Source of the DNA: Caecibacter massiliensis
GTDB lineage: Bacteria > Bacillota > Negativicutes > Veillonellales > Megasphaeraceae
Direction: 5' to 3'
Assembly (NCBI GenBank): GCA_900095875.1
Contig: LT608311.1
Span: 372,001 to 436,000, forward strand
DNA: 64,000 nt
A program made the translations under genes and the position numbers. The first letter of the stretch is position 1; every line of letters starts with the position of its first letter. Positions 1 to 64,000 of the stretch are shown here, one piece after another. The notes under the pieces are model-generated. The model did not search any database. It was not told the DNA's origin and saw only the letters and a list, made by a program, of their open reading frames with translations.

Positions 1-510
<510 letters not shown>

Positions 511-526
511 CTACTATCTATTACTA

Positions 527-1714
527 TTAATTTCTGTATTTAATAACCATGGCAGCGGCCTGGGCGGCCATGCCTTCCTGCCGGCCTACAAAACCCAGGT
601 GTTCTGTCGTAGTCGCTTTGACACAGACGGCAGACGGATCAATCTGCAGGGCATCTGCCAGATTGGCTGTCATCTGAGCCACATATGGCTTGATTTTCGG
701 CTGCTGGGCCAGGAGCGTCACATCGACGTTAATGACGCGGCAGCTGTTCTCTATTAGTATCTGCCGTACTTTACGCAGTAAAATAAGGCTGGAAATATTC
801 TTAAATGCCGCATCCGTATCGGGAAAATACGTACCGATGTCTTTCAGCCCTGCCGCTCCCAGGAGCGCATCCATGACGGCATGGACGAGTACATCCGCAT
901 CAGAATGGCCATCCAGTCCTTTTTCATAGGGAATCTCCACGCCGCCCAGAATCAGTTTCCTTCCTGATACGAGCGGATGGACATCATAGCCGCTGCCGAC
1001 ACGGTGCTCTGACGGTCCGGTCATGTAAAATTCAAGGACCGGCACATCGTCCATCGTAGTCACTTTATGATTCCGTTCATCCCCCTGGAGAATAACAACC
1101 TTTTCCCCCATTGCCTCTGCCAGTGAGGCATCGTCTGTCCCCGTCAGGTGATGCTCTTTGGCGTACCGGTGGGCTTCCAGCAGTGTCTGGCGCCGGAAGA
1201 TCTGAGGCGTTTGTACAGCAATCAGGCGGCTCCGGTCCAGTGTGCGGACACGCTGCATCCCCCAGGCTCCAGCTTCTTCCCGTTCCTTGACCGTATCTTT
1301 GACAGGAATAGCATATACAGCTACATTTGCTTTTTCCATAACCGGCACGGCATTATCAAACCACTCCGGACCGGCCATGGGGCGTGACCCATCGTGGACC
1401 ATAATGATATCGGCTGACTCATCTGCTGCCACGAGGCCATTATAAACAGAATCTTCCCGTTCCGCTCCTCCCAGAGCAAAACGGACCGGTACAGACGGAT
1501 GCAGGCCGGCAACCATATCTTCTATATCCCTCCGGTCCCGTTCCGCTACTACAATGACGACTTCACTGACACAGGCTGCAGCAAAAACGTGCTGCAGCGT
1601 ATGAGTCAGTACAGGTTTTCCACACAAAGGAAAAAACAGCTTATTGCGCTCATAGCCAAAACGCCGGCCTGAACCGGCCGCTACTATGATGACAGATACT
1701 TTCAAACCTTTCAC
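527..1714 (-). CDS. ispDF: Bifunctional IspD/IspF enzyme of the MEP isoprenoid pathway
   Basis: A 395-residue fusion of two MEP-pathway enzymes. Residues 1 to about 232 are IspD, 2-C-methyl-D-erythritol 4-phosphate cytidylyltransferase, with the nucleotide-binding AAGSGRRFG near residue 12 and a VHDGSRP motif near 106. From about 237 it is IspF, 2,4-cyclodiphosphate synthase, with metal ligands in GYDVHPL (D244, H246) and DGHSDADVL (H270). IspE, which catalyses the step between them, is not part of the protein. The start is ambiguous: a GTG at 1714 directly after the yacL stop, or a TTG at 1705 with a better spaced AGGTG-like site. Translation is probably coupled to yacL. Confidence 0.95.
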   Translation of the reverse strand: MKGLKVSVIIVAAGSGRRFGYERNKLFFPLCGKPVLTHTLQHVFAAACVSEVVIVVAERDRRDIEDMVAGLHPSVPVRFALGGAEREDSVYNGLVAADESADIIMVHDGSRPMAGPEWFDNAVPVMEKANVAVYAIPVKDTVKEREEAGAWGMQRVRTLDRSRLIAVQTPQIFRRQTLLEAHRYAKEHHLTGTDDASLAEAMGEKVVILQGDERNHKVTTMDDVPVLEFYMTGPSEHRVGSGYDVHPLVSGRKLILGGVEIPYEKGLDGHSDADVLVHAVMDALLGAAGLKDIGTYFPDTDAAFKNISSLILLRKVRQILIENSCRVINVDVTLLAQQPKIKPYVAQMTANLADALQIDPSAVCVKATTTEHLGFVGRQEGMAAQAAAMVIKYRN

Positions 1715-2896
1715 CTACTCGTGTTCGACTTTTACAAATATCATACGCCCTGCCGAAGTCTGCAAAACAGAAGTAACTACGACGGGGACGGTAGAACCAA
1801 TATATTTCTGGCCATTTTCGACGACAATCATAGTACCATCGTCGAGGTACCCTACACCCTGATTATTTTCTTTACCGGCCTTGACAACCAGTACTTCCAT
1901 ATGCTCTCCCGGAATCCGGGCCGGCTTCAGTGCATTGGCCAGATCATTGATATTCAGGACAACGACACCCTGCAGCGCCGCTACCTTATTCAGATTATAG
2001 TCATTAGTCACGACTTTGGCGTTGATTTTCCGGCCCAGCCGGACCAGTTTGGAATCAACGCCCTGCACATCATCAAAATCATCATTGATGATACGGACTT
2101 CTACATAGTTGTCTTCCTGCATCTGCTTCAGTATATCCAACCCGCGGCGCCCTTTGTTTCTCTTCAGGACATCAGAGGAATCGGCAATAAGCTGCAGTTC
2201 CTCCAGGACGAAAACAGGCACCAGAAGAGGCCCTTCGAGGAAACCGGTACTGCATATTTCCGCAATCCGCCCGTCGATGATAGAACTTGTATCCAGGAGT
2301 TTCCCTGAAAATTCTTCTTTTTTCCGTTCTTTTTCCCTATTTTTGGGCAAGCGGAAAATACCGGCCCAGCTGACGATTTCTGTCTTCTTGCGTACAGCTA
2401 TACTCATGCCGGCATACCCGAAAATAATGCTGAATACAATTGGCCCATACGCTCCGATAATCGGCAATTTGGAAAACGCCAGTCCTATTAAATTAGCAAT
2501 AATGAGTCCAAAAAGCAATCCCAGCGTTCCAATAAGCAGATCCTGCGTAGAAAAGTCACTCAGGCCCGTTTCCATGCGCTGAATAACCTTCCATATCAGC
2601 CGCAGCACGAGCGGTGACAAGATATATCCCAGAACGACACCCAGAAGGGCTCCCACGATATAGGTAATCATAGTCATCAGTGTCGTACCAAAAATACCAA
2701 TCCGGGAAAAACGACCCTCGATTTCTGCACTGAAAAAAGGCGTCGTCACCAGCTGGTCTGCCAACATGACAAAGATGACGGCCATGATCAGCATAACCGC
2801 ACCTTTCATGATATTATCAGCAATTTTACGGCCATTGAGTTTCTTGCGTTCCGGTTTTCTTTTTTCTTTATTTTCTGTCGTATGTACATCAGCCAT
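1715..2896 (-). CDS. PIN/TRAM-domain membrane protein (YacL type)
   Basis: A 393-residue membrane-anchored protein. The first ~170 residues hold four hydrophobic segments. A PIN nuclease-like domain begins near residue 200 (LLDTSSIIDGRIAEI, with the acidic residues expected of PIN domains) and a TRAM-like RNA-binding domain ends the protein (VGYLDDGTMIVVENGQ). In Firmicutes this family (YacL) sits between radA and ispD, as here. It is presumed to be an RNA nuclease or RNA-binding factor, but its substrate is not established. The ATG has a GGGGGTG-type site upstream and a sigma-A-like promoter precedes it. Confidence 0.88.
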   Translation of the reverse strand: MADVHTTENKEKRKPERKKLNGRKIADNIMKGAVMLIMAVIFVMLADQLVTTPFFSAEIEGRFSRIGIFGTTLMTMITYIVGALLGVVLGYILSPLVLRLIWKVIQRMETGLSDFSTQDLLIGTLGLLFGLIIANLIGLAFSKLPIIGAYGPIVFSIIFGYAGMSIAVRKKTEIVSWAGIFRLPKNREKERKKEEFSGKLLDTSSIIDGRIAEICSTGFLEGPLLVPVFVLEELQLIADSSDVLKRNKGRRGLDILKQMQEDNYVEVRIINDDFDDVQGVDSKLVRLGRKINAKVVTNDYNLNKVAALQGVVVLNINDLANALKPARIPGEHMEVLVVKAGKENNQGVGYLDDGTMIVVENGQKYIGSTVPVVVTSVLQTSAGRMIFVKVEHE

Positions 2897-2937
2897 AGTA
2901 TGTCACCCCCTTCTCATATTAATTAACATTTTCATTC

Positions 2938-2967
2938 ATTATACCTGTAAAAAGCATCTTTTTACAA
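2938..2967 (-). promoter_or_regulatory. Putative sigma-A promoter for yacL-ispDF-gltX
   Basis: On the minus strand TTGTAA (2962-2967) and a consensus TATAAT (2938-2943) are separated by 18 bases, about 40 bases before the yacL ATG. This lets the yacL-ispDF-gltX run be transcribed separately from the clp operon. Confidence 0.5.
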
Positions 2968-3021
2968 TTTCTTATCATACCATATTTTTTGATAAGACTC
3001 CACAAAAAAGAACACGTCAGG

Positions 3022-3070
3022 GAAAAAACACGAGCAGCTCTGCCTTTCTATACAGCAAAACTGCTCGTTT
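3022..3070 (-). terminator. Rho-independent terminator after the small secreted protein gene
   Basis: An 8-bp perfect stem (ACGAGCAG/CTGCTCGT) with a ~23-base loop is followed on the minus strand by a T-rich run (GTTTTTTCCC). It lies immediately downstream of the gene at 3079-3396. Confidence 0.6.
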
Positions 3071-3078
3071 TTCTCTAT

Positions 3079-3396
3079 TCAGCGATGGCACCCGCCATAG
3101 TAACCACCGTTACCGTGATGTCCGTACCCATTACCGTCCCCGTAGCAGGGGCCTGTCATTTCGACGGCACCATTTTCATTGACTACGTAGCCACGGTGCT
3201 GGATAACCGGTTCCATATGGCCATCTGCCATAACACGGCGTCCCTGATAATAGGTAACGGGGCTGTTGCAGTCATATACAGTCGATCTTCCTGCCGGACC
3301 AGCAGTACTGTTATGATAATATGCCAGAGCACTTCCGCCACATAAAAGGGCCACTGCCGTACATAATACGGCCAGCCTTTTCACTCGTTTCTGCAT
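3079..3396 (-). CDS. Small secreted Gly/His-rich protein of unknown function
   Basis: I do not recognise this 105-residue protein. It has a clear Sec signal peptide: a KR-rich start (MQKRVKRLA), a hydrophobic core, and a probable signal peptidase I site after SALA near residue 25. The mature part is short and ends in a Gly/His/Tyr-rich tail (near residue 85 onward: GDGNGYGHHGNGGYYGG, then C-H-R), which could bind metal or cell wall; this is inference. It sits between radA and yacL, where most relatives of this operon have nothing, with its own ribosome binding site and terminator. Confidence 0.7.
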   Translation of the reverse strand: MQKRVKRLAVLCTAVALLCGGSALAYYHNSTAGPAGRSTVYDCNSPVTYYQGRRVMADGHMEPVIQHRGYVVNENGAVEMTGPCYGDGNGYGHHGNGGYYGGCHR

Positions 3397-3501
3397 AATT
3401 GTCCAACCTCCCTTGTACTTTCTTTTTAAATTTTATATTCTACTACCAGTATACCATACCAGCCAGTGAAAAAAATAAATTTTATTTAAATTGTCAAAAA
3501 A

Positions 3502-4881
3502 TCAGGAAGAAAAAGCAGCCGTTATGGCATCTCTGATAGACACCACAGGAATGATCCGGCAATCGGGAAAGTCATCCCGTTTCAGCTCTGACATATTCCC
3601 CCGGGGAACGATGAACCGGGTAAATCCCATTTTGGCGGCTTCCTTCAACCGGCGGTCAGCCTGAGGGACACGCCGTATATCTCCAGTCAGTCCCACTTCG
3701 CCCATGACTACCGTATACTCATCCATAGGAATATCCTTAAAGCTGGAAACGACGGCCAGAATAACCGGAAGATCGGCAGCTGTCCCGGTGAGCCGCAACC
3801 CGCCTACGACATTGATATAGACATCCTGTGTTCCCAGATTCAGGCCGATTCGTTTTTCCAGGACGGCCAGCAAAATAATCAGACGGTTGTAATCCATTCC
3901 GGAAGCAGTCCGCCGTGGTACGGCAAATACGGAATGCGATGTCAGCGCCTGTATTTCTCCCAGCATAGGCCGCTGGCCGTCCATAACGGCCGCGATAACC
4001 GAACCGGCCTGATGAGCCGATCGTTCAGCCAGGAGCAGCTGGGACGGATTGGCCAGTTCCGAAAGGCCCTCTTCGGTCATGGTAAACATGCCGGATTCAT
4101 TCGTCGAGCCAAAACGGTTCTTTATCCCCCTGAGAATGCGGAACTGATACTGCCGGTCACCTTCAAAATACAACACGACATCCACCATATGTTCCATCAT
4201 GCGCGGGCCGGCAATGGCCCCTTCTTTGGTCACATGGCCGATGACCACAACGGGTATGTTGGTCGTCTTGGCAAAAGTCATGAGCCGTGCCGTACCTTCC
4301 CGTATCTGCCCCATGCTCCCCGGTGTACCGTCTGCATCCTGGCAGTACATCGTCTGGATGGAATCGACGATGAGCAGCCGTGGTTTCCGCCGTTCAGCCT
4401 CATGCAATACAGCATCCAGTGATGTGTCCGCCTGTATGAACAGGTCCGGAGCCACAATTCCCAGTCTTTCGGCCCGCAGCTTAATCTGTCCCTGTGATTC
4501 TTCACCGGAACCGTACAGGACGGCACCTTGTTTTTTACAGACCGCTGCCGCCATCTGCAGCACCAGCGTCGATTTGCCGATACCCGGATCCCCACTGAGC
4601 AGAATCAGGGCGCCGGGCACCAATCCGCCTCCCAGCACGCGGTCCAGTTCGCCAATTCCCGTTTCCAGACGGGACATGTCTTCCATGGTAATGTCCGTCA
4701 GGGCAGCCGGACGGGTTTCCGTCCCCGTCCGCTGCATGCTGCCAGCTTTACGGGGAGCCTCCGGCTGCAATGTTTCTTCTGTCATTGTGTTCCATTCCCC
4801 GCACTGGGGGCAGCGTCCGAGCCAGCGGCTGGAAACGCTGCCGCAATTAGCGCATACATAGCGCGTCTTTACTTTAGCCAT
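3502..4881 (-). CDS. radA: DNA repair protein RadA
   Basis: RadA (Sms) is a RecA-like ATPase that helps process recombination intermediates and branched DNA. The 459-residue protein has the full family layout: an N-terminal zinc finger (C10, C13, C24, C27), a RecA-type Walker A GDPGIGKST at 97-105, the RadA-specific KNRFG motif at 254-258, and a C-terminal Lon-protease-like domain. It follows clpC by 55 bases, the usual Firmicutes order. Confidence 0.97.
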   Translation of the reverse strand: MAKVKTRYVCANCGSVSSRWLGRCPQCGEWNTMTEETLQPEAPRKAGSMQRTGTETRPAALTDITMEDMSRLETGIGELDRVLGGGLVPGALILLSGDPGIGKSTLVLQMAAAVCKKQGAVLYGSGEESQGQIKLRAERLGIVAPDLFIQADTSLDAVLHEAERRKPRLLIVDSIQTMYCQDADGTPGSMGQIREGTARLMTFAKTTNIPVVVIGHVTKEGAIAGPRMMEHMVDVVLYFEGDRQYQFRILRGIKNRFGSTNESGMFTMTEEGLSELANPSQLLLAERSAHQAGSVIAAVMDGQRPMLGEIQALTSHSVFAVPRRTASGMDYNRLIILLAVLEKRIGLNLGTQDVYINVVGGLRLTGTAADLPVILAVVSSFKDIPMDEYTVVMGEVGLTGDIRRVPQADRRLKEAAKMGFTRFIVPRGNMSELKRDDFPDCRIIPVVSIRDAITAAFSS

Positions 4882-4936
4882 GAATCCGCTCCTCTTCTGA
4901 AAGAAGTCCCCGTCCCGGAACCGCTGGCTTCTCTCA

Positions 4937-7363
4937 TCATTCTGTCGTAAATAGTAACTCTTTCTTATCCGGGCTGTCTACATGGAGATGGTTCCCCTTT
5001 TTCAGGCTGCCACCGAGCATCATTTCCGAAATAGGATCTTCCACCAGTTTCTGGATAGCCCGTTTCAGCGGACGGGCGCCATAAGCGAAATCGGTTCCTT
5101 CCCGGACCAATACATCATCGGCATTTTCTGTCCAGTCCATAGCAATGCCTTTTTCGTCGAGCCGTTTCGTCAGATCTTTCAGCATAAGAGAGACGATGCG
5201 GCGCAAATCATCCCGCTGCAGCGGCTTAAATACGATGATTTCATCAATCCGGTTCAAAAATTCCGGACGGAAGAACCGCCGGACGTCATCCATGATTTCT
5301 TTTTTCGCCGTTTTGAAAGCCTGTTCCCGGTTTTCTTCCTGACTGCCCGTCGAAAATCCCATGACCGGGGCATCGGGTTTCAAATGAGAGGCTCCCAGAT
5401 TACTGGTCATGATGATGACCGTATTGCGGAAATCAACCGTACGTCCCTTGGAATCAGTCAGGCGTCCGTCATCGAGGACCTGCAGGAGCAGATTGAAGAA
5501 ATCAGACGAAGCCTTTTCTACTTCATCAAATAATACGACACTGTACGGTTTTTCCCGTACGGCATCGGTCAGCTGGCCGCCTTCTTCATACCCCACATAA
5601 CCGGGAGGTGCCCCTACCAGGCGGGATACGCTGTATTTTTCCATGTATTCGCTCATGTCGATGCGAATCATTGATTCTTCACTGCCAAAGAGCTGCCGGG
5701 CCAGTGTCCGGGCCAGTTCGGTCTTGCCGACGCCACTGGGGCCGAGGAACAGGAACGAACCAATTGGGCGGTTTGCATCCTTCAGGCCCGCCCGTGCCCG
5801 GCGTATTGCCTTGGAAACAGCCGTCACGGCCTCATCCTGACTGATGACCCTCTTATGTAATTCTTCTTCCAGATGGAGCAGACGGTGCGATTCCGTTTCC
5901 GTCAACTGCCGTACGGGGATTCCCGTCCACTGGGACACGACATCGGCAATATCATCTTCTGTCACGACCAGCCGGGCATCATCGTGCTGTTTCCGTTCTT
6001 TTTGCATCGTTTCCAGCTGCCGTGATAACTCCTTTCCTTCATCACGCAGGGACGCACAGCGTTCAAAGTCCTCACTGGCCAGAGCCGCCTCTTTTTCCTT
6101 GCGGATATCGGCCAGTTTCTGTTCCAGGCTCTTGACTTCATCAGACGGAGAATATACTTTCATACGCACCCGTGATGCCGCTTCATCCATGACATCGATG
6201 GCCTTATCCGGCAGGTAGCGGTCACTGATATACCGCGCGGAAAGGGTAACGGCACTGCGCACGGCTTCATCGGTAATGCGCGCTTTATGGAATGCTTCAT
6301 AACGGTCACGCAAACCGAACAGAATCTGTATTGCATCATCTTCCGTCGGTTCACCAACCAGTACTGGCTGGAACCGGCGGGCCAGAGCCGTATCCTTTTC
6401 TATATGTTTCTTATATTCATCCAGCGTCGTCGCGCCGATGCACTGCAGTTCGCCCCGTGCCAGGGCCGGTTTAAGGATATTAGCGGCATCCATGGAGCCT
6501 TCTACAGCCCCTGCACCGATGAGCTGATGCAGTTCATCGATAAAGAGGATCATATGGGAATCATTCTGTATGGCCTCGATCACCTTTTTAATTCGTTCTT
6601 CAAATTCCCCACGATATTTTGTACCAGCCACCAGACTCGTAAGGTCCAGGGAAAATATATGTTTGTCGGCTAAAATATCCGGTACGACACCGCTTACAAT
6701 GCGCTGGGCCAGACCTTCGGCAATGGCTGTTTTCCCTACTCCGGGAGCTCCGATGAGGACGGGGTTGTTTTTCGTCCTGCGGCTAAGGATCTGGATGACC
6801 CGGTCGATTTCCTTTTCCCTGCCGATGACGGGATCAATTTTACCTTTCCGTGCCAGTTCATTCAGATCACGGCCATAGGTATTGAGATCCATGCTGCCAG
6901 CAGCTCCGCCTTCTTCCGGCACGTCTTCGGCATCTGTACCTGTTACTTCTGCCAAACGGTGCAAAATTTGTTCCGGATCGACATCCATAGATTCCAGGAT
7001 CTGGCTGGCACGGCCGCTCCCTTCCAGAATCAGTCCGGCCAGAATATGTTCTGTACCAACATAGTTTTGTCCCAGCCGGTTGGCTTCACTGACAGCCAGT
7101 TCCATTGTCCGCTTTGTGCGCGGGGTCAGCCCCGGTTCATCCTGGATCATGTCGCGGGATGCCGTCAATTTTTCGATGGCCCGCAGTATGTTTTCCGGCG
7201 TAAGCCCCAATTGAGCCAGTACCTGACCTGCCACCCCTTCTTTATTGAGAACGAGACCGAGCAAAATGTGTTCGGTTCCTACATAGTCATGACCCAAGCG
7301 CTGCGCTGTCTGCTGGGCATACTGCAGCACCCGTTTTGCATTATTTGTAAATCTGTTATACAT
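4937..7363 (-). CDS. clpC: ATP-dependent Clp protease ATP-binding subunit ClpC
   Basis: Hsp100 unfoldase that works with ClpP and, in Firmicutes, with McsB-phosphorylated substrates. The 808-residue protein has two N-terminal Clp repeats (residues ~1-140), a first AAA+ module with GAPGVGKT, a middle region with a UVR-like helix pair ([16 protein letters not shown]), and a second AAA+ module with GPSGVGKT, followed by the D2-small domain. The middle-domain insertion marks it as ClpC rather than ClpA or ClpX. Fourth gene of the ctsR operon; mcsB ends 69 bases upstream. Confidence 0.97.
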
Positions 7364-7432
7364 ATTCTTTCACATCCTTATACGCTGGTCCGGGCAGACT
7401 TTCCGTACTGCCATTCAGCCATCGTACACATT

Positions 7433-8494
7433 TTAAATGGCATAATCCTGCAGAAGCTGACGGATTACCTTAGCCCGCTGCAAGTCCTGCTCTTCATCAT
7501 TCAGTTCCTTACCGGCCTGCCATTGCAGATATGCCGGCCCCGCTGCCGTCAGCAGGGCATGATACGCCTGTGGCCGTTCCTGAATGATACCAAAATCTAT
7601 CCCCATGCGGAAATCGCTTAGAAAATCGATGGTTTCATAAAAATCGAGCATCCAGGCATGGGATAATACGCCATAGTTCCGGAAAAACCGGTCTTTCATG
7701 GCATTCTGATTATGCGTCCAGAGCAGGTTCCGGCAGTTCCGTTCTTCCTGGACAATCTGTGTGGCAAGCTTCTTCAATTGCCCTATAATATCTTCTTCTG
7801 ATACGCCCAGCGTAATTTGATTCGTCACTTGGAACACATTGCCAATATATTCGTTCCGTTCCGTATACATGCCACACATGGTAAAGCCCAATTTAGTAAT
7901 CCCCTGGACAATACGGTTAAGGCGCTTCATCAGCACCAGTCCGGGCAGATGGAGGATGACGCCGGCAATAAGGCCGGTCCCGGTAAGGGAGGGACTGGCA
8001 GTCAGATAACCGAAATCATCCCGGAAGGCAAAATTCAGTTTTGCCTCCAGCGCATCGTCTACCTGTGTCGCATCTTCCCATGCCTTATCGAGCTGGAGAC
8101 CTGCCGCACCGGTCTGAATACAGAAATGATCGTCTTCATTGATCATAATGGAAACGGCACCGTCCTGCCGTAACAGCAATCCCCTGTTCTGCGGTTTCTG
8201 AATATGGCTTGCCGAAACCAGGTGGCGTTCTGCCAGCACTTCCCGTTCCCACGAAGTCAGATCGTAAAGATGGATACTTTCATAAGTCCCTCCTCCCAGC
8301 GTATTCAGACTTGGCATGTACCGTTCCCCTTCCGCCAGGACGGCAGCCAGTTCTGCATCAGTCGCCTTATCAGGAAATACGTATTTTTTTAAGTTCCGGG
8401 AAAGACGGATACGGCTGTCCAGCACGACATCCGTCAAATCTCCTGATCCATCCTGCCAGGGAATCAACGGCGTTTTCAATATATCCTGCAGCAT
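7433..8494 (-). CDS. mcsB: Protein-arginine kinase McsB
   Basis: A 353-residue phosphagen-kinase-family enzyme that phosphorylates arginines and so marks proteins for ClpCP. The kinase core is recognisable from conserved stretches such as VVLDSRIRLSRNL near the N terminus and the arginine-rich nucleotide-binding region further on. Expected activator McsA is encoded just upstream with a 3-base gap, so the two are very probably translated together. In Bacillus and Staphylococcus McsB also inactivates CtsR; the gene order here supports the same role. Confidence 0.96.
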   Translation of the reverse strand: MLQDILKTPLIPWQDGSGDLTDVVLDSRIRLSRNLKKYVFPDKATDAELAAVLAEGERYMPSLNTLGGGTYESIHLYDLTSWEREVLAERHLVSASHIQKPQNRGLLLRQDGAVSIMINEDDHFCIQTGAAGLQLDKAWEDATQVDDALEAKLNFAFRDDFGYLTASPSLTGTGLIAGVILHLPGLVLMKRLNRIVQGITKLGFTMCGMYTERNEYIGNVFQVTNQITLGVSEEDIIGQLKKLATQIVQEERNCRNLLWTHNQNAMKDRFFRNYGVLSHAWMLDFYETIDFLSDFRMGIDFGIIQERPQAYHALLTAAGPAYLQWQAGKELNDEEQDLQRAKVIRQLLQDYAI

Positions 8495-8497
8495 CCG

Positions 8498-9019
8498 TTA
8501 TTCCTCCTTCCCATTCTGCCGCGGTGGCAGCTGCCGTTCCAGCATGCGGATTTCATCGCGTACGCGGGCAGCTTCTTCATACCGTTCATCCTGAACGAGT
8601 TTTTTCAGACGCTGGCGCAGGCGTTTAATCTGATTGGCTGTACGGAACACACCGGTTCCCCGGTTCGGCACCTTGCCCACATGTTTAGTGTGACCGTGTA
8701 TCCGCCGGACCAGAGGCGTGATTTCTTCCCGGAATGCTTCATAACAATCGGGACAGCCAAATTTACCAAGACGGTTAAATTCACTATACGTCATGCCACA
8801 ACTATTGCAGCGCGGTTCTTCTTCGGCCTGGCCGGAATAATCGGGGTAAGCCATTTTACGGAAGAAATCATTATCGATAATATTGAAATTAGAATAATCA
8901 GGTAAACTTCCCTGTTTACGCGCACATTCTGCACACAGGTGCAGCTCCGTGCGGCGGCCGTTTTCAATCTTCGCGATATGGACGACGGCTTCTCTTTTTT
9001 TGCATTGATCGCAAAGCAT
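8498..9019 (-). CDS. mcsA: McsA, zinc-finger activator of McsB
   Basis: A 173-residue protein with two pairs of CxxC-type zinc ligands at the N terminus (CDQCKK, CAECARK), a further CNSCG/CPDC pair in the middle, and a C-terminal UVR domain (LVQDERYEEAARVRDEIRML). This is the standard McsA layout. McsA activates the arginine kinase McsB and senses thiol or metal stress through its fingers. It lies between ctsR (22 bases upstream) and mcsB. Confidence 0.94.
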   Translation of the reverse strand: MLCDQCKKREAVVHIAKIENGRRTELHLCAECARKQGSLPDYSNFNIIDNDFFRKMAYPDYSGQAEEEPRCNSCGMTYSEFNRLGKFGCPDCYEAFREEITPLVRRIHGHTKHVGKVPNRGTGVFRTANQIKRLRQRLKKLVQDERYEEAARVRDEIRMLERQLPPRQNGKEE

Positions 9020-9041
9020 GGCGTGCGCCTCCTTTCTTACA

Positions 9042-9494
9042 CTAGTGCAGATTCAGGGACCGGAGAATCCGCCCTATAACTGCCATCCGCTGCGGTTCAT
9101 CGACTTCATCAAACAACGCTTCAAACGTATGATGCAGCAAAATGGCCTCCCTGTTCGTCAGCGACTTGCTTTTAATCAGACGATATAATAGCACGTCGAG
9201 ATCTTCCATCGTAATATTGACAGCAGGCAGCGTTTCTTTCAGCGGTGCCGGTGTCCGGTCCTGTTTTTTCGGAGTCAGGCGGATAATGCGCACGAAACCG
9301 CCTGAGCCCCGTCGTGATTCTACTAGATAGCCCTTGTCATTAGAAAAGCGTGTACTTAGGACATAACTAATCTGTGAAGGGGCACAATCCAGTTCATCCG
9401 CCAGTTCATTGCGGCGGAGAACGATATTCTCTTCATCCTCTTCGAGGAGCTTATGTAATATAAATTGTTCGATTTTATCAGCTAACACACTCAT
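9042..9494 (-). CDS. ctsR: Transcriptional repressor CtsR
   Basis: Repressor of class III heat-shock genes. The 150-residue protein has the N-terminal winged helix typical of CtsR (ELDCAPSQISYVLSTRF, then a RGSGGFVRI wing that matches the conserved glycine-rich DNA-contact loop) and a C-terminal dimerisation region. It is the first gene of the operon ctsR-mcsA-mcsB-clpC and probably represses itself; AGTCAAA heptads lie in and after its promoter. Confidence 0.96.
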   Translation of the reverse strand: MSVLADKIEQFILHKLLEEDEENIVLRRNELADELDCAPSQISYVLSTRFSNDKGYLVESRRGSGGFVRIIRLTPKKQDRTPAPLKETLPAVNITMEDLDVLLYRLIKSKSLTNREAILLHHTFEALFDEVDEPQRMAVIGRILRSLNLH

Positions 9495-9547
9495 CGTATC
9501 ACCTGCTTATGAAAATACAATATACATCAAATGGTTATTTTTCACCT

Positions 9548-9596
9548 TTTGACTTTATTACATTCTTATTATATTCGTCTTTTTGACTTTTTGCAA
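9548..9596 (-). promoter_or_regulatory. ctsR operon promoter with CtsR-like heptads
   Basis: The minus strand shows TTGCAA (9591-9596), a 17-base spacer and TATAAT (9568-9573). An AGTCAAA heptad lies in the spacer (9582-9588) and a second one lies downstream of the -10 (9548-9554). CtsR sites in other Firmicutes are direct repeats of RGTCAAA. Here each heptad is followed by a weaker second half, so the exact operator arrangement is inferred. Confidence 0.7.
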
Positions 9597-9658
9597 GAGG
9601 TGAATTAATGGCAAAAGACCCTGACATCGTCCTTTCGACAAAAAACTAACAACACTTC

Positions 9659-9679
9659 CTGCGGACTGCGAACTGCGAT
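9659..9679. repeat. Three tandem CTGCGNN heptads
   Basis: CTGCGGA, CTGCGAA and CTGCGAT follow each other without a gap in the ctsR/ABC-exporter intergenic region. The same heptad class occurs at 21304-21324. No coding or promoter role is visible. Confidence 0.5.
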
Positions 9680-9684
9680 TCCAG

Positions 9685-9713
9685 TTGTACGACTGCCTGT
9701 ATTAGTGTATAGT
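9685..9713 (+). promoter_or_regulatory. Putative promoter for the ABC exporter pair
   Basis: TTGTAC (9685-9690) and TATAGT (9708-9713) are separated by exactly 17 bases, about 40 bases before the first exporter gene. Confidence 0.55.
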
Positions 9714-9751
9714 GAAAAGATACAGGAAGCAGAAACTGTGAGGTGTTCGCT

Positions 9752-11491
9752 TTGAAACGCTTAGGACCGGGTTCAGTCCGCTATTATTTTTATCATGAAA
9801 AAAAATTACTGCTCATCGTCACGCTCAGTGGCATTTTGTATAATGTCGGCATGATTGCCGCTCCCTGGTTCGACGGGCAGCTGGCACAATGCCTCTATGA
9901 TATTTTTGCCGGCAACAGGACGGCAGCAGATATGTACGTTCTCTGTCTGTCCTACGCCCTTGTCATTCTCGGCGTCCAGAGTTCGCGCTATGTCAAGCGC
10001 CTGTACGTCCGGAAATTTGCCAACAATATCAGTCTGTCTATGAAAGATATACTCTACCAGCACCTGGTCCAGACACCAAAGAGGGATATGGAACAGGCCG
10101 ATACGGGAGCATTAATGACTAAGGTCATTTCTGATATCGATACGTGTGTCGAAGGAATGCGCAAATTCACGACAGAAATCTTTGATACGGGCATTGTCAT
10201 GGTGACCTATGTGGTCATGATCGCCTGGTATGACTGGCGCCTGACCCTATGCGTCCTGGTCTTCCCGCCCATCGCTTACGCCCTGGCCAATAGTCTGCGC
10301 CGCACGGTCGCTATGACGGCAGCCAGGAGTAAAGAGAGCAGCGGCGCTTTGTCAGGAATGACACTGGACCGCATCAGCAATGCCATGACATACCGCGTCT
10401 ACGGCGAAGAAGCCGTGCAGGACCAGCGCTATGAAGATTATCTGACTGATTATGAAAAGAAAATGATTCTGGCCAATCTCTGGGAAAACGCACTCCAGCC
10501 GATTTACAAAGTCATCGCTATGATTGGCACGATACTGGTCATCTGGTCCGGTGGCCACAATGTCCTGGGAACGGGCTGGGAAACGTGGGATATTGCCGCC
10601 TTCTCGACGTATCTGACCTGCTTCATCAGACTGGCGACAAAATCGTCCCATGCGGCCAAACTGTTCAACGCTATCCAGAAGGCCCAGGTTTCCTGGCTTC
10701 GCATCCAGCCCCACCTGCGGGCCGCCAGTACACTTCCCCGGACAGTACCGCCGGCGGCACCGGCTTATCTCACCGTCCGACATCTTTCCTTTACCTACCC
10801 CGGCAGTGACGTGCCCATTTTTCAGGACCTTTCCTTTTCAGCCCGTCCCGGAGACATTATCGGAATCACCGGTCCCGTGGCCTCTGGCAAATCGACACTG
10901 GGACTGGCTTTTCTCTGCGAAAATCCGCATGGCGGCCAGATTCTTTTTGGAACGCAGGAGCTGGGCAATGGCCATACATCTCCCAAGGGCATCGCCGGTT
11001 ATTGCGGCCACGACGCAGAGCTCTTTGCCGGCACGATTGAAGAAAATATCCGTCTTGGCAAAGGCGGCGACATCATCCCCGTTCTGAATGCAGTCTGTAT
11101 GGATCAGGATTGCGCGTCCTTTCCTGACGGAATCCGGACCCTCATCGGCGAGGGGGGACAGCGCCTGTCCGGTGGCCAGCAGGCCCGCATCGCCCTGGCC
11201 CGGACGCTATTTCATCCACGGCCGCTACTGATTCTCGACGACCCCTTCGCCGCCGTCGATATGGCGACAGAACGAGCTATTTACAGCCACCTGCGCCGAG
11301 ACTGCAAAGACCGCATCATCCTTCTCATCTCGCATCGTCTGACTCTTTTCCCAATGCTCGACCAAATCATCTGGCTGAATGGTGACGGGAGCAGCATCGC
11401 CGCCACCCACGAAGAATTGTATGTATCGTGCCATGCCTATCGGAAACTCTATGACCTGCAGCATGCCCAGGGAGGTGGTTCCCATGGGTAA
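9752..11491 (+). CDS. Heterodimeric ABC exporter, first subunit
   Basis: A fused membrane-ATPase ABC half-transporter of about 579 residues: six predicted membrane segments in the first ~300 residues, then an ATPase domain with Walker A GITGPVASGKST, a canonical LSGGQQ signature and an ISHR switch histidine. The Walker B ends LLILDDP, with Asp where the catalytic Glu is normal, which marks one degenerate ATP site as in LmrCD or TM287/288-like heterodimers. I prefer the TTG at 9752 (MKRLGPGSV) because GAGGTG lies 6 bases before it; a GTG at 9743 in frame has no well placed site. It overlaps the next gene by 8 bases. The substrate is unknown. Confidence 0.88.
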   Translation: MKRLGPGSVRYYFYHEKKLLLIVTLSGILYNVGMIAAPWFDGQLAQCLYDIFAGNRTAADMYVLCLSYALVILGVQSSRYVKRLYVRKFANNISLSMKDILYQHLVQTPKRDMEQADTGALMTKVISDIDTCVEGMRKFTTEIFDTGIVMVTYVVMIAWYDWRLTLCVLVFPPIAYALANSLRRTVAMTAARSKESSGALSGMTLDRISNAMTYRVYGEEAVQDQRYEDYLTDYEKKMILANLWENALQPIYKVIAMIGTILVIWSGGHNVLGTGWETWDIAAFSTYLTCFIRLATKSSHAAKLFNAIQKAQVSWLRIQPHLRAASTLPRTVPPAAPAYLTVRHLSFTYPGSDVPIFQDLSFSARPGDIIGITGPVASGKSTLGLAFLCENPHGGQILFGTQELGNGHTSPKGIAGYCGHDAELFAGTIEENIRLGKGGDIIPVLNAVCMDQDCASFPDGIRTLIGEGGQRLSGGQQARIALARTLFHPRPLLILDDPFAAVDMATERAIYSHLRRDCKDRIILLISHRLTLFPMLDQIIWLNGDGSSIAATHEELYVSCHAYRKLYDLQHAQGGGSHG

Positions 11492-13112
11492 TGTCTTTTT
11501 ACAGACCTTACGGAAGAACAGCCTGCTCCTGCTGATCCTCATCCTGGCTATCATCGCGTCCATCGCCGTGAGCATTACACCGCCGCTCATCCTGCAGTAT
11601 ATCATTGACAGCCTTGTCAGCGGCGCTTTCAGCACCTACCCCCTGATGGCAGCCGGTGTACTCTATTTCACTCTCAATGCCGGAAGTGGTCTCGTCGATG
11701 CCTTCAAAGAAACGCTGATTACCATATTCGGCCAGAAAATCACACATGATCTGCGCTCGGCCATGTGCCGGCGTCTTGACGACCTTCCGGCATCATACTT
11801 TGTCAACCACGAAGCCGGTGCCGTCACATCACTTTTAGTCAATGACGTCGATACGCTGGAAAACCTCTTTGATTCCGGCGTGGTCAGTATGATTGCCGAC
11901 ATATTCACGATTTTCAGTATCCTCGCCGTCGTATTCCATCTGAGCCCGGGGCTGGGCGCACTGATCTGTATCTGCCTTCCCCTGCTCTTTCTCCTGACCC
12001 GCTACTTCCAAAAACGCATGCTCCAGGCCCAGCGGGACAACCGCATCGCTGTCAGCCGGACAAATGAACTCATACCAGAAACGGTTCACAATATCCGCAC
12101 GATCCATACCTGCCAGCAGGAACGCTATATGCGCCAGCGCTATGGCCGTACGATCCGCGATAGTTTCGAGGCCATGGAACGAAGCAATTTCTGCGATTCC
12201 ATCTATTCGCCCATCATCATCACCAGTTGCACAGTCATCATCTGCCTGATGATGTCTCTGTCTGTCAGCAGTCCGTCCCTGCAGGAACTATTCGGCATGA
12301 CCGTCGGCAGTGTTGTCGCTCTCATCGCCTATGTACGCCGTATCTTCTCGCCCTTGGAAAGCATCGGCATGGAAATCCAGAATATCCAGTCTGCCGTCGC
12401 CGGCATTGGCCGCCTGAAAGATTTCTTCGCCGAACCCGTCCAGGAAAAGAACGGCACGATGGAACCCGACCCGGCTGCAACACCGCTTGTCATCGGCGAT
12501 GCCGCCTTTGGCTACGGCAAGGAAGCCGACATTTTCCATCACTTCACTCTTATCGTAGAAGCCGGGGAAATGGTTACTATCACCGGCCGCACGGGAGCCG
12601 GCAAAAGCACCCTCTTTAAGCTCATCCTCGGCCTCTACCGGCCCCGGCAGGGCCAGGTCCGCGTCTTCGGCTGCGATCCGTCCCGCATGGCTGCTCCCCT
12701 CCGCCGTCAGGTCTTCGGCTATGTCGAACAGCAGTTCCACGCTATCCATGGCACCGTTGCCGATCAAATCAGCCTGAAAGACCCGAGAGTTACACCGGAA
12801 GCAATAGAAAAGGCACTGCATCTCGTCGGCCTTTGGGATACATGCCACGCCCTGCCCCAGGGATTGGCTACGCCTTACAAGCCAGAGTTCTTTTCCCGTG
12901 GCCAGGGCCAGCTCCTGTCCATCGCCCGGGCCGTCGTCATGGACCCGCAAATCCTCTTGTTCGACGAAATCACAGCCAACCTCGATTCCCTCACAGAATC
13001 CCAAATTCTTCAGGCTCTGCAGGCAGTTGCCCAGAACCGGACCGTCCTCTCTATTTCTCATCGTCTTTACGAATCCCAGGGAGGCCGGCGCATCGTCATC
13101 GGAGATCCGTAG
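11484..13112 (+). CDS. Heterodimeric ABC exporter, second subunit
   Basis: Partner of the preceding half-transporter, 542 residues, with six predicted membrane segments then an ATPase domain: Walker A ITGRTGAGKST, Walker B ILLFDE with the catalytic Glu present, ISHR at the end. Its ABC signature is degenerate (FSRGQGQ instead of LSGGQ). Subunit one has the reverse combination, so together they should make one canonical and one degenerate ATP site. The ATG at 11484 has GGAGGTGG upstream and lies within the stop region of the first subunit. The gene is probably for export of a drug, lipid or peptide, not further defined. Confidence 0.88.
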   Translation: MGNVFLQTLRKNSLLLLILILAIIASIAVSITPPLILQYIIDSLVSGAFSTYPLMAAGVLYFTLNAGSGLVDAFKETLITIFGQKITHDLRSAMCRRLDDLPASYFVNHEAGAVTSLLVNDVDTLENLFDSGVVSMIADIFTIFSILAVVFHLSPGLGALICICLPLLFLLTRYFQKRMLQAQRDNRIAVSRTNELIPETVHNIRTIHTCQQERYMRQRYGRTIRDSFEAMERSNFCDSIYSPIIITSCTVIICLMMSLSVSSPSLQELFGMTVGSVVALIAYVRRIFSPLESIGMEIQNIQSAVAGIGRLKDFFAEPVQEKNGTMEPDPAATPLVIGDAAFGYGKEADIFHHFTLIVEAGEMVTITGRTGAGKSTLFKLILGLYRPRQGQVRVFGCDPSRMAAPLRRQVFGYVEQQFHAIHGTVADQISLKDPRVTPEAIEKALHLVGLWDTCHALPQGLATPYKPEFFSRGQGQLLSIARAVVMDPQILLFDEITANLDSLTESQILQALQAVAQNRTVLSISHRLYESQGGRRIVIGDP

Positions 13113-13150
13113 GAATCGCAGGTCGCTAGCTGATGGCTGCCGGTCGAACC

Positions 13151-13231
13151 AAAAAAAGAACCCTCACCGTCATGCAGCAGATGCACTATAAAAGAGAGCA
13201 TCTGTTGCATGCGTCTGAAGGGTTCTTTTTT
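13151..13231. terminator. Long two-part hairpin terminator, bidirectional
   Basis: Between the convergent ABC exporter and VirK-like genes. The outer arms are AAAAAAGAACCCT and AGGGTTCTTTTTT and an inner pair is ATGCAGCAGATGC and GCATCTGTTGCAT, with an unpaired stretch between. A-rich and T-rich flanks on both sides suit termination in both directions. Confidence 0.7.
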
Positions 13232-13260
13232 GCTGCAAACTATAAACTTTGTACTACAGG

Positions 13261-14262
13261 CTATTTCACCGGTGCTTCGATGGGATCGTAGTCAGCCGGT
13301 TTATCGGTGATAGCCGCTTCGTCGATGGCCGACGGTATGGGATCAAATCCCTGACGGAAGAGAGACTTGATGACAGCGATATAGGGAGGAACGATGGTGT
13401 CCATAAGGAGATAGCGCTTGCGGAAAAGATTGCGCTTCTGGGACTTGATTTCGCCGTATTTGCGTCGTTTTTCTTCGATAGGCAGGCGGAAATACCACTG
13501 TTCCTTACTATCAGGTACGGCACCTTCACCAACCCAGAAGTCATTGAAATTGGTCTTCTTCGAGCGGTTGCCGCGCAGCATGTGGCTGTTAGTATAGAAG
13601 CCTTCGTCGGTTATGACGTACATATCGTGAATGCCCAGTGTCTGGACGAAAATGCGCATCAAGTAAAGAATAAAATTCTTCGGACGGTATCCAAAAAGCT
13701 TTTTAGTCAGGACTTTCGTCGTTTCCAGGCCGTGTTTTGATCCCTGGATAGTACCGATATACATGGACGGTGTGCCATCAGCATTGTAGTCAAAGCGGAA
13801 ATTAAAATGGTAAATCATCTGTCCTTCGTGATAGAGATAGAGTGACAGGAAGCCTTCCTTGCGCTGGCCCGTATCAAAGATGAGCCGTGCTTCCAAGGGC
13901 AGCGATTCATCCGGCGAGGCCCACAGGGTATAGCCATTTCCCCAGTACAGTTCGTGAATGACGTCATCGGAAAAGAACGTCCGCAAGATAGTGAAATGGT
14001 GCTTCAAGGCATCGAGGCGCTGGCGCATGGTCGAATTCTTGAATAAGAAGACGCGGGTCATGACTTCCTGGAAATCAGGATCATGCTGGTCAAAGAATCC
14101 TTTCATGGGTTCATAGTGATTGAAGAAATCGTACAATTCTTCAAACAAGGTCCGGTTAGATATGGCACGGGCAAAAAAAACGACAGCCCGCTTGTTTTCC
14201 TGGAAATTCCGTGGTCCGTATATAAGGCGCGATAAGTGCCAGAAATAGGAAATGCTGTGCAT
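13261..14262 (-). CDS. VirK/YbjX (DUF535) family protein
   Basis: A 333-residue protein that resembles the VirK/YbjX family (DUF535), known from enterobacterial virulence and antimicrobial-peptide tolerance but without a settled biochemical function. The family-like GTIQGS motif lies in the second third and the C-terminal part is rich in basic residues. I start at the ATG at 14262 (MHSISYFWHL), which has AGGAGGT a few bases upstream; an extension to 14337 lacks such a site. It converges with the ABC exporter pair across a shared terminator. No operon partner is evident. Confidence 0.72.
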   Translation of the reverse strand: MHSISYFWHLSRLIYGPRNFQENKRAVVFFARAISNRTLFEELYDFFNHYEPMKGFFDQHDPDFQEVMTRVFLFKNSTMRQRLDALKHHFTILRTFFSDDVIHELYWGNGYTLWASPDESLPLEARLIFDTGQRKEGFLSLYLYHEGQMIYHFNFRFDYNADGTPSMYIGTIQGSKHGLETTKVLTKKLFGYRPKNFILYLMRIFVQTLGIHDMYVITDEGFYTNSHMLRGNRSKKTNFNDFWVGEGAVPDSKEQWYFRLPIEEKRRKYGEIKSQKRNLFRKRYLLMDTIVPPYIAVIKSLFRQGFDPIPSAIDEAAITDKPADYDPIEAPVK

Positions 14263-14346
14263 GAAATACCTCCTATCGAGTACAACTGCAATAATTGCAA
14301 TAGTACTATTATACGGGCAAGACAAGCGGGCTGTCAATGTAGGATT

Positions 14347-14367
14347 AGTGGCTGGTGACTGGCTGCC
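14347..14367. repeat. Degenerate CTG-type heptads
   Basis: AGTGGCT, GGTGACT and GGCTGCC form three loosely matching 7-base units just downstream of the FMN dehydrogenase stop. The GGCTGCC plus RRTCG string recurs at 13135-13146. Similarity is weaker than in the arrays at 21248 and 38171. Confidence 0.35.
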
Positions 14368-14372
14368 AATCG

Positions 14373-15401
14373 TTATAATTTTCTAACAACATTTGACGGG
14401 ACGTGGGACAAGTCGCGGACACCGGTAATCATCATGGCATCCATGAGTTCCCGCTTCAGTGTATCCAGAAGCAGTTTGACACCTTCCGCCCCGCCACCGA
14501 TAGCGGCTACGGCAGCCGGACGTCCCAAAAGGACCGCATCAGCACCGAGAGCCAGCATCTTCAGTACGTCTTCGCCGTGACGGACACCGCCATCGACGAA
14601 AATCGTCAGCCGGCCTTTAACGGCATCAGCTATGCCCGGCAGCACATCCGCCGTACCTGCCATGCCGTCGAGGACACGGCCGCCGTGATTGCTGACGACA
14701 ATGCCTTTTGCTCCGGCATCGGCACAGGCAACGGCTTCTTCCGGCGACATGATGCCTTTTACGATGAACGGCAGCTGGATGGATTTCACGATTTCTGTAA
14801 TATCACCAGCACTCTTAGGTCCTACTGGCTGGCCAAAGATGCGCATATTGATCAATGTCGCCGCATCAATATCGCTGGCAACGGCGAAGGCGCCGGCAGC
14901 TTCCGCTTCATGGGCTTTTTCTATGATTTTGTCATTGCTGCGGGGTTTGATCGTCGGGATGACTACGCCCGGGCGTTTCTTACAGGAAGCAATACCCGAA
15001 GCATACATATAAGGAGCTCCACTGTCTCCAGTAAAGCACAGCGTACCTGCGTCCATGGCGCCCTGTGTCACGGCTTCATCATATTCCTGTTCTACTGTAG
15101 CCGGATCACCGTCTACCTTGGCATTCAGAACAATCCCACCGACAGGTGCAATAAGTACAGGCATACTCAGTTTGCGTCCCAATATCTGACAGCTCGTATC
15201 CGGTTCATCCTGTCCGGACATGCTGCGCATGACCAGGCCGTATTCCTGCAATGCTTCCATATTGCGCATAAATGAACGGGCCGTGCGCAGGCCGCCAAAA
15301 CCGGGAATCATGCCGACGCAGGCTTTCCCATTACATTCGGGACAGACATGACAGCCTTTCATTTTCTGACGCGCAATGTCACGTACTTCTTTCAAATCCA
15401 T
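14373..15401 (-). CDS. FMN-dependent alpha-hydroxy-acid dehydrogenase/oxidase
   Basis: A 342-residue TIM-barrel flavoprotein of the lactate oxidase/glycolate oxidase family. Visible signatures are the active-site SNHGGR followed by LDG, and the FMN-phosphate region VDGGVRHGEDVLKMLALGADAVLLGRP. Typical members oxidise L-lactate or other 2-hydroxy acids. An unusual feature is the N-terminal CHVCPECNGKAC stretch (three to four Cys within ~12 residues), which could hold a metal or a disulfide. In a strict anaerobe it is more likely a dehydrogenase than an oxidase; the substrate is not determined by the sequence. An AAGGAGG site precedes the ATG. Confidence 0.82.
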   Translation of the reverse strand: MDLKEVRDIARQKMKGCHVCPECNGKACVGMIPGFGGLRTARSFMRNMEALQEYGLVMRSMSGQDEPDTSCQILGRKLSMPVLIAPVGGIVLNAKVDGDPATVEQEYDEAVTQGAMDAGTLCFTGDSGAPYMYASGIASCKKRPGVVIPTIKPRSNDKIIEKAHEAEAAGAFAVASDIDAATLINMRIFGQPVGPKSAGDITEIVKSIQLPFIVKGIMSPEEAVACADAGAKGIVVSNHGGRVLDGMAGTADVLPGIADAVKGRLTIFVDGGVRHGEDVLKMLALGADAVLLGRPAAVAAIGGGAEGVKLLLDTLKRELMDAMMITGVRDLSHVPSNVVRKL

Positions 15402-15499
15402 TTGACATACCTCCTTAAGTTGTATACATGTATGACACTTTACTTATATTGTACTGCAATGTATCTTATTACGCCATAGAAAAACACATCTATCATAAA

Positions 15500-15532
15500 A
15501 CAAAAACGGGACTGCCCGAAGACAATCCCGTC
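15500..15532 (-). terminator. Terminator of the rubredoxin gene
   Basis: On the minus strand an 11-bp stem (ACGGGA arm, three G-U pairs) closes on a UUCG loop and is followed by TTTTTGTTTT. It lies directly downstream of the rubredoxin stop. Confidence 0.8.
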
Positions 15533-15554
15533 TAATCCGCCTGTAGAGACAGAT

Positions 15555-15716
15555 TTAGTCCATTTTTACAAAAGCGTCTTTACCAGCGCCGCAGGTAGGA
15601 CAAACCCAGTCATCAGCCAGGTCAGCAAATTTTGTGCCTGCTGCTACGCCGTTGTCAGCGTCGCCTTCTGCTTCATCATAAATATAACCACAAATAGTGC
15701 ATTCGTATTTGTCCAT
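15555..15716 (-). CDS. Rubredoxin
   Basis: A 53-residue one-iron electron carrier. The product has the two rubredoxin knuckles, C6-x-x-C9-G and C39-P-T-C42-G, which bind a single Fe(Cys)4 centre, and the usual acidic middle ([11 protein letters not shown]). The ATG at 15716 has GGAGGT seven to eight bases upstream. It is a single-gene unit with its own terminator. In anaerobes rubredoxin passes electrons to rubrerythrin and superoxide reductase, both encoded elsewhere in this window. Confidence 0.95.
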
Positions 15717-15817
15717 GATTCTACCTCCAAAATCATACTAAATCTTAGTAAATAATTATGTTTCACTCATCACATCATATCATGGTCCTATAAAATTTGC
15801 AACTGAAAAATGTATAT

Positions 15818-15848
15818 ATGGTAGTGTTCCTAATGGACACACTACCAT
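15818..15848. terminator. Perfect 10-bp hairpin between DUF3298 and rubredoxin genes
   Basis: ATGGTAGTGT and ACACTACCAT flank an 11-base loop. It is 22 bases past the DUF3298 stop... on the minus strand it lies downstream of that gene and upstream of rubredoxin. The T tract is poor, so a terminator role is only likely. Confidence 0.4.
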
Positions 15849-15870
15849 AAGGCCGAAGGTACATGCGAAT

Positions 15871-16521
15871 TTACTTTGCCCGTTTCATCATATTCAAATC
15901 GACGATGCCCGTAGAATAGGGAGCTACTTCATAGAGCCCGAACAGAAAATGGATATTCCCCGCTTTATCGAGATAATAGTTTTCCGGAAGCTGTGTCAGG
16001 CCGGTAAAATAAGAAGAAAGCTGATACTTGCTGGAGAGCAACGCCTGATTGATTTTTTTGATCGTAAAATATTTTTCATCGCCCGGCTTGATAATTTCCT
16101 GCCAGGTTACTTTTTTCCCCGTCGTCAAATCAAACGTTGTCCCTTTTTTCCAATGGGTCGGGTGAGCATCCCGGCCAAAATAGATTTGTCCCGATTCGAC
16201 GATGGATAAATAGGTACCATCATTATGCGTTACTTCATAAGATTTCGTTTCCGTGACAAAACTATGATTGCCGGCTTTATCTTTCTGCTTATTGAAAAAA
16301 TCCTGCGTTTCTTTCTGTTCATCTGCATAATACTGACGGATTTGTGCCGTCGCTGCCGCATTTCCCATGACCGTGACGTCGGGATAGGACATTTCCAGAT
16401 AACTGTCTCCATCTTCTGACCGCGGCATCTGTACCATCTGAACATCGGCAGGCGGCGCCGCCAGCGCGACTGATGCTGTCAACAGAGCAGCGCTGAGCAT
16501 AGCTAATATTTTTTGTTTCAT
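15871..16521 (-). CDS. Secreted DUF3298/DUF4163-type protein (RsiV-like fold)
   Basis: A 216-residue exported protein. The signal peptide (MKQKILAMLSAALLTASVALA) ends near residue 21 without a lipobox. The rest resembles the DUF4163/DUF3298 pair found in RsiV-like and lysozyme-inhibitor-like proteins: an aromatic-rich N-terminal sheet region and a C-terminal part with YYLDKAGNIHFLFGLYEVAPYSTG, where the final YEVAPYS(T)G is the family's most conserved piece. The physiological role is unknown; binding of a cell wall or host factor is possible. It follows uvrC in the same direction but at the end of that run. Confidence 0.75.
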   Translation of the reverse strand: MKQKILAMLSAALLTASVALAAPPADVQMVQMPRSEDGDSYLEMSYPDVTVMGNAAATAQIRQYYADEQKETQDFFNKQKDKAGNHSFVTETKSYEVTHNDGTYLSIVESGQIYFGRDAHPTHWKKGTTFDLTTGKKVTWQEIIKPGDEKYFTIKKINQALLSSKYQLSSYFTGLTQLPENYYLDKAGNIHFLFGLYEVAPYSTGIVDLNMMKRAK

Positions 16522-16551
16522 CGAAAATCCCTCCTCTGATACTTCGTAATA

Positions 16552-18381
16552 TTACTTCAATTGAGTTTGTTTCCGTTTTTCATCTGTTCCCAGGCGGAAA
16601 AAATAATATACATTTTCAGCTGTCTGACGAGTCATTCCCGGTACAGCCGCCAATTCATCAATTTCTGCCTGTTTCATGTCATCGAGCGTTTTAAAGTGCT
16701 GCCACAGCGCCTTGCGCCGTGCCGGACCGATGCCTTCGATATGGTCCAGAATAGAAACGAGACTGCGCTTTCCCCGCAGATGCCGGTGGTAGGTAATAGC
16801 AAAACGATGCGCCTCATCGCGGATAGCCTGCAGCAGCTGCAGCTCCGGCGTATGATGGCTGAGGATAATTGAATCGCTGCGCCCTTCGACAAAGACTTCT
16901 TCTATGCGCTTGGCCAGACTGATGACCGGCGCCTCACACCCGGCCTGCCGTATGATTGGCAGAGCGGCATGGAGTTGTCCCTTGCCGCCATCGATGACTA
17001 TTAAATCAGGAACGGGCCAGTCTTTTTCATTATACCGCCGTTCCATGATTTCCGCCATAGATTTAAAATCATCGGGCTTTCCCTGTACCGTTTTTAATTT
17101 AAACCTCCGGTACTCACTGCGTGCCGGCTGACCATTTTCAAAAACTACCATAGAGGCAACCGTTTCGATACCCTGGGTATGGGAAATATCAAAACATTCC
17201 ATCCGTTCCGGCAGGGACGGCAGGTCCAGCACCCGGGCCAGAGCCTGGACGGCACCGCTCGTCTTATCCGTATCATGCTGCCACTGGAGCCGTCTCTGTT
17301 CGAGCAGGACGCGGGCGTTTTCTTCCGCCATGGCGAGGAGTTTCTTTTTACTGCCCCGCTGGGGAATGATTAGGTTGACCTGCTGGCCTTTCAGCTGGCT
17401 CAGCCGCCGTTCACAATCTTCCTGTTCTGCCACAGCGGCTACGACAATATCCCGCGGGATAAACGACTGGGCCGTATAATACTGGTCAATGACAGCTTCC
17501 GTCATATCGGCGGCTGACTCATCATCGCTGTGATCCAGACTGAATGTCTCCCGTCCCATAAGCCTGCCGCTGCGGATGGTATAAATCTGGACGCAGGACT
17601 GTCCGGCGTCGCTGGCCAGTCCCAATACATCCATATCGCCGCCCTGGGTAACGATGTTCTGCTGGGACTGAATGACCCGGATGGCTTCTATCTGGTCCCG
17701 GTACACAGCTGCTTTTTCAAATTCCAGCTCATCCGATGCTGCTTCCATTTTTTGCTGTAAATCCCGTATAAGCGGCGTATTCCTTCCTTCAAGCAGATCC
17801 ACGGCCTGCCGGACCAATTCCTGATAATCAGCTTTTGTAATATAGTGCACACAGGGCGCATCGCAATGTCCCATATGATACTGCAGGCACGGCCGGTCTG
17901 CTTTGAGATTGCGGCAGGTCCGGATGTGGAAGGCACGCTGCATCAGTTTCAGGACGCGGTGCACTGCCCCGGCATCGGCAAAGGGGCCGAAATACCGGGC
18001 ACCATCGCGCAGGACCCGCCGGGTCATGCAGACCCGCGGATAGTCGTCCTGCAGCGTCACCTTGATATAAGGATAGGTCTTGTCATCGCGAAGCATGATA
18101 TTATACCGGGGATGATGCTTCTTGATGAGCGTATTTTCCAGAATCAGCGCTTCCATTTCATTGGCTACGACGATGGTTTCCAGATCGACAGCATGACTGA
18201 TCATAGCCGCCACTTTAACGGCCCGGTTGGCATCGTTGCGGACGTAACTTTTGACGCGGTTGCGCAGATTGACTGCCTTGCCCACATAAATAATATGACC
18301 TTTGGCATCTTTCCATAAATACACGCCGGGCTGGGTCGTCAGATTATTCACTTTTTCGAGCACGGCCTGTGAAAATGCCAC
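16552..18381 (-). CDS. uvrC: Excinuclease ABC subunit C
   Basis: Makes both incisions in nucleotide excision repair. The 609-residue protein has the N-terminal GIY-YIG nuclease (GVYLWKDAKGHIIYVGKA), a UVR domain that contacts UvrB (ELEFEKAAVYRDQIEAI), the RNase H-like C-terminal nuclease (MECFDISHTQG, IVIDGGKGQL) and terminal helix-hairpin-helix motifs (LDHIEGIGPARRKALW). It starts at a GTG whose G is the last base of the uvrA TAG stop, so it is translationally coupled to uvrA. Confidence 0.97.
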   Translation of the reverse strand: MAFSQAVLEKVNNLTTQPGVYLWKDAKGHIIYVGKAVNLRNRVKSYVRNDANRAVKVAAMISHAVDLETIVVANEMEALILENTLIKKHHPRYNIMLRDDKTYPYIKVTLQDDYPRVCMTRRVLRDGARYFGPFADAGAVHRVLKLMQRAFHIRTCRNLKADRPCLQYHMGHCDAPCVHYITKADYQELVRQAVDLLEGRNTPLIRDLQQKMEAASDELEFEKAAVYRDQIEAIRVIQSQQNIVTQGGDMDVLGLASDAGQSCVQIYTIRSGRLMGRETFSLDHSDDESAADMTEAVIDQYYTAQSFIPRDIVVAAVAEQEDCERRLSQLKGQQVNLIIPQRGSKKKLLAMAEENARVLLEQRRLQWQHDTDKTSGAVQALARVLDLPSLPERMECFDISHTQGIETVASMVVFENGQPARSEYRRFKLKTVQGKPDDFKSMAEIMERRYNEKDWPVPDLIVIDGGKGQLHAALPIIRQAGCEAPVISLAKRIEEVFVEGRSDSIILSHHTPELQLLQAIRDEAHRFAITYHRHLRGKRSLVSILDHIEGIGPARRKALWQHFKTLDDMKQAEIDELAAVPGMTRQTAENVYYFFRLGTDEKRKQTQLK

Positions 18382-21236
18382 TATTGGTCACCTCGTTCTT
18401 CCATGAGTTTCCGCGTCCGTTCCAGTACGGGTTTCAGGAATTGCCCCGTATACGACTGCGGGACAGCGCAGATATCTTCCGGCGTCCCCGTCGCAACGAC
18501 CGTGCCGCCTCCGTCGCCGCCTTCAGGTCCCAGATCGATGAGATAATCAGCCGCCTTGATGACATCGAGATTGTGTTCTATGACGATGACTGTATCTCCT
18601 CCATCGACGAGGAGCTGCAGGACATCCATCAGCTTGTGGATATCCGCCGTATGCAGCCCAGTCGTCGGTTCGTCGAGGATATACAACGTGCGCCCGGTAC
18701 TTCTCTTGGAAAGCTCTGTCGCCAATTTTACCCGCTGGGCTTCCCCGCCGGATAAGGTCGTCGCAGGCTGTCCCAGTCGGATATACCCGAGACCGACCTG
18801 CTGGAGCGTTTTCAGTTTATTGAGGATGCGCGGAATCTGGGCAAAGAAATCGCAGGCTTCATCTACGGTCATGTTCAAGACATCGGAAATCGTCTTGCCT
18901 TTATACTTTACTTCCAGCGTTTCCCTGTTGTACCGCGTACCATGGCATACTTCACAGGGCACGTAGACATCGGGCAGGAAATTCATTTCGATGCGGATGA
19001 TGCCGTCGCCCCGGCAGGCTTCACAGCGGCCGCCTTTGATGTTGAAACTAAACCGGCCGGCTTTATAGCCACGGACCTTGGCTTCCGGCGTCTGGCTGAA
19101 CAGCTGGCGGATGAAATCAAAGACACCCGTATAGGTAGCCGGGTTGGATCGGGGAGTCCGTCCGATAGGCGACTGGTCGATATTGATGATTTTATCGATG
19201 TATTCTGTGCCGCGCAATTCTTTAAATTTTCCTGGCCGGTGGGGCGTACCATACACGGCTTCTGCCATCCCTTTATAAAGGATTTCATTGACCAGTGTCG
19301 ATTTTCCTGAACCAGATACACCGGTCACTACCGTAAGTGTTCCCAGAGGAAAGGCTACATCGATATTTTTTAAATTATGTTCTGCCGCACCGACGATTTC
19401 AATCTGCGTTCCATTTCCCGGACGGCGCTGTGCCGGAACAGGGATGAATTTCGTCCCTTTCAGATACTGTCCAGTCAGGGATTCCGGGCATGCCATGATA
19501 TCTTCCGCCGTCCCCTGGGCAACAATCCGTCCCCCGTGTTCTCCGGCTGCCGGCCCGATATCGAGAATATAATCGGCCGCCCGCATGGTATCTTCGTCGT
19601 GTTCTACGACAATCAGGGTATTTCCCAGGTCGCGGAGATGCTTCAGGGCACCGAGCAGTTTGTCGTTGTCCCGCTGATGAAGGCCGATAGACGGTTCATC
19701 GAGAATATACAGGACGCCGACCAGACCAGAACCTATCTGCGTAGCCAGGCGGATGCGCTGGGCTTCCCCGCCTGACAAAGTGCCTGCAGTCCGGGACAAT
19801 GTGAGATATTCCAGCCCTACGGTCCGCAGGAAATCGAGGCGGGCCCTGATTTCTTTGAGAATCTGTTTGGCAATCAGCTGCTGCCGATAGCTGAGTTCCA
19901 ACGTATCAAAAAAGTGAATCATATCCGTCACGGATAAATCTGTCAGCTCATGGATGTCCAGTCCGCCAATTTTAATAGCCAGCGCTTCCGGCCGCAACCG
20001 GGCCCCATGACAGGCCGTACACGGCTTGACCGACATAAACTGGCCAAACTGGTCGCGCATCATATCTGATGAAGCTTCGCGGTAACGGCGGCGCACCATC
20101 GGTATAACCCCTTCAAAGGGCGTCGAGAATGTCTTAACTTCACCGCGCAGATTTTCATATTCAAAGACACATTCATCATCCGAACCGTAGAGCAATTTCT
20201 GCTGCAGTTCTTCCGGCAGGTCATTATAGCAATTCTGTATCGTAAATCCATACGGTTTCAAAAGGCCTCCCAGCTGACGCATGAACCATGAATCGGGATT
20301 ACTGCTGAGGGCAGCAATACAGCCGTCGGCAAAGGATACATCACCATGAGGCAGACACAGATGGGGATCAACTTCCATGGTACTGCCGATGCCTGAGCAG
20401 GCCGGACAGGCACCAAAGGGACTGTTGAACGAAAACAGGTGAGGCTCGATTTCCGGCAGGCTCACATGACAATCGGGGCAGGCAAAATGCTGGCTGTACG
20501 TCACAGTTTCTTTCGTGCTCATGCGGAAGACATGGACGATGCCTTCGCCTAATTTCGCTGCCGTTTCCAGAGAGTCAGTCAGCCGAGTCAGGATACTGTC
20601 CTTGATGACCAGGCGATCGACAATGACTTCGATAGTATGCTTCTTATTCTTTTCCAGAGGAATATCGTCCGACAAAAGATAGACTTCTCCATCGACGCGC
20701 ACCCGGACATATCCGTCTTTGACCAGACGGGACAATACTTTCTGATGAGTCCCCTTTCGCCCATCGACGACGGGTGCCATGATCATGACTTTTTCTCCGT
20801 CACCCAGAGCCATGATGGAATCGGCCATCTGCTGGATTGTCTGCTGGCGGATGGGCTTGCCGCACTTCGGGCAGAACGCTTCCCCGGCACGGGCATACAG
20901 CAATCGCAGGTAATCGTAGATTTCTGTGACCGTCCCTACAGTAGACCGGGGATTCCGGCTCGTCGTCTTCTGATCGATAGAAATAGCCGGCGACAGCCCT
21001 TCAATGTAATCGACATCGGGCTTATCCATCTGTCCCAGGAACTGGCGGGCATACGCTGACAGCGATTCGACATATCTCCGCTGTCCTTCGGCATAAATCG
21101 TATCGAAAGCCAGGGACGACTTCCCTGACCCTGACAGGCCGGTAAATACGACTAGTTTATCCCTGGGTATTTTTACATCTATATTCTTCAGATTGTGCTG
21201 TCTGGCACCTTTGATGACAATATACTTATCTTGCAC
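18381..21236 (-). CDS. uvrA: Excinuclease ABC subunit A
   Basis: Damage-recognition ATPase of nucleotide excision repair, 951 residues. Two ABC modules are visible, with Walker [10 protein letters not shown] near residue 35 and GVSGSGKST in the second half, each with an LSGGEAQR signature. Zinc modules show CPKC, CPDC/CPAC and CEAC/CEVC pairs. It is the middle gene of uvrB-uvrA-uvrC. The 88-base gap to uvrB is filled with heptad repeats. Confidence 0.98.
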
Positions 21237-21247
21237 TTTGTGCCTCC

Positions 21248-21282
21248 CGTTTGAAGTTTGACGTCTGATGTTTGAGGTTTGA
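21248..21282. repeat. Five tandem NGTTTGA heptads
   Basis: CGTTTGA, AGTTTGA, CGTCTGA, TGTTTGA and GGTTTGA follow each other without gaps between uvrA and uvrB. The same unit occurs four times at 38171-38198. Only the first base and one internal base vary. Confidence 0.75.
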
Positions 21283-21303
21283 TGAAAAACGAGCCGTTAC
21301 GGC

Positions 21304-21324
21304 CTGCAAACTGCGGCCTGCGAT
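21304..21324. repeat. Three tandem CTGCNNN heptads
   Basis: CTGCAAA, CTGCGGC and CTGCGAT directly precede the uvrB stop codon on the opposite side of the uvrA/uvrB gap from the NGTTTGA array. They match the class at 9659-9679, including the shared final CTGCGAT plus T. Confidence 0.55.
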
Positions 21325-23442
21325 TTATCTCTTCTTCGCATCGGGCCGCTTGATTTTGCGCCGGTACCGCCGCTTCGGCATGTCACTTCCCTGCATCTCT
21401 TTAGGCAGCGTATCGTCCTGGCTCATATCGGCCAGTTTCTGCCGTAATTGCCCCAGCCGATCCCGCAATTCCGCCGCCTTTTCGAATTCCAGATTTTTGG
21501 CGGCCTGCTTCATCTGCAATGTTACCGTCTGGATGACCTTGTGCAGCGCATCCCGGGTCAGCGGTTTATCCGTACTATGACCATACTCTTTCTGGTCCTC
21601 TGCTACTTTCGTCAGTTCTATCAGATCGACTACCTCTTTTTTGACCGACTTGGGCGTAATATGGTGTGCTTTATTATAGGCATCCTGCACTTTCCGACGC
21701 CGTTTCGTTTCATCTATGGCACGGGCCATGGAATCGGTAATCTTATCGGCATACATGATGACCTTGCCATGGACATTACGGGCTGCCCGGCCCATAGTCT
21801 GGATGAGAGCCGTATCGGACCGCAGGAACCCTTCTTTATCGGCATCGAGAATAGCCACCAGCGACACTTCCGGCATGTCGAGACCTTCACGCAGCAGGTT
21901 GATACCAACCAGGACATCAAACACGCCGGCCCGCAGGTCCCGGATGATATCGGCCCGTTCGATGGTAGCAATATCGGAATGGAGGTAGCGCACGAGCACT
22001 CCCATTTCTTTCAAGTAATCCGTCAGGTCTTCTGCCATCTTTTTCGTCAGCGTCGTGACCAGCACCCGTTCGTGACGCTCACGGCGCTTGCGGATTTCAC
22101 CCAGGAGGTCGTCCATCTGGCCGGCAATGGGGCGGACTTCCACTTCCGGATCGAGCAGTCCCGTCGGCCGGATAATCTGCTGGGCCAGATTAGTCTGCAC
22201 TTCCATTTCATAATCTCCCGGTGTGGCGCTGACAAAAATAATCTGATTGATCCGTTCCGTAAATTCATCAAAAGTCAGAGGCCGGTTATCCAGGGCCGAC
22301 GGCAGGCGGAATCCGTATTCGATGAGCGACTTCTTGCGTGAACGGTCACCGGCATACATGGCCCGCAGCTGTGGCAGTGTCACGTGGGATTCATCGACCA
22401 TGATGAGGAAATCGTCAGGGAAATAGTCGAGCAGCGTATATGGTGCCTGCCCGGCTTTCCGTCCTGCCAGGTGGCGGGAGTAGTTTTCAATCCCTGAACA
22501 ATACCCCATTTCTTCCATCATTTCCATGTCGTAACGGGTCCGCTGTTCCAGCCGCTGTGCTTCCAGAAGATGGCCTCCATCTTTTAGCTCCCTGAGCCGT
22601 TCATCCAGTTCTTTCCGGATGGTTCCCAGTGCCCGTTCCATCTTGTCTTTCGTCGTAACATAATGACTGGCCGGATAAATCGCCACGTGTTTCCGTTCGG
22701 CAATCACTTCCCCGGTCAGTACGTCCACTTCGGTCAGCCTGTCGATTTCATCGCCGAACATTTCGATGCGGATGACGGAATTATCAAAAGCCGCTGGAAA
22801 TACTTCGATGGTGTCACCGTGGACGCGGAATGTCCCCCGTTCCAAACTCACATCATTGCGTGTATACTGGATATCGACCAGCTTGTGCAGGATTTCTTCC
22901 TGTGGCTTTTCCTGCCCCAGCCGCAGAGAAACGACGAGTTCGCTGTAATCTTCCGGATCACCCAGGCCATAGATACAGGACACGGACGCGACGATAATGA
23001 CATCACGCCGTTCAAAGAGGCTCATCGTCGCCGAATGGCGCAGTTTATCGATTTCATCATTGATAGACGCATCTTTTTCAATATACGTATCGGTCGAAGC
23101 AATATACGCTTCCGGCTGATAGTAATCGTAGTAACTGACAAAGTATGCTACTTCATTATCGGGGAAAAACGCCTTGAATTCACTGCAAAGCTGGGCAGCC
23201 AGCGTCTTGTTGTGGGCAATGACCAGCGTCGGTTTCTGCACGGCTTCAATGACCTTGGCCATGGTAAACGTCTTGCCTGTCCCCGTAGCCCCCAGCAGGA
23301 CCTGCGCCCACTGACCAGACTTTACCCCTTCAGCCAGTGATGCAATGGCTTCCGGCTGGTCTCCCATCGGTTCATATGGCGCAACGACCCGGAACGGATG
23401 AGACGTATCATAATCTTTATTTAAATGCGATTGTATATCCAT
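21325..23442 (-). CDS. uvrB: Excinuclease ABC subunit B
   Basis: Helicase-like core of nucleotide excision repair, 705 residues from the ATG at 23442 (MDIQSHLNK). Motifs seen: Walker [11 protein letters not shown], the beta-hairpin region [11 protein letters not shown], a VDESH Walker B, helicase motif VI region, and a C-terminal UVR domain ([14 protein letters not shown]) that binds UvrC. The frame stays open 42 codons upstream, but that extension runs over the promoter, a LexA-like box and the terminator of the MATE gene, so I reject it. GAGGTC lies upstream of the chosen ATG. Confidence 0.97.
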
Positions 23443-23489
23443 AGCAGACCTCGAATCAGAACAAAGGAATAGCAATTTTCCGTTATCCC

Positions 23490-23518
23490 AGTATAGCATA
23501 TTGGCGAACATATGTACA
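23490..23518 (-). promoter_or_regulatory. uvrB promoter with LexA-like (SOS) box
   Basis: On the minus strand TGTACA (23513-23518), a 17-base spacer and TATACT (23490-23495). On the plus strand CGAACATATGTACA (23505-23518) matches 12 of 14 positions of the Gram-positive SOS box CGAACRNRYGTTYC and covers the -35 region. Damage-induced derepression of uvrBAC is expected if LexA binds here. Confidence 0.6.
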
Positions 23519-23552
23519 GAAAAAGGAGACTGCACGACAGGACAGTCTCCTT
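23519..23552 (-). terminator. Terminator of the MATE transporter gene
   Basis: A 10-bp perfect stem AAGGAGACTG/CAGTCTCCTT with a 10-base loop is followed on the minus strand by TTTTTCTGT. It separates the MATE gene from uvrB. Confidence 0.8.
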
Positions 23553-23586
23553 GATGATAACAGGACAATACATACCACCCATCGGT

Positions 23587-24936
23587 TTAGGCCGGTATCC
23601 GTTTTTTCATTTGTCGTACATTATAGACTAATGCCGCTGTCGTAACGATGAACGCCGCCCCGTCACTGACGGCTCCTGCCAGCCAGATGCCATCCAGCCC
23701 CAGGAACGAGGAAAACAAATAGACACAGGGAATGAGGAAAAAGACCTGGCGGTTGATCGTAAAGAACAGGGAAAAAAGGGGCTTATTGACGGCCTGGAAA
23801 TAATTTCCCGCTATGATGGAAGAGCCGACGACGGGCGTCATCACCAGATATATACGCATCGCTCTCACCCCGACGCGGAGCAGGTCCGGTGAATCGTTAA
23901 AAATACGGATGATTTCCTGGGGAAACACTTCGGCGATGATAAATCCCAGAATGCTGACCCCCGTTGCCGCCAACAGAGCCAGGCGGAGTGTATGCAGGAC
24001 GCGGTCATACTTTCTGGCCCCAAAATTGAATCCTAAAATAGGCTGGGCCCCCATGCTGATGCCGACGACAGGCATAAAAATGAGCATCATAAGCCGGTTT
24101 ATGATGCCGTAGGCAGCTACTGCCGTCACGCCGCCATAAAACTGGATTTGTACATTGAAGACGACCATGACAGCTGTGGCAGCCAGCTGCATCATAAAGG
24201 GAGAACAGCCTATTTTGACGATATCCAGTATACTATGCAGCTGGGGACGGAGATATTTCCACCGCAGCTTCAGCACAGCCGGGCCCCAGATAAAATACCA
24301 GGTGACCCAGACAGCCGCTACGGCTTGTGCCAGTACCGTTGCCAGTGCCGACCCGCTGATTCCCCACTGGAACGTGAACACAAACAAGTAATTCAGTATG
24401 ACGTTAATGATTCCTGCTATGATTTGTGTCGCCAGGGCCGTCCGTGGATCTCCCTGGGCGCGGATGACATTGTTGATGCCAAAACCGATGTGCTGGAATA
24501 CACTGCCTACGAGAATAATGCTGATGAAATCGTGGGCATAGGGCAGGACAGCCGGATCCACTCCCATGAAATCCTGCAGCAGGGAATCGAGATACCACAG
24601 GAACAATCCGGTCGTTACAACCATGATGGCAAACATCAGGGTAAAGGCATTTCCCAGTATACCTTCTGCCCGGTCTGTCCGCCCCTGTCCCAGGCGGATA
24701 GAAATGATATTGGCTGAACCGACACCGATGAGCATGCCAAACGCCATGAGCAGGGTCTGAACCGGGAAGGCAACGGTGACAGCTGTCAGTGCCAGTTCAC
24801 CAATGCCCTGGCCAACAAAGATACTGTCAACTACATTGTACAAAGCCGTAATGACCGTACCGGTAATGGCCGGGACTGAAAATTTCCAGAGCAGCCTGCT
24901 GACCGGCTGGGTTCCTAAAAACGAAGCATCTCTCAT
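23587..24936 (-). CDS. MATE family efflux transporter
   Basis: A 449-residue inner-membrane protein with about twelve hydrophobic segments in two homologous halves. N-terminal MATE features are visible (LLWKFSVPAITGTVITALYN and VDSIFVGQGIGELALTAV), the second half repeats the pattern around GISMGAQPILGFNFGARKYD. Members export cationic drugs or metabolites by Na+ or H+ antiport; the substrate cannot be read. It is transcribed away from the pseudogene region and ends at its own terminator. Confidence 0.92.
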   Translation of the reverse strand: MRDASFLGTQPVSRLLWKFSVPAITGTVITALYNVVDSIFVGQGIGELALTAVTVAFPVQTLLMAFGMLIGVGSANIISIRLGQGRTDRAEGILGNAFTLMFAIMVVTTGLFLWYLDSLLQDFMGVDPAVLPYAHDFISIILVGSVFQHIGFGINNVIRAQGDPRTALATQIIAGIINVILNYLFVFTFQWGISGSALATVLAQAVAAVWVTWYFIWGPAVLKLRWKYLRPQLHSILDIVKIGCSPFMMQLAATAVMVVFNVQIQFYGGVTAVAAYGIINRLMMLIFMPVVGISMGAQPILGFNFGARKYDRVLHTLRLALLAATGVSILGFIIAEVFPQEIIRIFNDSPDLLRVGVRAMRIYLVMTPVVGSSIIAGNYFQAVNKPLFSLFFTINRQVFFLIPCVYLFSSFLGLDGIWLAGAVSDGAAFIVTTAALVYNVRQMKKRIPA

Positions 24937-25017
24937 CTATCCGGATCTCCTAATCTATTATTAAATATATACTATAGTATACCACAGCCTCTGATGGCGC
25001 TGCGATACTGCATCTGG

Positions 25018-25059
25018 CAAAAAAACAGGAACTGCCATCACAGCTTTGATGACAATTCC
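25018..25059 (-). terminator. Terminator of tcdA
   Basis: A 13-bp stem with two G-U pairs (GGAATTGTCATCA/TGATGGCAGTTCC on the minus strand) is followed by TGTTTTTTTG. Confidence 0.85.
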
Positions 25060-25107
25060 CGTTCAGTCCATCCTCATGATTCCAAAATTATTATTATATT
25101 CGATAAC

Positions 25108-25908
25108 TCAGCGATTCAGTACGCCCGTTCCCGGTCCTTCTGCTTTCGTATCGTCTTCAATACAGTCTTTTACCAGGTCATTGACAATAGTCCCGGCAAT
25201 AATCAGCCCTGCTACCGACGGTACAAAGGAAATACTCCCTGGTACAGAACGACGGAAGTCACAGCTGTGAGAGCTCCCGGGCGGGCAGATGCAGTTGGCA
25301 CCACAGCCACTCTGACGGCGTTTCAACGGCTGTTCTTTGGAATACACGACTTTTAATTTTTTTATATGCCGCTTCTTCAGTTCACGGCGCATGACCCGTG
25401 CCAGAGGATCTACGCTGGTCTTATAAATATCGGCTACTTCAAACTTCGTAGGATCCAGCTTGTTGCCGGCCCCCATGCAGCTGATAATAGGGATATGTCT
25501 CTTATCTGCTTCCACGACGAGGGCGATTTTTCCGGTCATCGTATCGATAGCATCGACGATATAATCGTAGTGCTGCTGGAAAAACTTGTCCGCTACATCA
25601 GGCATAAAAAATTCTTCTATCGTATCGACAACAGCCTGGGGATTGATATCCAGAATCCGCTGCTTCATCATTTGCGTCTTCTTTTTGCCAACCGTCTTCG
25701 ATGTCGCATGAATCTGCCGGTTGATATTGGTCAGACAGACCAGATCATTATCGACGAGAACAAAATGACCGATACCGGAACGGACCAGACCTTCGGCCAC
25801 ATAAGAACCGACACCGCCAATCCCAAAAATAGCTACCGTCGTCTGTGCCAGCTTTTCCATGGCAACATGACCCAGCAATAATTCCGTTCTGGAAAAACGT
25901 CCCAACAT
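25108..25908 (-). CDS. tcdA: tRNA threonylcarbamoyladenosine dehydratase (TcdA-like)
   Basis: An E1-like (ThiF/MoeB/HesA) ATP-dependent enzyme that cyclises t6A37 of tRNA to ct6A. The 266-residue protein has the nucleotide-binding GIGGVGSYVAEGLVRSGIG near residue 31, VDNDLVCLTNINRQIHA (the conserved DxDxVxxxNxxRQ) and the MGAGNKLDP loop typical of TcdA. CGANCICPPG near residue 203 may be a metal or redox patch. It has a single-gene transcription unit with a strong terminator. An assignment to another E1-like enzyme is possible but less likely. Confidence 0.88.
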   Translation of the reverse strand: MLGRFSRTELLLGHVAMEKLAQTTVAIFGIGGVGSYVAEGLVRSGIGHFVLVDNDLVCLTNINRQIHATSKTVGKKKTQMMKQRILDINPQAVVDTIEEFFMPDVADKFFQQHYDYIVDAIDTMTGKIALVVEADKRHIPIISCMGAGNKLDPTKFEVADIYKTSVDPLARVMRRELKKRHIKKLKVVYSKEQPLKRRQSGCGANCICPPGSSHSCDFRRSVPGSISFVPSVAGLIIAGTIVNDLVKDCIEDDTKAEGPGTGVLNR

Positions 25909-25994
25909 AATAACAAGTTCCTTTCTATCTCTATAGTGACAGATTATTATATCATAAATTCTCCCTAGTATCCAGTTCTATTTCTTCTCATTAG

Positions 25995-26428
25995 AACGAA
26001 AATACGTCTTCGAATGCTATCATCCAGCATATGCTGCAAAGGAACACAAGAAACCAGGAGAAAAACCTACTGATTCTTTTGCACGGCGGTACTGTTGCCG
26101 CCATAATCCGTGAAGGTTTAATATACAAGGATATTTCCCAAAATAAAGACGGACTTTACACGCTCTTATTGATGACCGGTTATCTGACAGCTGTAAAAAA
26201 TACGCCGGTTCCCAATGGGCGCCTTTGCCAGCTCATGATTCCCAATGCTGAACTGACCCATGTTTTCCAAAGCGAAATTCTCAACCGATTCTGTGCGGAT
26301 TCAGGCGATGTGTCTGATTTATAATCGAAAAACAGCATTATATAGCTGAATTCAAGCAGAAGCAGATACCATCTGTCTTGAAATACGGTATCGCATTCTG
26401 TGGGAAAAAGATTCATGTTGCTATGTAA
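25995..26428 (+). pseudogene. Remnant of an AAA-ATPase-like / PD-(D/E)XK nuclease-family gene
   Basis: A decayed copy of the large AAA-like/PDDEXK_9 family (DUF1703 type). After an in-frame TAG at 25992 the plus strand reads NENTSSNAIIQHM, which matches the conserved NTSSN block, continues through LLHGGTVAAIIREGLIYKDI and GLYTLLLMTGYLTAV to VFQSEILNRF, and stops at 26322. A second frame from about 26321 reads IIEKQHYIAEFKQKQIPSVL then KYGIAFCGKKIHVAM and a stop at 26426, the usual C terminus of the family. The ATPase half is missing, and the nuclease domain lost its middle and frame. Function is surely lost. Confidence 0.78.
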
Positions 26429-26467
26429 TAAGTGGCTCATCGATAAAACCTGATCTGGAATAAAAAA

Positions 26468-26494
26468 AACAGGAAATCCATAGGATTTCCTGTT
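26468..26494. terminator. Terminator after rpsD, bidirectional
   Basis: A 12-bp perfect stem AACAGGAAATCC/GGATTTCCTGTT with a three-base loop, an A run on the left and Ts on the right. It ends rpsD on the minus strand. Confidence 0.85.
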
Positions 26495-26531
26495 TTCTGC
26501 ATAGGTTGTTGTAATCCAGATATATTGTCTA

Positions 26532-27119
26532 TTATTTGGAGTACAATTCGACGATCAGTGTTTCGTTGATTTCGATTGGGAGTTCGTCACGTTCCGGCAT
26601 GCGGGTAAGGGTACCAGCAAAGTTGTCGAAATCTTTGTCGATGTAAGCTACATCGAAGGATTTGAGTTCCTGGAAGGATTTCTTGAACATTTCGTTCGAA
26701 CGGGAAGCTTCTTTCAGGGATACGACGGAACCAACGTTTACGCGGGCGGACGGAATGTCGCAGCGTTTGCCATCGACGAGGATATGGCCATGGTTGACCA
26801 TCTGACGTGCCTGGCGGATGGAATTAGCAAAACCGATGCGATAAACGATGTTATCAAGACGGCATTCCAGCAGCTTCAGCATGTTTTCGCCCGTAACACC
26901 TTCCATCTTCTTTGCTCTATCATAATACCGGACAAACTGACGTTCCAGCAGGTTGTAATATGCACGGAGCTTCTGTTTTTCCAGTAACTGTGTACCGTAT
27001 TCAGACATTTTTTTCTGACGCTGTTCTTTTTTGACGCGTTTTAATGCCTTAGGATGTCCGTACACATTCAGTCCGAACCGGCGACATTCTTTAAAACGCG
27101 GGTCTCTCCTCGTTGCCAT
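26532..27119 (-). CDS. rpsD: 30S ribosomal protein S4
   Basis: Small-subunit assembly protein, 195 residues, with the S4 RNA-binding domain in the second half ([36 protein letters not shown]). The N terminus lacks the CxxC zinc knuckle of many S4 proteins (it starts [20 protein letters not shown]), so this is a zinc-free C-minus form. It is a lone gene away from the ribosomal operon, as in other Firmicutes, with its own promoter, leader and terminator. Confidence 0.96.
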
Positions 27120-27176
27120 TTTCTACATCACCTCATAGTTTAAAATAAAATAGGCTGCACACAATGCAGTGATAGT

Positions 27177-27205
27177 ATTTTACCATGAAAGGCCAGTTCT
27201 GTCAA
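27177..27205 (-). promoter_or_regulatory. rpsD promoter
   Basis: TTGACA (27200-27205) and TAAAAT (27177-27182) with 17 bases between on the minus strand, close to consensus. The short leader that follows contains CTGCA/TGCAG arms (around 27154-27168), which could be a small hairpin; S4 autoregulation is possible but unproven here. Confidence 0.75.
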
Positions 27206-27211
27206 ATTCCG

Positions 27212-27784
27212 TTACAGCCGGATTTCTACGATCTGACCGTTGCGGATAGTCGCGCTTTTCCGGAACCGTTTCATATAGTCACGGGGAGAAAGATCCGGTT
27301 CCTGCATGACCAGAAGGAGGTTGCGCATAAACTGGGCATGGCTGAAAACGACGATGAACGACTCGGGACGGCCGCGAAGCCGGTCTATGGTCTGGTGGAT
27401 ACGCTGCAGGAGATGCTTGTATGATTCGGCATCGTCGCCGTCCACATAGTCTGGATCCAGATGACGCCAGTAGGCAATGACCCGGGGCCGGCGCTGGGCC
27501 GATGTCGTACCGGTACAGGTGCGGGGTGACAGATAGACAAATTCATGGACACAATCCCACGTTTCTACAGGTACATCGGGATAGAGCCGCATGAGCGGAG
27601 CTGCCGTCTGCCGGGCCCTCAGGTAAGGGGATGTAATGATAAGCTTCGGTTTGGGGATAATAATGCTGACAGCCCGGGCCTGCTCTTCCCCCAGAGAGGA
27701 AAGCGGTATCGTACGATGATCCCGGGTTGCTTCACCCGCATTAGCAGCACTTTCTCCATGACGGACAAACCATATTTTTTTCAA
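27212..27784 (-). CDS. Histidine phosphatase family protein (phosphoglycerate mutase-like)
   Basis: A 190-residue member of the histidine phosphatase superfamily. The N-terminal VRHGESAAN carries the phospho-accepting His, ITSPYLRARQTA the arginine pocket and FIVVFSHAQFMRNLL the second catalytic His. Members range from cofactor-dependent mutases to sugar- or protein-phosphate phosphatases; the substrate is not evident. The start is a TTG at 27784, 8 bases after GGAGG. It lies between rpsD and desulfoferrodoxin in the same direction. Confidence 0.85.
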   Translation of the reverse strand: MKKIWFVRHGESAANAGEATRDHRTIPLSSLGEEQARAVSIIIPKPKLIITSPYLRARQTAAPLMRLYPDVPVETWDCVHEFVYLSPRTCTGTTSAQRRPRVIAYWRHLDPDYVDGDDAESYKHLLQRIHQTIDRLRGRPESFIVVFSHAQFMRNLLLVMQEPDLSPRDYMKRFRKSATIRNGQIVEIRL

Positions 27785-27797
27785 GCCCTTTCCCTCC

Positions 27798-27835
27798 TAA
27801 AAAAACAGGGGCTGCCCCGTAAGACAGCCCCACCT
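27798..27835 (-). terminator. Terminator of the desulfoferrodoxin gene
   Basis: Minus-strand arms CAGGTGGGGCTG and CAGCCCCTG close a stem of about ten pairs and are followed by TTTTTTTA. Confidence 0.75.
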
Positions 27836-27882
27836 GTTACATAACGCCAGAGACTTCCGCCTCAGGCTCGTGCCTATACTTT

Positions 27883-28257
27883 CTAAATATCAGCCTTCCA
27901 TAAGCCATGAAGGTTGCAGTATGCATATACAGTACCCTTATCCACGGCATGGAAATCAGCTTTGGGAGCTTCACCCGGTTTCAGGTACTTAAAGGTCAAT
28001 TTGCCATCGCATTCCAGGGCAATCCATTCGATATAATGGTTGTCCAGCATGGGATGTTCTATCGAACCTACGGTCACCTGCAGCATAGCCCCTTCTTTAG
28101 CAATTGCCGGTGTATGCTTTTCAGCCGATGCATCTACGGTATTTGCCACAAGATGGGTCATCGGCTGGCCGCAACAGACGAGATTCTTGCCACCGCCGTT
28201 TTTGATGACGGCAATGATATTGCCGCATAATTCACATTTATAAAATTCTACTGCCAT
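27883..28257 (-). CDS. Desulfoferrodoxin (superoxide reductase)
   Basis: Reduces superoxide to peroxide without making oxygen, a strict-anaerobe defence. The 124-residue protein has an N-terminal desulforedoxin-type Fe(Cys)4 site (C8, C11, then C28-C29) and a C-terminal SOR site with histidine ligands in EKHTP, IEHPM and NHYIEW and the axial C-x-x-H in CNLHGLW. I choose the second ATG (MAVEF) because AGGAGGT lies six bases before it; the first ATG, at 28263, overlaps the ribosome site. It likely receives electrons from rubredoxin. Confidence 0.95.
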   Translation of the reverse strand: MAVEFYKCELCGNIIAVIKNGGGKNLVCCGQPMTHLVANTVDASAEKHTPAIAKEGAMLQVTVGSIEHPMLDNHYIEWIALECDGKLTFKYLKPGEAPKADFHAVDKGTVYAYCNLHGLWKADI

Positions 28258-28307
28258 GTTCATACCTCCTTCTAGAAAAAAGCTTTGTTGACATGAAAAA
28301 GTAAATC

Positions 28308-28321
28308 ATACTATTAGTATA
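28308..28321 (-). promoter_or_regulatory. Palindrome over a possible -10 box before desulfoferrodoxin
   Basis: ATACTA-T-TAGTAT (28308-28320) is a perfect inverted repeat and overlaps a TATACT on the minus strand (28316-28321). The -35 region is weak. It may be an operator for the superoxide reductase gene. Confidence 0.35.
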
Positions 28322-28393
28322 GCATACTCAGTTCCCCTTTGTCTCCTGCCATATAGAGGATTGAACAAAATACATTAAAATTTATATTCCAGA

Positions 28394-29560
28394 TTAATAC
28401 CAGCGTGTCATAGGCAGATCGTTGTTCGTCCCTTTGGTAAAGAGCAGCTGATGGACGTCGATATAGCCGATATAAAATGCTACGGCACAACCACAGAGGT
28501 ATAAGTCCCACATGCGGACGAATTCCATTCCCTTATCGGCAGCTACCTGGTCACGTACCTTCTGGAAATTGTGATACCAACAGCTTAGAGTGCGATAATA
28601 ATGACGGCGCAGACTTTCCACATCGAGGATCTGGAAATCGCCATCATAAGCCAGCTTCAGGATTTCATAGACTGTCGGCAGTGTGCCGCCGGGGAAGATA
28701 TACTTGCGCATCCAGGGATTGCTGTTTTTTTCGTCCCGGCCATCAATATAATGGAGAAGGAACAGTCCGCCCGGCTTCAAAATCTGATTGGCAATGGACA
28801 TATAGCGTTCGTACTGGGAACGACCTACGTGTTCCAGCATACCGACGCTGACCAGCCGGTCATATTTCAGTCTCTTTTTGGGCAGATCCCGGTAATCCAT
28901 AAGGTCAATATGGATCTGTCCTTCCAGTCCCAGTTTTTTGATGCGTTCCTGCCCCATGGCCCATTGTTCGTGACTCAGGGTGCAGCCATAACCGGTTACG
29001 CCGTATTTTTTGGCTGCTTCTATGAGCAGGAAGCCCCAGCCACAGCCGATATCGAGGAGACTCATGCCCTTTTCCAGATGGAGTTTGGATAAAATATAAT
29101 CTACTTTATTGCGCTGTGCCTGTTCCAGCGTGTCGTCATCATGTTTGAAATAGGCACAGGAATAGCTCAGGGTCGGATCCAGCCAGAGTTTGTAGAAATC
29201 ATTCCCCAGGTCGTAATGAGAGCATACTTCTTCGCGCTGTGTCGATTTATCTTCTGACGGATAAAGAAGATTGTTGACAGCTGACCGGTCCAGGGAAAAC
29301 TGGTCGATTTGTTCGAGAATGCATTTTAAGACGACGAACAAATCTCCTTCCACTTCGATATCGCCTTTCATATAGGCTTCGCCCAATGCCAGCGAGGTAG
29401 ACGTAAGGAGTTCTTTTTTAGGAATATCCTTATGCACCAATACGCGGAACAGGGGTTTGCCCGTCCCTATGGTATAGGTATGGCCGTGCAGTACTACTTC
29501 AAAGCAGTACTTGTCAAACCGTTGCAGGTAATAAATGAGGAAATTATCCATAATATGCAT
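28394..29560 (-). CDS. cfa: Cyclopropane-fatty-acyl-phospholipid synthase
   Basis: SAM-dependent enzyme that adds a methylene bridge to unsaturated membrane acyl chains. The 388-residue protein has an N-terminal lipid-facing domain (EAYMKGDIEVEGDL is the family's conserved patch), then a methyltransferase fold with the SAM motif SLLDIGCGWGFL, CTLSHEQWAMGQ and LEHVGRSQYERY, and the C-terminal Cfa region with HYYRTLSCWYHNF. It is the last gene of a cca-pbp-folD-cfa run, 42 bases after folD. A GGAAGGTG site precedes the first ATG. Confidence 0.94.
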   Translation of the reverse strand: MHIMDNFLIYYLQRFDKYCFEVVLHGHTYTIGTGKPLFRVLVHKDIPKKELLTSTSLALGEAYMKGDIEVEGDLFVVLKCILEQIDQFSLDRSAVNNLLYPSEDKSTQREEVCSHYDLGNDFYKLWLDPTLSYSCAYFKHDDDTLEQAQRNKVDYILSKLHLEKGMSLLDIGCGWGFLLIEAAKKYGVTGYGCTLSHEQWAMGQERIKKLGLEGQIHIDLMDYRDLPKKRLKYDRLVSVGMLEHVGRSQYERYMSIANQILKPGGLFLLHYIDGRDEKNSNPWMRKYIFPGGTLPTVYEILKLAYDGDFQILDVESLRRHYYRTLSCWYHNFQKVRDQVAADKGMEFVRMWDLYLCGCAVAFYIGYIDVHQLLFTKGTNNDLPMTRWY

Positions 29561-29602
29561 GACTAAACACCTTCCATTCTCATCATATTATTTATAATAA
29601 AC

Positions 29603-30442
29603 CTAGTCCGTCCATGCACCCCGGCAGACTACGTTTTCCAAAACCATCATAGTCGTAACGGCACCTACGCCACCCGGCACGGGTGTCAGTGCCCCTGCAA
29701 CCTGGGAAACGCCTTCGAAATCTACATCGCCGACAGTCTTGCCATCGACGCGGTTGATTCCTACGTCAATGACGACAGCTCCCGGTTTGACCATATCGGC
29801 CGTTATGAGTCCCGGCGCCCCGGCGGCACTGATCAGAATATCCGCCCGCCGTGCCGCGGCTTTCAGATCATGGGTGCGCGTATGGCAATGAGTAACGGTC
29901 GCATTGCGGTTCAGGCAGAGCTGGGCCAGTGGTTTGCCGACGACATTGCTCCGGCCAATGATAACGACATCCTTCCCCGTCAGTGAAATGTGATAATAAT
30001 CCAGAATGGCCATAACGGCACGTGGCGTACACGGTACAAATCCGGACCTCCCGGAAAACAGGCGGGCAATATTCGTATCGGTCAGTCCATCTACGTCTTT
30101 ATCGGGACTGATGCAGTTGATGATCCGTGAAGCGTTGAGATGATGCGGCAGGGGCATCATCATGAGAATGCCAAAAATATGTTTCTGCTCATTGAAATGT
30201 TCGAGCATGGAAATGATGTCCCGTTCGCTTACCGATTCGGACAAACGGTAAATTTCAGCGGATAATCCGACGTTGCGGGCTACGCGCTGCATCGAAGAGG
30301 CATACATCGCCGAGGGCTTATCCTGACCGGCCAGGACGATAGCCAGTTCTGGACGGATATGTTGTTCCTGGAAATCGTAAATTTTGCTCTCTACCCTCTC
30401 ACGATGAAAGGCTGCTACAGCCTTCCCATCTAACAATAACAC
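29603..30442 (-). CDS. folD: Bifunctional methylenetetrahydrofolate dehydrogenase/cyclohydrolase
   Basis: Interconverts one-carbon folates in the cytosol (NADP-dependent dehydrogenase plus cyclohydrolase). The 279-residue protein has the folate-binding signature DKDVDGLT, the Rossmann motif IIGRSNVVGKPLA and PVPGGVGAVTTMML near the end, which is diagnostic for FolD. The start is a GTG with GGGGGAG five bases upstream; it follows the penicillin-binding protein gene by 14 bases, so probably co-transcribed. Confidence 0.96.
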   Translation of the reverse strand: MLLLDGKAVAAFHRERVESKIYDFQEQHIRPELAIVLAGQDKPSAMYASSMQRVARNVGLSAEIYRLSESVSERDIISMLEHFNEQKHIFGILMMMPLPHHLNASRIINCISPDKDVDGLTDTNIARLFSGRSGFVPCTPRAVMAILDYYHISLTGKDVVIIGRSNVVGKPLAQLCLNRNATVTHCHTRTHDLKAAARRADILISAAGAPGLITADMVKPGAVVIDVGINRVDGKTVGDVDFEGVSQVAGALTPVPGGVGAVTTMMVLENVVCRGAWTD

Positions 30443-30456
30443 AAAAACTCCCCCTT

Positions 30457-32433
30457 TTAACGCAGGAATGTCACGTGGACATCATCGCCATTCCTGACAT
30501 ATGTACCTGCTTTCGGACTCTGATATACGGCGCGTCCGGCTCCGTTCGGCACAAAGCCAAGCCCGGCTTTGTCCAGCCAGTCATTGACTTCCCGGTTATC
30601 CCAGCCAATGAAAGATGGCATGAGGATGCCGTCGTCACTGCGGTGAATTTCCGGCATATGGCGCCGCTGCCCCTTCTCTTCTTGTTTTCGACGTGGCAGC
30701 AGATTTTCCTGCCCATGAGATGGACGAATTCCCTTAAATCGTACAATTTCTTCCATAATCTCTTTGAATACAGGTGCCGCTACCTGGGCGCCATAATAGA
30801 CGCCTGATGGATTATCGACGACGATGAGGACGACAAACTGCGGATCTTCCAACGGCCCAAAGCCGACAAAGGAGCCAATATACTGTCCTTCCGCATAGCC
30901 GGTTCCCTCGGCGTTGAGCCTCTGAGCCGTCCCTGTCTTACCGCAGAAATCATACCCGGCAATGTGGGCATTCTGTCCGCCGCCGGAAGAAATTTCTTCT
31001 GCCATGATTTTACTGATGGTCTTGCTTACGTCGGCCGAGACAGGCTGACCGACTTCTGTCGGTTCGGCCTTTTTATAAATGGAACCATCGGGATTATCGA
31101 TTTCTTTGATTACATAGGGCTTCATCATATGGCCGCCATTGGCAATAGCCCCGAAAGCCTGGACCATCTGGAGCGGCGTCACGGCATTGCCCTGGCCGAT
31201 GCCCATAATCGCTTCATCGACACGGCTCATAGAAGAAGCATCAAACAGGATGCCGGCCCCTTCGCCGGGCAGTTCGATTCCCGTCGGCTGGCCGAAGCCA
31301 AAACGCCGGGCATATTCCGTTTCTATGCGGCCGCCCATCTGCATGCCAATATATGCCATGCCGGTATTAATGGAAAATTTCAATATTTCCTTAATGGTGA
31401 CATTGCCCATGCCGGCATCATCCCAGTTGTGGATGGTCCGGTCATCGACGTCGATATATCCTACGTCATGGTATACGCGGTTGACATCCCATTTCCCCGA
31501 ATCAAGGGCAGAAGCTGCCATAATCGGCTTAAAGGTCGAGCCCGGTTCATACAAATTGACCACGGCCCGGTTCTTATACGCTTCCGCATTACCCTTACCG
31601 TATTCGTTGGGATCGAAATTCGGACGGCTTCCCATCGCCAGGATTTCCCCTGTCTTGGGATTCATGACGATGATGGCGGCCCCTGACGGATGATTGCGCT
31701 GCATGATGCCGTCCAGCCCTTTTTCCACGACATATTGAATCGTGCTGTCTATAGTCAGCTGGACCGACCGTTCCTGGTCTGGCAGTATCTTTTCCAGCGC
31801 CGATTCGAGAATAGGAACGTTATTACGGTCTGTCGTAATATGGAACTTCTGCACATCCCCTTTTATTTCTTTGTCCAGCACCATTTCAATGCCATCCAGC
31901 CCCTGGTCGTTTTCTCCTACAAATCCGATGAGTTGGGCCGCCATTTTGCCATTGGGATAGTACCGGTGGTTTTCATCATTAAACCGCAGCCCCTGCAGCT
32001 TTTCATCTTTTATCACCTGCTGCAGTGCTTCATAGTGGTCATGATCCATCGTCCGTTCCAGCCAGACAAAGGCCGTATCCCGCTGGAGCCGCTCCTGTAT
32101 CTCGCTTTCCTTTATTTTCAGATATGGGGCGAGAATATGGGCCATTTCACTGGGACTTCGGTTGATCATAGTAGGATCGGCATACAGCGACTTTGCCATT
32201 TCGCTGATAGCCAATACCCGGCCATCCCGGTCCAGAATCGTACCGCGCGGAGATTGAATTTTCCGGCTTTCTTCCGTCTGGGCGTCGGCCCGGCGGGACA
32301 GGCTGGGTCCCTTCACGACCTGCAGCCAGAACAACCGGCCAAAAACGACGGCACATACAGTAAACATGACGACGATGCATGCAGCAATACGCCGTTTCAT
32401 GAATTGTTGTCTTTTTTTATCCTCTGTATTCAT
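30457..32433 (-). CDS. Class B penicillin-binding protein with PASTA domain (FtsI/SpoVD type)
   Basis: Peptidoglycan transpeptidase for division, anchored in the inner membrane by a segment at residues ~16-38. The 658-residue protein has the dimerisation module (SPRGTILDRDGRVLA), catalytic STFK at 299-302, SIN at 354-356 and KTG at 499-501, and a C-terminal PASTA domain of about 55 residues. The layout matches SpoVD/PBP2x-like proteins, but no other sporulation gene is in view. The ATG overlaps the cca stop (ATGA), so the two are translationally coupled. Confidence 0.93.
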   Translation of the reverse strand: MNTEDKKRQQFMKRRIAACIVVMFTVCAVVFGRLFWLQVVKGPSLSRRADAQTEESRKIQSPRGTILDRDGRVLAISEMAKSLYADPTMINRSPSEMAHILAPYLKIKESEIQERLQRDTAFVWLERTMDHDHYEALQQVIKDEKLQGLRFNDENHRYYPNGKMAAQLIGFVGENDQGLDGIEMVLDKEIKGDVQKFHITTDRNNVPILESALEKILPDQERSVQLTIDSTIQYVVEKGLDGIMQRNHPSGAAIIVMNPKTGEILAMGSRPNFDPNEYGKGNAEAYKNRAVVNLYEPGSTFKPIMAASALDSGKWDVNRVYHDVGYIDVDDRTIHNWDDAGMGNVTIKEILKFSINTGMAYIGMQMGGRIETEYARRFGFGQPTGIELPGEGAGILFDASSMSRVDEAIMGIGQGNAVTPLQMVQAFGAIANGGHMMKPYVIKEIDNPDGSIYKKAEPTEVGQPVSADVSKTISKIMAEEISSGGGQNAHIAGYDFCGKTGTAQRLNAEGTGYAEGQYIGSFVGFGPLEDPQFVVLIVVDNPSGVYYGAQVAAPVFKEIMEEIVRFKGIRPSHGQENLLPRRKQEEKGQRRHMPEIHRSDDGILMPSFIGWDNREVNDWLDKAGLGFVPNGAGRAVYQSPKAGTYVRNGDDVHVTFLR

Positions 32434-33857
32434 TGAGTTTCAGCCTCTTCATGGCGTTTCAGCCATTTTTCTGCCGCATCGAGCAGCGCAGCCGGGTCAT
32501 TTTCCAGCTGTTTATTCTGGACGCGTTTCAGGAGATTGCGCAGGCAGTCCCCCGTACGGCGGCCACATGCACCAGGCAGGCGGCGGTCGTAATGCAGGTC
32601 TTTCGTACTGACGGGCATTTCCCGCGCCAGTTCTTCCATAAAGGCACCAAATGATTCGGTACCGCTCGTATCGGTATGTTCATGGCCGCATCCCCAGATA
32701 TCACCGACAGCCAGAGCCGTCGCCTGGCGGATGGCTTTTGCCATTTCTTCACTGCGCCGGAACGGGCCATATAATGCCTCCCGGCGCAGCCATTTATTGA
32801 TATCCCCTTCGCCCGTATTGGCAAAATAATGGAATTTCATATGCGTCCGGACCAGCCAGGCTATACGCCGGACAAAGGCCGGGTTCTTATGCCACCGGGT
32901 CAGGATATCCGCAGCCATTTCGGCGCCTTTGTCATCGTGCCCATAATCGGTCAGACGGCCTTTGTGTACGCCACGGATTCCCGGCAGTCCCTTCGCCACA
33001 TCATGAAACAGCGCAGCATAGCGGATAACCGGATCAGCCGGCGTATGGGCGACGACGGCCAGGGTATGGAACCAGGCATCAAACGCATGAAACGGCAGCG
33101 ACTGTGGTGTATCCGGCAGATGGGCCAATTCCGGCAGAATGGGGATTTCATGGTAGATGCCATTTTCTTTCTGCCGGCAGCTGCACTGACCGAGGCCGCT
33201 GCGGACGAGGACATCAAGACCTTTATAAGCAGCCGGCGTTACCATGAGCCGGTCAATTTCAGACACGACCCGTTCCAGCGACAATCCCCGTACACGGTCG
33301 TATGCCGCCGGCATAGCACGCAGCAGCTCTTTTACCGGCAGGAAATCAAGCTGTCCCGTAAACCGGCAGGCCCGGAACAGGCGCAGGGCATCTTCACTGA
33401 ACCGGCGCCGCGGGTCGCCTACGGTAACCAGATGTTTCTTACGGATATCTTTCTGACCACCTGTATAATCATAAATATGGTCTTCGTCATCCATAGCCAG
33501 GGCATTGATGGTAAAATCGCGGCGCATCACATCTTCACGAAGCGTGGAAGCGTACCAGACTGTTTCTGGCCGGTGACTGTCCGTTCCATACCGTTCTCCC
33601 CGGAATGTAGCCGTCTCGATAGTCAGTCCATCGACGACCAGGACGACGATGCCAAAGGCTTCTCCGTTGATTTCTACGGTGTGCCAGTGTTCTTTTTCTG
33701 CTATGGCACGGATTTCCTCCGGCCTCGCCGATGTCGTCACATCATAGTCATGAGGCTGCCGCTTCATCAACAGGTCCCGCACAGCCCCGCCTACGATATA
33801 CGCTTCAAAACCGGCATCACGAAAAGCACGCAGAACGCGCCGTACAATTGGATTCAA
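32430..33857 (-). CDS. cca: CCA tRNA nucleotidyltransferase with HD domain
   Basis: Adds or repairs the 3' CCA end of tRNAs. A 475-residue class II polymerase-beta-type enzyme: GGAVRDLLMKRQPHDYDVTTSA holds the metal-binding DxD pair, RRDFTINALAMD follows, and RRRFSEDALRLFRACRF is the tRNA-binding signature. The C-terminal half carries an HD phosphohydrolase motif (AALFHDVAKG), as in the larger Cca family. Without biochemical data it could be an A-adding enzyme only; no second copy is in the window. Confidence 0.93.
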   Translation of the reverse strand: MNPIVRRVLRAFRDAGFEAYIVGGAVRDLLMKRQPHDYDVTTSARPEEIRAIAEKEHWHTVEINGEAFGIVVLVVDGLTIETATFRGERYGTDSHRPETVWYASTLREDVMRRDFTINALAMDDEDHIYDYTGGQKDIRKKHLVTVGDPRRRFSEDALRLFRACRFTGQLDFLPVKELLRAMPAAYDRVRGLSLERVVSEIDRLMVTPAAYKGLDVLVRSGLGQCSCRQKENGIYHEIPILPELAHLPDTPQSLPFHAFDAWFHTLAVVAHTPADPVIRYAALFHDVAKGLPGIRGVHKGRLTDYGHDDKGAEMAADILTRWHKNPAFVRRIAWLVRTHMKFHYFANTGEGDINKWLRREALYGPFRRSEEMAKAIRQATALAVGDIWGCGHEHTDTSGTESFGAFMEELAREMPVSTKDLHYDRRLPGACGRRTGDCLRNLLKRVQNKQLENDPAALLDAAEKWLKRHEEAETQ

Positions 33858-34023
33858 CAGCTACACCCCATTTCCTACAACAGAAGGATTCCAGTTCATT
33901 TCCCGGCTTATAATTCTGTAATATATTATCAGAATACTTAATTATACTATGATATGCCTGAAAATTACAAGGTTATCCCAGACCGCATTGCAGGTCCATT
34001 ATAAGGAAATCTCATGTTCCGTC

Positions 34024-34051
34024 TTGTATTACTGTTTAAATATGCTATAAT
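34024..34051 (+). promoter_or_regulatory. Promoter of the M20-DUF3100-M20 group
   Basis: TTGTAT (34024-34029), 16 bases, TATAAT (34046-34051), about 30 bases before the first M20 peptidase gene, which has an AAGGAGGTTATT site. Confidence 0.6.
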
Positions 34052-34083
34052 GTAGAAAAATTATACTGCAAGGAGGTTATTCC

Positions 34084-35346
34084 ATGTCTCTGGATATAAA
34101 AAAATTAGTAGAAACGCAATTCCCCCTGCTCGTCGAAATCCGTCGCCACTGTCATGAATACCCGGAACTTTCCTGGCAGGAAACGAAGACTCTGGCATAT
34201 ATAAAAGAAAAACTGAGCGGCTGGCATATTCCCTCCCAGTCCATTGAAAAAGGGGGAATCGCCGCCATCCTGGAAAGCGGACAGCCGGGACCCACCTTGC
34301 TGCTCCGCGCCGATATTGATGCCCTGCCCGTACAGGAAGGAGCAATGAATCTTTCTCAAAAAAGGACATGTATCTCCCAGATTCCCGGTGTCATGCATGC
34401 CTGCGGTCATGATGGTCACATCGCCATGCTGCTGGTAGCGGCAAAGATATTGCATGAATGTAAAGATACCTGGTCCGGCACCATCATTTGCCTGTTCGAA
34501 CAAGGAGAAGAAGACTCACACGCTATGGAATACATCGTTCCCTGGCTGGAAACAAAGAGCGGTTATCACATCGATGGATGCTACGCCACTCATCTGCGCT
34601 GGGATATCCCGACGGGTAAAATCGCCATCTGTCCCGATGCCCCCATGGCGGGAGGGTTCCGTTTCGATATTACCATTCACGGACAGGGAGGTCACGGATC
34701 CCGTCCGGACCTGTGCCACAGTCCCATCGACTGCTTTTCCGCCTTTAATCAGGAATTACAGGGACTGCGCCTGCGCGCTGTCCCGCCACGCCAGTGCCTG
34801 GCCGTCTCTATCGGCAGCCTCCACAGCGGTGAATTGCAGAATGTCGTCCCCCAGGAGCTGACCTTTGGCGGTACCTGCCGTTATTTTGATTACGATAAAG
34901 CTGGCAAACCCTTTTATGATGAATTTTATCATCTCCTGGACCACACCTGTGCCAGCTACCATTGCAGCTGGACCAGCGGTCCCGTACCCAAACCGTTATA
35001 TGAGGTCCACAACGACAAAACCTGCGCGGCCCTGGCAGAAAAAGCCATAACGGCCTCCCTGGGAAATGACATACTGACAAAGTGCGAACCGTGGATGGCA
35101 TCGGAAACATTCGCTATCCTCACCCGGCTCTATCCGGGAGTCCTCACCTTTACAGGCATTGCTAACCCGTCAAAAGGTACTGGTGGCAATCATCATACAC
35201 CGGAATTCGACCTCGATGAAGACGCTCTCGTCTACGGCACAACGGCCTGTATATCCTATGCACTGGCATTTTTAAAAGAAAACCCACAAACATCATTCAT
35301 CCGCACGAATGAACCGTTAGATACACTGGCCGCGCGGAATGTATGA
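34084..35346 (+). CDS. M20-family metallo-amidohydrolase (first copy)
   Basis: A 420-residue peptidase/amidase of the M20D type that cleaves N-acyl amino acids or small dipeptides with a binuclear metal site. ACGHDGHIAML holds the first metal ligands, FEQGEED the bridging acidic residues, YATHLRWD a ligand His and GGNHHTPEFD the last one. Cytoplasmic, as no signal peptide is present. It precedes the DUF3100 membrane protein gene, separated by a hairpin and a second promoter. The substrate is probably imported by that protein; this is inference from position. Confidence 0.86.
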   Translation: MSLDIKKLVETQFPLLVEIRRHCHEYPELSWQETKTLAYIKEKLSGWHIPSQSIEKGGIAAILESGQPGPTLLLRADIDALPVQEGAMNLSQKRTCISQIPGVMHACGHDGHIAMLLVAAKILHECKDTWSGTIICLFEQGEEDSHAMEYIVPWLETKSGYHIDGCYATHLRWDIPTGKIAICPDAPMAGGFRFDITIHGQGGHGSRPDLCHSPIDCFSAFNQELQGLRLRAVPPRQCLAVSIGSLHSGELQNVVPQELTFGGTCRYFDYDKAGKPFYDEFYHLLDHTCASYHCSWTSGPVPKPLYEVHNDKTCAALAEKAITASLGNDILTKCEPWMASETFAILTRLYPGVLTFTGIANPSKGTGGNHHTPEFDLDEDALVYGTTACISYALAFLKENPQTSFIRTNEPLDTLAARNV

Positions 35347-35375
35347 CATGCATGCTGTCTATCGTAAAAATACAA

Positions 35376-35404
35376 TTGCATTCTGGTACATTATATTGTA
35401 GAAT
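35376..35404 (+). promoter_or_regulatory. Putative promoter of the DUF3100 gene
   Basis: TTGCAT (35376-35381), 17 bases, TAGAAT (35399-35404), about 80 bases before the chosen TTG start. The -10 lies at the foot of the following hairpin. Confidence 0.45.
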
Positions 35405-35434
35405 AATGGCGGTTGCGACAAGGCAGCCGTTATT
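35402..35434 (+). terminator. Hairpin between the first M20 gene and DUF3100 gene
   Basis: Arms AATAATGGC and GCCGTTATT (one G-U pair) close on a loop containing further G/C pairs. The T tract is weak. It may end part of the upstream transcript, with read-through into the following genes. Confidence 0.4.
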
Positions 35435-35485
35435 ATTTATATATATGTTTTCATGTTTTTATCTTATGTTTTAGGAGGCACTAAA

Positions 35486-36826
35486 TTGGACCTTATTAAA
35501 AACTGGAAAATCCATGTGTTTGCCTTGCTGCTCGTCATCGTGGCAGAATTTATCGGCATCCAGAAACATGGACTCGTCATCTTCCTGCCAATGCTCTATG
35601 CACTGGTACTGGGCGGTATCATTTCCTATCCATCCTTCCACATCCTGAATGAAAAACAGATGACCCGTGCAGGCAATCTCATGGGCATCACCATGCTCTT
35701 CCTGATTGCCAAAATCGGTCTGGGCATCGGCCCGAACCTTCATCTGCTCCTGAATTCCGGTCTGGCCCTGATCATGCAGGAATTCGGCCATTTCTTCGGC
35801 ACATTGATTTTCGGCCTTCCTACGGCTATTTTATTGAAAATGGGCCGGGAAGCCATCGGTGCCTGCTACTCCATCGACCGGGAAGCCAATGTGGCTATCA
35901 TCGCCGAAAAATTCGGCATCTTCTCCCCTGAAGGCCGTGGCGTCATGGGTATGTACATCTGCGGAACTCTCTTTGGGGCTCTCTGGATTTCCATTCTCGC
36001 CGGCATCGTATCCCGCACGGGAATCTTCCATCCCTATGCGCTTGCCATGGGCGGCGGCATCGGTTCAGCCAGCATGATGGCCGCCTCTGTTGGTTCCATC
36101 GTCGCCGTATTTCCCGATGAAGTACAGAAAATCACTGCCTTTGCCGGGGCTGCCAACCTCATGACATCGGTCATCGGGATTTATTTCTCTCTGTTCATTT
36201 CCCTGCCAGTCACCATCAAGGTATATGAACTCGTTACAGGCCGGAAACGGAAAGATGAAGTAACTGAAGAAGAACAGGCCGATGCCAAGACAAAAGAAAC
36301 GATGGCACAGAATGAAGAAGCCGTCGCAGCAGATATCAAAAAAGAAGAAACGGAAGAACAGGAAGCAAAAAAAGGATCTACCCTGGGCGATGACCTGCTC
36401 ATCCTCTTCATCACCGGCGTCCTCACCCTCGTAGCTAACTTCGTCGGTTTCAAAGTCAATCCTCTCGACGACTGGCTCGGTATCCTGATCATCATTGCCA
36501 TCTGCTTTGTCGGCATCCTCATCGCCCACGTCCCGGTACTGAACAAGCTGCCCAATGTATTCTGGGTCTCCATTGTCGCCGTCGTCATTTCTATTCCGGG
36601 CATCCCCGGTGCCGAATGGATTACGACCATCACCAAGAATGTCAACTTCCTGGCAGCCTGCACGCCTATCCTGGCGTATGGCGGTCTGTCCCTCGGTAAA
36701 GATATCCCCGCATTCAAGAGACTGTCCTGGCGCATCGTCCCCGTTGCCCTGATGGTATCGTCGGGCACATTTATCTGCGCGACGATTATGGCAGAAATCA
36801 TGCTCCATCTTGAAGGTGTCATTTAG
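35486..36826 (+). CDS. DUF3100 multi-pass membrane protein
   Basis: A 446-residue integral membrane protein with about ten hydrophobic segments in two blocks split by a highly charged cytoplasmic loop (roughly residues 250-305, rich in Glu and Lys). It resembles DUF3100, a family usually found next to M20 peptidases and thought to be a transporter; no substrate is established. I start at the TTG at 35486 (MDLIKNWKIHVF), 7 bases after AGGAGG; the ATG at 35453 has no such site. Lies 21 bases before the second M20 gene. Confidence 0.8.
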   Translation: MDLIKNWKIHVFALLLVIVAEFIGIQKHGLVIFLPMLYALVLGGIISYPSFHILNEKQMTRAGNLMGITMLFLIAKIGLGIGPNLHLLLNSGLALIMQEFGHFFGTLIFGLPTAILLKMGREAIGACYSIDREANVAIIAEKFGIFSPEGRGVMGMYICGTLFGALWISILAGIVSRTGIFHPYALAMGGGIGSASMMAASVGSIVAVFPDEVQKITAFAGAANLMTSVIGIYFSLFISLPVTIKVYELVTGRKRKDEVTEEEQADAKTKETMAQNEEAVAADIKKEETEEQEAKKGSTLGDDLLILFITGVLTLVANFVGFKVNPLDDWLGILIIIAICFVGILIAHVPVLNKLPNVFWVSIVAVVISIPGIPGAEWITTITKNVNFLAACTPILAYGGLSLGKDIPAFKRLSWRIVPVALMVSSGTFICATIMAEIMLHLEGVI

Positions 36827-36847
36827 GTTTAAAAAGGAGGCTTTACT

Positions 36848-38161
36848 ATGACCAAAGAAGAATTAAAACAGAAAGTCTGCGATGCCATTGATAAACGCGC
36901 CGAAGATATCATGTCGTTCGGAACGTCTGTATTCGATGAACCTGAACTGGGTTACAAAGAAACAAAGACATCAGCCAAAGTCCAGGAAGCCATGGATAAA
37001 CTGGGTATTCCTTATACGACAGGCTGGGCCATCACCGGTGTCAAAGGCCGGCTGAAGGGCAAAAACTCCAAGCGTACTGTCGCCGTCATGGGGGAACTCG
37101 ATTCTATCGTCTGCCGCCGCCATCCGTCAGCCGATCCAATAACCGGCGCGGCTCACTGCTGCGGTCATTTCATCCAGATTTCCGATATGCTCGGCGTCGC
37201 CATGGCGCTGAAAGATGCCGGAGCCATGGATTATCTCGGTGGCGATGTCGTCTTCTTTGCTGTGCCGAGTGAAGAATGTATTGAAATCGAATACCGCAAG
37301 AAGCTCATGGATGAAGGGAAAATCCATTTCTTCGGCGGCAAGCAGGAAATCATTCTTCAGGGCGGATTCGATGATATAGATGCCGCCATGGAAATGCATG
37401 CCTACTCGACGGATGACCCGGAAGGCAATATCATCCTCAACGGCGGCATGAGCGGTTTCATCACCAAACTCATTGAATACCACGGCAAGGCAGCGCACGC
37501 AGCCGGACAGCCTCATCTGGGTATCAATGCACTCAATGCCTGCATGCTGGGCATCATGGGCGTCAATGCCCTGAGAGAAACATTCCAGGAAAAAGACCAC
37601 GTCCGCTTCCATCCGATTATCACCTCCGGTGGCGATCTGGTCAACGTCGTGCCCGATCTGGTACGCATGGAAAGCTACGTCCGCGCCGCATCGGCCGACG
37701 CCATGAAATTCTACAACGACCGCATCAACCGCGCCCTTCGTGCCGGTGCCGACGCCATCGGTGCTACCTGTGAAATCAAGGATATGCCGGGTTACCTTCC
37801 CATGGAACAGGATAAAGCTCTGGGCAAAATCTGCGAAGCCAACGCCGACGCTATTTTCGGCAAGGACCACGTCGATACGAACCCGCCGTTCAATGCCGGC
37901 AGTACCGATGTCGGCGATATCTGCAACCTCATGCCCTGTATCCACCCTCATGTAGGCTGTGTCCATGGAGCCCTTCACAGTGCCGAATTTGAACTGTTCC
38001 AGAAACAGGCCGCGTATATCAAGACGACCAAAGTAATGGCAATGACCGTCATCGACCTTCTCTATGACAACGCTGCTGGCCTGGAAGACATCCTGAAAGA
38101 CTATAAGCCACGCATGACAAAAGAACAATATCTGGCATATATGGATTCACTCCGCAGCTGA
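36848..38161 (+). CDS. M20-family amidohydrolase (second copy, AbgB-like)
   Basis: A 437-residue M20 enzyme of a different subgroup from the first: the metal region reads GAAHCCGHFIQISDMLG rather than GHDGH, closer to AbgB-type aminobenzoyl-glutamate hydrolases. Further M20 features are VPSEECIEIEYR (acidic ligands), a dimerisation-domain stretch YHGKAAHAAGQPHLG and STDVGDI near the C terminus. It follows the DUF3100 gene by 21 bases with AGGAGG upstream, so both are co-transcribed. Substrate probably a carrier-delivered N-acyl amino acid or dipeptide. Confidence 0.85.
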   Translation: MTKEELKQKVCDAIDKRAEDIMSFGTSVFDEPELGYKETKTSAKVQEAMDKLGIPYTTGWAITGVKGRLKGKNSKRTVAVMGELDSIVCRRHPSADPITGAAHCCGHFIQISDMLGVAMALKDAGAMDYLGGDVVFFAVPSEECIEIEYRKKLMDEGKIHFFGGKQEIILQGGFDDIDAAMEMHAYSTDDPEGNIILNGGMSGFITKLIEYHGKAAHAAGQPHLGINALNACMLGIMGVNALRETFQEKDHVRFHPIITSGGDLVNVVPDLVRMESYVRAASADAMKFYNDRINRALRAGADAIGATCEIKDMPGYLPMEQDKALGKICEANADAIFGKDHVDTNPPFNAGSTDVGDICNLMPCIHPHVGCVHGALHSAEFELFQKQAAYIKTTKVMAMTVIDLLYDNAAGLEDILKDYKPRMTKEQYLAYMDSLRS

Positions 38162-38170
38162 GATAAAAGA

Positions 38171-38198
38171 TGTTTGATGTTTGACGTTTGACGTTTGA
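38171..38198. repeat. Four tandem NGTTTGA heptads
   Basis: TGTTTGA, TGTTTGA, CGTTTGA and CGTTTGA, directly followed by TG and the M20 terminator. Same unit as at 21248-21282. Confidence 0.75.
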
Positions 38199-38200
38199 TG

Positions 38201-38255
38201 TTAAAAAGGGAATGCCCCATGAAAACGTAGGTTATCATGGGGCATTCCTTTTTCT
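38201..38255. terminator. Terminator between the M20 operon and the YbjN-like gene
   Basis: A long stem (AAAAAGGGAATGCCCCATGA pairing with TCATGGGGCATTCCTTTTT) with a 12-base loop. The symmetric A and T runs let it stop transcription from both sides. Confidence 0.85.
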
Positions 38256-38264
38256 ATTTCACTG

Positions 38265-38693
38265 TTATACTTTTTCCAGAATACTAGTCAGGTTATCATT
38301 CAGATAGGGATAGGCGACCTGACGAATCATGGCATCGACGAGCTGCGGATCAAAGGCATCATCGGTAGCAGGCAGACAGATATCGAGCACGATATCGCCG
38401 TTATCCGATATGTAGAATTTAAATACTTTGTATTCTTTGTTACCCTGATTGATGAAATCATAAATGGCAGCCTTATTCCCATCATTGACGACTCCGGTTG
38501 CGACGAAAATGCGCAGCATGACATAGATACTGTCGTCAATGAGTACCAGGAACGGCAGCCGCTGGCCTTTGACTTCAATACCCGATTGGAAGGCAACGGA
38601 ATGGCGTTCGTCGTCTTTCATTTCGTTCACGGTAAAGGCTTTGGGATCCACCTTGTCGATATAGGCTTTAAATTTTTCTGCTTTTGTATTCAT
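38265..38693 (-). CDS. Small YbjN-like cytoplasmic protein of unknown function
   Basis: A 142-residue soluble protein, predicted alpha/beta, that looks like the YbjN / type III secretion chaperone-like fold: a charged N-terminal helix, an antiparallel sheet region (FLVLIDDSIYVMLRIF) and two C-terminal helices (LVDAMIRQVAYPYLNDNLTSIL). The fold assignment is from pattern only and I do not know its role. It is the convergent neighbour of the M20 operon, with its own ribosome site (GAGGTGATAAC). Confidence 0.6.
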   Translation of the reverse strand: MNTKAEKFKAYIDKVDPKAFTVNEMKDDERHSVAFQSGIEVKGQRLPFLVLIDDSIYVMLRIFVATGVVNDGNKAAIYDFINQGNKEYKVFKFYISDNGDIVLDICLPATDDAFDPQLVDAMIRQVAYPYLNDNLTSILEKV

Positions 38694-38720
38694 GTTATCA
38701 CCTCAAACAACTTGATACAT

Positions 38721-39941
38721 TTATTGTATCACATCTTTTGTATCTCTTCTATTCTTATGGCTTGGATAAATAAAGAGATAAAACGATACGAGAGCTCCTG
38801 CTTCTCCGATGACCATGACGATACCCATGGGAATCGCCGTATAGCTTCCGGCAATTCCTACGACAGGAGCCATGACCGCCCCGGAAATCATGGAGAAAAA
38901 GCCGATGAGTGCCGCAGCGCTGCCGGCATTTTTTCCCTGTGCCTGCATCGCCATAGAAAAGCTGCTAGTCGATAAGGAAGCCAGTGTCGCCACCGTGAAG
39001 AAAAGAATGACCAGAATAGCATAGACAGACCAGTGCAGGAAGAATCCTGTCAGCAGGGCCATACTGCCTACCGCCGCCACCAATAGGACAAAGCGCAGCA
39101 TCTTCCAGTCGGGAATGCGACCGGCCAGCCGTCCTGTCAGGCCGCCGCTGATCATGAGACCGATGCCGTTGATGCCGAAAATCAGACTGAATGTCTGAGG
39201 CGTCACATCATAGATATTCTGGAAAACGAAAGAAGAAGCCGATATATATCCGAAAAACGCCGCGAAGGCAAAACACTGCATGACACAGTGTCCCATAAAA
39301 TACGTATCGCGGAATAACTTGCCGAAGCTCCGGACGCCTGCCAGCGGTCCGCCATGGATCCGCTTACGGATGGGAAGCGTTTCCGGCATGAAGAGAGCAC
39401 AGACTGCCAGCGCCAGGCCAATGATGACGAGCAGCCAGAATATGCCGCGCCAGCTGGAAAACCGTAAAACCTGTCCGCCTATGACCGGAGCCAGGATAGG
39501 GGCGATGCCATTGACCAGCATGAGCATGGAAAAGAGCCGGGTCAGAGCCGTTCCACGGCAGACATCACGGGCAATGGCCCGGGCAATGACGATGCCGGCA
39601 CCGCCGGCAAACCCCTGGATAAACCGGGATACTAAGAGCAGCCAGATTGTCGGAGAGAAAATACAGGCGACGGACGAAAGGGAAAAAACGGCCATGCCCA
39701 GAAACAGCGGCTTCCGCCGCCCTGCATCGTCGCTGACAGGACCGGCTATGATCTGACCGGCAGCCATGCCGGCCATGGACGCCGTCAGCGTCAGCTGTAT
39801 CATAGATGGTACGACACCGAAATCGGCCATCATGGCCGGAAGTCCCGGCAAGTACATATCTGTTGAAAGTGGGGCAATGGCTGCCAGCATCCCCAGAAAT
39901 ACGGTCAGCCCTATCATCAGATGTTGACGTTGTTCACTCAT
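38721..39941 (-). CDS. Bcr/CflA-type MFS drug efflux pump
   Basis: A 406-residue major facilitator with twelve predicted membrane segments. APLSTDMYLPGLPAM near the N terminus is the signature of the Bcr/CflA subfamily, GPVSDDAGRRKPL is the MFS loop 2-3 motif and RFIQGFAGGAGIVIARAIARD lies in segments 4-5. Members export bicyclomycin, chloramphenicol, sulfonamides or L-cysteine by proton antiport. Its ATG directly abuts the stop of the upstream HAD phosphatase gene. Confidence 0.9.
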   Translation of the reverse strand: MSEQRQHLMIGLTVFLGMLAAIAPLSTDMYLPGLPAMMADFGVVPSMIQLTLTASMAGMAAGQIIAGPVSDDAGRRKPLFLGMAVFSLSSVACIFSPTIWLLLVSRFIQGFAGGAGIVIARAIARDVCRGTALTRLFSMLMLVNGIAPILAPVIGGQVLRFSSWRGIFWLLVIIGLALAVCALFMPETLPIRKRIHGGPLAGVRSFGKLFRDTYFMGHCVMQCFAFAAFFGYISASSFVFQNIYDVTPQTFSLIFGINGIGLMISGGLTGRLAGRIPDWKMLRFVLLVAAVGSMALLTGFFLHWSVYAILVILFFTVATLASLSTSSFSMAMQAQGKNAGSAAALIGFFSMISGAVMAPVVGIAGSYTAIPMGIVMVIGEAGALVSFYLFIYPSHKNRRDTKDVIQ

Positions 39942-40622
39942 TTAGTTCGCACTCTCTTTCCACACAGGCAGATTCTGAATCAGCGGCGGCACGTCTGCCA
40001 GTGTCTGGCAGGTATGCCAGGCCGTTGCAGCCACAGCTGGTTCCACACGGACCAGATCGGGTACCCAGATAGACGGGATATGAGCTGCCGCCGCGGCTTT
40101 CAGGCCATTTCCCGAGTCTTCAAGGACAAGAGCCCGCTCCGGTCGTACGCCCAGAGTCCGGCAGACTGCCAGGAAAATATCCGGGGCGGGTTTACTGTGA
40201 GCCATGGCATCACCGCTCTGGATATGGCAGAAATAGGACTCCAATCCGGCTTTATGAAGCAGCAGCCGTACCGTTTCTTCTGCAGAGGAAGAAGCGACTG
40301 CGCAGCGGATACCTTCCTGTCGCGCGTAATCCAGGCATTCCTGCAGGCCCGGTTCTGCCGGGGCACCCTTTTCATGATAGATTGCCAGCTGCATGGCCTT
40401 CTTCTCATCGTGGAATGCATCATAGGGAAAGTCCGCCCCATAGGTCTGCAAAAATATTTCTTTTATTTTCGCATTATTCATGCCAAATATGGTATCAAAA
40501 AATGAATCCTCCATATCTATACCATATTTACGGCCAATGGCCCGCCAGCACGGTACGGAAATCCGCTCCGTATCGAACATAAGACCATCCATATCAAAAA
40601 TAAAAAGCTCCGGTCTATACAT
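39942..40622 (-). CDS. HAD-superfamily phosphatase, beta-phosphoglucomutase-like
   Basis: A 226-residue HAD hydrolase, with the nucleophile motif FDMDGLMFDTE at residues 8-18, a helical cap, CAVASSSAEETV (motif II), the lysine in AHSKPAPDIFL (motif III) and LVLEDSGNGLKAA (motif IV). This pattern suits sugar-phosphate phosphatases or phosphomutases such as YcjU/PgmB; the substrate is not defined. It lies 0 bases upstream of the MFS gene, so co-transcription is likely. Confidence 0.88.
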   Translation of the reverse strand: MYRPELFIFDMDGLMFDTERISVPCWRAIGRKYGIDMEDSFFDTIFGMNNAKIKEIFLQTYGADFPYDAFHDEKKAMQLAIYHEKGAPAEPGLQECLDYARQEGIRCAVASSSAEETVRLLLHKAGLESYFCHIQSGDAMAHSKPAPDIFLAVCRTLGVRPERALVLEDSGNGLKAAAAAHIPSIWVPDLVRVEPAVAATAWHTCQTLADVPPLIQNLPVWKESAN

Positions 40623-40646
40623 CTTATTCCCCTTTCATAAACGCTA

Positions 40647-40674
40647 ACAACCTCTGGCTGCTGCCAGAGGTTGT
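40647..40674 (-). terminator. Hairpin after the glyoxalase gene
   Basis: A perfect 12-bp stem ACAACCTCTGGC/GCCAGAGGTTGT with a TGCT loop. It lies 38 bases past the glyoxalase stop. The downstream T run on the minus strand is short. Confidence 0.6.
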
Positions 40675-40711
40675 CTTTCTCGCTGTCGCATTCGATTATC
40701 CTGTTACGTTT

Positions 40712-41074
40712 TTAGCGTACAGGGATGACTTCCAGCCAGTATCCGTCCGGATCGGCAATGAAGTAAATCCCCATGGCCTTATTTTCAAAGACGATACAGC
40801 CCATGTCTTCATGTTTCTTATGAGCCGCATCAAAATCCTGTACCCGGAACGCCGTATGGAATTCATTTTCACCCAGATTATACGGTTCTTTCCGGTCTTT
40901 GAGCCAGGTCAGTTCCAACTGGAAATCACTGGCATCGTTGCCGACATAGACAATGGTGAAGTTAGGATTTTCGATGCGCCGTTGTTCTACCAGTCCCAGG
41001 GCTTCTTTATAAAATTTCAGGCTTCTGTCCAAATCGAGAACATTGAAATTAGTATGAGCAAATTTAAATGTCAT
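40712..41074 (-). CDS. VOC-family lactoylglutathione lyase-like protein
   Basis: A 120-residue glyoxalase I-like enzyme of the vicinal oxygen chelate fold. The four metal-ligand positions are filled: H8 (FAHTNFNV), E in FQLELTW, H in EFHTAF and E in WLEVIP near the end. These are the ligands of Ni/Zn glyoxalase I, which removes methylglyoxal as a thiol adduct. The thiol in this organism is unknown. It follows ybaK by 12 bases. Confidence 0.85.
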   Translation of the reverse strand: MTFKFAHTNFNVLDLDRSLKFYKEALGLVEQRRIENPNFTIVYVGNDASDFQLELTWLKDRKEPYNLGENEFHTAFRVQDFDAAHKKHEDMGCIVFENKAMGIYFIADPDGYWLEVIPVR

Positions 41075-41086
41075 GATATTCCCTCC

Positions 41087-41566
41087 TTACGCTTCTTCCC
41101 AGCCTTTACCTACATTGACCCAGCCTTTGGCATGAGAGTAGGTTTCTAATTCCGGCAGTGTCAGTTCGATGGCACTATTTCCGGTACCACAGGCGGGAAA
41201 TACCGTCTGGAACCGTTTCAATGATTCATCCAGATATACATCTATACCGGGATTGACAGCAAAGGGACACACACCGCCGACGGGATGGCCGATGAGACGT
41301 TCTACGTCATCGTGTTTGACCATAGACGCCTTGCGGTGAAATGTGTCTTTGAATTTGCGGTTGTCTACCCGGGCATCGCCGGCAAAAATAACGAGAAACG
41401 CCGAATCATCGTCGCCATAAAACGACATGGATTTGGCAATACGTTTCCCTTCCGTGTGCAGGGCTGCTGCGGCCAGATCGACAGTAGCACTTGATTCATG
41501 TAATACCTGCACCCGGTCTTCCATACCATATTGTGCAAAATAAGCCTTTACTTTTTCTAATGACAT
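41087..41566 (-). CDS. YbaK/EbsC-type aminoacyl-tRNA deacylase
   Basis: A 159-residue editing-domain protein that hydrolyses mischarged tRNA, most often Cys- or Ala-tRNA(Pro). It has the family's substrate-pocket stretch KSMSFYGDDDSAFLVIFAGDARVD and the GGVCPFAVNPGIDVYLDESL segment near the C terminus. It lies before the glyoxalase gene and shares a strong promoter with it. Confidence 0.85.
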   Translation of the reverse strand: MSLEKVKAYFAQYGMEDRVQVLHESSATVDLAAAALHTEGKRIAKSMSFYGDDDSAFLVIFAGDARVDNRKFKDTFHRKASMVKHDDVERLIGHPVGGVCPFAVNPGIDVYLDESLKRFQTVFPACGTGNSAIELTLPELETYSHAKGWVNVGKGWEEA

Positions 41567-41626
41567 TGTATAAATCCCCCATCCCCCAATAACGGCTAAA
41601 TACTACCTCTTTTGCGGATATAAAGA

Positions 41627-41655
41627 ATTATATACCAAAAGAGTCTGCCATTCAA
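41627..41655 (-). promoter_or_regulatory. Promoter of the ybaK-glyoxalase pair
   Basis: TTGAAT (41650-41655), 17 bases, TATAAT (41627-41632) on the minus strand. Arms CTCTTTTG (41607-41614) and CAAAAGAG (41636-41643) form a perfect inverted repeat over the -10 and the spacer, a possible operator. Confidence 0.65.
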
Positions 41656-41661
41656 GATAGT

Positions 41662-44600
41662 CTAGAGGAGTTCAAAGGAGGCAACACTGCCGCAATCGGT
41701 CTTTTTGACAGCCAGGCGGGTATCAATGCGTTCCCGCAGTTCACCTACGTGGGAGATAATCCCTACCAGGCGTCCGCCCTGACGTAGTTCCAATAGCGCT
41801 TTCAGGGCAAAATCAAGCGTTTCCGGGTCCAGCGTCCCGAATCCTTCGTCGATGAAGATGGTATCCAGGTGAATGCCCCCGGAATAAGCCTGCACTACGT
41901 CGGCCAGCCCCAGTGCCAGAGACAGGGAGGCCAGAAAGGTTTCTCCGCCGGACAGCGTATTGGCCGGACGGGTATATCCCGTATAGGCATCGAAGACTTC
42001 AATATCGAGGCCGATCTGACGCACCCGGCGGTCATCCCAAGAGTGGGACCGCTGCAGTTCATAGCGGTTGCGGCTCATTTTCTGCAGCCGCTGATTCGCC
42101 GCCTGAAGCACTTCATCGAGGAGCGCTCCTAAGACGTACCGTTCAAAATTAATTCCCGTCGTCCTGCCGCTGATAAGATCATAGAGAGCTCCCACTGTCT
42201 TATAGTGTTCACTCAGCTCAGTCTGTTCCTTGTGCCAGGCATCAATCTGACTGGCACAGTTCGTAAGCTGGCGGAGTTCTGCAGCCAGTGCGGCCTGCTG
42301 CCGGGACAAGTCCTGGCAGGCCTGATTCAAAGCATCCAGCTTCTTGCGGTATGTTTCCATATCCGGTTTTGTCTTGCCCTGAATCATCTTTTCTTCCTGC
42401 AGGACCTGTCCCCGTGTCTGCTGGAGAGATGCTCCATAGGAAGTCAGTTTTTCTTTTAACGGTTCAATCTGCTGCAACTCTTTCTGCAGAGCCCGGCATT
42501 CATTCATATCACGGAATCCGCACTGACCAGCCTGTGCCTTTAATTCTTCCAGCGCTTTCTTATATTTCTGGCGCAGCTCATCCCGTTGGGCTTCTTTCAT
42601 CCGGGCCTGTCCGCTCCAGTGGGCCTTTTCCTGTTCCTGCTTTTGTCTGGCCGCATTCCAGTCTTTTTCTTTCTTTTCAAAGGCAGCGAGCTGCTGACGG
42701 AGAGTCTGTATTTTCCCTTTCAACACAGTAGGATTGCGATATTCTTCAGGAAGTGTCCGTTCTGCTCTGGCCAGGGCTTCTTCCGCCTTCGTCCGGTACA
42801 GCCGTGCTTCCTCATAATCCTTGCGGGCCTGTTCTGTCACTGCCGTCTGCTGCGTCACCGTTTTTTCTTTCTCTTCCAGCTGTTGTGCAAGCTGCCGTGC
42901 CTGTTCGATTTCTTTCAGAAGAACCGCTTCTTCTGCAGCCGACTGTTCTGCCCGGCGGGACCAGTCGGCACTCGTCCCGTCTTCGGGATACTGCTGCCGC
43001 AGCAATTCATACTGGCGTTGCTGTTCCTGCGCCTGCGCAGACAGGACCTGTTCGTCCTGTTCCGCCTGCTGGCGCTGCTGTTCGCTTGCTTCCGCCCGTT
43101 TCCGGCAGCGTTCGACATCGGCCTTTTCCGGGAAATCAGCTGGTTTGACTGCCAGTTTGGGGTGGGATACGGCCCCGCATACGGGGCAGACATCTCCATC
43201 GTGCAGATTTTCCGCCAGGACAAAGGCCTGCCCCTGAAGGAACATGGCACTCACGGCGTCAAAATCCGTTTTGTCCTGAACGGCCTTCTGCAATACGTTT
43301 TTCAGGTGGCTGGCAGCTGCTTCTTGTTTCTTTGCCGTATCCTGCCAGTTGTTCTTCAGATTCTCTATCTGTTTTTCCTGATTGGCACGGAGCTTCCACT
43401 GTTTAGTCCTTGCCCTTACCTTTTCATACTCGCCTTCCCGGCCCGACAGGGCATCCCGTGTCTTGCGGACCATATCCAATTTTTTCTGAGCCATTTCCCG
43501 TGTCTGGTCGGCTGTATGCCATGCCTTTTCACAAGCCGCTGCCTGCAGGGACGCTTTATGCTGTTCTTCTTTCAATGCGGCATACGAATCGGCTTCTGTC
43601 ACGAGATTTTCCAGGCGGATGGCTTCCGCTTTATCTGTTTCACATTGATCATGACCGGCCTTCATATCCTCTTCCTGCCCATTGAGCCGTTTCAGTTCTG
43701 TATCAGCAGCCGTCGCCTTTGTCTGAAGCGTTTCCCATTCTTTCGAAGCCTCTACGCCCTGCTTCTGGATATCATCGAGAGTACGGCAGGGTTCACTGAG
43801 CAGGCGGGCTTTTTCCAATAAATCCAGCTTCTTTTCTTCCGCGGCCATAGTCTCTTTTTGCGTTTCAAGCTGCTGCAGCCGTACCTTGGCATCTTCCCAT
43901 GCTTTCCAGTGGCTGGCAACAGCCTCGGCCTGCTGGACTTCCTTCTGGAAATCATCGCGCTGGCGGACAGCCCGGCCAGATTTTTCCTTTGCTTCCCCTG
44001 CCTGCGCTGTTTTATCTGCAATGGTCTGCATCAGTATTGCTTCATCAGCGGCTCCCGTCAGTGACAAATATTGCTCAATCTTTTTCTTCAGGTCTTCATA
44101 GGCATAGCTGACATCATCATGCATGGTTTTGGCCAGTGCCTGCAGCCGGTCATAGCGCTGGGTATGGAACAGCACCTGCATGATGCGCTGCCGGTCTGAT
44201 GAATTGGCCAGGAGCAATTTCCGGAAATCCCCCTGGGGCAGGAGGACGACCTGACGGAACTGGTCCGATTTAAATCCCAGGAGTTTTTCAATTTTCTGGG
44301 AGACATTCTTACTGGTCACCAATATGTCCCCATCCGGTGTATTCAGCTCGTAAAGGGCAGCTTTCATAGATACATGCCGCGTACCCGTTCCTCTTTTTTT
44401 CGCGATTTCCTGGTCCGGGCTCCGTTCGACGCGATATAATTTTTGTCCAATCGTAAAGGTAAACGCTACCTGCGTCACTTCTTCTGGTGTCGCATATTCA
44501 CTGCGCATATGCGCTCCGTTGCGTCCTTCTGTACCGCCACTCAGTTCTCCGTACAGGGCATAACACATGGCATCAAGAATCGTCGTTTTCCCTGAGCCAG

Positions 44601-44709
44601 TCGGTCCGTAAATGAGAAACAACTGCCGGTCTCCCAGAAGGCGGAAGTCGATGACCTGCCGGCCTGCATACGGGCCAAAGGCAGTCATATCCAGATAAAC
44701 GGGCTTCAT
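41662..44709 (-). CDS. sbcC: Exonuclease SbcC
   Basis: ATPase subunit of the SbcCD (Rad50/Mre11-like) nuclease that opens DNA hairpins and protein-blocked ends. The 1015-residue protein has Walker A YGPTGSGKTTILDAM near residue 34, very long coiled coils rich in Gln/Glu/Ala, a zinc hook CPVC in the middle (GDVCPVCGAVSHP), and a C-terminal ABC half with NTLSGGETFLASLSLALGLA and FIDEGFGTLD. The ATG at 44709 overlaps the sbcD stop (ATGA); the 13 codons upstream lie inside sbcD. Confidence 0.96.
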   Translation of the reverse strand: MKPVYLDMTAFGPYAGRQVIDFRLLGDRQLFLIYGPTGSGKTTILDAMCYALYGELSGGTEGRNGAHMRSEYATPEEVTQVAFTFTIGQKLYRVERSPDQEIAKKRGTGTRHVSMKAALYELNTPDGDILVTSKNVSQKIEKLLGFKSDQFRQVVLLPQGDFRKLLLANSSDRQRIMQVLFHTQRYDRLQALAKTMHDDVSYAYEDLKKKIEQYLSLTGAADEAILMQTIADKTAQAGEAKEKSGRAVRQRDDFQKEVQQAEAVASHWKAWEDAKVRLQQLETQKETMAAEEKKLDLLEKARLLSEPCRTLDDIQKQGVEASKEWETLQTKATAADTELKRLNGQEEDMKAGHDQCETDKAEAIRLENLVTEADSYAALKEEQHKASLQAAACEKAWHTADQTREMAQKKLDMVRKTRDALSGREGEYEKVRARTKQWKLRANQEKQIENLKNNWQDTAKKQEAAASHLKNVLQKAVQDKTDFDAVSAMFLQGQAFVLAENLHDGDVCPVCGAVSHPKLAVKPADFPEKADVERCRKRAEASEQQRQQAEQDEQVLSAQAQEQQRQYELLRQQYPEDGTSADWSRRAEQSAAEEAVLLKEIEQARQLAQQLEEKEKTVTQQTAVTEQARKDYEEARLYRTKAEEALARAERTLPEEYRNPTVLKGKIQTLRQQLAAFEKKEKDWNAARQKQEQEKAHWSGQARMKEAQRDELRQKYKKALEELKAQAGQCGFRDMNECRALQKELQQIEPLKEKLTSYGASLQQTRGQVLQEEKMIQGKTKPDMETYRKKLDALNQACQDLSRQQAALAAELRQLTNCASQIDAWHKEQTELSEHYKTVGALYDLISGRTTGINFERYVLGALLDEVLQAANQRLQKMSRNRYELQRSHSWDDRRVRQIGLDIEVFDAYTGYTRPANTLSGGETFLASLSLALGLADVVQAYSGGIHLDTIFIDEGFGTLDPETLDFALKALLELRQGGRLVGIISHVGELRERIDTRLAVKKTDCGSVASFELL

Positions 44710-45857
44710 AAAATCCCTCCTCCTTCTTCTTTGCGCAATGCGTCCCAAAGCTGATGCAGACAGTCTGTTTCCTTTTCCGACAAAGGCTGTTCCGGCCTCA
44801 TAGCACCGGCAAAACTGGAAAAGAGTTCTTCTTCTGTCGTCCCGCGGATATTGAAATCCCGGTCACCGGCATGGTCTGAAATACGGCGCCGCGGGGCCTC
44901 CAGTGCCATGGCATTAGGATATTTCTTGCGCAGTCTGGCCATGCCATCGAGGACCGGTTCGGTGTCATCGATACGTGCCAATACATAATCACCGGTCCGG
45001 TCATCTTCTCGTTCCATAATATCGTGGAATGAACCTTTCAGAATACGCACATCATGGCGTGGCGTAAAGGAAATAAACCGGCTGCTGACCTGTCCATTAT
45101 CAGCCAGGTCGACGAGGACAGCCCCTTTTTTTTGTGTTGCTTCGCTAAAGGAATACTTAAGCAGGCTCCCGGCATACCGCACCTCCGGCCGTCCCACCTG
45201 CTGCGGCCCGTGAAGATGCCCCAGTGCGGTATACTGGAAGCGGTCAAAAACTGCACTGTCGATCATATCGGTACCACCGATAGAAAGAGGCCGTTCGGAA
45301 TCGCTGCTTACCCCGCCAGAGGCAAAGACATGACTGACGCAGACAGCCCGCATGTCATCACATCCTCTGGACTGAAATGCACAGAGTGCTTCCAATGCCT
45401 TTTGATGATCGTGGATGGTTTCATCACTCAGAAAATGGCGGACATCAGCCGGTTCGGCATAGGGAAGCAGCACAAAGGCAACTGGTCCCGCATCATCGCG
45501 GAGGATGACCGGCCCCGTCAGCTTGTCCAGATCACCAGCAATATACAGTCCCTGCCGGGCCAGAAGGGCACTGCCAAAGGAAAGGCGGGACGCACTATCA
45601 TGATTGCCGCTGATGACCAGAAAAGGAATATGAAGTTCCGCCGTCACCTTTGTCGCAATTTCATCAAACAATTCCACAGCAGCAGCCGGCGGCAGGCTGC
45701 GGTCATAGACATCCCCGGAAAGGACGACGGCCTCTATGCCTTCGTCTTTCAGCAGTAGCAGAAATTGTTCTTTTAGCACGTATTCCTGTTCATCCGTCAG
45801 ATAATCGCCATAAAACATCTTTCCCAGGTGCCAGTCCGCCGTATGTAAAATGCGCAT
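44706..45857 (-). CDS. sbcD: Exonuclease SbcD
   Basis: Mre11-like metallophosphoesterase, the nuclease subunit of SbcCD. The 383-residue protein has the conserved motifs HTADWHLGK, LSGDVYDR, ISGNHDSASR and LGHLHGPQ, which hold the two-metal active site. Its stop overlaps the start of sbcC; nfo lies 11 bases upstream, so three repair genes (nfo, sbcD, sbcC) probably form one transcript. Confidence 0.96.
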   Translation of the reverse strand: MRILHTADWHLGKMFYGDYLTDEQEYVLKEQFLLLLKDEGIEAVVLSGDVYDRSLPPAAAVELFDEIATKVTAELHIPFLVISGNHDSASRLSFGSALLARQGLYIAGDLDKLTGPVILRDDAGPVAFVLLPYAEPADVRHFLSDETIHDHQKALEALCAFQSRGCDDMRAVCVSHVFASGGVSSDSERPLSIGGTDMIDSAVFDRFQYTALGHLHGPQQVGRPEVRYAGSLLKYSFSEATQKKGAVLVDLADNGQVSSRFISFTPRHDVRILKGSFHDIMEREDDRTGDYVLARIDDTEPVLDGMARLRKKYPNAMALEAPRRRISDHAGDRDFNIRGTTEEELFSSFAGAMRPEQPLSEKETDCLHQLWDALRKEEGGGIL

Positions 45858-45868
45858 GTCGTCACCTC

Positions 45869-46702
45869 TTATTCCTTGTACAAACTTCGCAGAAGTGAAA
45901 TTTCATGAGCATATCCCGGCAGTTCATTCGGTGTTTCCAGATAAAAGGGGAGCTGCCGTAATGCCGGATGATTGATAATTTGCGTAAACGCTTCGATGCC
46001 GATATGGCCTTCACCAATCTTTTCATGGCGGTCTTTATGGCTTCCCAGTTCATTTTTACTGTCATTGATATGGATGGCTTTCAGTCTGGACAGGCCAATA
46101 CGCGTATCAAACTGAGTCAGCACGTCATCGAGATGATGAACGATATCATATCCGCCGTCAAAGACATGGCAGGTATCGAGGCAGACCCCGATGTTGTCCT
46201 GCAGTTCCACCTTTTCAATGATAGCGGCAATTTCCTCAAAATTGCGGCCTACTTCTGTCCCCTTGCCGGCCATCGTTTCCAGCAGGACCGTCGTTTTCTG
46301 GCCTTTGAACATGCACGTATTGAGCATATCAGCAATAAAATCTATTCCTGTTTCCGCCCCCTGTCCGACGTGGCTGCCCGGATGGAAGTTGTAGCGGCAA
46401 TGATCGAGGTATTCCAGACGGCGCAGGTCATCAGCCATAGCTTCTCTGGCAAAAATCCGCGTCTTTTCCGTCTTCGAACAGCCATTCAGCGTATACGGTG
46501 CATGAGCCAGTATAGGAGCAAAATGATGCTCCGCCATCAGCCGGTTCAACGCTGCCATATCGTCCGTATCGAGAGGCCGGACGCTGCCGCCGCGGGGATT
46601 GCGTGTAAAAAACTGAAATGTATCGGCACCGATCGACAGGGCTTCTTCACCCATATGCAGGAATCCCTGGGAAACAGATAAATGACATCCTATATGAAGC
46701 AT
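45869..46702 (-). CDS. nfo: Endonuclease IV (AP endonuclease)
   Basis: Incises abasic sites in base-excision repair. The 277-residue TIM-barrel enzyme has the metal-binding signatures [37 protein letters not shown] and [22 protein letters not shown], all diagnostic for Nfo with three zinc ions. It is the first of the nfo-sbcD-sbcC run, directly after the PerR-like gene's terminator, a grouping that suits oxidative DNA damage. Confidence 0.95.
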
Positions 46703-46722
46703 AGCCTTTTCTCCTTTTATGC

Positions 46723-46760
46723 AAAAACAGGCTGCAACGAAACCAATTCGTCCCAGCCTG
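46723..46760 (-). terminator. Terminator of the PerR-like gene
   Basis: Minus-strand arms CAGGCTG/CAGCCTG with an inner ACGAA/TTCGT pair, then TTTTTGC. Confidence 0.8.
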
Positions 46761-46773
46761 CCTGCTTATCCTA

Positions 46774-47217
46774 TTAATTTTCTTTTTCGTTCCGGCATCC
46801 CGTTTCTTCATTCTGGCATTCTGCACAAATTCCCGTAAAGGATACATTGACAGAATCTACCCGATAGCCCGTTTGTGTCTGAGCCAGATCAGCGAGCTTA
46901 TCCCGTTCCACATCTACATCCATGACGCGGTTGCAGCGGGTGCAGCGGATATGGGCATGGGGCTTGGTGTTAAAATCATAGCGGTGCGCATCTTCTTCGC
47001 ACTGCAGCACCTGTACGACACCGATTTTTGCAAAAATTTCCATCGTTTTATATACCGTCGCCAGACTCATGAACGGATATTTGGGCTGTAATTCTTTATA
47101 AATGGCTTCTGCATTGGGATGTGTCGTATTATTGTTGACTACTTCATACACGGCCAGACGCTGTGGCGTGACTTTATAGCCGTTTTCCCGTAATACTGCA
47201 GCAATATCCATAGACAT
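46774..47217 (-). CDS. Fur-family repressor, PerR-like
   Basis: A 147-residue metalloregulator. The winged helix contains MSLATVYKTMEIFAKIG; the metal sites include H33 (THPNAE), the HAH cluster in RYDFNTKPHAHIRC with the Asp that distinguishes PerR from Fur, and structural zinc pairs CTRC and CAEC. It therefore looks more like PerR (peroxide sensor) than Fur, but zinc or iron sensing cannot be excluded. A second ATG two codons in (47211) may be the true start. A 9-mer from the rubrerythrin operator recurs in its own promoter. Confidence 0.85.
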   Translation of the reverse strand: MSMDIAAVLRENGYKVTPQRLAVYEVVNNNTTHPNAEAIYKELQPKYPFMSLATVYKTMEIFAKIGVVQVLQCEEDAHRYDFNTKPHAHIRCTRCNRVMDVDVERDKLADLAQTQTGYRVDSVNVSFTGICAECQNEETGCRNEKEN

Positions 47218-47300
47218 AATCCTCCTTTCTCCATTAACAAGGATTTTTCACCTGTGAATGCTATTAAATGAGTATGATTTTTAAATTGTGCTTCTACTAT

Positions 47301-47329
47301 ATTGTAACCGTTATTTGTTGAAATGGCAA
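47301..47329 (-). promoter_or_regulatory. Promoter of the PerR-like gene
   Basis: TTGCCA (47324-47329), 17 bases, TACAAT (47301-47306) on the minus strand. The spacer contains TTATTTGTT on the plus strand (47311-47319), also present in the promoters at 54533 and 55043. Confidence 0.7.
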
Positions 47330-47391
47330 TACAAAGATTCTAAATAATACGAAAAATATACATTATATTCGCCCCTTTGTCAAATCAGACG

Positions 47392-47420
47392 TTGACGGAA
47401 CAGCTATTTCCACTCATAAT
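47392..47420 (+). promoter_or_regulatory. Putative promoter of tex
   Basis: TTGACG (47392-47397), 17 bases, CATAAT (47415-47420), followed by GAAAGGAG before the tex ATG. Confidence 0.5.
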
Positions 47421-47447
47421 ATAGTACTAGGAAGAAAGGAGACCGGC

Positions 47448-49613
47448 ATGAATGAAGAAATGATTATCCATCAGATAGCTTCTGACCTGCATATCCGACC
47501 GGGACAGGTCCGGACCGCATTAGACCTGTTTGCCAGTGGCAATACCATCCCGTTTATCGCCCGATACCGCAAAGAGGCAACGGGGACCCTGGATGAACAA
47601 CAGCTGCGCCAGATCAAGGAACAGTATGAATACGAAGAAACACTCAGCAACCGCAAGGACACGGTACGCCAATCCATCATGGATCAGGGATTATGGAGCA
47701 ATGAAATCAAAAGCCAGCTGGAAAAAGCCCGGCTGTTACAGGATGTAGAAGATATATATCTGCCCTTTAAGCCTAAAAAGCGTACGAAAGCATCGATGGC
47801 CCGCGACGCAGGCCTGACACCTCTGGCTGATTTATTCTGGAATCAGGATATACACGGGCCAGCTCCGGAAAAAGCAGCAGAAGCTTATCTGAGCAAAGAT
47901 GTGCCTACCGTAGAGGATGCCATCCAGGGCGCTGCTAATATTATTGCCGAACGCTGCTCCGAACTCGCCCCATACCGCCGTTTTTTACGTAACGCCTTCT
48001 GGCATGACGGCAAACTCACCTGCTCGCTGCAGGAAGAAGAGGAAAAATCACGGATTTATCTCGCCTATAGAGATTTTCACGAAGCCATCCGGCGCCTGCC
48101 CAGTCATCGTATCCTGGCTATTAACCGCGGGGAAAACCAGAAAGCGCTGAAAGTCAATCTGGAAGTCCGTACCGACGCATATATCAGCCGGTTGTGCCAG
48201 ATGATCATCAAAGGCCCCTCTCCATATAAAGATATACTGGAAAGCGCCGCCACCGACAGCTATAAACGTCTCATCTGTCCCCAGATAGAACGGGAAATCC
48301 GCAATGAACTCACAGAAAAGGCAGAAAAACAGGCTATTCAGGTCTTTGCCTCTAATCTGCGCAGTCTGCTCCTGCAGCCTCCTTTTACCGGTCAGACCAT
48401 TCTCGGTCTCGATCCGGGGTACCGCACAGGCTGCAAAGCTGCTGTCATCGACTCTACCGGTGCCGTGCTGGCCTACGGGACCTATCACCTTACGGGCTCG
48501 GAAAAACAGCGTCATGAAAGCGCCGATGCTCTGACCCACATGATTAGGGAGCACGAAGTTACCCTCATTTCCATCGGTAACGGAACGGCCTCATATGAGA
48601 CGGAACAGTTCGTTTCCCGCTTAATCCATGAACAGCATTTGAAATGCCGCTATCTCATTACCAACGAAGCCGGCGCCTCGGTTTATTCGGCATCGGAACT
48701 GGCCCGGGAGGAATTACCGGATCTGGATGTCACGATACGCGGAGCCGTTTCCATCGCCCGCCGCATCCAGGACCCGCTGGCAGAATCGGTCAAAATCGAC
48801 CCCCAGTCCATCGGTGTCGGCCAGTATCAGCATGATGTCAATCAAAAATCCCTGACGGCAGCACTGGATGCAGTCGTCGAATCGGTTGTCAATTATGTCG
48901 GCGTCGATCTCAATACGGCTTCAGCTGCTCTGTTGCAGCACGTATCGGGCCTGACCTCAGCTACGGCTGCAAACATCGTCACCTATCGCAATGAAAACGG
49001 CCCATTCCACAACCGCCAGGAACTGATGAATGTCAACCGGCTGGGTCCGGCGACATTTACCCAGTGTGCCGGATTTTTACGCATCAAAGACAGTACCCAG
49101 CCACTGGATAATACGTCTGTCCATCCGGAATCGTATGATCTGGCCGCTAAAATCGTGCGTCAGTACGGATTTACTCTGAAAGATCTGAAGAACCCGGCCC
49201 GCCTGCAGGATTTGCAGAGCCGTCTGCAAATGAACGCCGCCCCTAAACTGGCATCGGCCCTCAATGCCGGCGAACCAACAGTCCGTGACATATTGGAAGA
49301 ATTGCGGAAACCCGGCCGGGATGTGCGCAGCGACTTCCCCAAACCGCTGACACGACGCCACGTCCTGTCCCTGGATGAACTGGAAATCGGTTCTATCGTG
49401 CGCGGTACGGTCCACAACGTCGTCGATTTCGGTGCCTTTGTCGATATCGGCCTTAAAACGCCCGGCCTCGTCCACCGGTCAGAATTATGCAATCATCCCT
49501 TCCATCACCCGACAGATATCGTACACGTCGGCGATATCGTAGACTGTATGATTCTTTCTGTAGATACAGAACGGAAACGCATTGCCTTATCCATTAAAAA
49601 AGCAACAATATAA
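47448..49613 (+). CDS. tex: Tex-family RNA-binding transcription accessory protein
   Basis: A 721-residue Spt6-like nucleic-acid-binding protein. In order it shows an N-terminal helical bundle, a YqgF/RNase H-like domain beginning at ILGLDPGYRTGCKAAVID, a helix-hairpin-helix region (GLTSATAANIVTYRNENGPF), and a C-terminal S1 domain (IGSIVRGTVHNVVDFGAFVDIGLK). Tex affects transcription and toxin expression in several bacteria; the exact mechanism is not settled. It is a single-gene unit with a large terminator. Confidence 0.95.
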   Translation: MNEEMIIHQIASDLHIRPGQVRTALDLFASGNTIPFIARYRKEATGTLDEQQLRQIKEQYEYEETLSNRKDTVRQSIMDQGLWSNEIKSQLEKARLLQDVEDIYLPFKPKKRTKASMARDAGLTPLADLFWNQDIHGPAPEKAAEAYLSKDVPTVEDAIQGAANIIAERCSELAPYRRFLRNAFWHDGKLTCSLQEEEEKSRIYLAYRDFHEAIRRLPSHRILAINRGENQKALKVNLEVRTDAYISRLCQMIIKGPSPYKDILESAATDSYKRLICPQIEREIRNELTEKAEKQAIQVFASNLRSLLLQPPFTGQTILGLDPGYRTGCKAAVIDSTGAVLAYGTYHLTGSEKQRHESADALTHMIREHEVTLISIGNGTASYETEQFVSRLIHEQHLKCRYLITNEAGASVYSASELAREELPDLDVTIRGAVSIARRIQDPLAESVKIDPQSIGVGQYQHDVNQKSLTAALDAVVESVVNYVGVDLNTASAALLQHVSGLTSATAANIVTYRNENGPFHNRQELMNVNRLGPATFTQCAGFLRIKDSTQPLDNTSVHPESYDLAAKIVRQYGFTLKDLKNPARLQDLQSRLQMNAAPKLASALNAGEPTVRDILEELRKPGRDVRSDFPKPLTRRHVLSLDELEIGSIVRGTVHNVVDFGAFVDIGLKTPGLVHRSELCNHPFHHPTDIVHVGDIVDCMILSVDTERKRIALSIKKATI

Positions 49614-49670
49614 TATAGATAATATAACAGGCTGCCCTCATCGGACAGCCTGTCATGTTATCTATATTAT
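49610..49670. terminator. Long bidirectional terminator between tex and the flavin oxidoreductase gene
   Basis: An imperfect stem of about 24 pairs: TAATATAGATAA and TAACAGGCTG pair with CAGCCTGT and TTATCTATATTA with small bulges and an 11-base loop. The convergent gene stop lies two bases past it. Confidence 0.8.
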
Positions 49671-49671
49671 A

Positions 49672-50667
49672 CTATTTTCCTAATTCACGTTTCGGCCATT
49701 CCGCATCTTGTAATATGGCCCGGCCAACCCCGATCATATCAGCCGCTCCCGTGACAAGAAGGTCTTCTGCCTGTTCCACTGTCTGTACCCCGCCAGTCAG
49801 GATGACCGGTACGGAAACATGATGACGGATAGCGGAAGACATATCGCGGAAATAACCCGGTTCTGTATGATCCTGGCGGACAAAGAAATTCATGCCGCCT
49901 GATACATCAATCAGATCAACCCCAGCCGTTGCAAACAATTTAGCTGCTTCCACGGCATCATTGATTGTACTGCCGCCCGGCTGATAGTCACATCCGCCAA
50001 ACCGGATAGCCAGCGGATACGCCGTACCGACGACCATACGGATAGCATGGATGACCTGCAAATGGAAATGAACACGTTTTTCCAGCGTGTCACAGCCATA
50101 GGCGTCGTTACGGTGGTTGGTAAGTGGTGAATAAAATTGGTTCAGCAGATATCCATGAGCCGCATGGATTTCCACGCCGTCATATCCGGACGCTTTGGCT
50201 CTGCCGGCAGCGGCGGCATATTCTGCTACGAGTACCTGTATTTCTTCGACAGATAACTCCCGTGGCAGGACCTGGCTCTGTTTCTGACGGGGATGTAGTA
50301 CAGGAGACGGGCCCACAGCCTGCTGCCGCGTCACAATGGGATCGGCAATAGAACCGGCATGATTAATCTGAGCAAACACACGCGTACTCCCTTCGCGGTG
50401 GATACACCGGGTCAGCTGCCGCAGGCCGCCAATATCGCCATTGCGGGAAATGGAAATCTGATTCGGATCGGCTTTTCCTTGCTTATCAATATACATATGC
50501 TCCGTAATGATCAGACCCAGATAGCCCTTTTCTGCCCGTTTCTGATAATACTTACATATTTCTTCATCAATGTAGCCATGAGAAGCAGCCCGGGTAGCCA
50601 TAGGCGGCATGACGATACGGTTCGTCAGCGTAAGATGATGAATCGACAGCGGTTCTTTCCATTTCAT
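49672..50667 (-). CDS. NADH:flavin oxidoreductase (old yellow enzyme family)
   Basis: A 331-residue FMN-dependent TIM-barrel enzyme. Typical motifs are LTNRIVMPPMATRAAS near the N terminus, QINHAGSIAD, the active-site GVEIHAAHGYLLNQFYSP and VDLIDVSGGMNF, and MIGVGRAILQD at the end. It lacks the C-terminal iron-sulfur and pyridine-nucleotide domains of the longer 2,4-dienoyl-CoA reductases, so it is a short OYE acting on enones or similar compounds. I prefer the ATG at 50667; a TTG at 50673 lies too close to the GGAG site. Confidence 0.87.
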   Translation of the reverse strand: MKWKEPLSIHHLTLTNRIVMPPMATRAASHGYIDEEICKYYQKRAEKGYLGLIITEHMYIDKQGKADPNQISISRNGDIGGLRQLTRCIHREGSTRVFAQINHAGSIADPIVTRQQAVGPSPVLHPRQKQSQVLPRELSVEEIQVLVAEYAAAAGRAKASGYDGVEIHAAHGYLLNQFYSPLTNHRNDAYGCDTLEKRVHFHLQVIHAIRMVVGTAYPLAIRFGGCDYQPGGSTINDAVEAAKLFATAGVDLIDVSGGMNFFVRQDHTEPGYFRDMSSAIRHHVSVPVILTGGVQTVEQAEDLLVTGAADMIGVGRAILQDAEWPKRELGK

Positions 50668-50748
50668 TATCAATCACTCCTTACAAGCTAAAATTACATG
50701 TTATTTCGTAACCATTCTTTTCTTTTAGTATACCATTAAACACGACTA

Positions 50749-50795
50749 TCCTATAGGAAATTTTTAGTCTTATTCCGGGAAAATTTCCTGTAGGA
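50749..50795. repeat. 16-bp inverted repeat of unknown role
   Basis: TCCTATAGGAAATTTT and AAAATTTCCTGTAGGA (15 of 16 complementary, the last a G-U) around a 15-base loop. It lies between the OYE promoter region and the folE terminator and has no T tract, so it is not an obvious terminator. Confidence 0.6.
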
Positions 50796-50823
50796 ATCGT
50801 CTCTGGTTCGCGTATACAAAAGA

Positions 50824-50869
50824 GAGGCAGCGGCAAACATAGCTTTTAATGCTCATTTGCCACTGCCTC
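50824..50869 (-). terminator. Terminator of the queD-queE-folE operon
   Basis: Minus-strand arms GAGGCAG/CTGCCTC and GGCAAA/TTTGCC with one mismatch between, then TCTCTTTTG. It follows folE directly. Confidence 0.7.
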
Positions 50870-50874
50870 ATTTG

Positions 50875-51444
50875 TTATCGCAGGTAGAGTTGCAATGCCG
50901 GTTCTTCCTTAAAACGGCCCCGCAGTTCGACCGTACGCGTTTTCGCATCCGTTTTCTTGATTCCCCGGGCACTGACACAACTGTGCCGGCCTTCCAGGAG
51001 GACAGCAATATCCGTACTGCCTGTGATTTCTCCCAGAATATCGGCAATATCACGGCCCAGCCGTTCCTGAAGCTGCAGCCGCCGCCCGGCCATGTCACAG
51101 ATGCGGGCAATCTTAGAAAGACCAATGACCTTGCCTTTGGGAATATAGGCAACGGTCGCTTTCATATCGTACATGAGGGCCATATGATGTTCACAGTACG
51201 AAAAAAGGTCAATATCTTTCATGACGACGACCTGATCGCTGCCTGCACTGGTCGTATCTTCTGCAAAGGTCTTATCCAGCATCTGTGCTAGTTCATGATT
51301 CGTGTAATTCATGCCGTCAAAGACTTCCTGGTACATTTTGGCTACCCGTTTCGGCGTTTCCACCAGGCCCTCCCGGTCAGGATTTTCTCCGAGAGCAATG
51401 AGAATCCCCCGTACATGTTCTTCTATCGCTTTGGTATCAATCAT
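50875..51444 (-). CDS. folE: GTP cyclohydrolase I
   Basis: Makes 7,8-dihydroneopterin triphosphate from GTP, the entry step for both folate and queuosine. The 189-residue protein has the FolE core with zinc ligands in [13 protein letters not shown] and CVSARG. It starts at the ATG at 51444 ([10 protein letters not shown]) after a GGGGGGT site and lies two bases from queE. Its position in a queD-queE-folE run under preQ1 control suggests that it serves queuosine synthesis here. Confidence 0.96.
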
Positions 51445-51445
51445 A

Positions 51446-52102
51446 TCAGACCCCCCGTTTCTCTGGATCCCAGATAACCTTATGTATCTGGATTTGTAAA
51501 CGCACATCGTTCATTTTATGTGTTTCCATGAAAGCAACCATATCGACCGGTTCAATCGAACCGAATACTGGACTGAGATACACATGGCATCGTTCTGTCA
51601 GCCTGTACTCTTGTATGACTTCCCACGCCCGCTGCAGGTCTTCCTGGCTGCCGCAGACAAACTTCACCGTATCCTGCTTTTCCAGGACAGAAAAATTCTC
51701 CACTTTCATAGCCCGTTCCCAGCCGCTGGAAGGCAATTTGTAATCCACCGTAAAGACAGGCCGCGCAGGCGTACAGAATGGACGCAGGTCTACAGCGCCG
51801 TTCGTTTCAATTTCTACGCGGATTTTTGGCTGTGCCAGGAGTTTTTCTATTAATTCAGCGATTCCCTGAGACAGCAGCGGTTCCCCACCAGTGAGCGTAA
51901 CATTATGCACGCCCGTAGACAGGACGTACTCCACGATTTCATCCGGTGTCAGTTCTTCATAGGGACAATCCGCTTCATAGGCCCATGACGTATCACAGTA
52001 ACTGCAGCGGAGATTACATCCCTGAAAACGCACAAATACAGACAACTCACCTGCCCGGTTCCCTTCCCCGTTGATACTGATAAATTTCTCTGCTACCTTC
52101 AT
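51446..52102 (-). CDS. queE: 7-carboxy-7-deazaguanine synthase
   Basis: Radical-SAM enzyme that turns 6-carboxytetrahydropterin into 7-carboxy-7-deazaguanine. The 218-residue protein has the iron-sulfur ligand motif in [18 protein letters not shown] (C-x3-C-x2-C), [10 protein letters not shown] for SAM binding and [11 protein letters not shown]. The chosen ATG (52102) has GGAGG upstream and lies one base past the queD stop. QueC and QueF are not in this window. Confidence 0.96.
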
Positions 52103-52103
52103 G

Positions 52104-52523
52104 TCAGCCTCCATAAGACGCACAATTATTAGGCGTTTCGTATACATCTACGCGGGAAACATCATATCCCTGCTGTTGCATCGTTTCATAAATATGGCGG
52201 GAAAACTCCTCTGCCGTCGGCCGGAAAGGCACTTCATGGAGACAGAAATCTTCTTCCTTCAAGGCGGCTACAGTCTTTTCCTTCAGAGACCCCGTTTCAT
52301 ATATCAGGCTATGGTCATAGAAATCACAAATATCTTTCAGACTCTTTTTCAAGTCAGAAAAATCCACTACCATACTGCGGCATTGTGCATCAGTCCGCAA
52401 CTTGTCCGACCGGATTTCTACGATGACCCGCCAGCGGTGACCGTGCAGATTATGGCATTTTCCTGCATACCCTTTAAGAAAATGAGCCGCATCAAATGAT
52501 TGTTCTGTCTTTAAATAATACAT
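52104..52523 (-). CDS. queD: 6-carboxy-5,6,7,8-tetrahydropterin synthase
   Basis: Second step of queuosine biosynthesis, a homologue of PTPS. The 139-residue protein has SFDAAHFLKGYAGKCHNLHGHRW with the zinc ligands His, His-x-His and the catalytic Cys, plus PTAEEFSRHIYETM. It starts at 52523 (MYYLKTEQ), with AGGAG upstream. The leader has a preQ1 aptamer and a terminator just before the ribosome site. Confidence 0.95.
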   Translation of the reverse strand: MYYLKTEQSFDAAHFLKGYAGKCHNLHGHRWRVIVEIRSDKLRTDAQCRSMVVDFSDLKKSLKDICDFYDHSLIYETGSLKEKTVAALKEEDFCLHEVPFRPTAEEFSRHIYETMQQQGYDVSRVDVYETPNNCASYGG

Positions 52524-52536
52524 GGCTGTACTCCTA

Positions 52537-52567
52537 TAAAAAAACAGCCCTGCCAAAGCAGAGCTGT
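52537..52567 (-). terminator. Leader attenuator terminator before queD
   Basis: A 10-bp stem (ACAGCTCTGC/GCAGGGCTGT, one G-U pair) with a CAAA-complement loop is followed by TTTTTTTA, just 7 bases before the queD ribosome site. It is the output element of the preQ1 riboswitch. Confidence 0.85.
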
Positions 52568-52585
52568 CTCACACAAATAAACAGT

Positions 52586-52627
52586 CCTGGTTTTGTTTTA
52601 CGACAGGATGGTACAAGCGAACTGTCG
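52586..52627 (-). ncRNA. PreQ1-I riboswitch aptamer
   Basis: On the minus strand: P1 arms CGACAG and CTGTCG, between them TTCGCTTGTACCATC with the conserved TTC and ACCAT, then an A-rich tail TAAAACAAAACCAGG that could form the pseudoknot with the loop ACC. Layout and key positions match the preQ1 class I aptamer. It senses the queuosine precursor 7-aminomethyl-7-deazaguanine and probably controls termination at 52537. Confidence 0.82.
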
Positions 52628-52646
52628 ATATGGCTTAACGAACATT

Positions 52647-52675
52647 ATTTTACACGTACTCCGCAGAGCTGTCAA
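52647..52675 (-). promoter_or_regulatory. Promoter of the queDE-folE operon
   Basis: TTGACA (52670-52675), 17 bases, TAAAAT (52647-52652) on the minus strand, directly before the preQ1 aptamer. Confidence 0.8.
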
Positions 52676-52681
52676 TAAAAA

Positions 52682-52957
52682 TCAGGGAAGATATACGTCG
52701 CTGTAGTCTTTATGACGCATGAACCAGCGGGACGCATAGGAGCACGAAGCCTTGGTCTGATGCCCCGTACTGCGAATATAATCAGCCGCTGCCTGAACCA
52801 AACGGCCAGCCGCTCCCTGACCGCGCATACTATCATCGACTTCCGTATGGACGATGTCATAATCGCCCTGTTCGTCCTGGAAAAAATCAACTTCCCCGAC
52901 GGTCTTTCCTTCTTCATTCTCTATCCAAATCTTATTGGGACTATACTGCAAATTCAT
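52682..52957 (-). CDS. GNAT-family N-acetyltransferase (short YidJ-like)
   Basis: A 91-residue acetyltransferase fold of the compact COG2388/Yjdj type. DSMRGQGAAGRLVQAAADYI holds the acetyl-CoA pyrophosphate loop (RGQGAA), and the C-terminal CSYASRWFMRHKDYSDVY is typical of this subgroup. These small members are fairly common in Firmicutes; the acceptor substrate is unknown. Its stop codon abuts the queDE-folE promoter. Confidence 0.85.
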   Translation of the reverse strand: MNLQYSPNKIWIENEEGKTVGEVDFFQDEQGDYDIVHTEVDDSMRGQGAAGRLVQAAADYIRSTGHQTKASCSYASRWFMRHKDYSDVYLP

Positions 52958-53047
52958 GATATATCACCTCTAATTCGTAGTATATCAGATGCACAAATTC
53001 TTGTCTGTTGGTTTTGCAACGATGCGACAGCCTATATTTCTATTATT

Positions 53048-54298
53048 TTACAATTTTTCTTCTCTAAATTCTTTATATAATCTATTAAACTTATCTTTAT
53101 TCAGTTCTTTTTCCCAGCAGGATACGACAACCGTTGCCATGCAGTTGCCGCATACATTACAGATGGTCCGGATCATATCGAGGATGCGGTCAATTCCCAG
53201 GAGAATGGCTACCCCTTCTGTGGGCAGATTGAAGGCGGCAGCTGTCGCGGCGACGACGATAATGCCGGCACCGGGGACACCGGCAATGCCTTTGGTGGAA
53301 AGCATGAGCGTCACCATGACCAGAAGTTGTTGCTCGATAGGCATGGCGATGCCATAAAGCTGGGCGATAAACAAGATTCCGGCCGAGCTATACAGTGTCG
53401 AGCCATCGAGATTGAAAGAGTATCCCGTCGGCATGACGAAAGTCACCGTCGCTTCGGGTACGCCAAGACGGTGGAGACGTTTCATCGCGCCGGGCAAAGC
53501 CGCTTCACTGCTGGCAGTAGAAAAGGCAAGGAAAAGAATATCTTTCAGGGCCAGAATCAGGTGGAAAAAATTAATTTTTGTAAATACACTGGCAATCGTG
53601 GCTACAACGGCAATAAACAACGCCGTGGCCCCGGCGACGGAAAGAATCAGTTTTCCCAGTGGGATCAGCATAGTTATACCATAACTGCCTACAGTATACG
53701 CAATCATGGCAAAGACCCCCAGAGGGGCAAAATGCATGACATAGTTAGTCACTTTGAACATAGCCTCTGCTACACTCTGACAGAAATTGACAATGAGCGT
53801 CCCCTTTTCTCCAATATGAGCGACGGCAACGCCGAAGAAACAGGCAAAGAAAATAATCTGGAGCATATCCTGCCGTGCCGCTGCATCGACAATATTCGTG
53901 GGGATAATGTGAAGTACATACTGCACCATATCGATGCTGTGCTGGCCTGCCGCCGCAACTGCATCCGAACCAGCCGTGGCTGCCGACAAAGGCACGCCCA
54001 CGCCGGGTTCCGTCACATTCATGACAAATAAACCAATAACCAGGGCAATGGTCGTCGCAAATTCAAACCAAATAATAGCCTTTCCGCCCAGACGTCCCAG
54101 TTTCTTAAAATCGCCAGTCCCGGCAATCCCCATAACGAGGGTGCTGAAAATAAGCGGTACGACAATCATCTTGATCATCCGCAGGAACGCATCGCCAAAC
54201 GGCTTTAAATGACCTGCCAGATCAGGAACCACATACCCCATGAGCGCACCCAGTGCCAATCCCAAAAAAATCTGTGTACTCAGCCCTATTTTCTTCAC
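53048..54298 (-). CDS. Dicarboxylate/amino acid:cation symporter (GltP/DctA family)
   Basis: A 416-residue inner-membrane transporter of the DAACS (EAAT-like) family. It shows the serine-rich loop of hairpin HP1 (FSTASSEAALPGAMKRL), the NLDGST motif of TM7 (GYSFNLDGSTLY) and AGVPGAGIIVVAATAAAF for HP2. These bind an anionic amino acid or C4-dicarboxylate with Na+ or H+. Glutamate, aspartate, fumarate or succinate are candidates. It diverges from the CCG-domain gene; the intervening 280 bases hold that gene's promoter and no further gene. Confidence 0.93.
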   Translation of the reverse strand: MKKIGLSTQIFLGLALGALMGYVVPDLAGHLKPFGDAFLRMIKMIVVPLIFSTLVMGIAGTGDFKKLGRLGGKAIIWFEFATTIALVIGLFVMNVTEPGVGVPLSAATAGSDAVAAAGQHSIDMVQYVLHIIPTNIVDAAARQDMLQIIFFACFFGVAVAHIGEKGTLIVNFCQSVAEAMFKVTNYVMHFAPLGVFAMIAYTVGSYGITMLIPLGKLILSVAGATALFIAVVATIASVFTKINFFHLILALKDILFLAFSTASSEAALPGAMKRLHRLGVPEATVTFVMPTGYSFNLDGSTLYSSAGILFIAQLYGIAMPIEQQLLVMVTLMLSTKGIAGVPGAGIIVVAATAAAFNLPTEGVAILLGIDRILDMIRTICNVCGNCMATVVVSCWEKELNKDKFNRLYKEFREEKL

Positions 54299-54504
54299 GC
54301 TATATCTCCTTATAAAATACGGTTACAATTACAAGCTCTTTCATTTTATAGTATTTCTTCCCAGTCTACAATATAAATTTTGATATCAAAAGAAGAAATA
54401 TGTTATGAAAGTGAAGAATGCCATTATTATTGTTATATAAAACACTAAAATAATGTATTCCTGACTTTTTACCCTAAATTTTACGGAGAAACACAGAACG
54501 CTTA

Positions 54505-54551
54505 TTGCAAATCCTAGTGATTCGTGTTATAATATTTGTAAATAACAAATA
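54505..54551 (+). promoter_or_regulatory. Promoter and palindromic operator of the CCG-domain gene
   Basis: TTGCAA (54505-54510), 17 bases, TATAAT (54528-54533), followed by the perfect inverted repeat TATTTGT-AAATA-ACAAATA (54533-54551) at the transcription start. The palindrome contains the TTATTTGTT 9-mer on the minus strand. Confidence 0.75.
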
Positions 54552-54581
54552 AAAAATATTAATTAAAAAGAGGTGTCAATT

Positions 54582-55004
54582 ATGGATACGTTTGACAACA
54601 TTGCCCAGTACCCAATTTATTTTGCTCCCGGCTGTCAGCTCCTGCAGTTACAGCCTACAATGGTTTCTGATGTGTATGATTACCTGCGCCGTCTCTTTGG
54701 CAACAAGATTCGTCTCTATACCCGCTGCTGCGGTCTTGACGATGCAAATCAGCACGATGAAGAAGCCGTTTTTATCACCTTGTGCGATACGTGTTTCAAA
54801 ATCTATGGCAGTACGTATGCCAATCTCCACATGCGCGACTTCTGGGATGTATATGATGAATATAAATCCATTTATCCCTTAGGTGATAAAGAAGACGAAT
54901 TGAGAAAAGCTCTTAAATCAACACTTTGTGATTATACCCTTCCCCAGAAAGCCTTGAAAAACTGGATGGAAGAATGGAAAACTTGGAGCACAAAAGAAGA
55001 TTAA
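54582..55004 (+). CDS. Single CCG-domain (heterodisulfide reductase-like cysteine-rich) protein
   Basis: A 140-residue soluble protein. It has FAPGC18, then R-C49-C50-G and LC68-DTC71, the cysteine layout of the CCG domain of HdrB, GlpC and LUD-type proteins, which bind an iron-sulfur or non-cubane cluster. The spacing between CCG and CxxC is only about 16 residues against ~33 or more in HdrB, and there is only one domain, so it is an unusual variant. Start: ATG at 54582, 7 bases after GAGGTG. It lies ahead of a rubrerythrin gene and both have a related palindrome in the promoter. Electron transfer in oxidative defence is a guess. Confidence 0.65.
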   Translation: MDTFDNIAQYPIYFAPGCQLLQLQPTMVSDVYDYLRRLFGNKIRLYTRCCGLDDANQHDEEAVFITLCDTCFKIYGSTYANLHMRDFWDVYDEYKSIYPLGDKEDELRKALKSTLCDYTLPQKALKNWMEEWKTWSTKED

Positions 55005-55007
55005 CTC

Positions 55008-55067
55008 TTGCATTTATCCCGGTAACCTGTTATAATGTGTTCGTAATAAATAATAGTTATTTGTTAC
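55008..55067 (+). promoter_or_regulatory. Rubrerythrin promoter with palindromic operator
   Basis: TTGCAT (55008-55013), 17 bases, consensus TATAAT (55031-55036), then the inverted repeat GTAATAAATAA-TAG-TTATTTGTTAC (55043-55067, 10 of 11 pairs). A PerR/Fur-type operator is likely from position and symmetry. Confidence 0.75.
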
Positions 55068-55127
55068 GAGATATTTAAGATATTCCCATTATATAATTAT
55101 GTTTGATATGATCAGGAGGTAACAATT

Positions 55128-55676
55128 ATGAAAAAATTTGTATGTGGCGTTTGCGGTTACGTTTTTGAAGGCAATGATGCTCCGGAAAAATGTCCTCAGT
55201 GCGGTGCTCCGAAAGAAAAATTCACTCTCGTTCCGGAAGGACCGAAAACCTATGCTGACGAACATCAGGTAGGCGTTGCCAAAGGCCTCGATGAAAAAGT
55301 TGTAGAAGGTCTCCGCCTCAACTTCACCGGTGAATGTTCTGAAGTCGGCATGTACCTCGCTATGAGCCGTGTTGCTGACCGCCAGGGTTATCCGGAAGTT
55401 GCCGAAGCTTACAAACGCATCGCTTTTGAAGAAGCTGAACACGCTGCTAAATTTGCTGAACTCCTCGGCGAAGTTGTAACAGCTGATACAAAAGAAAACC
55501 TCGAAATGCGTGCCCTCGCTGAACAGGGTGCCTGCGCTGGCAAGAAAGAAATTGCAACGCTGGCTAAACAGCTCGGCTATGATGCTATCCATGATACAGT
55601 TCATGAAATGGCAAAAGACGAAGCTCGTCATGGCCGTGTATTCGATGGCCTCCTCGCCCGTTATTTCGCAAAATAA
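55128..55676 (+). CDS. Rubrerythrin
   Basis: A 182-residue peroxide-reducing protein. An N-terminal rubredoxin-like Fe(Cys)4 site (C6, C9, C22, C25) precedes a ferritin-like four-helix di-iron domain with Glu/His ligands in [25 protein letters not shown] and [12 protein letters not shown]. The order (rubredoxin first) makes it a reverse rubrerythrin, common in anaerobes. AGGAGG precedes the ATG and the gene has its own promoter and terminator. It is likely reduced by rubredoxin and induced by peroxide. Confidence 0.95.
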
Positions 55677-55694
55677 GTTGCATAGATATATATT

Positions 55695-55727
55695 AAAGAC
55701 CTGCTGCACTTCAGTAGGTCTTTTTTT
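55695..55727 (+). terminator. Terminator of the rubrerythrin gene
   Basis: A stem AAAGACCTGCTG/CAGTAGGTCTTT with one G-U pair and a CACTT loop, followed by a run of seven Ts. Confidence 0.85.
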
Positions 55728-55751
55728 CATTCCCGTTTATCCTTTACTATC

Positions 55752-55792
55752 AAAAAACGAGAGCCATCACTTATCGTGACAGCTCTCGTTTC
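55752..55792 (-). terminator. Terminator of nadD
   Basis: A 14-bp stem with two G-U pairs (ACGAGAGCTGTCAC arm on the minus strand) closes on a five-base loop and is followed by TTTTTTG. Confidence 0.8.
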
Positions 55793-55805
55793 TTTGTATT
55801 CAAGG

Positions 55806-56420
55806 TTACCCATCATTCCCATAGAGATGATGTTCCCGGATGTACGCATAGACAGCCGGTGCCAGTTCATCCTTCTGTTTTTCCTGATGTTGGCGGATGT
55901 CGTGAGAGGAAATAGCATCGGCCTGATGATCCATCAGCTTTACCGTGAGGCCTTCTTGTTCCACCCGGCATTTTACCATTTCTATCTGTTCCCGGTCATC
56001 CCCTTTGCGCATCCCGACGAGAAGGGTCGCCATCCGTCCACATTCCTGCCAACGATACCAGTAACTGAAGGAAAGGAATGTATCAGATCCCATAAGCAGG
56101 TAAAGCGGATCGTCAGGAAACTTCTCTTTCATTGCACAAAGCGTATCATAGGTGCGGCATGTACTCCCCTGCTGAATTTCATAACCATCGACAGCTACAG
56201 GGAATGGCAGGTCTTCCACCGCTTTCTGACACATTTCAATGCGCTGTGCCGCATCCGTATCCAGTTCTTTATAAAAAGGCTGGGTCGGCATAAGGATCAC
56301 CAGACGGGGATGCACCGCATTCCAGGCACTGCAGCAGAGCCGGATATGTCCCTGATGAATGGGATTGAATGTCCCACCAAACAGGACAATTCCTTTTTTG
56401 TTGTCATCATTCCGGCCCAT
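55806..56420 (-). CDS. nadD: Nicotinate-nucleotide adenylyltransferase
   Basis: Makes deamido-NAD from nicotinate mononucleotide in NAD synthesis. The 204-residue protein has the nucleotidyltransferase motif LFGGTFNPIHQGHI, YLLMGSDTFLSFSYW in the middle and the C-terminal ISSHDIRQH, where the usual Thr of the SSTxIR motif is His. I start at the ATG at 56420 (MGRNDDNKK) behind AAGGGG; a GTG three codons upstream is possible. It ends the esterase/LarA-like run on the minus strand. Confidence 0.88.
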   Translation of the reverse strand: MGRNDDNKKGIVLFGGTFNPIHQGHIRLCCSAWNAVHPRLVILMPTQPFYKELDTDAAQRIEMCQKAVEDLPFPVAVDGYEIQQGSTCRTYDTLCAMKEKFPDDPLYLLMGSDTFLSFSYWYRWQECGRMATLLVGMRKGDDREQIEMVKCRVEQEGLTVKLMDHQADAISSHDIRQHQEKQKDELAPAVYAYIREHHLYGNDG

Positions 56421-56438
56421 GCTGCTCACCCCTTCCTC

Positions 56439-57251
56439 TTATTTTACGACAAACTGCGGTTTATAGTCATCCAGACGCTGTTTAATGGGCAGCCACTGAA
56501 GAACGCGCTTGATGTTGCGGTCCCAGAAATCCCACGTATGGTCGCCGTCTTCCGTCCACAGTTCAATATCCGTCAGGTCTTTGACTTTATTGTAGAAGGC
56601 AATATTATAATCATGGAGGAAATCCTGATTGCCTACGGCGCAAACCATTTTCGGCAGTTTTTTACCGGCCTTGACGGCATTCTGGAATTCTACAACCAAA
56701 TCGTTTTCACCGCCCCGGGGATCTTTATTATCAAAAGTCATGAGACGTTCTGCATCAGAATAGAGTTCCTTTGATTCATACATGACTCCGATATCTACGA
56801 CACCGGACAGGCTGGCTGCAGCCGCATACTGATCCGGGCAGAGGGCAGCGGCATGGAGAGCGCCATAGCCACCCATGGAGAGGCCGGCAATGAACGTATC
56901 TTCCCGTTTCTGCGATACCTGGAACATATTGCCGATGACTTTTGGCAGTTCCTGTGTAATATAATCAAAATATCGGTAACCATGCGGCTGGTTGATATAA
57001 TGGCCGCGGCCCGTCGTAGGCATAACGACGACCAGGCCCATATCCATGACGTACTGTTCCACGTTGGTAAAGCGGATCCATCCCGTCTGGTCACGCATGA
57101 TACCATGGAGAAGATACAGTACGGGGAATGGCGGTTTGATGACATCTCGCAGCGGTTCCGGCGTCCGGGTACAATTTTGTGGATAAATAACTTCGATTCC
57201 CGTATCAATACGTAGAACATCTGAGTAAAATTCAATGTGAAGTGACGGCAT
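56439..57251 (-). CDS. Alpha/beta-hydrolase esterase (esterase D/tributyrin esterase-like)
   Basis: A 270-residue serine hydrolase of the putative esterase (esterase D) family. The nucleophile elbow is GLSMGGYGA, VLYLLHGIMRDQTGW is the oxyanion region and DGDHTWDFWDR holds the catalytic His. No signal peptide, so it acts in the cytosol. Similar proteins hydrolyse short-chain acyl esters or S-acyl thiols. A neighbouring nadD gene lies 18 bases downstream in the same direction. Confidence 0.85.
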   Translation of the reverse strand: MPSLHIEFYSDVLRIDTGIEVIYPQNCTRTPEPLRDVIKPPFPVLYLLHGIMRDQTGWIRFTNVEQYVMDMGLVVVMPTTGRGHYINQPHGYRYFDYITQELPKVIGNMFQVSQKREDTFIAGLSMGGYGALHAAALCPDQYAAAASLSGVVDIGVMYESKELYSDAERLMTFDNKDPRGGENDLVVEFQNAVKAGKKLPKMVCAVGNQDFLHDYNIAFYNKVKDLTDIELWTEDGDHTWDFWDRNIKRVLQWLPIKQRLDDYKPQFVVK

Positions 57252-57303
57252 AATGACTTCCTCCCTTAACTGATATGATAGTATAAATTATAGCCATACG
57301 AAG

Positions 57304-58488
57304 TTATTTCTGTTCCGGATAGGTGCCATCCTGTTTGTCTTTGTAGATTCTCCAGGGAACGGCCAGGAAAAGAATGTAAATCAGGAACGGTGCCGAAATA
57401 AGCGTAAAGGCGACATAGCCTTTAGCAACGATGGTCAGGATACCCAGGCGGCTGAATGCAACACTGATGAGAGTAACGATGACGCCGATGACAGCACGGC
57501 GATAAAAAGCTGTCTTATTGGCCATGATATTGTGACGTGCTGCCAGGAGCTGATACCGTTCACTGATACCAAACAACAGGCCAACACCGGTACTGAGCAT
57601 GGCCGATACGGCAATGGCTACATAGAGATACCGTGTCCAGTCAGCAGAATGGACGATATCGTGAAGGAGATACAGCATGGGGATGCTTTCTTTTGTAATA
57701 TGAGGCATGCCAGCGGCAAACAAGATGGTGCAGAGCATCGTACCGCCACCGCAGAGAACAGCCGTACCGAGAGCGGCCAGGAAGGTATCTTTCTTGCTCC
57801 GGATGGTTACCAGGCAGGACGGAACAGCCGCATTGGCACCACAGGTAAAGAGAATGATCGACGAGAAAACGATGACCCAGGCATAGCCCGTCGTAAGGCC
57901 ATAATCAGCAGCGGTCGAACCCGATTCAATGAATTGATCTGCAGCCGGCCAACAGATGCCGATACTGATGAAGAAAATGAAAATAATGATGGCAATAATC
58001 AAAATAGTCAGGGTGTTGCCCAGTTTCATGACCAGATTCGCGCCTTTCAACGTAAAACCAATCATGAAAACGCCAAAGAGAAGGGTTCCGATCATATTAG
58101 GAATGCCAAAGGTCTGTTCCAGAATAATAGCGGCACCAGAAATCATACCGGCGGCTACGAGGAAAATCTGAACCATGGAGAAAATATCTTTAAATATTCC
58201 CAGTACCTGCCGTACAGCCGGATTTTTATAAATCATATCGGATTGTTCGCGATAATCTTTTGGTTTGTATATCCGGTTGAATTCAAAGGTCAGCCAGCAC
58301 CAGACAAAAGTAAGGATTCCGACGAGGAGTGGTCCCCAGATGACGCCTGCCGAACCGGCTTTCAGATAATAGGCAACGGTCTGCGTCCCTGCGGCAAACC
58401 CCGGCCCTACATAACTACTGAACATGAGTGCCGCAATGGATAACGCCCCTACGACATTAACTTTCGAAATCTGTTTCCCATCATTCAT
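57304..58488 (-). CDS. YkvI-like APC-superfamily membrane transporter
   Basis: A 394-residue integral membrane protein with about eleven hydrophobic segments. FSSYVGPGFAAGTQTVAYYLKAG resembles the conserved helix 1 break of the YkvI family (APC/LeuT-like fold). The family's substrate is not established. It lies 47 bases after the LarA-like gene in the minus cluster, so it probably imports the compound that the cluster processes. The ATG has CTGGAGGTG upstream. Confidence 0.82.
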   Translation of the reverse strand: MNDGKQISKVNVVGALSIAALMFSSYVGPGFAAGTQTVAYYLKAGSAGVIWGPLLVGILTFVWCWLTFEFNRIYKPKDYREQSDMIYKNPAVRQVLGIFKDIFSMVQIFLVAAGMISGAAIILEQTFGIPNMIGTLLFGVFMIGFTLKGANLVMKLGNTLTILIIAIIIFIFFISIGICWPAADQFIESGSTAADYGLTTGYAWVIVFSSIILFTCGANAAVPSCLVTIRSKKDTFLAALGTAVLCGGGTMLCTILFAAGMPHITKESIPMLYLLHDIVHSADWTRYLYVAIAVSAMLSTGVGLLFGISERYQLLAARHNIMANKTAFYRRAVIGVIVTLISVAFSRLGILTIVAKGYVAFTLISAPFLIYILFLAVPWRIYKDKQDGTYPEQK

Positions 58489-58535
58489 GATATGACACCT
58501 CCAGTGAATAGATGAATCAGGTCACTCTACATTCG

Positions 58536-59786
58536 TTACACATCGAGTATGCCGTCCGGTGTGTATGCAACAGGCACATCTTGTTCCAAAACTTCCAGTT
58601 CCGGATTTTCTTTCACTACCTGAGCCGAGACCAACAACTCCTGTACGTGAAGCGTGTTTTCTATGATTGCAATGCGTCCATCCGGTCCGGGATTGGCCAG
58701 CGCATAAGCCTGGCTGATTGCTTCTTCTTCCGTGTCGAAATATACAGGAATCTTCCCCCGTTCAAGATACGTCGTAGGAATGAGGTTGGAATACATAGAC
58801 TCCCGGTCAATCTGGCTGACCAGACCTTTCGTCGTAATATCGGCCAGGCCGATGCCTAACGCATTTCCATAGGAATGTTCATTCATGCGCAGAGCAACGA
58901 GCATATGAATATCCGGACTCGTCGGTTCTTCTACGCCACGAACGCGGATACGGCCGATGACTTTAGTATCCATCCCGGTACCGCTGTAAATCTTGCCTAT
59001 TTCCTTTACGACAACCAGATCATACTGACTTCCCGGCAGATGTGGCACGAGGCTGCGGGCCAGAAGCTGGAGTTTTGCATCGGTTTCGATATACGTTTCT
59101 ACAGGCACACCCTGGAGGAGGTATGTCTGATCATTGGAATTTTCAACGATAGCCAGACCGCAGAGAATCGGTGCTTTCTCCAGCGATACCTTGCAGGACT
59201 GGGCAATAGACTGGGCCAGTCCATGGGCATGCATGGCCGAGCAGCCGTCTTTTTTGCCCAGGCCGATGGCAATCATTTTTACGATGCCGCTTTCATTGGG
59301 CGCCGAAAAATCAGTATGCGGTTTAACCCGGTTGCAGACGATGATGCCATCCGATTCATAGGCATTTTTGTCAAAATATACGGGTGCACCATTTTCCGTT
59401 TCTCCCAGATATACCGTTTCCATGGATGAACGGATAGGGCAGTCCATCGTTTCTTCCGTAATGCCATATCCTTTCAATACATCGATCTGCCCCTGGGCCG
59501 TTGCACCACCGTGGCTCCCCATGGCAGGAACAATGAAGGGATGGCCTCCCTTTGTCTTGACATAGTCAGCGATGCTGCGGATGATAGTCGCAATATTGGC
59601 AATCCCCCGGCTGCCAGCCGTAATGGCAATCTGTTTATCGCGCAGTTTATCATTCAGCGTCAGTTTATCCAGTTCCTGGCGCACAGCAGCCGGAATATCA
59701 CTGATGCAATCTGTCGGAAAATGCTGCCGTACCCGTATGAGATGAGGCAGTTCCTGCTTTTTCAAATCTAACATGTCACGTTTCAT
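58536..59786 (-). CDS. LarA-like (DUF2088) racemase/epimerase-family protein
   Basis: A 416-residue protein of the nickel-pincer lactate racemase superfamily (LarA-like, DUF2088). Conserved pieces: VPAMGSHGGATAQGQ with H92, CNRVKPHTDF with H157, and GLGKKDGCSAMHAHG with two lysines and histidines near 186-188. In LarA these regions bind the NPN cofactor and catalyse hydride transfer, so this protein may epimerise a 2-hydroxy acid. LarB, LarC and LarE genes are not in the window. The gap to its upstream neighbour is 72 bases; an AT-rich leader there shows no clear promoter. Confidence 0.82.
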   Translation of the reverse strand: MKRDMLDLKKQELPHLIRVRQHFPTDCISDIPAAVRQELDKLTLNDKLRDKQIAITAGSRGIANIATIIRSIADYVKTKGGHPFIVPAMGSHGGATAQGQIDVLKGYGITEETMDCPIRSSMETVYLGETENGAPVYFDKNAYESDGIIVCNRVKPHTDFSAPNESGIVKMIAIGLGKKDGCSAMHAHGLAQSIAQSCKVSLEKAPILCGLAIVENSNDQTYLLQGVPVETYIETDAKLQLLARSLVPHLPGSQYDLVVVKEIGKIYSGTGMDTKVIGRIRVRGVEEPTSPDIHMLVALRMNEHSYGNALGIGLADITTKGLVSQIDRESMYSNLIPTTYLERGKIPVYFDTEEEAISQAYALANPGPDGRIAIIENTLHVQELLVSAQVVKENPELEVLEQDVPVAYTPDGILDV

Positions 59787-59858
59787 CTCTCTTTCTTCAC
59801 GATCATCACGAACAATTTGTCTTGCATACGTTCCAATTATAAATCATATAGTTGTTAT

Positions 59859-60455
59859 TTAGAATAATTTGTTGTTATTAGATAAACAAATCCGTTCTTC
59901 TTTTTGCCCATCGCCGCCAGCAAGGATTCCCTCTCCCCCACTGCCATCGGTAACGTACAAATAAGTAACAACTTTTTGCTGTTTTAAATACGCCCGTATT
60001 TCATCGCAGGTATACTGCTTGCCCGGATATTCCAGAAATTCCCGTACTTTCCAGGCTGCCTGCCGGCTTCCCTGCAACAGCAGTCCCGGGCCTCCGGAAT
60101 ACGACAGGCACCAGACCTGAGGAAGGATTTCCACCATATGTTCGTCAATGGCATGGACTTCTCCTCCCAGCGATCCGATAATGCCGCCTGTCCGCGGTCC
60201 ATTATGCCAGGCCGCTATATTAGCAGCCGCCGCCACGACGGAAACGGGGCAGAGCCAGGTTACATAGTCTGCCAGGTACTGATCGAGTGCTACCGGGTCC
60301 GTAATACACCGCACGTCTTTCCCTCTATACGCTGTCAGCTTCCGCCTGAAATGCTCATCAAGGCCCTCCAGGTCCCCTGCCCTGCACCAGATGCCAACAG
60401 CTGCCGGCATCTGATACAGACAGGTCCGATACAGACGTACCCTGTAATCATTCAT
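59859..60455 (-). CDS. Uncharacterised protein in the LarA-like cluster
   Basis: I do not recognise this 198-residue protein. It is mostly alpha/beta with a Gly-rich centre (NGPRTGGIIGSLGGEVHAIDEH) and GGPGLLLQGSRQAAWKVREF; the C terminus is low-complexity (GGEGILAGGDGQKEE). Start ATG overlaps the preceding stop by one base (TGATG), so it is translationally coupled to the MoaB-like gene. No signal peptide or membrane segment. It may be a subunit of an enzyme encoded by this cluster. Confidence 0.65.
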   Translation of the reverse strand: MNDYRVRLYRTCLYQMPAAVGIWCRAGDLEGLDEHFRRKLTAYRGKDVRCITDPVALDQYLADYVTWLCPVSVVAAAANIAAWHNGPRTGGIIGSLGGEVHAIDEHMVEILPQVWCLSYSGGPGLLLQGSRQAAWKVREFLEYPGKQYTCDEIRAYLKQQKVVTYLYVTDGSGGEGILAGGDGQKEERICLSNNNKLF

Positions 60456-60958
60456 CAGGGGTACTGCTTTCTCACAGCCTCCGCCATGGCTGCGTTGATC
60501 CTTTCCAAATCGTCTGACGCGGCGTTTTTCACAAATGCTTCAATCGCTGCGCTGGCTTCGACAAACGGACCTGGCAGGTTTAAAACCAGCGCATCCCCCA
60601 ATCGGCCACAGACGAGGCAGCTCCACAAATGTCCGTTCTTGCCAAAGAGCTGCCGGCTGGCACTGGGCGATAACATCGCTTCCAACGCCGTATGAGTAAA
60701 ATCTTTTCCCAGTGTAGAACTGTAGCGGTGTCCGCCACCGCTTCCCCCGATGAGAACGACCAGATCCGATGCGGCAGCTGCCTTGCGGATAGCCTGTTCT
60801 ATTTTATCTTCTTCATCCGTTACCGGTGCGATGCGGGTAATCTGCATTTCCGGATTGTAGCGCACCAGCTGTTGTACGACGGCCGCGCTGTCCGTATCAA
60901 AGACGATACCCGCTTTGATTTCGTCACCCGTAGGAATAATCGTCGCCGTATCAATCAT
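60455..60958 (-). CDS. MoaB/MogA-like domain protein
   Basis: A 167-residue protein with features of the molybdopterin-binding MoaB/MogA fold: IIPTGDEIKAGIVFDTDSAAV at the start (like PTGDEI...DTN) and VVLIGGSGGGHRYSST, where MoaB has TTGGTG, then NLPGPFVEAS near the end. No molybdenum cofactor genes are near, so a role unrelated to Mo synthesis is plausible. Start: ATG at 60958 after AAAGGTGG; it overlaps the upstream gene by 8 bases. Confidence 0.68.
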   Translation of the reverse strand: MIDTATIIPTGDEIKAGIVFDTDSAAVVQQLVRYNPEMQITRIAPVTDEEDKIEQAIRKAAAASDLVVLIGGSGGGHRYSSTLGKDFTHTALEAMLSPSASRQLFGKNGHLWSCLVCGRLGDALVLNLPGPFVEASAAIEAFVKNAASDDLERINAAMAEAVRKQYP

Positions 60959-61313
60959 GATGGAGCCACCTTTCCCGGGCACAGTAGTCATGATCCCGCT
61001 GAGGAATGTGATTGATATCGACAGGCACAATTTTTTCTGCCCCTGCCAGTTTGGCAAGTTCTGTCGCTGTGACCCCTTCTGTCGTTGAGATAGCCTGGAT
61101 CAGGCCATGTTCATCTTTCTCTATTTGTTCCGGATCGATGCCGTATATATCCATATCGATAGATGAACCGGTAACGCCGATGACCCGGACGACAGAATGG
61201 AATTTATCCATCAGGATTTTTTCCAGCGCCCGCGTATCCAGTCCCTTGACATCGAGGCCCTGCATTTTGACGACTGTTTTATCCGTATAGACAATAATAT
61301 TTTCATCAGCCAT
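60951..61313 (-). CDS. Small uncharacterised protein in the LarA-like cluster
   Basis: A 120-residue soluble protein I cannot assign. It has alternating beta/alpha character (NIIVYTDKTVVKMQG, VVRVIGVTGSSIDMDIYGI, IVPVDINHIPQRDHDY) and no cysteine cluster apart from one Cys near the end. It lies 19 bases from the large 334-residue protein gene and overlaps the MoaB-like gene, so tight co-expression is expected. A regulatory or structural subunit is possible. Confidence 0.65.
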   Translation of the reverse strand: MADENIIVYTDKTVVKMQGLDVKGLDTRALEKILMDKFHSVVRVIGVTGSSIDMDIYGIDPEQIEKDEHGLIQAISTTEGVTATELAKLAGAEKIVPVDINHIPQRDHDYCARERWLHHD

Positions 61314-61332
61314 GGCAAATCCCCTGTTTCTA

Positions 61333-62337
61333 TCAGATTTCTTTTTCTACCAGCAGATCATCTGCATGATACTTCTTGGCCTGTTCCACACCCGGCAGGA
61401 TTTCATCGGCGTGAGCGATGACTTCCTCTGCCGTCATATGGGAGGTCTGTTTCATCCATTCGCGCGTGCAGCCGATGCTGTCCAGTTCAGCCTGAGCAGC
61501 CGGTGTGATGCGGTCGAAATCAATAGGAGTCCCCATAGCACGGGCAATGGACAGAACAACAGGCGAACAGCCGATATCCCGGGCCGGTACACAGCCGCAC
61601 TGGAGAGCACGGATGGTCAGGCGGGCAATGACTTTCTTATCGCAGACGATGCAGGGAATGTACTGTTTCAGCGTCTTGGCATAGGCACCGGAGCCATGGG
61701 CCGTATCGCCGGCTTCAAACTGAGGATGAGGGAATACACGGCCATACATTTCTGCAACGGTCATGCCGATACCGACCGAAATGACCTGGCCGGTCATGCC
61801 TACGAGGACATCGCCGTGATGCATGCATTCGAGCTGGCCCAGAATCGGGAACAGGACTTCATCCATAGTGATGATATTCATCATTTCTGTTGCCGAATTA
61901 TTATTGGACGCCCGGCCGGTAATGACGACGTTATGGACAGGAATCTTCTTATCTTTCGGATTCGGCCCGCGGAACATCTTCTTTTCAGGGAACAATTTCT
62001 TCCACTGTTTCAGATGGGGTTCCTTTTCTACCAGTTCATCGGAGAGAATGATTTCCTGCATGGGCAGAATGCCGAATTCATTATTGACTTTACCATTATC
62101 AGAGGCCCCCATGCGGACGATGGCCCCTTCGACGACAATGCCGTCACTAGTAGTCGTCACAGCATCCATATCAAATACATTGATAGCTGCCGGCCCCTGA
62201 ATGGTAGCTGCTACTTTGCGGATAGCATCATCCTGGGAAAGACCACTTTTTTCAATTTCCTTGACATCGAGAAATACGACCGATACAGGTATAATCTTAT
62301 CATCTATATCCCCGCCGGGAAGAACTCTATATTTCAT
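61333..62337 (-). CDS. Large uncharacterised protein of the LarA-like cluster
   Basis: A 334-residue cytosolic protein, unassigned. Cysteines occur in recurrent short groups: CMHHGD, CIVC and QCGCVPARDIGC, a pattern that would suit metal or cluster binding. Other conserved-looking blocks are VVITGRASNNNSATEMMN, GMTGQVISVGIGMTVAEMYG and RALQCG. It is the second gene of the cluster, 15 bases after the 127-residue protein gene, with AAGGAGG before its ATG. No signal peptide. Probably the catalytic heart of the unknown pathway, by size and position. Confidence 0.7.
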   Translation of the reverse strand: MKYRVLPGGDIDDKIIPVSVVFLDVKEIEKSGLSQDDAIRKVAATIQGPAAINVFDMDAVTTTSDGIVVEGAIVRMGASDNGKVNNEFGILPMQEIILSDELVEKEPHLKQWKKLFPEKKMFRGPNPKDKKIPVHNVVITGRASNNNSATEMMNIITMDEVLFPILGQLECMHHGDVLVGMTGQVISVGIGMTVAEMYGRVFPHPQFEAGDTAHGSGAYAKTLKQYIPCIVCDKKVIARLTIRALQCGCVPARDIGCSPVVLSIARAMGTPIDFDRITPAAQAELDSIGCTREWMKQTSHMTAEEVIAHADEILPGVEQAKKYHADDLLVEKEI

Positions 62338-62352
62338 GATGTATGCGCCTCC

Positions 62353-62736
62353 TTAGTGCAGACCCAGTTTTGGTCTTCTGTCTTCAATATCCGTACAACC
62401 GTCAAATTCCGTTTCTTCCGTCGGATGGATAATATTGATGACTTCCATAATAATCTTGGTCGTCTTGCCGTTTTCATCTTTGCCCTTAATGAGAACCGTA
62501 TGCATCGTTTCGGGGACACGGGGCAGGACCAGAACTTCGACATGCTTGACATCATCCCGTCCGGCGATTTCATGAACAGCTTCTTCAATGCGGCCCGTAC
62601 GCAGTGACTGCATCTTGGCGCTGTGCAGACTTTCCAGACCATGGACTTCCATCGTCTTTGTGTCGTCCACATCGTGGACAGCAACATACATTTTCTTGAT
62701 AAATTCCGGGAGCTTTGTGTGCATGAACCTGAACAT
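62353..62736 (-). CDS. First gene of the LarA-like cluster, small protein of unknown function
   Basis: A 127-residue protein, not recognised. It begins MFRFMHTKLPEFIKKMY and contains VEVLVLPRVPETMHTVLIKG and a C-terminal acidic stretch (HPTEETEFDGCTDIEDRRPK). No membrane segment or domain is evident. Being first behind the cluster promoter it may be a subunit partner of the 334-residue protein. GAGGAGAGAG lies upstream of the ATG. Confidence 0.65.
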   Translation of the reverse strand: MFRFMHTKLPEFIKKMYVAVHDVDDTKTMEVHGLESLHSAKMQSLRTGRIEEAVHEIAGRDDVKHVEVLVLPRVPETMHTVLIKGKDENGKTTKIIMEVINIIHPTEETEFDGCTDIEDRRPKLGLH

Positions 62737-62788
62737 AATACTCTCTCCTCTCTAAAATAATATTCTAGAATTTATAATTTACGCACAT

Positions 62789-62813
62789 CCGGTATACCGA
62801 TATACCGGTATAC
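62789..62813. promoter_or_regulatory. Operator-like repeats CCGGTATA/TATACCGG/GGTATAC
   Basis: CCGGTATA-CCGA-TATACCGG is a perfect inverted repeat, and a third GGTATAC follows (62807-62813). They lie just after the -10 of the cluster promoter, a good place for a repressor. The divergent GntR gene is the obvious candidate binder. Confidence 0.65.
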
Positions 62814-62817
62814 TATT

Positions 62818-62845
62818 ATTATAATCGCTCATATATGTTTGTCAA
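62818..62845 (-). promoter_or_regulatory. Promoter of the LarA-like cluster
   Basis: TTGACA (62840-62845), 16 bases, TATAAT (62818-62823) on the minus strand, close to consensus. Confidence 0.8.
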
Positions 62846-62923
62846 TAATAGTTATATTGCTAAAATATCATTGCTGGTTATTTTATTATACAAAATAGTT
62901 TTAACCGTCCTATTGGAATTACT

Positions 62924-62951
62924 TTGCCAGTAAGTATATAATAAATATAGT
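62924..62951 (+). promoter_or_regulatory. Putative promoter of the GntR gene
   Basis: TTGCCA (62924-62929), 16 bases, TATAGT (62946-62951), about 30 bases before the ATG. No GGTATACC repeat overlaps it. Confidence 0.5.
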
Positions 62952-62980
62952 ATATGTAAAAAACAAAAGGATGTGATGTC

Positions 62981-63646
62981 ATGCAATCACGCAAATCGTT
63001 GCAAGATAAAGCTTATGAATATTTAAAAGCCCAGATTATGGACGGAGCCTTTGAAAAGGGAAAAATCTATTCTCTGGCAGCCATCACAGCCTCATTGAAT
63101 ATGTCGCGCACGCCGGTCCGCGATGCGCTTCTCAGCCTCAGTCAGGAAAACCTCGTCGATGTCCTTCCCAGCCGGGGATTCCAGCTCCACGAAGTGACCC
63201 GCCGGGAAATCATCGAACTCTACCAGCTGCGCTGTGCCATCGAGGGGTATTGTGCCGCTTTCCTGGCCTCCTGCTATGCTGCAGATTCATCCCGTAGTGA
63301 AATAGCCATGCTCGATAAAAATTTGAAACTCCAGGAAAAGGCCGTATACGACCATCAGTCAGCCGACGAATATTATATCCTTGATATGGAATTCCATAAT
63401 ATCATTATTTCCTCGACAAAAAATAAGCATTTTTACCATATCATCAAAAACAACCGCGTCCGCAGCAGTGATTTCTCTCTCGTTTCCCTGCGTAAAGAAG
63501 GCGTCATAGAGCGGACCCTGAAAGAACACAAGGCCATCTACGAAGCCTTGTGCACCGGCGATCCCGTCCTGAGTCAGGAAAAGATGATACTCCATCTGGA
63601 TACGCCATTGCAAAACAACCTGTCCAGCAAATTGCTGTCGGACTGA
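62981..63646 (+). CDS. GntR-family regulator with FCD domain
   Basis: A 221-residue repressor. The N-terminal winged helix contains the GntR signature (LNMSRTPVRDALLSLSQENLVDVLPSRG) and the C-terminal all-helical FCD domain, seen around YQLRCAIEGYCAAFLA and EFHNIIISSTKNKHFY, binds small acids and often a metal. It is divergent from the LarA-like cluster and presumably controls it through the GGTATACC-type repeats. FCD members often respond to hydroxy acids, such as lactate or gluconate. Confidence 0.88.
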   Translation: MQSRKSLQDKAYEYLKAQIMDGAFEKGKIYSLAAITASLNMSRTPVRDALLSLSQENLVDVLPSRGFQLHEVTRREIIELYQLRCAIEGYCAAFLASCYAADSSRSEIAMLDKNLKLQEKAVYDHQSADEYYILDMEFHNIIISSTKNKHFYHIIKNNRVRSSDFSLVSLRKEGVIERTLKEHKAIYEALCTGDPVLSQEKMILHLDTPLQNNLSSKLLSD

Positions 63647-63652
63647 AGGAAC

Positions 63653-63703
63653 AAAAAAACTTGCCGCACAACGGTAAAAATCGTTGTGCGGCAAGTTTTT
63701 TTT
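63653..63703. terminator. Bidirectional terminator between gntR and nspC
   Basis: A perfect 16-bp stem AACTTGCCGCACAACG/CGTTGTGCGGCAAGTT with an eight-base loop, A run on the left and T run on the right. It serves both convergent genes. Confidence 0.9.
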
Positions 63704-64000
63704 CTATTTTCCCAGACGATAGCGGAAATCATCATAACCGAAATGGCATAACTCTTCTATCGTGCCCGTTTCATGGCGAACGTAGAGGTCCGGAAGAGGC
63801 ATACCATTGAATGTATTAGTTTTACAAGTTGTATAAATAGCCATGTCACCGAAAAGGAGCAAATCACCTGCTTCAAGAGGCTTATCGAAGCTGTAATCTC
63901 CTATGACATCACCAGACAGGCAGGTCGGCCCGCCCAGACGATACGTATAAGGACGCGCGCCGGCTTCTCCGCTTCCAAACAGTGGCGGCCGGTATGGCAT
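63704..64000 (-). CDS. nspC: Carboxynorspermidine decarboxylase, C-terminal part (partial)
   Basis: The last 98 or so residues of a PLP-dependent, alanine-racemase-fold decarboxylase that makes spermidine or norspermidine from the carboxy form. The start lies beyond base 64000. LGGPTCLSGDVIGDYSF holds the conserved Cys and Asp of the substrate and PLP pocket, and LLLFGDMAIYTTCKTNTFNG the C-terminal active-site stretch seen in NspC. Terminator follows the stop. Confidence 0.88.
   Translation of the reverse strand: MPYRPPLFGSGEAGARPYTYRLGGPTCLSGDVIGDYSFDKPLEAGDLLLFGDMAIYTTCKTNTFNGMPLPDLYVRHETGTIEELCHFGYDDFRYRLGK

Follow-up and report, generated by a model that had tools for sequence, protein, structure and literature searches.

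A single-domain CCG protein with shortened cysteine spacing and a rubrerythrin-type operator in the Megasphaera family

The window analysed here, the whole 64,000-nucleotide stretch of DNA, contains a gene for a small CCG-type cysteine-rich protein (hereafter the CCG gene), a rubrerythrin gene, a predicted promoter, two operator sites and a gene encoding a Fur-family protein (Table 1). The CCG gene is real and is under purifying selection. Its start is backed by a GAGGTG upstream of the ATG and by a Met that is kept in the orthologues. The dN/dS ratio is 0.07 to 0.13 in four of seven pairs, values that are rough because dS is 1.4 to 2.4; the remaining three pairs are saturated.

Table 1. Genes and regulatory features discussed in the text, with their positions in the window
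Feature	Position	Strand	Details
Single-domain CCG-type protein	54582..55004	+	140 aa; C18, C49, C50, C68, C71
Rubrerythrin	55128..55676	+	PF02915 E=6.4e-16; beside CCG gene in host genome only
Fur-family protein, PerR-like, candidate regulator	46774..47217	-	PF01475; 7.4 kb from CCG gene
Predicted sigma-70 promoter TTGCAA-17-TATAAT, TG extension	54505..54533	+	sequence prediction
Rubrerythrin-type operator copy TAACAAATAAAAAATATTAATTA	54543..54565	+	just after -10 box; PWM 20.5
Operator TAATAAATAATAGTTATTTGTTA at rubrerythrin promoter	55044..55066	+	PWM; window score 29.1, better strand

An earlier note on this DNA described the pattern C18, C49-C50-G51, C68-x2-C71 in 140 residues, with about 16 residues between CCG and CxxC. 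The ORF translation agrees on both counts: the spacing is C18-x30-CC-x17-CxxC, and 16 residues separate the two motifs. Conservation of the cysteines among orthologues had been set beforehand as a test, and all five are found at every one of the 15 orthologue loci and are invariant in a 13-row alignment, in which C116 is not conserved. The residue after CC is G in seven of these 13 rows and F, A or I in the others; the 'CCG' motif thus holds for its cysteines but not for its glycine. One orthologue (genome G003, L015:1501-2466, + strand) lies in a 322-aa frame whose sequence past about residue 116 is unrelated, probably because of a frameshift.

The single-domain protein has the ligand set of the PF02754 family, C...CC...CxxC, at 15 of 15 loci. 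The PF02754 profile itself does not recognize it: Pfam matched no family on the 140-aa window protein, and PF02754 was absent from the families matched by any of the 13 orthologue rows at E<=10. Its CC and CxxC motifs are 17 residues apart instead of the ~35 of a CCG domain, and its 140 aa hold one domain instead of the two per chain of HdrB/GlpC/LutA-type proteins. The NCBIfam profile NF045663 matched residues 12-53 (E=6.6e-10, 37.7 bits), below the curated cut-off of 530, which places the protein outside this family (diclust_near_Sec). A search of solved structures at E up to 10 gave one match, a designed binder (E=1.5) taken as chance, and an AlphaFold model from an alignment of only six sequences reached pLDDT 40.6, too low for use.

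Protein searches identified an orthologue in 15 of the 17 genomes of the Megasphaera family. A profile built from 13 orthologues (A1) matched 15 of 61 genomes of the order, all within the family, and found no orthologue in the other 44. It also matched 26 of 398 genomes in a phylum sample (four of them Megasphaera, host genome counted) and 38 of 380 in the class (15 from the family), the matches listed outside the family being open frames of at least 219 residues. Two CCG domains are present in all 28 outside-family matches examined (23 from the phylum sample and 5 from the class, which holds 21 further matches). All the lone CCG domains seen thus come from the Megasphaera family. Searching a plasmid collection with the CCG protein gave no match, on which ground a plasmid-borne origin of the gene was rejected, and none was found in viral contigs searched with a two-domain relative as query.

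The distant matches of A1 are of three kinds: two-CCG-domain proteins of ~220 aa, proteins of ~290-390 aa, and NF045663-type proteins of ~760-805 aa. CCG domains are paired in all 25 distant relatives measured. HHalign related A1 to the first CCG domains of all three kinds (probability 97.9-98.8%), namely 98.8% (E 8e-17) for the NF045663-type and 97.9% (5e-13) for the short-spaced first domains, and to second CCG domains at below 5%. The short-spaced first domains are those of the ~220-aa family, which read C-x29-CC-x14/15-CxxC in 10 of 10 cases; the CC-CxxC spacing is 34-35 in 15 of 15 first domains of the NF045663-type and ~290-390-aa proteins. Shortened spacing is therefore not unique to the 140-aa protein, contrary to what had been proposed, whereas profile comparison and spacing alike uphold the view that it is related to one CCG domain and stands alone.

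In a tree of 38 first domains, A1 and the short-spaced domains split from the others with support 97/88; the tree is unrooted, the A1 stem branch is long (2.98) and the ~290-390-aa rows carry a long-branch warning. A1 accordingly shares both spacing and, within those limits of rooting and stem length, common ancestry with the ~220-aa family, but has no second CCG domain in its 140 aa. The single-domain protein thus probably derives from two-domain CCG proteins, through their short-spaced first domain. On the simplest history, the lineage shared by A1 and the ~220-aa family would have lost ~18-20 residues once, from the stretch that separates CC from CxxC, and the Megasphaera family would later have lost the second domain. 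In six genomes that carry the single-domain protein, host included, PF02754 had no match at E<=0.01, so that the protein is unlikely to be part of a larger CCG complex.

All 15 rubrerythrin promoters read, host included, have a 23-bp palindrome close to TAACAAATAA-N3-TTATTTGTTA (16-20 of 20 positions), which sits shortly past a TATAAT-like box and differs from the Bacillus PerR box. A search for rubrerythrin genes in the 17 family genomes returned none from G007 and G016. A PWM was trained on the rubrerythrin sites of 14 relatives, with the host genome and the CCG gene excluded. The site upstream of the CCG gene scores inside the training range of 18.2-31.1, and 0 of 300 shuffles scored as high. 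In the 64-kb window the PWM exceeds 8 at two places only, the rubrerythrin and CCG genes, the next best score being 6.7 (position 59959). It also exceeds 8 upstream of nine of 12 CCG orthologues, and nowhere in the rest of the scanned loci (53,158 bases). In a shuffle test 10 of 13 upstream regions, host included, gave p<=0.04 (uncorrected, and from related rows that are hence not independent); the operator is weak or absent in three of the 12 orthologues (L012, p 0.09; L011, 0.47; L014, 0.57). The CCG gene thus shares its operator with rubrerythrin, as expected of a member of a PerR regulon, and the probable PerR-type operator of the earlier note is borne out as a PWM-supported palindrome that would suit a Fur/PerR protein.

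Pattern searches gave further sites. With up to three mismatches, the consensus and its backward control each occur 8 times per strand genome-wide; with 0-2 mismatches, its sites in the host genome are those of rubrerythrin, a nitroreductase-like gene and the CCG gene, the classes of the control being unreported. The site before the nitroreductase-like gene (named by eye; L092/L161, G000:C2:2610297-2610319) has zero mismatches, and the first 140 residues of the encoded protein have no NCBIfam match at 1e-5. The first pattern used, AAATAATARTTATTT with two mismatches, occurs 52 times in the host genome vs 42 for the control, an excess that is not clear. A 21-base pattern occurs 102 vs 38 times, summed over 17 genomes; it was designed partly on the rubrerythrin and CCG-gene sites, and the independent test is therefore the PWM from the relatives' rubrerythrin sites. 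Several operator matches have no evident stress gene downstream and lie before UvrB-, phosphoesterase- and antiporter-like genes (by eye). In two relatives, desulfoferrodoxin-like genes are preceded by the same pattern as rubrerythrin (PWM 22.2 and 23.2); the one such protein tested scores 84.4 bits to TIGR00320, under the cut-off of 146.9.

Judging from sequence, the likeliest reader of this operator is a Fur-family protein of the PerR type. The host genome encodes three Fur-family proteins, one of them within the window; among NCBIfam models this one comes closest to PerR (NF052545), with 160.8 bits where the cut-off is 180, and the Fur model (NF051892) gives 83.3 bits. We infer that the rubrerythrin/CCG operator belongs to PerR. 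Excerpts of a report on two Megasphaera genomes list PerR, rubrerythrin and superoxide reductase (PMC3832451). Autoregulation of the PerR-like gene via the same operator was rejected, the score of 6.1 upstream of it (position 47298) being within the window background (6.7 at 59959).

The rubrerythrin company that the earlier note gave the CCG gene is found downstream of it in the host genome but is not constant: the two genes are adjacent in none of the 13 other family genomes that have both, lying on different contigs or far apart, and rubrerythrin was discarded as a functional neighbour on this ground. In G003 rubrerythrin was matched in two pieces (L141/L143, G003:C48:23138-23685), one with an in-frame TGA, reflecting a frameshift, a sequencing error or a pseudogene. 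A few kb from the CCG gene, the window also contains folE-, queE- and queD-like genes (by eye; 50875-52556, - strand), likely a queuosine/preQ0 cluster.

The best explanation of these in silico findings (gene, conserved ligands, domain homology and shared operator), to which regulator identity, cluster, dimer and activity are added by inference, is a tentative one, possible but short of probable: the CCG gene may encode a PerR-type-regulated single-domain CCG Fe-S protein, descended from short-spaced first domains, that takes part in peroxide defence. The gene would have a promoter of its own and be controlled by an operator common to rubrerythrin and, in relatives, desulfoferrodoxin-like genes. 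Peroxide or oxygen would inactivate the repressor, and the CCG protein would then be made together with the rubrerythrin/desulfoferrodoxin-like scavengers. It would most likely bind a [4Fe-4S]-type cluster, noncubane or related, and act alone or as a homodimer mimicking the usual two-domain unit. In the defence against peroxide, this small protein would carry electrons or serve as a thiol/disulfide reductase.

Two short-spaced two-domain relatives bear on the choice between these activities. In G014 such a protein is fused to a 4Fe-4S dicluster ferredoxin domain (L016:805-1815, - strand), and in G015 a separate ferredoxin-like ORF lies beside one (L017:1081-1797 and 1817-2038, - strand); the fusion and the adjacency favour electron transfer for the wider short-spaced family. 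In three genomes, Ada-like DNA-repair genes (named by eye) adjoin short-spaced two-domain CCG genes (L039, L042 and L158). A bolder proposal, and a doubtful one, is that a homodimer of the single short-spaced CCG domain could be a PerR-controlled, peroxide-induced disulfide/persulfide reductase that feeds or repairs the rubrerythrin/desulfoferrodoxin defence of anaerobes. To our knowledge, such a homodimer would be the smallest noncubane-cluster enzyme. Some of these anaerobes have no other recognisable CCG protein.

Another explanation, unlikely though the least so of the rivals, is that the protein handles metals or clusters, serving after oxidative damage as a chaperone or repair factor that binds Zn or Fe or takes up a damaged cluster. 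The CxxC and CC thiols, the shortened ligand loop and the stress operator would all suit such a function; however, the relatives of the protein are CCG domains, which are redox proteins where studied, and no Fe-S assembly gene was seen by eye beside the CCG gene in the loci read.

Somewhat less likely still is a redox or oxygen sensor, in which peroxide or O2 would oxidise an exposed cluster or thiols and the change would be relayed to a partner protein. Five thiols with no companion domain and a stress-gene operator upstream are consistent with this, as are the six carrier genomes with no PF02754 match at E<=0.01, in which the protein is no subunit of a known CCG complex. On the other hand, Pfam finds no DNA-binding or signalling domain, and the relatives occur as domains in proteins that also contain ferredoxin or oxidoreductase parts.

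A UPF0173 metal-dependent hydrolase gene begins 9-26 nt downstream of the CCG gene in 11 of 14 relatives, and the single UPF0173 protein tested matches NF001911 with 254.9 bits, above the cut-off of 144. This neighbour is no redox enzyme and so counts against a redox role; the CCG protein might instead be an accessory to the hydrolase, which has the metallo-beta-lactamase fold and forms with it the common gene pair of the family. Such a function is improbable, since the pair is missing in three of the 14 relatives and is split in the host genome, where both genes persist apart and the hydrolase locus (L061) lacks an operator copy, its PWM scores never exceeding 0. A divergent trmL-like RNA methyltransferase gene (by eye) lies upstream of the CCG gene in six of nine loci (L009, L011, L014, L018, L020 and L021). 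In the host genome the trmL-like and UPF0173 genes are together at C2:2018141 and the CCG gene is not between them; both genera of the family show the trmL-like/CCG/UPF0173 triple (L018, L014), which suggests that the CCG gene was relocated in the host lineage. A FliB-like cysteine-rich protein (by eye) is encoded after the CCG-UPF0173 pair at L018:6191-7072 and L020:6124-7011. That the gene is a functionless degenerate relic of a CCG protein, having lost the second domain and part of the first relative to two-domain proteins, is hardly credible given the low dN/dS in the four unsaturated pairs of seven, the five cysteines kept in all 15 orthologues, and the promoter and operator.

A literature search with narrow terms, most subscription journals being outside its coverage, found no paper on NF045663, on a single-CCG-domain protein or on its spacing formula. 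What is new here is the lone CCG domain combined with short spacing and a stress operator; the CCG protein type itself is already known. A lone shortened CCG domain with a complete set of ligands, encoded in a genome where PF02754 has no match, offers a minimal system for single-site binding and function. If it is PerR-controlled, an unrecognised part would be added to the oxygen defence of gut anaerobes. In C. difficile, for instance, rubrerythrin and superoxide reductase are reported to have electron partners that are still unknown (PMC11980386).

Among known CCG proteins, the best profile match of the 140-aa protein is the first CCG domain of NF045663, a pyridine nucleotide-disulfide oxidoreductase/dicluster-binding protein. 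Proteins of that type differ from it in length (~760-805 aa), in having two CCG domains and in their x35 spacing. Closer in spacing are the ~220-aa two-CCG-domain proteins of Bacillota (for example, L041, and L016/L017 in the Megasphaera family), whose first domain has x29 and x14/15 where the 140-aa protein has x30 and x17. These two-domain relatives are ~215-238 aa long (336 aa in L016, which includes a ferredoxin domain) and keep a second CCG domain of near-normal C-x34-CC-x29 to x39-CxxC spacing, which the 140-aa protein is without.

The five-cysteine ligand set of HdrB is the same as that of the 140-aa protein. HdrB and EtfD differ from this protein in being long-spaced and in carrying two domains on a single chain. 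According to excerpts of PMC13083937, the D1 CCG site of EtfD has a Thr for one cysteine and holds a linear [3Fe-4S] cluster, and a cysteine acts as a bridge in the catalytic noncubane sites of Hdr. Unlike EtfD D1 as described there, the 140-aa protein has a complete CC pair, and its full five-cysteine ligand set, set against the EtfD and Hdr sites in those excerpts, is compatible with a noncubane site. The shortened loop makes such a site uncertain: with ~18-20 fewer residues between ligands than in long-spaced domains, the cluster may differ or not form.

The clostridial PerR regulon offers the nearest regulatory parallel. Excerpts of a study of C. acetobutylicum report that PerR represses rbr3A-rbr3B (reverse rubrerythrins), dfx, rd, nror and fprA (PMC3828012). 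As in the clostridial set (rbr, dfx, nror, fprA), rubrerythrin and, in relatives, desulfoferrodoxin-like genes are here under one palindromic operator; unlike the clostridial regulon, the set that shares this operator in the Megasphaera family includes a CCG protein.
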